Shown here piece after piece: positions 1 to 33,332 of a stretch of 33,332 bases of DNA (the first letter of the stretch is position 1; each line of letters begins with the position of its first letter). The DNA comes from Acidobacteriaceae bacterium (GTDB lineage Bacteria; Acidobacteriota; Terriglobia; Terriglobales; Acidobacteriaceae). Where the stretch lies: NCBI GenBank assembly GCA_003165005.1, contig PLSB01000052.1, positions 1-33,332 on the forward strand, in the 5' to 3' direction. Under the pieces are notes generated by a model that saw nothing but the letters and a program-made list of their open reading frames with translations, had not been told where the DNA came from and searched no databases. Both the position numbers and the translations under genes were made by a program.

Positions 1-345
1 CAGGGGATGGTGGCCGACATTCTCGACCGCTTCCAGATCGTCGCCAAGAAGGATCTCTTTCCTTCGCAGCTCTCCGGCGGGCAGCAGCAACTGGTGGGCA
101 TTGCGCGCGCCGTGGTGCATGCACCCGCATTGCTTCTGGCCGACGAGCCCACCGGCAACCTGCACTCCACGCAAGGCCGCGAAATCATGCAGCTCTTCCG
201 CGAGCTCAACCAGCAGGGAACGACCATCGTGCAGGTGACGCACTCAGAAGAAAATGCGCGTTTCGGCAAGCGCATTGTCGAGCTGCGTGATGGCTGGCTC
301 ACGCGCGACGAAGCCTTGCTAACAGCCGCAACGGAGGCCAAGTGA
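1..345 (+). CDS. ABC transporter ATP-binding protein, C-terminal part (cut by window edge)
   Basis: This is the C-terminal half of an ABC ATPase; the reading frame is open to base 1, so the Walker A part lies outside the window. The ABC signature LSGGQQQ is followed by the Walker B stretch [13 protein letters not shown] and the H-loop TH in QVTHSEENA. The wording ADEPTGNLH is typical of the MacB/LolD (FtsE-like) family, which drives lipoprotein release or MacAB-type export. It would bind ATP at the inner membrane with a separate permease. The stop codon overlaps the GTG start of the TolC-like gene (GTGA), so the two are probably co-transcribed and translationally coupled, pointing to an envelope-spanning exporter. 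The family is clear; the substrate is unknown. Confidence 0.93.
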
Positions 346-2414
346 GCGATCGTCCTACGCAGTCCTCCAGAGAGACACGCATGAATTCCCGCTCCTCCAA
401 ATCGGTTGTTTTCCGTCTTCAAGCCATCGCCGCGATTCTGCTCCTCGAAGCGAATTTGGCTTTCGCAGTCCAGGCTCCGCAATCACAGACCGCGCCGGCA
501 AACTCACCAGCAGCACAACCGGCTCCGGAGGCACCGGCGCCGGCGGCGAATGGCGCAGCAATACCGCCGCCAACACTGGCCGAGCAGAACGAGCAGACGC
601 GGCTCGCGGCGATCGCGCCGCAGCGTTCCTTTCACGTGGACCTTCCGCACTCGCACAATCCGCTGGCGCCCTACAGGCCCAGCGAAGCGCCTCCGCTGGA
701 TCTCGCAAACTCGCCGCGCCTTGAGAACCTGATCCGCGACGGGAAGCTGTACGTTTCGCTGCACGATGTGATCGCCCTCGCCATTGAAAACAACCTCGAT
801 CTCGCCTACTTCCGCTATAACTTCCCCATTGCACAAACCGACTACGCGCGTACCAGGGCCGGCGGCAGCGTGAATGGCGTCAACACCGCAATCGCGCAGT
901 CGTCCACTGAAGGCGGCTTCTCCGGCGGGAGTTCCGGCTCCGGGAGCGCCAGCTCGGGGTCGAATGCTGCCGGCGCGGGCGGCATCGTCACCTCGACGCT
1001 CGGCGCCGGCACTGCCATCGCTTCCTTCGATCCCTACCTGAACTTCAAGGGCTTCACGGATCACTACGTCGCCCAGCAGGGCAACGCCTTTTCGAATGGC
1101 GTCCTCACGTTTAAACAGAACACTATCGAAGCTTTGGCGAATTATACCCAGAACTTTCCCTTGGGAACCGGTTTGGCCGTCAACTACGAGGGGCAGCGCT
1201 ACGCCAATAACAGCCCCTACGAAGCCATCAATCCTTCGCTCTACTCGAACTTTCAGGTGATCCTCACGCAGCAGCTCCTCGCCGGTTTCGGTATCTCCGC
1301 CAACGAACGCTACATGCACATCGCGAAGAAGAATCTCCAGATCACCGACCTGGCCTTTCGCGCCCAGGTGATTGCGACCGTCACGCAGGTCGAGAACATC
1401 TATTGGGATCTTGTGAACGCCTATCAGGACGAACAGGTCAAGGAGCGCTCGCTCTCTTTTGCCCAGCGCACGCTTCAGGACGACCGAAAGCAGCTCGAAT
1501 TGCAGGCCATTCCGGCGATGCTGGTCGACAAGGACGAGTCGGACGTGGCCACCAGCGAAGGCGACCTTACGGTTTCGCGCGCCAATCTGCGCTTGAACGA
1601 GCTCCTGCTCAAAAACGCCATCACCAAGACCGACGATGCAGCTATCGACGAGATGCCGGTCATCCCCCTGGATCGCGCCGGACTGCCCGATCCCAACGCG
1701 TCGAAATCAATTGACGAGCTCATCGCCGAAGCCGAAAAGAACCGCCCCGATGTCACTCAGGACCAACTCGCCATGCAGGTGGCGGAGATGAGTCTCAAAT
1801 CGATCCGGAGCGAGCTGTTGCCCACGTTGAACGTCTATGGCTACTATGCCGGAGCGGGCATTGCGGGACCGAAAAACCCGAACTGCAACCTGTCCCCTTC
1901 TGCTGAGTGCTCTTCCGATCTCCCCATAGGATTCGGAGGCATGCTCCAGAACACCTTCAACTATTCGTCGCCGGATTATCAGTTCGGAATGAATCTGTCG
2001 ATCAATCTTCGCAATCGCGTCGCCAAGGCCGATCAGTTTCGCGCCGCGCTGGAATTCAGGCAACGCCAGATCACCTTCGAAGAACAGAAGAAGAGCATCC
2101 GTTTCGACGTGCGCAACTCGCTGTTCGCGTTGCAGCAGGCGCAGGCACGCGTCGATGCCGCCACCAAGGCTCGCAACCTGGCGCAGCATACCTTCGACGT
2201 CACCGAGCAGGAGCGGCAACTCGGAGCCAAGTCCAGCAGCGATGCGCTGGCCGCCGAGCACGACCTCTCCCTTGCCGAATCCCTTCTTGTAGCCACGCAG
2301 ACCGCGTTTGAAAAGGCAAAAGTTGACATCGACCGGGCCACCGGCGAGACACTCGAACAAACCGGGGTCTCGATCGACGATGCGAGAATGGGAGTCGTAT
2401 CGCATGGACCGTAG
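342..2414 (+). CDS. TolC-family outer membrane efflux protein
   Basis: This is a 690-residue outer-membrane factor. From the GTG start there is a short basic leader and then a hydrophobic signal segment (about residues 22-42, ending LAFA-VQA). An Ala/Pro/Gln-rich linker (about 45-90) follows, then the coiled-coil OEP region. That region contains repeated helical stretches such as [20 protein letters not shown] and ends in a periplasmic helix pair. A Gly/Ser-rich insert (about 190-225) interrupts the first half. The protein is longer than E. coli TolC because of the linker and the insert. The GTG start is chosen because GGAGG lies 4 bases upstream and GTGA overlaps the ATPase stop. An ATG at 381 would give a more standard signal peptide but has a poor ribosome site. 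It probably forms the exit duct for the upstream ABC system. Confidence 0.9.
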
Positions 2415-2648
2415 ATTCTGTGTTGTAAGTTTGCTTTGAAAGGGCACGGCTTTAGCCGTGCCGTACATGTCGCAGAATGCCACCGGGGCCTTGTTCAGAA
2501 CAGCATAAGTAATGTCCTGGGAGCCGCGCCGTAGGCGCAGAGTTTGTTAGCCCCGCGCTTTAGCGTGGGGAAAGGGGGTTCAACAAATGCACTCCGAAGT
2601 CCCGTAGGGACGGCGCAAGGACATTTCCTATGCAGGGTCCAATAGCCC
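2415..2648 (+). repeat. Intergenic palindrome cluster upstream of the response regulator
   Basis: This 234-base gap holds several hairpins. GGCACGGC-TTTA-GCCGTGCC is at 2443-2462, GCGCC-GTA-GGCGC at 2526-2538, CCCCGCGC-TTTA-GCGTGGGG at 2551-2570 and GTCCC-GTA-GGGAC at 2599-2611. The block is bounded by AATGTCCT (2511) and its inverse AGGACATT (2618-2625), as if 2511-2625 were one unit. The first hairpin belongs to the TTYA-loop family found elsewhere in the window. I see no convincing promoter for the downstream regulator, so transcription may come through from the exporter genes. Confidence 0.7.
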
Positions 2649-4121
2649 ATGAGGAATGAATTCTCCGGAACGTTGACTTCTGCCACAGGCCGTTATGGCC
2701 TTAAGATCCAACGGCGAACCTTCATTGCCGAGCTCGAAACCGGGAGGCACACCATCTCCAGTAAGCAAGACAAAATTCGGGTCCTGGTTGCCGACGACCA
2801 GCCGCACGTACTCGAAGCGGTGGAGCTGCTGCTCAAGCCGCAGGGGATCGATATCGATTGCGCGCGCTCGCCGCGGCTGTTCTTGGAGGCGCTGGGCGAG
2901 CGCGACTACGACGTCGTGCTGATCGACCTGAACTACACGCGCGACACGACCTCCGGCCAGGAAGGCCTGGATCTGCTCGCCCAGATCCAGGAACTCGACG
3001 CGCGGCTTCCGGTGATTGTGATGACTGCGTGGGGCAACATCGACCTGGCCGTCGCGAGCATCAAGCGCGGCGCGCGCGATTTCATCCAGAAGCCGTGGGA
3101 GAATGAGCGGCTGCTCTCCCTCATCCGCGTGCACGCCGAGCTGCATCAGGCGCTGCGCCGCGCCCGCCAGTTGGAACTCGAAAACCGCCTGCTCCGCGCC
3201 GAAGGCATGCCGGAGTTTGTGGCATCCGCTCCTTCGATGCAACCGGTCCTCGACCTGATCGCGCGGGTTGGTCCCTCCGAGGCCAACGTGCTCATCACCG
3301 GAGAGCACGGCACGGGCAAGGAGATCGTCGCGCGCCTGCTTCACGCCGCCTCGCCGCGTGCCCGCATGTCTCTGGTCGCGGTCAACGCCGGCGGGATGCC
3401 CGAAGGGACCTTCGAAAGCGAGTTCTTCGGCCACGTCAAGGGCGCATTCACCGATGCGCGCACCGACCGCGTAGGCCGTTTCGAGCTGGCCAACGGCGGC
3501 ACGCTCTTTCTCGACGAGATTGCCAACGTGCCGATGCGCCAGCAGGCCAAGCTGCTGCGCGTGCTGGAGAAAGGCGAATTGGAGCGCGTGGGATCGTCGC
3601 AAACGCGGCGCGTCGACGTGCGCCTTCTTTGCGCCACCAACGCGCAGTTGCACGAGGAAGCCAAGGCAGGCAACTTCCGCGAAGACCTGCTCTTCCGCAT
3701 CAACACCGTGGAGATTCATTTGCCGCCGCTGCGCGACCGGCGCGAAGATATCCCGCTGCTCGCCCAGCATTTTCTCTCCCGGCTGCGCATGCGTTATCGC
3801 AAACAGGTGAATGGCATTTCGGCGGCCGCCATGCAGCTCATGATGCAGTATGCCTGGCCGGGCAACGTGCGCGAGCTGGAACACACCATCGAGCGCGCCC
3901 TGCTGCTTTCGAGTGGCGAGGAGATTGAGCCGGCCAATCTCTCCATCGGTACCGCGCGCCCGGCTGCGCTGTCGCTTGAGAACATGAGCATCGACGAAAT
4001 GGAGGCCATGCTCATCCGCAAAGTGCTGCGGCGCTGCGACGGCAACATCTCGCAGGCCTCCGAATCCCTGGGGTTGAGCCGCGCGGCGCTCTACCGCCGC
4101 ATGGAAAAATATGGCCTATGA
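2649..4121 (+). CDS. Sigma-54-dependent response regulator (NtrC family)
   Basis: This 490-residue protein has the full NtrC layout. The receiver domain (about 42-165) has DD at 49-50, phospho-acceptor Asp93 in VLIDLNY and Lys148 in IQKPW. The AAA+ domain has Walker A GEHGTGKE (218-225), GAFTDA (265-270) and Walker B GGTLFLDE (283-290). A Fis-type helix-turn-helix ends the protein (GNISQASESLGLSRAALYRR). It should be phosphorylated by the kinase encoded next, bind upstream sites and remodel sigma-54 RNA polymerase. The loop reads GAFTDA rather than the usual GAFTGA. About 40 residues precede the receiver; ATG 2649 is the only upstream ATG in frame, with TTG 2673 as an alternative. The stop overlaps the kinase start by 11 bases. 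Its placement after the exporter genes suggests it controls them or a related envelope response. Confidence 0.95.
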   Translation: MRNEFSGTLTSATGRYGLKIQRRTFIAELETGRHTISSKQDKIRVLVADDQPHVLEAVELLLKPQGIDIDCARSPRLFLEALGERDYDVVLIDLNYTRDTTSGQEGLDLLAQIQELDARLPVIVMTAWGNIDLAVASIKRGARDFIQKPWENERLLSLIRVHAELHQALRRARQLELENRLLRAEGMPEFVASAPSMQPVLDLIARVGPSEANVLITGEHGTGKEIVARLLHAASPRARMSLVAVNAGGMPEGTFESEFFGHVKGAFTDARTDRVGRFELANGGTLFLDEIANVPMRQQAKLLRVLEKGELERVGSSQTRRVDVRLLCATNAQLHEEAKAGNFREDLLFRINTVEIHLPPLRDRREDIPLLAQHFLSRLRMRYRKQVNGISAAAMQLMMQYAWPGNVRELEHTIERALLLSSGEEIEPANLSIGTARPAALSLENMSIDEMEAMLIRKVLRRCDGNISQASESLGLSRAALYRRMEKYGL

Positions 4122-5490
4122 AACCAGAGCGCGCCGGCATACGCGCCAGGCTGTCCGCCGGGCATGGCTTTATTCCCTGCTGCTGTCGCTGCCTGCGCTC
4201 CTCTTTCTTGGCATCTTCTTCTATCAGCGCCAGCTCGATCTGGCGCCGGCACTGCTCATCGGCGTCTGCCTGCTTCTTTACCTCGCCTTTATCGCTTCTT
4301 CCCTTGTAGACAGCTTTGTTCGTCCCCTGCAAACGCTCTCCAACGTGGTTTTGTCGCTACGCGAAGGCGACTACTCCTTTCGCGCGCGCGGCGCCGCATC
4401 CGGCGACGCCTTGGGCGAACTCGCCGCTGAAGTCAACGCGCTTGCCGATCTGTTGCAAAAGCAGCGCGTGCGCTCGCTTGAGGCTACCGCGCTGCTGGCA
4501 CGCGTCCTGGAAGTGATGCACGCGCCGCTCTTCGCTTTCGATCGCGAAAACCGCCTGCAACTCGTCAACAACGCTGGCCTCAAACTCCTCGATCGCTCCT
4601 CCTCGCGATCGATCGGTCACGCCGCGGGCGATCTCGGCCTCGATAACCTGCTGGCCGCGCCGGATCAGTCCATTCGTTCCTTCGGCGCCTCACCCGCGCG
4701 CTGGCTCCTGCGCAAAGCCGTCTTCCGGCAGGATGGAGCGCCCCACACTCTGCTGGTGCTGGCCGATGTCAGCGTTCCCCTTCAGGAAGAGGAACAGGCC
4801 GCCTGGAAGCGCCTGATTCGCGTGCTGGGACACGAGCTTTCGAATTCGCTTGCGCCCATCAAGTCCATCGCCGGCAGCCTGCTGGCGCGAGTCGACAACC
4901 TGAGCGGCGACGCAGGCGACATCAACGACTTTCGCCGCGGTCTCGGCGTGGTGGAGAGCCGCGCCGACGCGCTCCATCGCTTCGTCCAATCCTACCGGCA
5001 GTTGGCCCAGTTGCCCCCGCCGCGCCTCAAGCCCGTCGCGCTTGCGATTTTGATGGAACGTGTCACGCTACTTGACCAGCGCCTTCCTGTTCAGCTCGAC
5101 CCAGGCCCGGCAGTCACTCTCGATGCCGATCCGGACCAACTGGAGCAGATGCTGATCAATCTGCTGGCCAATGCGGTTGACGCTTCATTAGCCAACGGCA
5201 GCCAACCTGTGCGAGTGGGTTGGGCTCCGGCAGATGCGGGGGTTCAGATCGTCATCGAAGACCGCGGCCTGGGCATCGCCAACCCAGAAAATCTTTTTGT
5301 CCCGTTCTATACCACCAAGTCTGCCGGCAGCGGCATTGGCCTCGTCCTGGCCCAGCAGATTGCACGCGCGCACGGCGGCGAGATCTCGCTCGTCAATCGC
5401 GAAGATGGCGATGGCGCCCGCGCCATCGTCCGGCTGCCTCTAACCTTTACTTCTCAAATGCGGCAAGAACCTGTAGCGCCGGTCTCCTGA
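4111..5490 (+). CDS. Membrane sensor histidine kinase (NtrB/NtrY-like)
   Basis: This 459-residue inner-membrane kinase has two transmembrane segments (about 19-38 and 45-67) with only a very short loop between them. It is therefore unlikely to have a real periplasmic sensor domain. A HAMP-like linker (about 68-120) and a PAS-like region (about 128-225) follow. The H-box HELSNSLAPIKS places the phospho-accepting His at 241. The ATPase domain shows the N-box NLLANAVDAS, DRGLGIA and the GSGIGL lid motif. It overlaps the response regulator by 11 bases, so the two form a cognate pair, with the regulator gene first. The last six residues and the stop codon are encoded by a palindromic repeat (5478-5495), so the C-terminus was probably altered by repeat insertion. 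Confidence 0.94.
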   Translation: MAYETRARRHTRQAVRRAWLYSLLLSLPALLFLGIFFYQRQLDLAPALLIGVCLLLYLAFIASSLVDSFVRPLQTLSNVVLSLREGDYSFRARGAASGDALGELAAEVNALADLLQKQRVRSLEATALLARVLEVMHAPLFAFDRENRLQLVNNAGLKLLDRSSSRSIGHAAGDLGLDNLLAAPDQSIRSFGASPARWLLRKAVFRQDGAPHTLLVLADVSVPLQEEEQAAWKRLIRVLGHELSNSLAPIKSIAGSLLARVDNLSGDAGDINDFRRGLGVVESRADALHRFVQSYRQLAQLPPPRLKPVALAILMERVTLLDQRLPVQLDPGPAVTLDADPDQLEQMLINLLANAVDASLANGSQPVRVGWAPADAGVQIVIEDRGLGIANPENLFVPFYTTKSAGSGIGLVLAQQIARAHGGEISLVNREDGDGARAIVRLPLTFTSQMRQEPVAPVS

Positions 5491-5605
5491 CCGGCTGTAG
5501 CGGGGGTCTCCAGACCCCCGCAGGGGCGGGCGTCCCGGTCCCTTGGGAGGCAAACGCAGCACGAAAAAGGGTGCCCCACGTCCCTCGCATTTGGGGACGT
5601 GGGAT
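5471..5605. repeat. Palindromes between convergent kinase and glmS genes
   Basis: Three hairpins are packed into the gap between the convergent genes. GCCGGTC-TCCT-GACCGGC (5478-5495) contains the kinase stop codon in its loop and stem. GGGGGTCT-CC-AGACCCCC follows at about 5502-5519. The first two are each preceded by CTGTAGCG, so they look like two units of one repeat family whose stems vary in a compensated way. CCCACGTCCC at 5575-5584 pairs with GGGACGTGGG at 5594-5603. They could end transcription from either side, but none has a clear T-tract on the plus strand. Confidence 0.65.
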
Positions 5606-5670
5606 CGCGCGAGCCCAACCTCACCGCTCTCCAGCCAGCACGAACAATGGACGCCTTTCACTTCCGGCGC

Positions 5671-7554
5671 CTACTCCACCGTCACGCTCTTGGCCAGATT
5701 CCGCGGCTGGTCCACGTCGCATCCCCGGCGCACGGCAATGTAATACGCCAGCAACTGCAGCGGGACGATCTCAATGAGCGGCGAGAGCAGCTCCGGCGCC
5801 GGCGGAATATAAATCACGTGCTCCACGAGGCCGCGGATGATCTCGTCGCCCTCGGTTGCCACCGCAAGCACGCGCCCGCTCCGCGCCGTCACCTCCTGAA
5901 TATTCGAGAGTGTCTTCTCGTAGCGCAGCTTCGACGCCGGATCCGATGCGTCGCGCGTGGCCAGAACCACCACCGGCAGCGTCTCGTCTATCAGCGCGTT
6001 GGGGCCGTGCTTCATCTCGCCGGCCGGGTAGCCTTCGGCGTGGATGTAGGAAATTTCCTTGAGCTTCAACGCGCCCTCGAGCGCGATGGGGAAATGAATG
6101 CCGCGCCCCAGGTAGAGAAAATCCCGCGCCGTGGAAAACTCTTTGGCCAAACTCTCGCACTGCGCCGTGCGGCCGCGCAGCACCTCTTCGATCTTCACGG
6201 GAATGCGTGTCAGCTCGCCGATCAGGGCGATCGATTGCGCCGTATCCAGCTTGCCGCGCAACTGGCCGAGCTTCATCGCCAGCAGAAACAGGGCGGTCAG
6301 TTGCGCCGTAAACGCCTTGGTCGAGGCCACGCCGATCTCCGGCCCGGCGTGCGTATAAATGGAGCCGTGCGCCTCGCGCGCCACCATGGCGCCCACCACA
6401 TTGCAGATGGCCACGGTCTTCGAGCCCATCGCCTTCATCTCGCGTTGCGCCGCGAGGGTATCGGCCGTCTCGCCGCTTTGCGTAATCAGCAGTCCCAGCG
6501 CCTCGGGCCCGCCGATGGGGTCGCGGTACCGGTATTCGCTTGCGTAGTCCACGTCCACCGGCAGGCGCGCCAGCCGCTCGATCATGTACTTGCCGGTGAG
6601 CGCCGCATGCCAACTGGTGCCGCAGGCCGCAATGTTGATGCTCTGCGCGCGGGCGAGCTCCGCGTCGGGAATCTCCATCTCGGCCAGGAAGACCGAGCCC
6701 GAGTCCAGGCTCACGCGCCCCATTGTGGTGTCGGCAATCGCCCGCGGCTGCTCCCAGATCTCCTTCAGCATGAAATGCTTGTAGCCGCCCTTTTCCGCCT
6801 GGATGGGGTCCCATTGCACGCGCGTCAGTTCGCGCTTCACGGGCTGGCCGTCAAAATCGGTCAGCGTAACGCCCTTGAGCGTCAGGATCGCCATGTCGCC
6901 GTCGGCCAGAAAATAGATGTTGCGCGTGTGATGCAGAATTCCCGGTACATCGCTCGCCACAAAGGCCTCGCCCTCGCCTACGCCGATGACCACGGGCGGG
7001 CCTAGCCGCGCCGCAACAATCTTGTCGGGCTCGGCGGCGCTCAACACGCCCAGAGCAAATGCGCCGGTCAGCAGCTTTACCGCCTGCCGCACCGCGTCTT
7101 CGAGAGCGATCGGCTTGCCCGCGGCCTCGGCCTCCTTCTGCACCTGCTCGATGAGGTGGGCAATGATCTCGGTATCCGTCTCGGTGACAAATTTGTGGCC
7201 CTGCGCGGTGAGCTCGCGTTTCAGCTCCAGGTAGTTTTCCACGATGCCGTTGTGCACCACCACGATGCGGCCCGTGCAGTCGCGGTGGGGATGCGCATTC
7301 TCTTCCGTGGGCCGGCCGTGCGTGGCCCAGCGCGTGTGCCCGATGCCGAAGGTCCCCTCCGGCGGATGCTCGCGCAGCACGGCTTCGAGATTCCCCAGCT
7401 TGCCCGGCGCGCGCCAAACTTCCAGCCGGTCGCTTCCCGGCTTGCCCACGGCGATGCCCGCAGAGTCGTAACCTCTGTATTCGAGCCGCCTCAGCCCCTC
7501 AATAATGACGGGAACAACCTTTTTTGGTCCGACGTAACCGACGATTCCGCACAT
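5671..7554 (-). CDS. glmS: Glutamine--fructose-6-phosphate aminotransferase (isomerizing)
   Basis: GlmS makes glucosamine-6-phosphate from fructose-6-phosphate and glutamine, the first step to UDP-GlcNAc for peptidoglycan and LPS. The 627-residue length fits the bacterial enzyme. The protein begins MCGIVGYVG; Cys2, exposed after Met removal, is the glutaminase nucleophile of the class II amidotransferase domain. The sugar-isomerase half has two SIS domains, with CGTSWHAA and TQSGETADT in the first. The C-terminus NLAKSVTVE is the usual GlmS ending. The start is fixed by the need for Cys2. No ribosome-binding site is visible; TAGAAT lies 6 bases before the ATG, which suggests a leaderless mRNA. 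I see no glmS ribozyme. The gene stands alone, convergent with the kinase gene. Confidence 0.98.
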
Positions 7555-8332
7555 ACTTGGATTCTAATGCGACGCGAGCCGAACCGGGGACGAGATTGTA
7601 GCTGGCGCTCCGCTGCCGGCGCCGAAAACGCAACGGGATCAGTCAAGCCCGGCTCCGGGTTCGACAAATGCGAGCGCTCACGCCCCTTCCAGCTCGTTGC
7701 ATGGGTCCGGGATGAGCCCTTAAGGCCCGCACCCGGAAGGCGCGGTTCCATTTCGGGAATCGGCGGGATATCGAAGCCCTCTGGGAGCCCTCGGCCGACC
7801 CCCGTCCAGCGGCTTCAACGCTGTCGTCCGTCTGCCCAAGTAATCAATTGCGCAATGTTTTTTCTAAGAGATACATTACGATTGCGGCCCAGGTTCTGCA
7901 CCCGGCCCTGCGGCAGAGATCCTGCCGGTGTGCTCCGAAGAGGCCCGGGCAGGTCATGCGGCGCCCCTGCTTGTGGGATGCGGAGGTTCCCAATTTGGGG
8001 TATCCAAGCCGGTTCCCTGCCATAGGGAGGGCTCAGAAGCCGCTCTATCGACCCATTCGGGTCATAACTTCAATGCCATTCTCCACAAAAGTACTACTTC
8101 CGTCGTCATTCTGTGTCATTTCGGTAAATTTCCCCGAAGGGTAGAATCGTCTCCAGTTGAGACACAGATCCACGACCGGCGAGTTGCGCCCAAGTAAGGA
8201 CCTCAACTGAGGAAAAGCCAAAGCCAAGGGATGGAAGACCGATTCCGAACGCCAGACCATTATGGCGATCCAATGGAAAAACGGCCCGAACCCTTGAACT
8301 TGCAAATCCGTATTCCCAGAACGGAGAAGGAT
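7555..8332 (+). other. Long intergenic region between divergent glmS and the cpaE-MBG gene
   Basis: I see no credible gene in these roughly 780 bases; short open frames here lack family features and ribosome sites. It contains the glmS promoter side (TAGAAT on the minus strand at 7561-7566) and a palindrome ATTGCGCAAT at 7847-7856 next to an A/T-rich stretch. There is also a small hairpin GACCC-ATTC-GGGTC at 8050-8063 and a TAGAAT box at 8142-8147 that could be a -10 element for the downstream gene. No good -35 box accompanies it. The long leader leaves room for an unrecognised small RNA or regulatory element. Confidence 0.4.
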
Positions 8333-11300
8333 ATGGCGACAACACCCGGCGAGTATGACGTCGCGTCGCAACACCGCAACGACGAGTTGAACAACCCTGT
8401 CGGCGCATTCGGGCTGAAGATTGTTCTGATCTGCCCCAATGATCACTATTGCACCGAAATGGCGAATTGCCTGTATGACGCGCAATGCGGCGAGGTGCGA
8501 TCCCAGACTTATTATCCATCGCTTCCGGTCGGTCACGACGACGTGCTTGGCGGCGAGTGCGACGTAGCGATTGTCGAGCTGGACAGCGATCCGGATCAAG
8601 CCTTGGGCCTGGTGAAGCGGATTGGCAACGCCTCCACGGCCAGGGTCATGGTCTGCTCCGCCAATCCGGCGCCGGATCTGTTGATGCGCTGCATGCGTGC
8701 GGGCGCCCGCGAGTTTCTCAATCTGCCCGTCGACCGGGAACAGATTGTGGCCGCGATGGTCCGCGCTGCGGCCAAGCGGCAGCCCTTGCAGCCGGAGAAG
8801 CGCGCTATGGGCAAGCTGATGGCGTTCATGGGCACCAAAGGCGGCGCCGGCGTTACCACGGTTGCAACCAACTTCGCAATCGCGCTGGCTGAGCACACCG
8901 GCGCCAAGACCCTGTTCATGGACCTGGACCTGCCGCTGGGCGATGCCGCGCTGAACCTCGGCATGACCACGGAGTTCTCCACCGTTGACGCGCTGGAGCG
9001 GATCGATCGCCTCGACGCCAATATGCTTTCGCGATTGACGGTCAGGGATCGCAGCGGCTTGCAGGTGCTTGCGGCTCCGGGCCATTACGTTTCATTGCAA
9101 CCCTCCGACAGCGACATCAAGACCCTTCTGGAGCTGGTGACGCGCAGCTACGACTACGTGGTCGTCGACCTGGGTTCGCGCCTCGATCTGCGCGGCACTG
9201 GGGTGTTTCAGATTGCCAACCCGGTTTTTCTGGTCACAAGGGTCGACGTGGCCGATCTGCGCAACTGCAGCCGGCTCATCTCTCAGTATTTCGGCAGCGA
9301 CTTCCACAACATCGAAGTGGTTCTGAGCCGCTATAAGCGCAGTATGCTGGCCATCGACGACAAGGAAATTGCCCGGATGCTTTCCGTGCCCGTGCGCTGG
9401 AAGATCCCTGCCGACGACGACGCAGTCAGTTCGATGCACTCCCAGGGCGTGCCTCTGATCCGCAGCAACAACCCCATCTCCAAGGCCATCCGCAAGATGG
9501 CCGAAGAGCTGGTCCCGCGAGCGGAGAAGGCCGCGGCGCCAGCCGCTGCTGCCGAGGAGGAGCCGGCCAGCCGCAAGGCAAAGTCCGGATCGAAGGGCAA
9601 AGTGAAGGGCGAGTCTGGCGGGCTGCTGAGCATCTTCTCGAATCGTGATGAAGAGGCAGAAGAGGCGGAGACGCCATCCGAATCCACTCCCGCGCCCGAG
9701 ACCCGCGTGTACCGCGGGGTGGTTTATGTCAAGGGCGAGGACGGCAAATGGCACGCGCAGGATACAGGCAAGCGCGAGACGGCTCCAGCCGAGCCCGTGG
9801 TCGAAGCGCAAATTGCGTGGTCGGCGCCCCGGCCTGTCGATTATGGATCCGCTCTGGACGAGGGTCAGCTCAACGCCACGGCCAACGTCGAGGGTACGTT
9901 TGAGTACCGGCCCGCGGCGGGCGAGATTCTCTCCGCCGGCAAGCATACGCTGACCGTGCTCTTTACGCCCCAGCACGACCCCGACAATCCGATCGAGGCC
10001 GAAGTTCAGTTCACCGTCAATAAGCTGTCGCCCGTGGTCGAGTGGCAGCAACTGGAACCGATTTCCTATGGCACAGCGCTCGGCGAAGAACAACTGAACG
10101 CCCAGGCCAATATCGAAGGCAGGCTAGTTTACAACCCGCCGGCAGGGACCATCCTGCCCGAGGGCGTACACGCCCTCTCGGTGATCTTCATCCCCAACGA
10201 TCCGGTGAACTACAACACTGCCGTCAACGTTGCCTCCCTCACGGTTTCGCGGATGATTCCGCGCATCGAGTGGCCGGATCCCGCGCCGATTTTCTACGGC
10301 GCGCGCCTGAGTGGAACGGAGTTGAACGCCAGGGCGCCGATTCCCGGTTCGTTCGTTTATGCCCCGAAGGAGGGAACGCTGCTCCCGGCTGGTGTGCACA
10401 AGGTGACCGCGACCTTCCTGCCCGAGCAGAGCGAATACTACAGCGAAACCAAAGCCACGGTGACACTCATTGTGGCCAGGGCCACGCCGGAGGCCCGTTG
10501 GCAGCAGCCTCCGGATATCGTCTACGGCACGCCGCTGGGCACCGAGCACTTCGCCGTCGAAGCGAGAGTTCCGGGCAGCATCGAGTTCAGCGCTGATGTC
10601 GGCGAAGTGCTTTGCGCCGGCCGGCACACGCTGATCGCTTACTTCACCCCGGAAGACGCGGTCAACTACTCGGAGACCGAGTTCGAGGCCACGCTCAACA
10701 TCGCCAAGAACACACCCACCCTGACCTGGGATAAGGCCGCACAAATCGTTTACGGCACGCCGCTCGACAACAGTCAGCTCAATGCCGAGGCTTCGATTCC
10801 GGGTGCGATTGAGTACATGCCCGGGCCTGGCAAAGTGCTGCCCGCAGGCAGGCATACGATTGCAGCCCGCTTCACGCCGGCCGACGCGAAAAACTTCGAG
10901 ATTGTCGAAGCCCGCCTGCCCCTTGCCGTGGAGAAAGCCACGCCGGCGGTCGAGTGGCCGGCGCAGATTTCGATGGTTTACGGCACGCCGCTCGGCGACC
11001 GCGTATTCCGCATCTCCACTACCGTCGAAGGCAGCCTTGCGCTGACGCCGGCCAAGGGCGAACTCCTTCCCGCTGGCTCGCATGTCGTGCATGCGGTCTT
11101 TGTGCCGGCGGACTCGGCCAACTATCTGTCGGCCGAAGCCGACGTGCGGGTTCAGGTTGCCAAGGCCTATCCCATCGTTACCTGGGAGCCGCCCAAGGCG
11201 ATTCTCTATGGCGCGGAGCTGACAGCCGAGCAGTTGAACGCTCAAGCGAGCGTTGGTGGGCACTTTACCTACACGCCGGCGTTGGGCAAGAAGCTCGGAG

Positions 11301-12967
11301 CGGGCCAGCATGCCATCAGCGCCACCTTTGTTCCCGACGACGGGGCCAACTATCAAAGTGTTCAGGCCAACGTGCAGCTGACCGTGGAGAAAGCGGTACC
11401 TACCATCGAGTGGCCGGAACCCGAAGCCGTCACCTACGGCGAAGAGCTTGGCGAAAGGCAGTTACAGGCCCGAGCTTCTGTGCCCGGCTCGTTCGCCTTC
11501 ACTCCGCCCGCCGGAGGGGTTCTGGAAGCTGGAATCAACCGGCTGACCGCGGTCTTTATCCCGCTCGATACGGCCAACTACGTCTCCACGCAGGCGGCGG
11601 TGAAACTCACGGTCAACAAGGCCATTCCCACGCTGGCCTGGTCCGATCCGGCGCCCATCGAATGGGGCACGCCGCTCAGTCCCGCCCAGTTGAATGCGAA
11701 GGCCAGCGTACCCGGCAGCTTCGTCTACACGCCGGCCGAAGACGAGCGGCTCAGAGCCGGCAACCACACCCTGTCGGTCACCTTCCTGCCCGAAGACTCC
11801 CGCAACTACGCGGCGGTGGAGACATCGACCTCGATTACCGTCCACCGCGCAACGCCCTCGATTACCTGGGATCCGGTTTCGCCGATCGTCTACGGAACCA
11901 CGCTGGGGCCCGATCAACTGAACGCCGAAACCGACATTCCCGGCGTGTTCGTCTATCGTCCGGCAGTCGGCGCCGTGCTACCCGCCGGCACAACCCAACT
12001 CACCGCGACCTTCCTCCCCGAGGACGACGCCAACTACGCGGAAGCAGATGCCTCGGCGTCGCTGGTGGTGGAGAAGGCCATTCCCGCAATCGAGTGGCGT
12101 ACGCCCCAGCCGATCGAGTATGGAGCGGCTATCGGTGTACAACAACTGAACGCTCGCGCATCCGTTCCGGGCTCGTTCACCTACATGCCGTCTTCCGGTT
12201 CCATGCTCTCGGCCGGAACCCACACGTCCACGGTCGTGTTTGCTCCGGAAGACACTGCAAATTATCTCTCGGCTGAGGCCGCGGTTACGCTGGTAGTCAA
12301 GAAGGCCACGCCCAAGATCGCCTGGCAGACCCCGGAACCGATCATCTCGGGCAATCCGTTGAGCGTTGCTCAGCTGAACGCCAAGGCGTCGGTACCGGGC
12401 AAGTTTGCCTACATCCCGCGGGTTGGCTCGGTTCTGCCCGCCGGCACGCACACCGTTGAGGCCACCTTCGTGCCGGCAGATTCCACCAACTACACGCCGG
12501 TGCAGATCTCCGTCGAGTTGGCTATCGTCGAAGTGAGAGAAGTGTCGATCGACTGGAAGACGCCGGCGCCGATCTACTACGGTACGCCGCTCGGAGCGAG
12601 TCAGTTGAACGCGCAGACCAGCGTTCCCGGAACCTTTGTCTACTCGCCTCCGGAGGGCACGCTGATTGCCGCCGGAACGCAAGCTCTGATGGTCACGTTC
12701 ATTCCGGACGACGACGTGAAATACGCCGCCGCCCAGGCCTCGGTCACGCTGGTGGTTAAAGCCGGCGAGCAAGCCAGCAGCGCAAACCTTGCAAACAAAT
12801 CTGTCGCCGCGCCCACCGGCGCATCCGGGAGTTTGACCGATCGCGATCCCGGCAAGCGGAAACCGGCACCCGCCAGCGAGCCGCAAGGCGCGAAACGGGA
12901 AACGCGTGTTTACAAAGGGGCAACCTACGTAAAGGAGGTTGATGGAAAATGGCACCTGGAGAAGTAA
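8333..12967 (+). CDS. CpaE/TadZ-like ATPase fused to 13 MBG-like Ig-type repeats
   Basis: From ATG 8333 this is about 1,544 residues. A receiver-like domain (about 27-150) is followed by a ParA/MinD-type ATPase with deviant Walker A KGGAGVTT (about 169-176), FMDLDLPLGD and YDYVVVDLGS. CpaE/TadZ proteins of this kind place Tad pilus machinery at the cell pole. After an acidic/basic linker come 13 tandem repeats of about 76 residues (coding bases 9809-12762) with the pattern W-x-P-x-PI-x-YGTPL, QLNA, VPG-x-F-x-Y-x-P, LPAG-x-H, F-x-P-x-D-x-x-NY. These match MBG-type bacterial Ig-like repeats. A TRVY-G-x-x-YVK-DGKWH motif occurs just before and just after the array. No signal peptide or membrane segment is visible. 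The start is chosen for GGAG 6 bases upstream; ATG 8231 would add 34 residues of atypical codon use. No other tad genes are in the window. Domain calls are firm; the function of the fusion is unknown. Confidence 0.9.
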   Translation: MATTPGEYDVASQHRNDELNNPVGAFGLKIVLICPNDHYCTEMANCLYDAQCGEVRSQTYYPSLPVGHDDVLGGECDVAIVELDSDPDQALGLVKRIGNASTARVMVCSANPAPDLLMRCMRAGAREFLNLPVDREQIVAAMVRAAAKRQPLQPEKRAMGKLMAFMGTKGGAGVTTVATNFAIALAEHTGAKTLFMDLDLPLGDAALNLGMTTEFSTVDALERIDRLDANMLSRLTVRDRSGLQVLAAPGHYVSLQPSDSDIKTLLELVTRSYDYVVVDLGSRLDLRGTGVFQIANPVFLVTRVDVADLRNCSRLISQYFGSDFHNIEVVLSRYKRSMLAIDDKEIARMLSVPVRWKIPADDDAVSSMHSQGVPLIRSNNPISKAIRKMAEELVPRAEKAAAPAAAAEEEPASRKAKSGSKGKVKGESGGLLSIFSNRDEEAEEAETPSESTPAPETRVYRGVVYVKGEDGKWHAQDTGKRETAPAEPVVEAQIAWSAPRPVDYGSALDEGQLNATANVEGTFEYRPAAGEILSAGKHTLTVLFTPQHDPDNPIEAEVQFTVNKLSPVVEWQQLEPISYGTALGEEQLNAQANIEGRLVYNPPAGTILPEGVHALSVIFIPNDPVNYNTAVNVASLTVSRMIPRIEWPDPAPIFYGARLSGTELNARAPIPGSFVYAPKEGTLLPAGVHKVTATFLPEQSEYYSETKATVTLIVARATPEARWQQPPDIVYGTPLGTEHFAVEARVPGSIEFSADVGEVLCAGRHTLIAYFTPEDAVNYSETEFEATLNIAKNTPTLTWDKAAQIVYGTPLDNSQLNAEASIPGAIEYMPGPGKVLPAGRHTIAARFTPADAKNFEIVEARLPLAVEKATPAVEWPAQISMVYGTPLGDRVFRISTTVEGSLALTPAKGELLPAGSHVVHAVFVPADSANYLSAEADVRVQVAKAYPIVTWEPPKAILYGAELTAEQLNAQASVGGHFTYTPALGKKLGAGQHAISATFVPDDGANYQSVQANVQLTVEKAVPTIEWPEPEAVTYGEELGERQLQARASVPGSFAFTPPAGGVLEAGINRLTAVFIPLDTANYVSTQAAVKLTVNKAIPTLAWSDPAPIEWGTPLSPAQLNAKASVPGSFVYTPAEDERLRAGNHTLSVTFLPEDSRNYAAVETSTSITVHRATPSITWDPVSPIVYGTTLGPDQLNAETDIPGVFVYRPAVGAVLPAGTTQLTATFLPEDDANYAEADASASLVVEKAIPAIEWRTPQPIEYGAAIGVQQLNARASVPGSFTYMPSSGSMLSAGTHTSTVVFAPEDTANYLSAEAAVTLVVKKATPKIAWQTPEPIISGNPLSVAQLNAKASVPGKFAYIPRVGSVLPAGTHTVEATFVPADSTNYTPVQISVELAIVEVREVSIDWKTPAPIYYGTPLGASQLNAQTSVPGTFVYSPPEGTLIAAGTQALMVTFIPDDDVKYAAAQASVTLVVKAGEQASSANLANKSVAAPTGASGSLTDRDPGKRKPAPASEPQGAKRETRVYKGATYVKEVDGKWHLEK
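9809..12762 (+). repeat. 13 tandem MBG-like protein repeats (about 228 bp each)
   Basis: Thirteen units follow one another without gaps, each starting at a Trp and about 76 codons long. The shared pattern is YGTPL, QLNA-x-A, VPGSF-x-Y-x-P, LPAG-x-H and F-x-P-x-D-x-x-NY. Units 4 to 6 are the most diverged; 4 and 6 lack QLNA. Units 7 to 13 are closer to consensus. Unit 12 has ISGNPL where others have YGTPL. The DNA copies are well diverged at synonymous sites, so the array is old rather than freshly amplified. Confidence 0.9.
12931..12951 (+). promoter_or_regulatory. Strong Shine-Dalgarno for the TonB-like gene inside the upstream coding region
   Basis: AAAGGAGGT at 12931-12939 lies 9 bases before ATG 12949 and is a near-perfect match to the anti-Shine-Dalgarno. 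It is also read as codons of the C-terminal YVKEVDGKWH motif of the upstream protein. It fixes the TonB-like start and implies translational coupling across the 19-base overlap. Confidence 0.85.
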
Positions 12968-14157
12968 AAGTTAATGCATTTCCCGATACTCTGCCTGAGG
13001 ACTTTGCCGAATGGGACGGCGGAGGAGCGCAACCGACGGTTGTGGCTCCGGTAAAACAAGCCTCCGTTACCAGTGCGCGCCCCGCGGAGACGCGGCCTCC
13101 CGCCACCGCGAGGGTCGTGGCGCCCGACCGCGAGATCGAACGCTCCATGCCGCAGCCGGTCGTCCGCGCTCCCAAGCCCGTGCCTCCTCCCGCGGCGAAG
13201 GCAGCGGTCGAGCAGACCTGGCAGCCGGCTCCTCGAGCCAGGCAACAGAGCGCGCCCGCGAAACCCGACTTCGCGCCGCCCAGCACGCAGCGCAACGCCG
13301 AAGCCAAGCTCGCCGAGGCCCTGTGGCCTGAAGCCGAGCAGAAGAAAAAGGCCAAGGCCGAGTCGGGCACGCGCGGCCATCGCACGGTGGCTGTCGCCGT
13401 CGGTGTGGTTGTGCTTTGCGCCGGGCTTGGCGCCGGCGGATACATGATGTACATTTTGCGGTCGCATGCGCAGCAGCATCCGCAGACGGCTACCGATACG
13501 AGCACAGCCAATGCTTCGCAGCCTGGGACGTCGCCCGACGCGAAACCCGATCCGCGGAACGCCACGGCCGGGACCGCAAATCCGCAGACGTCCGCCTCGG
13601 CGCAAAGGCCGGGTGCTCAAGGCTCGCCGTCGGATACGCAGCAATCGGATGCCGATACCACGGCGTCGCAAACTGCGCCGCAGCAGAATGCAGCTCCCAG
13701 CGCCGACATGTCGCAGTTCACCGCCGCGCCCAGCATCCCGCACAATTCGTCGGGGGCAAGCGCTCCGGAGCCAGCCAATCTCGATGCGTCTCACATGGGA
13801 GGCGGGAACTCCGGCGCCAATCCGATGTTTAATACCTCGAGCAAGGAGCATGTTCAGTTCGCGCCGTCGAAGCCCATCGAAGTCGCCTCAGGCGCATTGA
13901 CGTCAACGCTCGTCAAGAAAACCATGCCGGAGTATCCGCAGATCGCGCGGAATATGCACGTGAGCGGAGTGGTCACCGTTGCCATCACCATTACGCCGCA
14001 GGGCACGGTCGCGGAGGCCCATGCCGTCTCCGGCCCCGTTCTGCTGCGCCCATCTGCAGTCGAAGCGGTGAAAAGCTGGCGCTTCAAGCCATACCTTGTC
14101 AACAATCGTCCGGTGGCGGTGCAAAGCAATGTCAATGTGGACTTCTCATTGCAATAG
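12949..14157 (+). CDS. TonB-family energy transducer-like protein
   Basis: This is a 402-residue single-pass protein. It has a long cytoplasmic N-terminus rich in Pro, Ala and Gln (1-145), containing PEDFAEWD near residue 20. One transmembrane segment follows (about 146-170), then a Pro/Gln/Ser-rich periplasmic linker (about 172-315) and a C-terminal TonB domain (about 318-402). That domain has MPEYPQIARNMHVSGVV, an ITPQGTV strand, VKSWRFKPY and a final NVDFSLQ. TonB domains touch outer-membrane receptors to pass on proton-motive force. The large cytoplasmic part is unlike classic TonB, where the membrane segment is N-terminal, so it may receive a cytoplasmic signal or partner. The obvious candidate is the CpaE-MBG protein encoded upstream with a 19-base overlap. 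No ExbB/ExbD genes are in the window. Confidence 0.88.
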   Translation: MAPGEVKVNAFPDTLPEDFAEWDGGGAQPTVVAPVKQASVTSARPAETRPPATARVVAPDREIERSMPQPVVRAPKPVPPPAAKAAVEQTWQPAPRARQQSAPAKPDFAPPSTQRNAEAKLAEALWPEAEQKKKAKAESGTRGHRTVAVAVGVVVLCAGLGAGGYMMYILRSHAQQHPQTATDTSTANASQPGTSPDAKPDPRNATAGTANPQTSASAQRPGAQGSPSDTQQSDADTTASQTAPQQNAAPSADMSQFTAAPSIPHNSSGASAPEPANLDASHMGGGNSGANPMFNTSSKEHVQFAPSKPIEVASGALTSTLVKKTMPEYPQIARNMHVSGVVTVAITITPQGTVAEAHAVSGPVLLRPSAVEAVKSWRFKPYLVNNRPVAVQSNVNVDFSLQ

Positions 14158-14193
14158 CGGCGTCGCGTAAGGCTTGCTTCAATCCTCAAACTC

Positions 14194-14237
14194 CGATGCC
14201 CATCCCGATGAACATGCCGGGATGGGCATCGTTTTTT
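14194..14237 (+). terminator. Rho-independent terminator after the TonB-like gene
   Basis: A perfect 14-bp stem (14194-14207 pairing with 14218-14231, CGATGCCCATCCCG and its complement) has a 10-base loop and is followed directly by six T residues (14232-14237). It lies 37 bases after the TonB-like stop and ends the two-gene transcript. Confidence 0.92.
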
Positions 14238-14321
14238 GGATCTAGCCCCGCGACGCCATCTACCGGCTGCAGCGGTTCCAGAACTTTCGTGTTCCACCCT
14301 CGCGGCGCTTTTGTTTTCGCA

Positions 14322-15500
14322 TCAATACTTCGGCAGCGTTGCGTCGACTTCGCTGGACCAGGCGAGAATGCCGCCCGCCACATTGACCACTTCGGAATAC
14401 CCTGACTGCTTCAGGAACTCCGCGATGCGCTGGCTGCGCACGCCCCCCTTGCAATGCACAATGATCTCGCGGTCGCGATCGATCTCCCCGAGTCTCTGCG
14501 GAACTTCGTTTTGCGGGATCAGCTTGCCGCCTATGTTCGCAATCTGATACTCGAAGGGTTCGCGCACATCCAGAATGAACAGGTCTTCGCCTGCTTCGAT
14601 GCGACGCTTCAATTCAGTCACGGTGATTTGCGGAATTCCATTCTTCACTGCGTTCTCCTCTTTCTTTGCCGGCGCCAGGCCGCAGAACTGCTGATAGTCG
14701 ATCAATTGCGTCACGGTGGGATGAGCGCCGCACACCGGGCACTCGGGATTCTTGCGCAGCTTCAATTCGCGGAAGCGCATGTTGAGCGCGTCCACGAGCA
14801 GCAAGCGCCCGGCCAGCGTTGCGCCTTTGCCCAGAATCAGCTTGATGGTCTCGGTGGCCTGGATGACGCCGACCAGGCCGGGCAGAATTCCCAGCACTCC
14901 GCCCTCGGCGCAACTGGGAACCAGTCCGGGCGGCGGCGGCTCGGGATAGAGACAGCGGTAACACGGCCCATCCGCGGTGGCGAAGACGCTGGCCTGTCCT
15001 TCGAACCGGAAGATCGATCCGTACGCGTTCGGCTTGCCCAGCAGCACACAGGCGTCGTTGACTAGGTACCGCGTGGGGAAGTTGTCGGTACCGTCGGCGA
15101 TCACGTCGTAGTCCTTCAGAATGTCGAGCGCATTGGCGCTCGAGAGCAAGGTGTCGTGCTTCACGACCTTGACCTCGGGGTTGAGCGCCTCGAGCTTTTC
15201 CGCGGCCGAGTCCAGCTTCTTGCGCCCGATGTCCGCCGTCGAGTGGATGATCTGCCGCTGCAGGTTGCTCTTATCCACCACGTCGAAATCCACCAGTCCC
15301 AGCGTGCCCACTCCGGCTGCGGCCAGGTAAAGCGAAAGCGGCGAGCCCAGTCCGCCGGCTCCTACGCACAGCACGCGCGCGGCTTTCAGCTTGCGCTGGC
15401 CCTCCTCGCCCACCTCGGGCAGGATCAGGTGGCGCGAGTAGCGCGCCAGTTCGTCCTTGGTCAGTTCGGGCAGTTCCACCGGTACGGTTGCAGTAGCCAT
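14322..15500 (-). CDS. moeZ: MoeZ-like adenylyltransferase/sulfurtransferase (E1-like domain plus rhodanese)
   Basis: This 392-residue protein joins a ThiF/MoeB domain to a C-terminal rhodanese domain. The first half shows GAGGLGSPLSLYLAAAGVG (nucleotide binding) and DGTDNFPTRYL. Two Cys pairs, CYRC and CPVC, bind structural zinc. The rhodanese loop HCKGGVRS carries the persulfide Cys. MoeZ adenylates the C-terminal glycine of a ubiquitin-like carrier and then transfers sulfur to form the thiocarboxylate. It is the last gene of the cysM-mec-cysO-moeZ unit, 44 bases after cysO, so its likely partner is CysO. In M. tuberculosis the equivalent moeZ is unlinked to cysO. GGGAG lies about 9 bases before the ATG. 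MoeB/ThiF roles in molybdopterin or thiamine synthesis are possible secondary functions. Confidence 0.93.
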   Translation of the reverse strand: MATATVPVELPELTKDELARYSRHLILPEVGEEGQRKLKAARVLCVGAGGLGSPLSLYLAAAGVGTLGLVDFDVVDKSNLQRQIIHSTADIGRKKLDSAAEKLEALNPEVKVVKHDTLLSSANALDILKDYDVIADGTDNFPTRYLVNDACVLLGKPNAYGSIFRFEGQASVFATADGPCYRCLYPEPPPPGLVPSCAEGGVLGILPGLVGVIQATETIKLILGKGATLAGRLLLVDALNMRFRELKLRKNPECPVCGAHPTVTQLIDYQQFCGLAPAKKEENAVKNGIPQITVTELKRRIEAGEDLFILDVREPFEYQIANIGGKLIPQNEVPQRLGEIDRDREIIVHCKGGVRSQRIAEFLKQSGYSEVVNVAGGILAWSSEVDATLPKY

Positions 15501-15532
15501 GGTTTTTCACTCCCATTCACAATCAGAATTCA

Positions 15533-15643
15533 TGCGCTGAATCTTTACCAACTCCGCGCCCTACCCTTTCGCCTTCTTTCTGGCGAAAGGGTGGGAAACC
15601 GCGTAAGCCAAAGGAACGAATTCATGCGGTCAGAGACTTGGCA
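15533..15643. mobile_element. MITE-like palindromic element, copy 1 (cysO 3' end)
   Basis: Aligned with 27368-27479, about 100 bp match with few differences. The match includes a central hairpin CCCTTTCGCC-8 nt-GGCGAAAGGG (about 15564-15591) and the end sequence GAATTCATGCGGTCAGAGAC (right end). The left end is more decayed than in copy 2. The element lies across the 3' end of cysO, whose frame runs into it and stops inside it at 15545. It carries no gene of its own, so any movement would need a transposase from elsewhere. Confidence 0.75.
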
Positions 15644-15913
15644 TCCCCCGGCGATCGAGGGCACAATCGAAAGCGTGTCGCCAGCCGAAACCGCCGTGGC
15701 ATCTTTCTCCGGCAGGTAGCGAATATCCTCGTCGTTCAGATACACGTTCACAAACGCCCGCAGCTTGCCCTCCGCGGTGAACAGGTGCTTGCGCAGATCG
15801 GGAAACGTTTGGGTCAGTTCGTCAAGCGCGCCGCTCACGGTTCCAGCGTTCACATCCACCGCATCCTTGCCCGCGGCATAGGGCCGCAACGGCGTTGGGA
15901 TATAAATCGTCAT
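15545..15913 (-). CDS. cysO: CysO-like MoaD/ThiS sulfur carrier with a C-terminal extension
   Basis: Residues 1-90 form a ubiquitin-like MoaD/ThiS carrier: IPTPLRPYAAGKD, VNVYLNDEDIRYL and the terminal SIVPSIAGG. In M. tuberculosis, CysO carries sulfur as a C-terminal Gly-Gly thiocarboxylate that CysM uses to make CysO-cysteine. Here Gly89-Gly90 is followed by 32 more residues, starting CQVSDRMNSF and ending in a basic stretch. Nearly all of these are encoded by a MITE-like repeat (15533-15643). The extension would block thiocarboxylate formation unless it is removed, possibly by the JAMM protease encoded just upstream. The ATG has GAGAGGAA about 8 bases upstream and lies 15 bases after the mec stop. 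The core is intact and not frameshifted, so I treat it as a working gene with an altered tail. Confidence 0.88.
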   Translation of the reverse strand: MTIYIPTPLRPYAAGKDAVDVNAGTVSGALDELTQTFPDLRKHLFTAEGKLRAFVNVYLNDEDIRYLPEKDATAVSAGDTLSIVPSIAGGCQVSDRMNSFLWLTRFPTLSPERRRKGRARSW

Positions 15914-15928
15914 TCGATTTGGTTCCTC

Positions 15929-16423
15929 TCACGCTTTCTTGGATTCAGTTGGAGCCGTCAAGGACTCGCTTGCGGCCTCACTTGTCGCGAACACTTCGAT
16001 CGTTTCCTGTTCATACCGCTTGTCTTCCTCGGTTGTGCCGGCCAGCAGAAACGAGTTGGTCACGGCCGCGCTGCCCTCGGCCACGGCGGTGATGACGTAG
16101 GAACAGCCCAGCCAGTGCGCCTCGGCAAAATCGGTTGCCGACCACTGCGCCGGATGATCGGGATGCGAGTGATAGAAGCCGGCGATGCTCAGTCCTCTGC
16201 TCCGCGCCTCGCGCTCGATCTTGACCAGCTCGCCCGGCGCAATCTGATAGCGGTTTTTTGGCGAATCGGTGCGCGTGTTGCCCGCTTTCACCGCGGCCTC
16301 GATGCGCCAGCCGTCCGCGGCCCCGCGTCCCAGCAGCGCCCCGCAGCACTCGTGAGGATAGGTCTCCTCGCCGTGCGCGCGAATCGCATCGTAAACCGGT
16401 TTCGCAATGCGCAGCACGCTCAC
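15929..16423 (-). CDS. mec: Mec-like JAMM/MPN+ metalloprotease
   Basis: This is a 164-residue JAB1/MPN+ zinc protease. The catalytic Glu is in the N-terminal HECCGALLG and the zinc motif HSHPDHPAQWSATD matches H-x-H-x7-S-x2-D exactly. In M. tuberculosis, Mec releases cysteine from the CysO-cysteine adduct. Related proteases such as QbsD trim residues that follow Gly-Gly in sulfur carriers. Both activities make sense here, given the extended CysO encoded next. The GTG start overlaps the cysM stop (GTGA) with GGGAGG a few bases upstream, which implies coupling. About 35 residues follow the zinc motif core and end in a polar tail. Lack of nearby molybdopterin or thiamine genes favours the cysteine role. 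Confidence 0.92.
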   Translation of the reverse strand: MSVLRIAKPVYDAIRAHGEETYPHECCGALLGRGAADGWRIEAAVKAGNTRTDSPKNRYQIAPGELVKIEREARSRGLSIAGFYHSHPDHPAQWSATDFAEAHWLGCSYVITAVAEGSAAVTNSFLLAGTTEEDKRYEQETIEVFATSEAASESLTAPTESKKA

Positions 16424-17376
16424 GCTTCCTCCCAGAACCGCTCGCTCAAATACTTGTCCGCGGAATCGGGCAGCACCGTCACGATCACCGCGCGGCGGCC
16501 CGCCGCAAACTCTTCCCGCGCGATGCGCACGCTCGCCGCCACGGCCGCCGCGGCCGAAATGCCCGCCAGAAGACCCTCTTCGCGGGCCAACTGCTTGGCC
16601 ATCGCGTAGGCTGCTTCTGTCTCCGATTCGAGATTGCGGTCGGCAAGAAGAGGATCGTAGATGGCCGGCACGATCGAGGTGGCCATGTGCTTGAGGCCTT
16701 CGAGGCCGTGAAAGGGAGAGTCCGGCTGCATGGCGATCGCCTGGATCTCCGGATTCAGTTCTTTGAGCCTTCGCGTTGTGCCGATAAACGTGCCGCTGGT
16801 TCCCAGCCCGGCCACGAAGTGCGTCACGCGCCCTTCGGTCTGCCGCCAGATCTCCGGCCCGGTGGTTTCATAGTGCGCGCGCCAGTTCGCCGGATTCGAA
16901 TACTGATCGAGGTAAAAGAACCGCTCCGGATCGCCGGCGGCCAGCTCGCGCGCGCGCCGGATCGCCCCGTCCGAGCTCTCATCGGGCGGCGTCCACTCCA
17001 CCTGCGCCCCGTATGCCTGCAAAATGCGCTTGCGCTCCGGCGATACATTCGACGGCATCGCCAGCAGCACCGGAAATCCCAGCGCCGCGCCCAGCATGGC
17101 CAGCGCGATTCCCGTGTTGCCGCTGGTGGCATCGAGCAGCGTCTTGCCAGCAGTGAGCCTGCCCTCTGCGATGACCTCGCGAACCATGGCTAATGCCGCG
17201 CGATCCTTCACGCTTCCGCCCGGATTGTGCCACTCCGCCTTGCCCAGCAGAGTGATTCCCGGCAGTTCGCGGACCAAGCGCTCCAGGCGAACCAGCGGCG
17301 TGTTGCCGATTCGGCTCTCCAGCCGGGAGCCCAGTTCGATTTCGCCCCGTTCAGTTCGCATGGGAAGTGTCAGCAT
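16420..17376 (-). CDS. cysM: CysM-type cysteine synthase (CysO-thiocarboxylate dependent)
   Basis: This is a fold-type II PLP enzyme of about 318 residues. The PLP lysine is in NPGGSVKDRAA, the substrate loop is TSGNTGIALAM, and the phosphate-binding glycine loop is GLGTSGTFIGTT. Sequence alone cannot separate free-sulfide from thiocarboxylate users. The linked mec, cysO and moeZ genes strongly suggest the CysM type, which reacts O-phosphoserine with CysO-COSH, as known from M. tuberculosis. Start 17376 (MLTLPMRTERG) has GGAAAAGG just upstream and gives the usual length. An in-frame ATG at 17442 would add 22 residues not expected in the family. It is the first gene of the operon and ends by overlapping mec. 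Confidence 0.93.
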   Translation of the reverse strand: MLTLPMRTERGEIELGSRLESRIGNTPLVRLERLVRELPGITLLGKAEWHNPGGSVKDRAALAMVREVIAEGRLTAGKTLLDATSGNTGIALAMLGAALGFPVLLAMPSNVSPERKRILQAYGAQVEWTPPDESSDGAIRRARELAAGDPERFFYLDQYSNPANWRAHYETTGPEIWRQTEGRVTHFVAGLGTSGTFIGTTRRLKELNPEIQAIAMQPDSPFHGLEGLKHMATSIVPAIYDPLLADRNLESETEAAYAMAKQLAREEGLLAGISAAAAVAASVRIAREEFAAGRRAVIVTVLPDSADKYLSERFWEEA

Positions 17377-17573
17377 GTCCTTTTCCGGGTTGATTTGATA
17401 TTCAAAAAGCGATTGCGCCGGGAGCCAAACGATCGCGCGCAAAGCCGCGGCTACCGCAGGCTTGCAAGCTTGTCAGAATCTGTTCGAGAAGGAGACGGTT
17501 CAGAGGCAGTCTTCGATGCGCGCCTCAGCGCTCAACTCGCCAGGACAAGCCCGCGAGGAGCAACAACAACAGC

Positions 17574-17631
17574 ATGTGCGTAATAGACACATCGCACATT
17601 GATTGTACGCGGAGCCTGAAGATTGGGTCAA
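17574..17631 (-). promoter_or_regulatory. Sigma-70-type promoter with operator-like inverted repeat for cysM-mec-cysO-moeZ
   Basis: Reading the minus strand, TTGACC (17631-17626) is followed after 18 bases by TACAAT (17607-17602), a good vegetative promoter. The start of transcription would fall near 17595, giving a leader of about 220 bases before cysM. A 7-bp inverted repeat, ATGTGCG at 17574-17580 and CGCACAT at 17593-17599, spans the predicted start, the position expected for a repressor site. The regulator is unknown. Confidence 0.55.
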
Positions 17632-17798
17632 TGCGGCGATGCGAAGGATAGCGTCCCGATTTGCCTTGTTTTGAAAGGGCACGGCTTCAGCCGTGCCGAA
17701 AGATCGGCTGGGCTTCAGCCTCTGAGGGAACGCTCTTATCGAAATTGGGATACTACTAGCCGAAGAGAGCGCCTATCTGGCCGAGCTGGTGCGAATCG
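17632..17798 (+). repeat. TTYA-loop hairpin repeat downstream of the decarboxylase gene
   Basis: GGCACGGC-TTCA-GCCGTGCC at 17678-17697 is preceded by TTGAAAG, like the copy at 2443-2462. A shorter GGC-TTCA-GCC hairpin follows at 17711-17720. The stretch between the cysM promoter and the decarboxylase stop holds no recognisable gene. Confidence 0.7.
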
Positions 17799-19286
17799 TC
17801 AGATCGATGCGATGGCGTTTCCGAAGGAAAGTACGCCGTCGATCAGCGCGTCGATCTCAGCGCGGCTGGTGCGATGGTTCACAATGGCTGCGCGAATCGC
17901 CACCTGCCCGTCGATTCTGGTTGTCGATGGGGCCACGATGCCCGACTCCTGCAGCGCCACCACAATCTGCTCGTTCACCGTGTCCGGCTCCTCCGCGCGA
18001 TAGCGGAAGCAGACAATATTCAATGCCACGGGAGCCAGCAGTTCCAGGCGCGGCGTTTCGGCGATCCGGCCTTCGAGATACCGCGCCAGTTGGCAGTTAT
18101 GCGCGATGGCTTTTCCCAGAGCCTCGCTTCCGTAGACCTTGAGCGTGAACCATACCTTCAGAGCGCGAAAGCCGCGCGACAGGTCCGGTCCGAAATCGCA
18201 GGGCCACTCGGAGCCGGCGGCTATTCCACGCTTGGCGCGCGCCAGATAGTCGGCCGGCAGGGCAAAGGCGCGTTGGTGCGCGGCGCTGTCGCGCACCAGA
18301 ATCACGCCGGCGTCGTAGGGAACCTGTCCCCATTTGTGAAAGTCGAAGGCCAGCGAGTCGGCGCGCTCCATCCCATCGAGGAGGGGCGCAAGCTCAGGCG
18401 CCAATTTGGCAAGCGCGCCAAAGGCTCCGTCGACATGAAACCAGATTTTTTCCCGTTGGCAAAGATCGGCCAGGCCGGCCAGGTCGTCGACGGCGCCGGT
18501 ATTCACAGTGCCCGCCGTGCCCACCACCAGAAACGGCGTCAGGCCTGCTTCCAGGTCTCTGCGGATCGCTTCCCCTAGGGCGCTCAGATCGATGCGGTGA
18601 CGCTGATCTACAGGGATCAGCCGCATCGCATCGGAACCCAGCCCCGCAATTTCCATGGCCTTGCCGATGCAGCCATGCACCTCAGTCGACGCGTAGGCAG
18701 TCAGTGGCTTCGTCCCTGCCGCGGCTCTGTGGCCAACCGTCTGGTTGCCGAGCGCCGCCTCGCGCGCCACAACCACCGCAATCAGATTCGCCACGGAACT
18801 TCCGGTGACGAACAGCCCCGACGCTTCGCGCGGAAAACCCACGATCTCGCTCGCCCACCGCACCACCTCGCGCTCCACTTCGATGGGAATGTGATCGCGC
18901 CCTCCCAGGTTCGCGTTCAATCCCGCCGCAAGCATCTCGGCCAGCATCCCCACCGGCGTTCCGCCGCCATGCACCCAGCCCATAAACCCGGGATGGACAT
19001 TGCCCACCGCGTAGGGCAGCACGAAACGCATGAACTCCTCGTGAACCTCGGCGAGCTCGCTCGGCGATCGCGGCACTCGGCTCTCGCGCCGCGCCCTCAC
19101 CTCCTCCGGAATCGGCTGCCAGACCGGACGCTTGCGAATCTCCTCGGTGTAATCGAGCATGTCGTCCAGCATGCGGTGCGCCTGAGCGCGCAGCTGGGCC
19201 CAGTTCTCTGGATCGAGTGTTGTCTTCGGCCCGGCGAGAAGATCGGCTTCCGTGGGGAGCGGCGGGGAATCGTGTGATTGAGGCAT
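17799..19286 (-). CDS. Group II PLP-dependent amino acid decarboxylase
   Basis: This 495-residue protein belongs to the aromatic-L-amino-acid/glutamate decarboxylase family. The PLP Schiff-base lysine is in FDFHKWGQVPYD. The His that stacks on the cofactor is in STEVHGCIGKA, and the Asp that binds the pyridine nitrogen is in WFHVDGAFGAL. The N-terminal region with VHPGFMGWVHGGG is typical of the family, and the length is normal. The reaction would be removal of the alpha-carboxyl group from an amino acid to give an amine. The substrate cannot be read from sequence; aromatic amino acids are a reasonable guess. The gene stands alone, with no transporter next to it and only a weak ribosome site before the ATG. 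Confidence 0.92.
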   Translation of the reverse strand: MPQSHDSPPLPTEADLLAGPKTTLDPENWAQLRAQAHRMLDDMLDYTEEIRKRPVWQPIPEEVRARRESRVPRSPSELAEVHEEFMRFVLPYAVGNVHPGFMGWVHGGGTPVGMLAEMLAAGLNANLGGRDHIPIEVEREVVRWASEIVGFPREASGLFVTGSSVANLIAVVVAREAALGNQTVGHRAAAGTKPLTAYASTEVHGCIGKAMEIAGLGSDAMRLIPVDQRHRIDLSALGEAIRRDLEAGLTPFLVVGTAGTVNTGAVDDLAGLADLCQREKIWFHVDGAFGALAKLAPELAPLLDGMERADSLAFDFHKWGQVPYDAGVILVRDSAAHQRAFALPADYLARAKRGIAAGSEWPCDFGPDLSRGFRALKVWFTLKVYGSEALGKAIAHNCQLARYLEGRIAETPRLELLAPVALNIVCFRYRAEEPDTVNEQIVVALQESGIVAPSTTRIDGQVAIRAAIVNHRTSRAEIDALIDGVLSFGNAIASI

Positions 19287-19689
19287 CGATGTTCGCTCTG
19301 CGAGTGGACCCTTCGCTTTCTATCCTACCCCGGCAAACGCAGGGCCGCCGTGCGTGCGCTCGATCGCAAAAAAGATTCGAATTGTCACAGAATCGAAGGC
19401 GGACTCTTAGAAGCTATCAACAAAATCCGCTCCAATCCGAATCGGCATTTCAGAATTTTCACCCGGCCGCGGATCTCGTGCCGTAAGTTTCGTCAAAAAA
19501 GGAAAGGGCTCCCGTGTCCTGTAACTGAATTTCACAGCAATACCACTCCGCCACTCTGTCACAATCCGCGATTTCTCGCCCAGATTCTCCCCCTGGGGGC
19601 AACCTCCGGCCGATTTCTGTGTCTAACTTAATAACCGGAGAGCGATTTCCCGGATCTTCAGGGAGACTCTCACTTTTGAGGTTCATGCC
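19287..19689. other. Intergenic region between divergent decarboxylase and beta-barrel genes
   Basis: About 400 bases with no gene that I can support. It must hold the promoters for both divergent genes. A TAACTTAATAA stretch at 19624-19634 is the most promoter-like piece for the plus-strand gene, but no matching -35 is clear. GAGG at 19678-19681 is the ribosome site for the beta-barrel gene, 8 bases before its ATG. Confidence 0.4.
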
Positions 19690-20577
19690 ATGACTTCACT
19701 CCTTTCAATGCCGCTCCTGCGGCGTGCCAGTGTCTTTACGGCTGCGGTTTTGCTGGTAGCCGGCGTAACTCAAGCGCAAACCACCACTTCCAACGACACT
19801 TCCAGCGCTTCCAGCTACTCCTCAAGCCAATCGGGTCTGACCCAGACGGAGTTGGCCGAATTCATCGCACCCGCGCTTCCGGCGCCGGGAGGTTCCGCTG
19901 CGGGCCAGTACGGAAGCGGCGGAAGCGGCGGCAGCAAGCGGGCATTCCTTCACAACTGGACATTTGAGGGCGGCGGCGGCTTCAACGCTCCCATCGGCAA
20001 CGACACCGACCAAGCAGGCGTGGTCTCCTCAGGGCGTGTCCCGGTCATCACCTGGGGCGGCAACTTCACCGCCGGCGGAGGCCTGCGCTTCAACAACCGC
20101 TTCTCCGCGCTCGTCGAGTATCAATTCATGGACAACAAGTTGCCAGCGGCACTGATTACGGCCGTAAATAACGCGACGGACGAAACCGCCGGCATTACGG
20201 CGGGCAACACCTATATCAACTCCATCACCGGCTCTCCGGTCATCGACCTGTTTCCCAAGAAGTCCAATGGCATCTACCTGGTTGGCGGATGGGGCTGGTA
20301 CCACAAGTCGAGCAACTTCCAATCACCCGAACTCGTGATAAGTTATTACGGCGAATACTACGAGAATGTCACCGTCGCCTCGTTCACCTCGAACCAGTGG
20401 GGCGGCAACGCGGGCTTTGGCCTTTACCACCGCTTTGGCAACTTGTATGGCGGCGATAGCCATTCCGAAGTATTCGCCGAGACGCGCTACACCTTCATTC
20501 ACACGCCGCCCGCCACTGCGTCGAACGGTCTCGGCACCACGGAGCTGATTCCCGTCACGCTGGGCTTTCGCTTCTAG
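19690..20577 (+). CDS. Outer-membrane beta-barrel protein of unknown function
   Basis: This 295-residue exported protein has a signal peptide at 1-30 (ending VTQAQT). A Thr/Ser-rich and Gly/Ser-rich low-complexity stretch (about 31-85) follows, and then a barrel-like region. Alternating strands such as WTFEGGGGFNAPIG, FTAGGGLRFNNRFSALVEYQF, GGNAGFGLYHRFG and VFAETRYTF are visible. The last residues, IPVTLGFRF, end in Phe, as outer-membrane barrels do for recognition by the BAM complex. The size would fit an eight-to-ten-stranded OmpA/OmpW-like barrel. No peptidoglycan-binding domain is present. A GC-rich repeat starts directly after the stop. Function is unknown; location in the outer membrane is well supported. 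Confidence 0.82.
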   Translation: MTSLLSMPLLRRASVFTAAVLLVAGVTQAQTTTSNDTSSASSYSSSQSGLTQTELAEFIAPALPAPGGSAAGQYGSGGSGGSKRAFLHNWTFEGGGGFNAPIGNDTDQAGVVSSGRVPVITWGGNFTAGGGLRFNNRFSALVEYQFMDNKLPAALITAVNNATDETAGITAGNTYINSITGSPVIDLFPKKSNGIYLVGGWGWYHKSSNFQSPELVISYYGEYYENVTVASFTSNQWGGNAGFGLYHRFGNLYGGDSHSEVFAETRYTFIHTPPATASNGLGTTELIPVTLGFRF

Positions 20578-20690
20578 AATTACAGTCGCAGATAGGTTTT
20601 TGCGGAGGGAGCAGGGGCCTTCAGGCCCCTGAAAAGCCGCAAAAACAGGAAGGCCTTTAGGCCCGGCCCCTTGTCCTTTTGCGGAATCCA
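20578..20690 (+). repeat. Paired-hairpin intergenic repeat, copy 1
   Basis: The element begins right after the beta-barrel stop. It contains CAGGGGCC-TTCA-GGCCCCTG (20612-20631) and GGCC-TTTA-GGCC (20652-20663). Over about 99 bases it aligns with 25941-26039, with the same order of hairpins and the shared stretch GGAGGGAGCAGGGG. It may act as a terminator or processing site for the gene before it. Confidence 0.78.
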
Positions 20691-20761
20691 GGCGAAGTAC
20701 AACTCCGCAGCCGATCCTTCCGCAGCGCCATTGCGAATGGATCGGCTGCGCACCTTCAGAC

Positions 20762-21124
20762 TTACCAGAGCTTTTCTTCCGCCGCCGCCCCCACCTCGCC
20801 GCGCGCGATGCGCTCCAGAAACATTCGCGCCAGCTTGCGTTCGCCGGGATGGCTTTCGCCGTGCATGGTGCACAGGTCGAGGAACTCGTCCAGGAGCGCG
20901 TTGCGCTCGCCCTGCTGCGCGAGAATGCCCTGCAACGCCACGGCAAGCTCGCGCAGCCGCGCCGCTTCCGGCCAGCTCTTTTCCGGTTCGTCGAGGTCGA
21001 TCGGTTCGCCGAACAGGCCGTGGCGGCCGCGCGCGCACTCGTCCAGCAGGGTGAGCAGTTGTTCGCTGAAGGCGCGGCTGAGCGTCTCGATCTCGTCCGG
21101 TTCCATTTGGTCGCGCGGGTCCAT
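20762..21124 (-). CDS. Small acidic alpha-helical protein of unknown function
   Basis: I do not recognise this 120-residue protein. It is rich in Glu, Leu, Ala and Arg and appears all-helical, with two Cys (in LLDECARG and LDLCTMHG) and no signal peptide or membrane segment. It starts 8 bases after the stop of the Xaa-Pro aminopeptidase gene, so they probably share a transcript. Only a weak AAGG precedes the ATG. The coding frame shows the GC-rich third positions of neighbouring real genes, which supports it over the overlapping frames on either strand. Confidence 0.65.
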   Translation of the reverse strand: MDPRDQMEPDEIETLSRAFSEQLLTLLDECARGRHGLFGEPIDLDEPEKSWPEAARLRELAVALQGILAQQGERNALLDEFLDLCTMHGESHPGERKLARMFLERIARGEVGAAAEEKLW

Positions 21125-21132
21125 TTCTTGCC

Positions 21133-22509
21133 TTACTTGGTTGCGCCCTTGCCTGCCTGCATGGCGGCTTCGATCTCATCGGCAGTGTGCGGCAAACTCG
21201 CGTCCAGATCGACGAGCTTGCCGTCAGCGGTCACCAGAAAATCGCACTCGATGCGCACCCCGATCCTTTCCTCGGGAATATACACGCCCGGCTCGATGGT
21301 AAAGACCATCCCTGGCTTGAGCACCACCGGATAGTTGGCGGGATCGTGCACCTCGATGCCCATCATGTGGCCCAGCCCGTGCAGCCAGTACTTGCCGAGC
21401 GGCTGGCCGTGCAGATCCCTTCCGTGAGTATTGATGTAGTTGAAGGCTACGGTGTCGAGCGAGTTCGGGTCCTTGCGATCGTGATCGTTGATGGTGGATT
21501 TGCCGGCGACAAAAGCGTCGATGGCCGCCTGCTGCGCGCCCCGCACGATCTCATAAATCTCCCGCTGCCGCGCGGTAAAGTGCCCGTTCACGGGAACCGT
21601 GCGCGTAATGTCGGAGGCGTACATCGAGTACTCGCAGGCCGCATCGACCAGCAGCAGATCGCCATCCTGCATGGTGCGGTCGTTGTTGGAGTAGTGCAGA
21701 ATCGTCGCGTTGGGGCCCGAGCCCACGATGGGTGCGTAGGCTGGCCGCTCGCAACCGTTCTCCATCCACACCGCGGTCATGGCGCCGGCAATGGCGCGCT
21801 CCGTCATCCCTGGCTTCACCCACCACTGCATCATCACGCGCTGCGCCAGGATCGATGCCTTTGACGCCTGTTTGATCAGCGCAATCTCGCCCTCGTCCTT
21901 GATCTGGCGCAGAGGCATCGTGAGAGTCGTCACGTCGCGTCCCCGCGGCGCGTCTCCGCTTCCCAGCGTGGTTGCCGTAAAGCCCAACAGCGCCGTGGCC
22001 GCGGCAGTGCCCGGTTGCGTCCACAGATTATTGAAGAGCCCGCGATCCGCGGAGATCAGCCGGTCCAACTCCGCCGGCAGCTCCGTCATCGCTTCCACGT
22101 GATCGACCCCGGCGGCTTCCTCCACGCCGGGTGTCGCGGCATCCATCTTCACGCCGGTGTAGGCTTCCATGCGCAGGTTGCGCGCGGGCAAAAAGAGAAT
22201 CTCCCTGTAGGCGCGCGGCGCGGCGGCCTGCGGCGCATCGCTAACGATCACCAGAGCCGCGCCCGGCTCGTTCCATCCCGCCAAGTAATAGAAATCGGAG
22301 TCCTGGCGGTAAGGCATGAAGTCCAGCGCCGGCTCTTCCGCGGCAAACAGAATCGCGACGCCGCCCTGCAACTTGCCGGCCAGCGCCACGCGGCGCGCGT
22401 GATAGACGCTGGAGGGTTGCTTCTCCAGGGCATGGAGCGCAGAAGGGAGGAGGATCAGCCCCGGCCCAAGCGCCAGCCAAGCCAGGGCAGTTAGGCCTTG
22501 CTTCTTCAT
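21133..22509 (-). CDS. Exported Xaa-Pro aminopeptidase (M24B family)
   Basis: This 458-residue metallopeptidase removes an N-terminal residue that precedes proline. An N-terminal signal peptide (1-28, ending ALHALEK) marks it as exported, unlike cytoplasmic PepP. An N-terminal creatinase-like domain (about 35-180) has FYYLAGWNEPGAALV. The pita-bread catalytic domain carries the five metal ligands: Asp in LLVDAACEY, Asp in YASDITRTV, His in HGLGHMMGIEVHD, Glu in FTIEPGVY and Glu in VRIECDF. The length is normal. It heads a short transcript with the small unknown gene downstream. It probably works on periplasmic peptides. Confidence 0.94.
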   Translation of the reverse strand: MKKQGLTALAWLALGPGLILLPSALHALEKQPSSVYHARRVALAGKLQGGVAILFAAEEPALDFMPYRQDSDFYYLAGWNEPGAALVIVSDAPQAAAPRAYREILFLPARNLRMEAYTGVKMDAATPGVEEAAGVDHVEAMTELPAELDRLISADRGLFNNLWTQPGTAAATALLGFTATTLGSGDAPRGRDVTTLTMPLRQIKDEGEIALIKQASKASILAQRVMMQWWVKPGMTERAIAGAMTAVWMENGCERPAYAPIVGSGPNATILHYSNNDRTMQDGDLLLVDAACEYSMYASDITRTVPVNGHFTARQREIYEIVRGAQQAAIDAFVAGKSTINDHDRKDPNSLDTVAFNYINTHGRDLHGQPLGKYWLHGLGHMMGIEVHDPANYPVVLKPGMVFTIEPGVYIPEERIGVRIECDFLVTADGKLVDLDASLPHTADEIEAAMQAGKGATK

Positions 22510-22590
22510 TCCGCTATTGTCGCGCCTCGTGCTCCCTCGTGCAAAAGAAATCGTGTGCAGAGCGCGGCAACTCGCGTTGGATCGCCTCGT

Positions 22591-23691
22591 CTAGTGGCTC
22601 TGCCCCGGCGCTGCCGGCGCGGCTTGCGCGGTGTCAAAGAAGCCGATGCGCAGTTCCGCTTGCGGAACGAAGTTGGTCAGGTGCACCTGGAAGGTGTTGG
22701 CATCGAGCTTATCGACATGCGCGTTCCGGGGAGGGCAAAAGCTGACGAGAGTTTGCGTGTTCTCTTCCTCCGGCTTGCCGCGCTCGACGATAAGAGTGAA
22801 ATCCTCGATGGGCTGCTTCCAGGTGTTGGCGCTTGTCAAGATGAAATCGACCCAGTGAGGGTGTGCGTATTGCCCATATCCCGGTTGGCTCGCATTCATG
22901 CGCCCGATCAAGCCGCTCAGTAAGGAGGGATCCGGGCAAAGTGCTTCCAAGCGCTGCATATCCTGGAGTTCATACTTGACGGTGTCGGGAGCGCCGGTGG
23001 GCTGCTTGTGTGCGGAGACATTTTTCAGGGTGTCGATCAGCATAAGCTCGTCACCCTCAACCGGCGTGTACTGGTGCTGGATGTGCACCGTGGAGTGAGC
23101 TGGAAAAGTTTGCGTCCAGTGGTATTGCAGTTGGACGGTCCACAAACCCCAGCCGTCATCGGCATCGTAGAGGCCGAGTTGCGCCAGGCGCTGCTGCTCG
23201 GCCTTGGGCAGCCGCAACACATCCGGAGTCTGAGTCTGCGTGCTGGCCGGATCGGGTTCGCGGAGGTGCCCGAAGCTGGCAATATCGATCTTGTCGGCGG
23301 TCAGGATCGCGGTAACGTCTTTGCCGTTGAGGGTTGCCTTGGCTTCGGCCTGGAAGGCGACGGTCTTTCCGCCGACGAGAAGCTGGAAGCCGGAGAACGA
23401 TGCATCGGAGATCGCGGGACCGTCGGGGCCGTAGGTATACGGCGGAATGGGAAACGCCACCTCCGTCGTCACATCCTGGTCCGTGTCGTTGCGGAAGTCG
23501 TAATCGACGACGATCTTGTCCGGACTGATGTGGAGGACCTCTTTGGCCATCACGATGCGCGTTTCGCGCCGCGGGACAAGGCCACCGGCAGCGATCGAGG
23601 CTGCGGAATCGTCGGCCACGGCAGGAACAGCGGCCAAAAAGGCCAGCCCGGCAGTGATGGCAAACGCGCAGAGAACAGTTTTTCCAACCAT
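22591..23691 (-). CDS. Secreted DUF4424-family protein
   Basis: From ATG 23691 this is 366 residues with a clear signal peptide (MVGKTVLCAFAITAGLAFLA, cleaved near VAD-DSA). The mature start DSAASIAAGGLVPRRET and the stretch DYDFRNDTDQDVTTEVAFPIP match the DUF4424 pattern, a family of exported proteins of unknown function. The rest is strand-rich, with the motif QLQYHWTQTFPAHSTVHIQHQYTP, and ends in a short Ala/Pro tail. The open frame extends upstream to 23985, but that part lacks a signal peptide, is Arg/Pro-rich and overlaps the end of rsfS. I therefore reject it. The gene lies 148 bases after rsfS, so co-transcription is uncertain. Confidence 0.82.
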   Translation of the reverse strand: MVGKTVLCAFAITAGLAFLAAVPAVADDSAASIAAGGLVPRRETRIVMAKEVLHISPDKIVVDYDFRNDTDQDVTTEVAFPIPPYTYGPDGPAISDASFSGFQLLVGGKTVAFQAEAKATLNGKDVTAILTADKIDIASFGHLREPDPASTQTQTPDVLRLPKAEQQRLAQLGLYDADDGWGLWTVQLQYHWTQTFPAHSTVHIQHQYTPVEGDELMLIDTLKNVSAHKQPTGAPDTVKYELQDMQRLEALCPDPSLLSGLIGRMNASQPGYGQYAHPHWVDFILTSANTWKQPIEDFTLIVERGKPEEENTQTLVSFCPPRNAHVDKLDANTFQVHLTNFVPQAELRIGFFDTAQAAPAAPGQSH

Positions 23692-23839
23692 GGCCGCTAG
23701 TATTGCAAGATTCGTGAAGCTTCCGCAATGGGCTCCCTGGGAAAATCTCGACGCGTCGCGGTAGTGGGTCAGCTTGAAATGGAACGGAGGAAGACGCGGC
23801 TCGACAAACGCGTCTAGCCTCGGCCGCTTTTGAGAAGGG

Positions 23840-24430
23840 TTACTTCTTCGCGCCTTTGCGTTTGGCGATCTTAGGGGCAGCGCGTCGCTTGGCAACGGTC
23901 TTCTTCGCGGGGGCCTTCTTGGCGGCGGCTTTGGTCCGCTTCGCATCCTTCTTCGCAACCGGCTTTCGCGCCGGCTTGCGCACAACAGGTTTTGCGCTGC
24001 GCGCGTTGCTGCGCACGGCGAGGGTCTTTTTCGCCAGCGCGGCCTTCAACTCCGCGTCGAATTCGGCTGGCGTGAGCGGACGCGCCAAATTGCGCAGCCG
24101 TTCGATGTCGTAGAAGGCGCGGCGCTCGGCGAGAAAGACGTGCACCACGAAGTCCACATAGTCGAGCAGAATCCACTCGCCATGGCGCCGGCCTTCCACC
24201 GACTGCGCGTACGCGCCGAACTCGCGCTTGAGGCGCAATTCGATTTCATCGGCGATGGCGACGGCCTGACGGTCGTTTGTGGCCGAGGTAACCAGAAAAA
24301 AGTCGCTCAAGCCCGAGTCGGCGGGATCGAGTTCCAGGATGCGTGTGTCTTGGCCCTTCTTATCTTCACAAACGGCGGCGGCAGCCTGTACAAGGGCGCG
24401 CGTTTGCTTCTGCGCTGGCGTGATTTTCAT
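23840..24430 (-). CDS. rsfS: Ribosome silencing factor RsfS with a histone-H1-like tail
   Basis: The first 120 residues or so form the Iojap/RsfS domain: AAAVCEDKKGQD, LSDFFLVTSATNDRQAVAIAD, GEWILLDYVDFVVHVF and RAFYDIERLRN. RsfS binds uL14 on the large ribosomal subunit and blocks joining to the small subunit under starvation. The last 70 or so residues are a Lys/Ala/Pro/Arg-rich tail, with KKAPAKK and AKRRAAPK, resembling bacterial histone-H1-like tails, and are absent from E. coli RsfS. Start 24430 (MKITPAQKQ) fits the family; the in-frame ATG at 24505 would add 25 residues. It follows nadD on the same strand, a pairing common in bacteria. Confidence 0.92.
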   Translation of the reverse strand: MKITPAQKQTRALVQAAAAVCEDKKGQDTRILELDPADSGLSDFFLVTSATNDRQAVAIADEIELRLKREFGAYAQSVEGRRHGEWILLDYVDFVVHVFLAERRAFYDIERLRNLARPLTPAEFDAELKAALAKKTLAVRSNARSAKPVVRKPARKPVAKKDAKRTKAAAKKAPAKKTVAKRRAAPKIAKRKGAKK

Positions 24431-24514
24431 GCGGTAGAACGTTCTCCAGGCTTCATCGTAGCCCGCCGCTTCGGCGCGGCGCAAGCGGGGAAAAGCAGGG
24501 AACAAGCCACCCCA

Positions 24515-24533
24515 GCGGGCAAAAACCGCCCGC
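24515..24533 (-). terminator. Hairpin between nadD and rsfS
   Basis: GCGGGC pairs with GCCCGC across a 7-base loop. On the minus strand the loop reads GGTTTTT. It lies in the nadD-rsfS gap, and the flanks are G-rich rather than T-rich, so it is more likely a processing or attenuation hairpin than a strong terminator. Confidence 0.35.
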
Positions 24534-24612
24534 CGGGGGCCCCGGGAGGGAATAAGGCAACAAGGGAGCAGGAAATCGGAGCATCTCCAGAAGGGAAGAC
24601 CAGCGCGTGCGC

Positions 24613-25383
24613 CTACGAGCCATACAGCCTGTGCTCGGCGATGTAATCGCGAACCGCCGCCGGGACAAGATCGGCTCCCGCCGCCGCGCCGACGCGAGCA
24701 GCCTGCATCTGCGCGCGAATTTCCGACGCGCTGATCCCGACATTCAGTCCGGGCAGCACGTAGAACGGCATGCGCTTCCCGGACTCATTCACCAGGACAA
24801 AGGCGCGCACCTCAATGCCGGCTTCTGTGCTCTCTCCTGCCTGCGCCGGCTCCAGCGCAAGCCCTGCCGGCAAGGCATTCGTCAGGCCCTCCAACGGCTG
24901 CCCCGGCCGCGAGGCCACGATCAACGGCGCGGCAAAAGGGATCTCCGCGGCGCGATGCCAGTGGCGCAGCCCGAAAAACGAGTCCGCGCCCAACAGGCAA
25001 AAGAGCCTGCTGCACGGCGCAAGAGAGCCGCGCAAGCTTTCCAGCGTGTCGATCGTGTAGTTGGGCGTCGATTTGCGGCCGTCCGCCGGCCTGGGCGCGT
25101 CCGCGAGCGAGACCTCGAAGCCCGGTTCGCCCGCAATCGCCAGGCGCGTCATAGCCAGCCGGTCCTCAAAACTCGCAGCCGATCCCTCCGGCTTCAGCGG
25201 CTGCATGCCTACCGGCGCAAACAGCACCGCATCCAGCGCAAAGGCCGCGCGGGCCGCGCGCGCCACGGCTAAATGGCCCAGATGCGGCGGATCGAAACTG
25301 CCGCCAAAGAAGGCTACGCGCGATCCGCCGCTCCCAAGCGCCTCGCCGCTGCGCGCAGATCCGCCTTTGCCGGGCTGGTTCAT
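24613..25383 (-). CDS. nadD: Nicotinate-nucleotide adenylyltransferase
   Basis: NadD joins nicotinate mononucleotide to AMP from ATP in NAD synthesis. The 256-residue protein has the nucleotidyltransferase motif FFGGSFDPPHLGHLAVARAA (about 25-44), the middle motif NYTIDTLESL with LLGADSFFGL, and the C-terminal ISASEIRAQM in place of the usual ISSTxIR. About 21 residues rich in Gly and Ser precede the first strand, so the true start could be a little downstream, though no better ATG exists. It is transcribed ahead of rsfS and divergent from the VKOR-like gene. TACGAT lies 6 bases before the ATG, which hints at a leaderless start. Confidence 0.95.
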   Translation of the reverse strand: MNQPGKGGSARSGEALGSGGSRVAFFGGSFDPPHLGHLAVARAARAAFALDAVLFAPVGMQPLKPEGSAASFEDRLAMTRLAIAGEPGFEVSLADAPRPADGRKSTPNYTIDTLESLRGSLAPCSRLFCLLGADSFFGLRHWHRAAEIPFAAPLIVASRPGQPLEGLTNALPAGLALEPAQAGESTEAGIEVRAFVLVNESGKRMPFYVLPGLNVGISASEIRAQMQAARVGAAAGADLVPAAVRDYIAEHRLYGS

Positions 25384-25467
25384 GGCTTCATCGTATCGCG
25401 CCGGCCGCGAAGCCCACAGAATCCGGGATCGAGCGCGGCAGGCTCACCCGCCCCTTGCGTCATCGTC

Positions 25468-25473
25468 TAAAAT
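25468..25473 (+). promoter_or_regulatory. TAAAAT -10-like box upstream of the VKOR-like gene
   Basis: TAAAAT lies 37 bases before the ATG at 25511. No convincing -35 accompanies it. The same box precedes the ABHD18-like gene (26066-26071) and glyA (31243-31248), which supports it as a genuine -10 form in this genome. Confidence 0.4.
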
Positions 25474-25510
25474 CGTAGCCAGGATCGAATCTCCGATCGG
25501 CCCACCTACT

Positions 25511-25936
25511 ATGCGCTATCTTCTTGTTTGTCTCTCTCTCGCCGGCGTCCTTGTTTCTGCGCTGACATTGCCCCTTCACTACTCCACCGCCACCGAGCCC
25601 TGCGACATCAACGCGCACTGGGATTGCGGCACCGTGAATCACAGCAGCTTCTCTGTGGTCGCCCACGTACCGGTCGCCATCCTCGGCATCGCCGGGTACC
25701 TGCTGCTCGGCTGTCTCAGCCTCGCACGCCAGCGTTTCCTGACATTCCTCGTGGCGTCCTTGGGATTTCTCTTCGCGTTCCGCCTTTCCATGATTGAGCA
25801 ATACGGCCTCGGCGTCTGGTGCCTCTATTGCGCCATATCGCAGGCCATCATCGCATTTACCCTGCTGTTCAGCCTCGCCTGGTTTACGGCCGAGTATATC
25901 GCGCTCAAGCGTGCCGCGCGCGAAGTCAGCCCTTAG
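25511..25936 (+). CDS. Vitamin K epoxide reductase (VKOR)-family membrane protein
   Basis: This 141-residue inner-membrane protein has four hydrophobic segments (about 3-20, 50-68, 75-92 and 100-125). It carries the VKOR cysteine set: a periplasmic pair in CDINAHWDC and the redox pair CLYC before the last helix. Bacterial VKOR re-oxidises a DsbA-like partner with quinone as acceptor, so it supports disulfide formation in the envelope. The start at 25511 places the first membrane segment at the N-terminus; longer upstream frames are Arg-rich and overlap nadD on the other strand. No Shine-Dalgarno is visible. No thioredoxin-fold partner is fused to it or encoded next to it in this window. Confidence 0.9.
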   Translation: MRYLLVCLSLAGVLVSALTLPLHYSTATEPCDINAHWDCGTVNHSSFSVVAHVPVAILGIAGYLLLGCLSLARQRFLTFLVASLGFLFAFRLSMIEQYGLGVWCLYCAISQAIIAFTLLFSLAWFTAEYIALKRAAREVSP

Positions 25937-26040
25937 CGCCACAGTTGTAGATCGAGGCTTTTGGAGGGAGCAGGGGGCTTCAGCCCCCTGAAACAGGGCC
26001 AATTTGCGGGGCCTTCAGGCCCGGGCCTTTGTCGCCTTTC
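25937..26040 (+). repeat. Paired-hairpin intergenic repeat, copy 2
   Basis: This is the second copy of the element at 20578-20690, starting directly after the VKOR stop. Its hairpins are CAGGGGGC-TTCA-GCCCCCTG (25971-25990) and GGGCC-TTCA-GGCCC (26009-26022). The first stem differs from copy 1 at one base pair, changed on both sides. Confidence 0.78.
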
Positions 26041-26065
26041 TTGGTCCCTGCCTTTCTCCCGCTGA

Positions 26066-26071
26066 TAAAAT
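26066..26071 (+). promoter_or_regulatory. TAAAAT -10-like box before the ABHD18-like gene
   Basis: TAAAAT lies 12 bases before ATG 26084. TTGGTC at 26041-26046 could be the -35 with a long 19-base spacer. The predicted mRNA leader would be only a few bases. Confidence 0.45.
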
Positions 26072-26083
26072 CGAGTCAGATTC

Positions 26084-27367
26084 ATGTTCACAGACTGGTA
26101 CGCGCGTTGGATGTACGAGTGGGAAACGCGGCTGACGACGCGCGACGAAAATCGCGTGGTGCGGCCGCTGGAGTGGGGCTTCGAGTGGATCGTGCCCTTC
26201 CTCGAGGCGCATGGTTTTGGTTCCGTTGTGCCCGGCCCCGAAGTCGAGGGCGATCCTGCCGCCGCCGAGGCCGCGATGACGCGCATCAACCAGCTCCTCA
26301 TCCGCCACAGCCAGTCTTTTTTTGGCTATGAGCGGCCTACGGATTTTCGGCTTGAGGAGCGCCATCCGCGGCTCTTCCCCACCAACGTTCGCCCGGAAAC
26401 CCTCGCCCAGGATGCCGCGCTGAAGCGTCAGGCCGCCGAAGGCAAGCTCGCGCCCGCGCAGTATCTCCGCTTTACCTCGCCGGAGCGCACGCCGCATCCG
26501 GAAAACGACGTGGCCAACGCGCGCTGGTATCCCGCTCCCGTCCACAAGGATCCCACGCGGCCCAAACAGGCCATCGTGGTGCTGCCGCAATGGAACGCCG
26601 ACGGCTTCAGCCACAACTCGCTGTGCACGATCTTCAATCGCATGGGGGTCTCGGCGCTGCGTCTTTCCATGCCCTATCACGACATTCGCCGGCCTCAAGA
26701 ACTGGAGCGCTCGGACTACGCCGTCAGCGCCAACGTCGGCCGCAACATCTCCGCCTGCCGCCAGGCCGTGGTCGATATCCGCTGCTGCCTCGATTGGCTC
26801 GAAGAGCAGGGTTACGAGCACTTCGGCGTGCTGGGCACCAGTCTCGGCTCCTGCTATGCCTATCTGGCCAGCGCGCACGACGCACGGCTCAGGGTGAACG
26901 CCTTCAACCATGCGTCGACAGCTTTTGGGGATGTAGTTTGGACCGGGCAATCGACGCGCCACATCCGCCAGGCTGTGCAGGAGGCAGGTCTCACGCAGGA
27001 GCGCGTGCGCGCCCTATGGGCCGCCGTAAGCCCCGTGAGCTATTACGAGCAGTTCCGCGGACCCGAGGCCAACGGCGCCGGCAAAAACGTTCTCGTGGTC
27101 TACGCTAACTACGATCTGACATTCCCGCGCGAGTACTCGCTCAAGGTGGCCGACGCCTTCCGCCGCTCCGGCGTGCGCCACGAGATCCGCGTGCTGCCCT
27201 GCGGCCACTACACCACCGGCGAAAGCCCCTACAAATTCATCGACGGCTGGTACATGGGCTGGTTCGTCTATCGCGCCTTCAAGGCGCTGCGGGAAGAGAA
27301 AGCGTCGCGCGCCAGCTCGGAGGCGACGCATTCAAGCGGCGTCGAGGAAGAGGCGCTTTCGCGCTAG
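26084..27367 (+). CDS. ABHD18-like alpha/beta hydrolase
   Basis: This is a 427-residue alpha/beta hydrolase with no signal peptide. The nucleophile elbow is GTSLGS in FGVLGTSLGSCYAYLAS. The likely acid is the Asp in YANYDLTFPREY, and the catalytic His is in LPCGHYTTGESPYKF. The N-terminal region, with WYARWMYEWETRL and PLEWGFEWI, resembles the ABHD18/DUF2048 family, which is present in animals and many bacteria and poorly characterised. The substrate is unknown; an ester or lipid is most likely. The C-terminal 30 residues are polar and probably disordered. The TAG stop directly abuts a MITE-like repeat. It may share regulation with the VKOR-like gene upstream, but a repeat and a separate promoter-like box lie between them. 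Confidence 0.85.
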   Translation: MFTDWYARWMYEWETRLTTRDENRVVRPLEWGFEWIVPFLEAHGFGSVVPGPEVEGDPAAAEAAMTRINQLLIRHSQSFFGYERPTDFRLEERHPRLFPTNVRPETLAQDAALKRQAAEGKLAPAQYLRFTSPERTPHPENDVANARWYPAPVHKDPTRPKQAIVVLPQWNADGFSHNSLCTIFNRMGVSALRLSMPYHDIRRPQELERSDYAVSANVGRNISACRQAVVDIRCCLDWLEEQGYEHFGVLGTSLGSCYAYLASAHDARLRVNAFNHASTAFGDVVWTGQSTRHIRQAVQEAGLTQERVRALWAAVSPVSYYEQFRGPEANGAGKNVLVVYANYDLTFPREYSLKVADAFRRSGVRHEIRVLPCGHYTTGESPYKFIDGWYMGWFVYRAFKALREEKASRASSEATHSSGVEEEALSR

Positions 27368-27479
27368 GTCTCCGACCGCTTAATTCTGTACGAATTCCGT
27401 GCCCCATCCTTTCGCCTCTTTCCTGGCGAAAGGGTGGGATACCGCGAAAGCCAGGGGACGAATTCATGCGGTCAGAAAC
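27368..27479. mobile_element. MITE-like palindromic element, copy 2, filling a convergent gene gap
   Basis: This 112-bp element begins right after the TAG of the hydrolase gene and ends right before the TAG (minus strand) of the M23 peptidase gene. Its ends are inverted repeats: GTCTCCGACCGCTTAATTC at the left and the complement of GTTTCTGACCGCATGAATTC at the right, with 16 of 20 positions matching. A central hairpin, CCTTTCGCC-8 nt-GGCGAAAGG, could end transcription in both directions. It aligns over about 100 bp with 15533-15643. Confidence 0.8.
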
Positions 27480-28394
27480 CTAGCGCACGGCGCTCAAATC
27501 CATCTGCAACAGTTTCGCAGGATCGAGATACGCATTCTGCCAGCGCACGGCCCAGTGCAGGTGCGGCCCGGTCACGCGTCCCGTAGCGCCGCTCAACCCA
27601 ATGGGCTCGCCCACGTCCACATGCTGCCCCTCGCGCACGTCGATGCGGCTCAGGTGCATGGAGATCGTGTAGAGACCCAGGCCGTGGTCGATGACCACGC
27701 AGTTGCCCTCGTAGTAGAGCGGCCGGGCCAGCACCACCACGCCGCTGTTTCCCGCGCGCACCACCGTCCCCGTCGCCGCGCGAAAATCCATCCCCTTGTG
27801 CACGCTCGCGAGCTGGCCGTTGAAGACGCGCCGCGTGCCGAAACTATCGGTCGGTGGCGCATCGACCGGCGCGCGAAAATCGCCCGACCACAGCGGCTGC
27901 GGGGCGCTCTCCGCAAAGACCCGTTTCTTGAGCTCGATCTCGGCTTCGATCCTCTTCAGTGCTTCCGGTCCCGGCGCTACGAACTTGGGCGCCACGGTGA
28001 GCGTGCCGGTGCGGTAGTGCGCCTCGTGAATTTCAATGCTGCGGCTCAGGTCAATTGGTTTCGGCGTGGCCGTGCCGCCGCCATCTTCCGGCACAACTCT
28101 AATCCGAAGGATAGAAGGGCCCACGGCCCCTTCCACATCCACGCCCGTCAGCGCATACCGCGCCTGTCCGTCGCGCCCGCGAAAAAACGCGAGCTTCTCT
28201 CCCAGCCACTCGCCCTCAAGCGTTGCGCCGGCCGGTGCGGCCACGCGAATCAGCTCCGGCGAACCCGCCTCCACCTCGGCCGGAGCGAGCGTCACGGCGG
28301 GCGTCTGCGCGCGCGCCGGAATCGCCGCCGCCACGCTTGCCCAAAGCACCAGAACGGAAGATCGAAGCCATAAGCCCGGCCAGTAAACTTGCAT
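27480..28394 (-). CDS. M23 (LytM-type) peptidase, exported
   Basis: This is a 304-residue zinc peptidase. The N-terminal signal peptide (1-30) ends near PARAQT. A strand-rich domain (about 31-120) looks Ig-like and is followed by a short helical link. The LytM domain (about 175-290) has HKGMD with the first His and Asp ligands, and the H-x-H ligand pair HLHW in TGPHLHWAVRW. YTISMHLSRIDVREGQHVDVG is the expected core spacing. With all ligands present it is predicted to be active, cutting peptide cross-links in peptidoglycan. LytM proteins lacking them act instead as amidase activators. The gene ends against the MITE-like element. Confidence 0.92.
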   Translation of the reverse strand: MQVYWPGLWLRSSVLVLWASVAAAIPARAQTPAVTLAPAEVEAGSPELIRVAAPAGATLEGEWLGEKLAFFRGRDGQARYALTGVDVEGAVGPSILRIRVVPEDGGGTATPKPIDLSRSIEIHEAHYRTGTLTVAPKFVAPGPEALKRIEAEIELKKRVFAESAPQPLWSGDFRAPVDAPPTDSFGTRRVFNGQLASVHKGMDFRAATGTVVRAGNSGVVVLARPLYYEGNCVVIDHGLGLYTISMHLSRIDVREGQHVDVGEPIGLSGATGRVTGPHLHWAVRWQNAYLDPAKLLQMDLSAVR

Positions 28395-28426
28395 GGACCT
28401 CAGGATAGCGGAGATTTCCGGTCTCC

Positions 28427-29048
28427 ACAGGCTGCGGAAAAACTCTTGCTGAGCGGCGAAACGCGAGGGGGCACGACTTCAGAGCTTGCTAAAAAAACCT
28501 GCAAGCGAGACAAAACGCGAAAAGGCACGAGTTTACTCGTGCCGTAACCGATTCAAAACCGGTGCCGGGCTTTACAGGCTGCGGAAAAACTCTGCAAGTT
28601 GGACGAAACGTGAAAGGGCACGACTTCAGTCGTGCCGTAACCGCAGCAAAATGAGTGAGGGGCTTTACAGGCTGCGGAAAAACTCGTTCAGCAAGAAGCT
28701 TTGTAACAGGGCACGAGTTTACTCGTGCCGCAAACGCCGCAAAATGAAGGACGGGCTTTAGCCCCTGCGGGTGCCCCGCTCAAGAATTCGCTTGCTGTTC
28801 TCCGTTTTTCCGCAGCCTGTTTAGCCCCTGCGAGAGCTCCCCTCAGGAATTCGTTCGCTGTTCGCCGTTTTTCCGCAGCCTATTTAGCCCCCGCAGGAGT
28901 TTCGCGCGACGAATCGCGACTTGGTCCCCCCTTTTTCAGCAAGCTGTTCAGTCGTGCCGCAAGTGCCGCAGAATGTGCGTGGGTTTTAGCCCCTGCGGGT
29001 GCTTTCCTCAAGAATTCGTCCGCTGTTCGCCGTTTTTCCGCAGCCTGT
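28427..29048. repeat. Mosaic cluster of palindromic repeats
   Basis: Three direct copies of ACAGGCTGCGGAAAAACTC (28427, 28574 and 28667) are followed by three inverted copies (28804-28820, 28866-28882 and 29031-29048). TTYA-loop hairpins sit between the direct copies: GGCACGAG-TTTA-CTCGTGCC at 28524-28543, GGCACGAC-TTCA-GTCGTGCC at 28617-28636, and a second GAG/CTC form at 28710-28729. The inverted half is made of units of about 62-66 bp starting TTTAGCCCCTGCG and containing AGAATTCG or GGAATTCG (28755-28820, 28820-28882 and 28984-29048). Half hairpins at 28470 and 28949 mark broken copies. Open frames across this block are products of the repeats. Confidence 0.85.
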
Positions 29049-29520
29049 GTACCCATCGCGCGCTCGGGGACCTGTTAGGCCATCCTCCTCGAGCCGGCCA
29101 GGACCGCCGGCTTGTGCCTTCGGGACAAGGACATTTCCAGCCGCAAACGCCCTCCAGGAAGTTGCCCCAAAGTGGAAATAAAGGGGAATTTCCCTTGCAA
29201 ATGATTGCGCAATCGTTTGTGGACGTTTTTGTAACTTATTGATTTAACACGTAATCGTTTTGGCACGCAAAGTGCTTATGTCAAGGGTGCCTGAAGTTTT
29301 AGAAGGCGGGGCGAGTTGTCTGCGCCCCATGTGGAACTTGCGCCGTTGCCGTTCTGCCTAAGTCCCTTTTCTCCGGATTGGTTGATCGCTCGTTGGGAAT
29401 ATCCGCGGTTTTGGCTCTTCGGTTCGAATCAAGTGCGCAAGTAAACGATAGGAACGGCCCCTTGGGCCAAAGCTAGAGCGCTCCGCCCGCGAGGGTGAGC
29501 CTCGGAGGTTAAGGAAAATC
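29049..29520 (+). promoter_or_regulatory. Long leader and control region of the PEP-CTERM gene
   Basis: No gene is visible here. After the repeat cluster the DNA becomes A/T-richer near 29175-29260. It includes a 12-bp palindrome GATTGCGCAATC (29203-29214), placed about 48 bases before the sigma-54 promoter, where an activator site would be expected. From the predicted transcript start near 29287 the leader is about 234 bases. It can form hairpins GGGGCG-9 nt-CGCCCC (about 29309-29329), GGCCC-CTT-GGGCC (about 29457-29469) and CGAGG-GTGAG-CCTCG (about 29490-29504). The last one reaches the ribosome site. Confidence 0.5.
29260..29277 (+). promoter_or_regulatory. Sigma-54 (-24/-12) promoter
   Basis: TTGGCACGCAAAGTGCTT contains TGGCAC with GG at 29262-29263 and GC at 29274-29275, exactly 10 bases apart as sigma-54 RNA polymerase requires. 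It faces the PEP-CTERM gene. PEP-CTERM genes in other bacteria are known to depend on RpoN with the PrsK/PrsR pair, so the match fits its context. Confidence 0.75.
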
Positions 29521-30141
29521 ATGAAGAAGATCACAACTGTTGTAATCGCATTGGCAATGGCCCTTGCGATTGTCCCGGCCGCCATGGCCACCACTCTGTG
29601 CTCAGCGGACGTCTCGGCAATTACCAGCAGCACGGTTTGCGGGGAGGGCAGCTACACCTTCACGTTCCTTGGTGTCAGTCCTGCCGGCGATTTAAGCTTC
29701 AACTCATTTGCCACCCGGGGCTTAGGGAACTCCGCCAACCTGGGTTTTTCGGTGACCGCCGCTACCTTGCCCGTAGACGTCAACGTGGCTTATGAGGTAC
29801 AGGGTCCGGCTGGCCTATACACGATTGACAACAGCTTCCTCGGCACGGGGCATATCACGGAAATCGCTTGCACTGTGAGCCCGATTTTGGGCTGCCCCAC
29901 AGGCGACCTGCTGGCCGATATCTACAACACTAGCGGCTCTAACATGTCGGCGACCTTCGCTTCAAGCGGCACCTTCTATATTGACAAGGACGCCTATGAC
30001 GCGACCTACAGCGAGTTTAATGACAGCATCGATACCGCTCCAGAGCCCTCGTCGCTGGTGCTGCTCGGCACGGGTCTGGCGGGAGCAGCGTTCCTGCTCT
30101 TCCGCCGCAACCGGACCGCACGCGCCGGCTCCGCTGCTTAA
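29521..30141 (+). CDS. PEP-CTERM sorting-signal exported protein
   Basis: This 206-residue surface protein has a signal peptide at 1-23 (ending AAMA). The central strand-rich domain has four Cys (27, 40, 117 and 125) that could form two disulfides. The C-terminus is a classic exosortase signal: PEPSS, a hydrophobic helix LVLLGTGLAGAAFLLF, then RRNRTAR. An exosortase (EpsH-type) would cleave at PEP and move the protein to the surface or exopolysaccharide. No exosortase gene is in this window. GGAGG (29504-29508) and AAGGA (29511-29515) precede the ATG. The sigma-54 promoter upstream suggests control by a PrsR-like activator. I do not recognise the domain, so function beyond sorting is unknown. 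Confidence 0.92.
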   Translation: MKKITTVVIALAMALAIVPAAMATTLCSADVSAITSSTVCGEGSYTFTFLGVSPAGDLSFNSFATRGLGNSANLGFSVTAATLPVDVNVAYEVQGPAGLYTIDNSFLGTGHITEIACTVSPILGCPTGDLLADIYNTSGSNMSATFASSGTFYIDKDAYDATYSEFNDSIDTAPEPSSLVLLGTGLAGAAFLLFRRNRTARAGSAA

Positions 30142-30180
30142 GCTGCTGTAGCCAACAGCTCGGCAAGCTTCTTCATGATG

Positions 30181-30219
30181 GAAGCAGAAGGGGCGCATTT
30201 CCTGCGCCCCTTCTGCTTC
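30181..30219 (+). terminator. Perfect 17-bp stem-loop after the PEP-CTERM gene
   Basis: GAAGCAGAAGGGGCGCA (30181-30197) pairs fully with 30203-30219 across a 5-base loop. The following bases, TCCTACTTTTC, make a broken T-tract. It begins 39 bases after the stop and is the likely transcript end. Confidence 0.8.
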
Positions 30220-30544
30220 TCCTACTTTTCGTCAGTCCACCCGACTGTTCCCCAGTCCCGCATTGATCGCCAGTCTTGCCTGTGCCTTTGGCGCACGGCA
30301 TGGAGCGCGTCCAGAGCAACGCCGCTTTGCTGTCTCTATACGCCTGCAGACCCTGTTTTGGGGTCACTCCTGCCCATTGTCTCTCCTGACCCGCGTCGCA
30401 AGAAACAAGTTGTGCAGATTTCGCAACCCTTGCAACAAAAGCGGGACGCCACGCCTCGCGCAGATTCTTCCGCGGACGCATTGCAGTTTGCGGGCAACTT
30501 TCCCGCGAGTATTCGTATTCAATGCGGTCTCTGAAACAAGACTC
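30220..30544. other. Gene-free stretch between terminator and Sel1 gene end
   Basis: About 325 bases where I see no gene, repeat or clear hairpin. Open frames here are short, lack ribosome sites and resemble nothing known. It separates the ends of two convergent genes. Confidence 0.4.
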
Positions 30545-31147
30545 CTAATTGGCGCCGTCGGGCCGCGGATGCGCGGCCTTCCAAGCCGCCTCGCGATCCT
30601 CCACATCGGAGAGTTCGTCGGTGGTGATGCGCTCGCCGATCAACCGGCTATTGACGGCGTACTTTTCCTGGTTGGGTCCTTTCACGCTCGCGGCCAGGTC
30701 CAGCCAGAAATACGCCTCCACGTCGTCGTGAGGCACGCCCTGGCCCATCGAGTAGAGCAAGCCCAGCGTTGCCTGTGCAGTCGGATCGCCCTGATCGGCC
30801 GCCTTGCGGTACCATACGGCTGCCTGCTCCATATCGCGCGGAACGGTTCTGCCCCCGCCGTCGCGATAGAGCGCTGCCAGGTCCATCTCTCCGCCAATGT
30901 AGTTCTGATCCGCGGCTTTGCGGTACCACTTGAGTTCCTGCTGGTAGTCGTCCGCCATCCGCGACTTGTCGTGCTCGGTGGCGGCCGCCTGCGCGTACTC
31001 CTCGCCCACGGCTGCCTGGGCCGCAGGGTCGCCGGCATTCGCCCTGGCCAGCAAAGCCTGGTCAATCGCCACGCTTTGCGCCGCAGCAGGCAGCAGTATG
31101 CCGAGAAACACCGCCAGTGGAACCAAATGGTTGCCTTCAATCGACAC
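30545..31147 (-). CDS. Secreted Sel1-like repeat protein
   Basis: From GTG 31147 this is 200 residues with a signal peptide (VSIEGNHLVPLAVFLGILLP, cleaved near AAAQ). Helical Sel1-type repeats follow: DPAAQAAVGEEYAQ, ELKWYRKAADQNYIGGEMDLA, QAAVWYRKAADQGDPTAQATL and DDVEAYFWLDLAA. Sel1 repeats are solenoids used for protein contacts. The GTG is chosen because GAGG lies 5 bases upstream and it places the signal peptide at the N-terminus. ATG 31225 would add 26 residues and crowd the divergent glyA promoter. The C-terminal 40 residues are polar. The partner is unknown. Confidence 0.85.
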   Translation of the reverse strand: MSIEGNHLVPLAVFLGILLPAAAQSVAIDQALLARANAGDPAAQAAVGEEYAQAAATEHDKSRMADDYQQELKWYRKAADQNYIGGEMDLAALYRDGGGRTVPRDMEQAAVWYRKAADQGDPTAQATLGLLYSMGQGVPHDDVEAYFWLDLAASVKGPNQEKYAVNSRLIGERITTDELSDVEDREAAWKAAHPRPDGAN

Positions 31148-31242
31148 AAGCGCCTCGCAAACCTGCACCGCAGGGCCGGTGCTTCCAGTGTACGCAAATG
31201 GCCGCCCTCGCAGAAGTGGTTTCAACCAACCGGCGAACCAGC

Positions 31243-31248
31243 TAAAAT
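31243..31248 (+). promoter_or_regulatory. TAAAAT -10-like box immediately before glyA
   Basis: TAAAAT is followed by six bases and then the ATG at 31255, so transcription would begin at or next to the start codon. No Shine-Dalgarno is present. This predicts a leaderless glyA mRNA. Confidence 0.5.
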
Positions 31249-31254
31249 CTAACT

Positions 31255-32535
31255 ATGACTGACCGCATGTCTTTGCCGCTCGCTCAGGCCGATCCCGAAG
31301 TTGCCGCCGCCATTGATCAGGAAACCCTCCGCCAGCACGAAGGGCTGGAGATGATTGCCAGCGAAAACTTTGTCTCCGAAGCGGTGCTGGAAGCAGCCGG
31401 CTCGGTCTTCACCAATAAATATGCCGAGGGCTACCCTGGGCGCCGCTACTACGGCGGCTGCGAGTACGCCGACATCGTGGAGAACCTGGCCCGCGACCGC
31501 GCCCGCCAGCTCTTCGGCGGCGAGCACATCAACGTGCAGCCGCACTCCGGTTCGCAGGCCAACGCCTCGGCTTACGCGGCGGTGCTCGCGCCCGGCGACA
31601 CCATTCTCGGCCTCGATCTCTCGCACGGCGGCCACCTCACGCACGGCCATCGCCTCAGCTTCAGCGGCAAGCTTTACCGCACCACCTTCTATCACGTCCG
31701 CCGCGACAACGAGACCATCGATTACGACGAGATGGAAAAGGTCGCCGAGCAGGAAAAGCCCAAGGCCATTATCGGCGGCGCCAGCGCCTACCCGCGCTTC
31801 TGGGACTTCGCCCGCATGCGCTCGATCGCCGACAAGGTGGGCGCGACGTTTATCTTCGACATGGCGCATATCGCCGGACTGGTGGCGGGCGGCGCGCACG
31901 ATTCGCCGGTGCCGCACGCGCACATCACCACCACCACCACGCACAAAACCCTCCGCGGACCACGCGCCGGCCTGATTATCTGCAAACAGGATCTTGCCGC
32001 GGCGGTCGACAAGGCCGTCTTTCCCGGCCAGCAGGGAGGGCCGCTCGTGCACATGGTGGCCGCAAAGGCCGTGTCGTTTGCTGAGGCGCTGCGCCCCGAG
32101 TTCCGCGTCTACGCGGCGCAAATCGTCGCCAACGCCAAAGCTCTTGCCGAGGCATTGCATGCAGCGGGCTTTCGGTTGGTCTCCGGGGGAACGGATAATC
32201 ACCTCATGCTGGTCGATGTTTTCGAGAAAGGCATCCTCGGCTCCGAGGCTGAGTTGGCTCTGGGCAAGGCCGGCATCACCGTGAACAAGAACTCCATCCC
32301 CTGGGACACCAATCCGCCGCTCAAGCCCTCCGGCATCCGCATCGGCACGCCGGCGCTTACCACGCGCGGCATGAAGGAACCCGATATGCGCACCATTGGC
32401 GCGTGGATCGCGAAGGCCCTCGAGAAGCGCAACGACGAGGCCGCGCTGGCACGCATTCGCGGCGAAGTGGCCGATCTAGCCAACCACTTCCCGCTCTACG
32501 CATGGCGACGCGCTCCTGATACGGTCCACGCGTAA
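31255..32535 (+). CDS. glyA: Serine hydroxymethyltransferase
   Basis: GlyA converts serine and tetrahydrofolate to glycine and methylene-tetrahydrofolate, the main source of one-carbon units. The 426-residue length is standard. The N-terminal [20 protein letters not shown] is the family signature, [12 protein letters not shown] follows, and the PLP lysine is in [28 protein letters not shown] is the usual C-terminal domain motif. ATG 31255 directly follows a TAAAAT box, and ATG 31267 is also possible. The gene is divergent from the Sel1-like gene. Confidence 0.98.
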
Positions 32536-32635
32536 CGGGAACTCGTCCAAGACCAAGACGCCACGAAGTGGGAAGATTTAACGTGCCGGAACTTGCCCAA
32601 CTATGCAAGAATGCCGGAGGGCAACCAACCGTTGC

Positions 32636-32670
32636 CGATGACCATCCAAAGAATTCTGGATGGTACATCG
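32636..32670 (+). promoter_or_regulatory. Leader hairpin before the unknown secreted protein gene
   Basis: ACCATCCA pairs with TGGATGGT across the loop AAGAATTC (about 32641-32664). CGATG and CATCG extend the stem with a small bulge. It ends about 14 bases before the AGGAGGT ribosome site (32684-32690) and could protect the mRNA or tune translation. Confidence 0.45.
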
Positions 32671-32694
32671 CCGTTCGGTCAACAGGAGGTATGG

Positions 32695-33192
32695 ATGAAA
32701 TCTCTTCACCTTGCAATCGCGGCTTTGCTCGTCTTCTCTGTGCCGGCCTTCGCGCAAGATCGCGGCAAGGCGCCCAAGCACGGGCCGGCGCCCTTCCACG
32801 GCACGCCGCAAGCGCCCGATCCGCACCGTAACTATTCCGATCAGCCCGGCCATCCCAACGCTCCCCACGTCGATAACGGCAAAACCTGGGTGGGCCACGA
32901 TACCGGACCCAACGATCCGAGTTATCACCTCGATAACCCATGGGCGCACGGCCGCTTCTCCGGCGGTTTCGGTCCCAAGCATGCGTGGCATCTGGCCGGC
33001 GGCGGCCCCAATCGCTTCTGGTTCAACAGTTGGTACTGGTCGGTAGCGCCCGCCGATATCGCCTTCTGCGACGGCTGGCTCTGGGGCTCCGATGAGATCG
33101 TCATCTACGACGATCCGGACCACATCGGCTGGTACCTGGCTTATAACGTGCGCCTCGGCGTCTATGTGCATGTCATGTATCTTGGGGCGTAG
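32695..33192 (+). CDS. Secreted His/Trp/Tyr-rich protein of unknown function
   Basis: From ATG 32695 this is 165 residues with a signal peptide at 1-20 ([19 protein letters not shown]). The mature protein starts with a His/Pro/Asp-rich, probably disordered stretch. It then has an aromatic-rich region ([42 protein letters not shown]) that looks strand-rich and acidic. I do not recognise a named family. The start is set by AGGAGGT 4 bases upstream; the open frame upstream to 32593 lacks such a site and would bury the signal peptide. The gene follows glyA by 159 bases and likely has its own transcript. Confidence 0.8.
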
Positions 33193-33202
33193 GTGGCTTG
33201 TT

Positions 33203-33218
33203 CCTGCGCAAGCGCAGG
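33203..33218 (+). terminator. Small hairpin after the last gene
   Basis: CCTGCGC and GCGCAGG flank two bases, forming a short stem-loop just after the stop at 33192. No T-tract follows, so termination is uncertain. The remaining bases to the window end show no gene. Confidence 0.35.
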
Positions 33219-33332
33219 CAATAAGGAAAGAATTGTGGCGGGACGGGAAGAATACCTGTTCCGCCGCTGTTTCTTGAGGCGTTCGGCCGCTGTCCGGGCG
33301 CGCGCACCTCTATTGACTCCTGCATAAATAAT

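Follow-up and report, generated by a model that had tools for sequence, protein, structure and literature searches.

A MITE between two convergent genes

The window, by which we mean the whole 33,332-nt stretch of Acidobacteriaceae DNA that was analysed, contains a short repeat element between two convergent genes (these and all other genes were called with our own codon-usage caller). The element at 27368-27479 fills the intergenic gap exactly, from TAG to TAG, because both gene stops immediately border it: the plus-strand gene ends on TAG at 27365-27367 and the minus-strand M23 peptidase gene on CTA at 27480-27482. The tetranucleotide CTAG is found at 27364-27367 and again at 27480-27483, and both neighbouring TAGs are part of this doubled target rather than lying outside the element by luck. 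The features of the locus, together with those of a second copy in the window (copy 1), are:

26111-27367, plus strand: neighbour gene A, with a weak alpha/beta-hydrolase match (ABHD18), stopping at the left TAG
27364-27367: left copy of the target, CTAG; its TAG at 27365-27367 is the stop of the plus-strand gene
27367-27480 (114 bp, if the duplication is TA) or 27368-27479 (112 bp, if it is CTAG): MITE proper
27367-27396, plus strand: left end, at best 20/30 identical to an IS630-family IS end
27398-27446, plus strand: central REP-like hairpin, of the type flanking Y1 transposase genes
27399-27439, plus strand: hairpin core GTGCCCCATCC...GGGTGGGA, within the central REP-like hairpin
27451-27480, minus strand: right end, 23/30 identical to the right ends of loci L414 and L421
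27480-27483: right copy of the target, CTAG; its minus-strand TAG is the stop of the M23 peptidase gene
27480-28334, minus strand: neighbour gene B, Peptidase_M23, stopping at the right TAG
15545-15913, minus strand: cysO (ThiS family), with 32 residues beyond Ala-Gly-Gly
about 15535-15640: copy 1, with a decayed left end; its right end lies at the cysO stop, where the place of TAG is now CAA

The first-pass annotation of this DNA had described a MITE-like element with imperfect terminal inverted repeats and a central hairpin, placed exactly between two convergent stop codons, and this description holds throughout. The inverted ends are identical at 12/15 of the first positions and at 17/30 overall, and the stem in the centre comprises 14 pairs. 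At 112-114 bp the element is short and has no called gene inside, in line with a MITE, which lacks a transposase gene. Its fold reaches -69.9 kcal/mol, compared with -38.7 ± 3.6 in 200 shuffles (z = -8.7), and an Rfam scan of the window returned no family reaching its gathering score.

Copy 1, matched at 15535-15637, is 82% identical to the element across 74 nt. The tail of CysO reads into this copy because CAA now stands where TAG was: the first residue after Ala-Gly-Gly precedes the element, and the other 31 of the 32 are encoded by reading into it. In all 23 CysO rows from relatives (at least 63% identity), 1 to about 31 residues follow Gly-Gly, and a JAB-domain protease gene adjoins cysO in the window. 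Based on these two observations, C-terminal processing of CysO may be general in these organisms.

Copies and their flanks

A genome-wide search for copies with their distances to stop codons, and a search for empty sites in relatives, had been proposed as checks together with the initial description, and both kinds of evidence were obtained. BLAST yielded 44 matches to the element in the genome to which the window belongs (own genome; E ≤ 0.001, fragments and lone hairpins counted), confirming a multi-copy element. A loose scan gave 117 candidates, many of them due to chance; fixed cut-offs kept 34 composite copies and 15 lone cores, with copy 1 of the window and L008 falling out. The best genome copies span 118-121 bp from CTAG to CTAG. 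The right-arm pattern gave 0 matches in genome contigs, a collection that may lack records close to the window's genome. The core pattern was found in contigs at no fewer than 94 loci, with 93 acidobacterial titles and one Actinacidiphila among the matches listed.

Copies were further compared as frames, defined by the presence of both ends. The resulting set of 47 (19 from the own genome and 28 from relatives' loci) counts one left end twice (L340) and includes one doubtful frame (L412). A 2-kb pair of ends in genome G030 (L368) was considered as one element and rejected in favour of two separate elements, as the enclosed called genes are, by eye, not transposases.

CTAG stands on both sides in 19/47 frames. 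In 7/47, only the outermost base of one flank deviates, and the opposite flank never has the same variant, a pattern leaning towards TA as the duplicated sequence; the base next to the element deviates in 4/47.

IS630-family insertion sequences with matching ends

We examined 30 PF13358 (DDE_3) loci from a search across 16 genomes. One of these is a degenerate IS with MITE-type ends (L413), whose broken transposase, used as query, found matches in 15/80 genomes, itself included. Two further ISs combine GGTCT-type ends with flanking CTA/TAG: L414, 1203 bp long, and L424/L429, which are a single place, 1199 bp long. The HTH and DDE_3 domains of L414 are encoded in two frames. The MITE consensus ends, in which we filled in four undecided letters, are identical to those of L414 at 22/30 (left) and 25/30 (right) positions. 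Across nine IS ends tested, the consensus agreed at 17-25 of 30 positions; for 2000 random 30-mers used as control, the best agreement averaged 9.5 and never exceeded 17. The MITE therefore shares its ends with IS630-family ISs of same-genus genomes (L414, L424/L429 and the degenerate L413).

The transposase gene itself stops in the flanking CTAG at 5/10 loci inspected (L414, L415, L416, L417 and L428), and the stop of the L418 transposase gene lies 6 bp before the flanking CTAG. We found no intact IS bearing such ends in the own genome, the assembly of which is 75% complete; its nearest IS630 transposase (C308) is bounded by different ends, GTACCGTG. A MITE copy (L017) is located at the stop of this C308 transposase gene (L416 near 1468, G000:C308), with one CTAG common to both.

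Empty sites and native gene ends in relatives

When the window flanks were joined with a single CTAG, a one-piece alignment over the junction was obtained in 20/39 relatives searched. In 12 of those 20, the stops of both genes overlap by exactly 4 bp within one NTAN, in the forms CTAG/CTAG, TTAG/CTAA, CTAA/TTAG or TTAA/TTAA (the L196 row, spoilt by a phase slip, was left out of the 12), and in 7 of the 20 the genes are 7-130 bp apart. From these 4-bp overlaps at the empty site we infer that the insertion struck a stop common to both genes and left one to each. A duplication is evident at the window locus, but the empty site fits a duplicated TA and a duplicated CTAG equally. An intergenic terminator as the target is ruled out in the 12 relatives, since their genes overlap, and the 7 others leave a gap.

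Native stops beyond the window pair were checked at two gene-end sites, carB and cysO. For carB, 17/29 relatives' rows are equal in length to the copy-bearing gene here (lengths counted by eye), 10/29 are longer and 2 are out of frame. The native carB stops are CTAG in L225 and L226, CTAA in L215 and ATAG in L218 and L227, with others elsewhere; carB of L225 ends with the same NGR-CTAG as here. The cysO gene of relative G060 terminates with AGGC-TAG at the corresponding place.

The central hairpin as a separate layer

The hairpin core is also present alone, outside frames, and a Y1 gene of the own genome (C234) is bordered by inverted copies of the hairpin. The association was followed at 30 loci from a protein search with C234, of which 28 contained the motif. 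A GTGCCCCA..TGGG hairpin lies within 700 bp of the Y1 gene in 23/28 loci, with none in 5/28; 14 loci have it on both sides, in opposite orientation in 13/14, and elsewhere 9 such hairpins were counted in 285 kb. Inverted copies flanking a cognate Y1 gene are the arrangement of RAYT/TIRYT-associated repeats. The base of the hairpin is GTGC instead of the GTAG of GTAG-class REPs, for which reason we use the label REP-like.

The central hairpin is a layer separate from the frame, and other frames carry other hairpins. A GTGCCCCA hairpin, with differing stems, is present in 33/47 frames and a double GCCGG hairpin in 3, while 11 fall into neither class. The double GCCGG hairpin resembles hairpins beside two other Y1 genes of the own genome. 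For the 22 frames found by their ends alone, the corresponding numbers are 10, 3 and 9; the element served as query for finding most of the other 25 frames, so that the presence of GTGCCCCA in 23 of these 25 is expected. Across genomes the hairpin sequence is widely divergent and the pairing is kept. A set of 24 copies shows paired changes in 4/18 stem pairs, and the inner stem comprises 8 pairs or more in 44/47 frames. Frame ends were absent at 38 Y1 loci (30 + 8 examined); in G030 (L380), a frame end stands beside a Y1 gene with hairpins, with a run of N between.

The window contains further repeats. Hairpins of type GGGCACGGCTTTAGCCGTGCC were located at 2431-2463, 17666-17698, 28605-28637 and 28698-28730, and the region 28418-29060 is a dense cluster of this type with repeat spacings of 93 and 63 nt. 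Three other Y1 transposase genes of the own genome (L148, L149 and L153) are flanked by inverted GGGCACGGCTTTAGCCGTGCC-type hairpins. Another repeated hairpin occurs at 20582-20634 and 25941-25993, in two copies that are 79% alike. At 8273-12967 (plus strand) lies a gene some 1,560 codons long, the start of which we take by eye to be CpaE-like; its repeats recur at multiples of roughly 228 nt, or 76 codons.

The first-pass annotation had offered two explanations for the position of the element: targeting to terminators, or use of the element as a two-way terminator. Retention as a two-way terminator or insulator between the convergent genes is improbable, even though the high stability of the hairpin, the paired changes in its stem and the persistence of the inner stem agree with it. 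No intrinsic terminator, searched for as a G+C-rich stem followed by a T run, was found on either strand of 27200-27650. Convergent genes surround 9/34 copies, tandem genes 19 and divergent genes 4, and for 2 the arrangement is unknown (background gene pairs in own-genome loci and the window: 26 convergent, 77 tandem, 19 divergent). Moreover, 12/20 relatives do with overlapping genes and nothing between them, and the hairpin is otherwise explained by its association with Y1 genes. Two-way terminator use is thus not supported. Of the idea of targeting to terminators, the non-random placement at gene 3' ends is supported (13/38 and 21/57, see below); the target is CTAG.

Slightly less probable still is a reading of the entire composite as a REPIN-like unit that a Y1 (RAYT/TIRYT) transposase moves, with CTAG as the tetranucleotide of the cleavage site and not a duplicated target. 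A Y1 element inserting beside CTAG and ending in CTAG would leave an identical footprint, the central hairpin is of the type beside Y1 genes, and the frame end in G030 lies near a Y1 gene and hairpins, across a run of N. However, both ends of the element match IS630-family ISs, one kind of frame holds different hairpins, and the 38 other Y1 loci are without a frame end.

Placement at stop codons

In the own genome, 38 gene 3' ends adjoin the 34 copies, and 13 of these, in 12 copies, stop exactly at the terminal TAG. Three further stops fall at positions 10, 12 and 20 of the element; in this looser set, TAG is used by 13/16. In the pooled frames, the stop falls exactly at the terminal TAG in 21/57 stop flanks and 20/47 frames (7/19 in the own genome and 13/28 in relatives' loci). 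The doubled CTAG forms host stops, as known for TnRErm46, at both window neighbours; the count of 21/57 gives the extent of this over the frames.

The consensus ends contain inward stops in all three frames (TAG at 4, TGA at 12 and TGA at 20), and these, along with the longer carB rows in 10/29 relatives, are what speaks for the least probable reading, in which the insertion site may be anywhere in the 3' region of a gene and the gene is cut short at the element's border; we reject it for the tested sites (carB, cysO and the window pair), because 21/22 stops inside frames fall on the TAG of CTAG at position 4, against the equal use expected from truncation (p = 1e-9), and because the same end exists without the element in 17/29 rows for carB, in one relative for cysO and in 12 for the window pair.

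In relatives' loci, CTAG occurs at 98 sites in 303 kb of coding and at 97 sites in 75 kb of intergenic DNA, with 33 at 320 stops; the own loci contain 34 coding and 41 intergenic sites and 11 at stops. Owing to this scarcity within genes, a quarter of the CTAG sites outside coding interiors are stops (33/130, 25%, in relatives' loci), which accounts for most of the stop-codon pattern. The pooled stop matches (20/47) exceed the 25% predicted from CTAG targeting and coding avoidance (p = 0.008), and in the own genome alone (12/34 at stops) the excess is not significant (p = 0.13). The pooled excess may be real, or stop-sited copies may keep their ends better; something may be missing from the model.

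Origin of the exact fit

Taken together, we consider it highly probable (about 0.92) that a non-autonomous IS630-family MITE with a REP-like hairpin landed in a CTAG common to two convergent genes, and that CTAG specificity, not a terminator role, explains the exact fit. The ancestor would have had the two convergent genes with overlapping TAG stops in one CTAG. An IS630-type (Tc1/mariner-like DDE) transposase, presumably acting in trans on the MITE, would have moved it into the TA of this CTAG and duplicated the target. The insertion would thereby have separated the genes and left a complete TAG to each; both retain a stop because the element leaves CTAG at each end. Placement at gene ends would result from CTAG specificity, visible in the flanks, and the observed scarcity of CTAG within genes, and probably also from the loss of gene-breaking insertions. 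A host function is probably lacking.

More tentatively, and at somewhat less than even odds, the family may be a two-layer mobile element, in which a DDE-moved IS630-type frame repeatedly acquires hairpins of different Y1 (RAYT/TIRYT) families as cargo, so that the genomes of the genus carry different combinations, harmlessly parked on stop codons.

Relation to known systems

IS870 is said (Fournier, 1993) to require a CTAG target to create the stop codon of its ORF1. This resembles the transposase genes here that end in the flanking CTAG at 5/10 loci; IS870 differs in being an autonomous IS from another bacterium. IS630 itself reportedly (Tenzen, 1991) prefers TA within CTAG.

IS630 and ISY100 duplicate TA (PMC2170065) and, unlike the element here, are autonomous and not MITEs. 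RUP of Streptococcus pneumoniae is a 107-bp non-coding MITE with IS630-Spn1-like ends, TA insertion and stops in all frames (PMC2229807). The element described here shares with it the IS630-family ends, the non-coding MITE structure, a probable TA insertion and the all-frame stops; it is unlike RUP in its CTAG flanks, which are host stops, and in its REP-like hairpin cargo. TnRErm46/ISRe46 of Rhodococcus equi targets CTAG, the TAG of which ends its transposase and some target genes (PMC6794481). The CTAG target supplying TAG stops is the same as here, but TnRErm46 is a resistance transposon with unrelated ends and not a MITE, and the accessible text does not describe a stop common to two convergent genes. 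MITEPsy1 of Pseudomonas syringae, a 100-nt MITE, duplicates CTAG or YTAA and was tied by its authors to ISPsy2 (IS5 family, with a question mark; PMC3189936). Duplication of CTAG is likewise a candidate here; MITEPsy1 differs by its IS5-family link, and a link to stop codons is not described in the portion available. Finally, TIRtrons/TIRYT, some of them in Acidobacteria, comprise Y1 genes with inverted repeats on either side, and some of these repeats make up families (PMC3733652). They combine Y1 genes and inverted repeats as here, whereas the accessible sections do not describe a cargo role inside an IS630-type MITE.

The principle that insertion into CTAG supplies TAG stops to the transposase and a host gene is already in print for TnRErm46/ISRe46, so that novelty is limited to this family, the shared-stop insertion and the hairpin cargo. 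In a literature search with most subscription papers outside its scope, we found no report that a MITE restores stops at many loci, that an insertion struck the common stop of two convergent genes, or that an IS630-type frame carries REP-like hairpins as its cargo.

For annotation, these results serve as a warning that a gene is not necessarily truncated when its end coincides with a repeat, and that a strong hairpin at a gene end is not necessarily a terminator. For the family itself, a puzzling exact fit becomes a testable rule: a transposon that requires CTAG is steered to stop codons, which stay intact, and such stop-sparing insertion is a possible route to harmless spread at high copy number.
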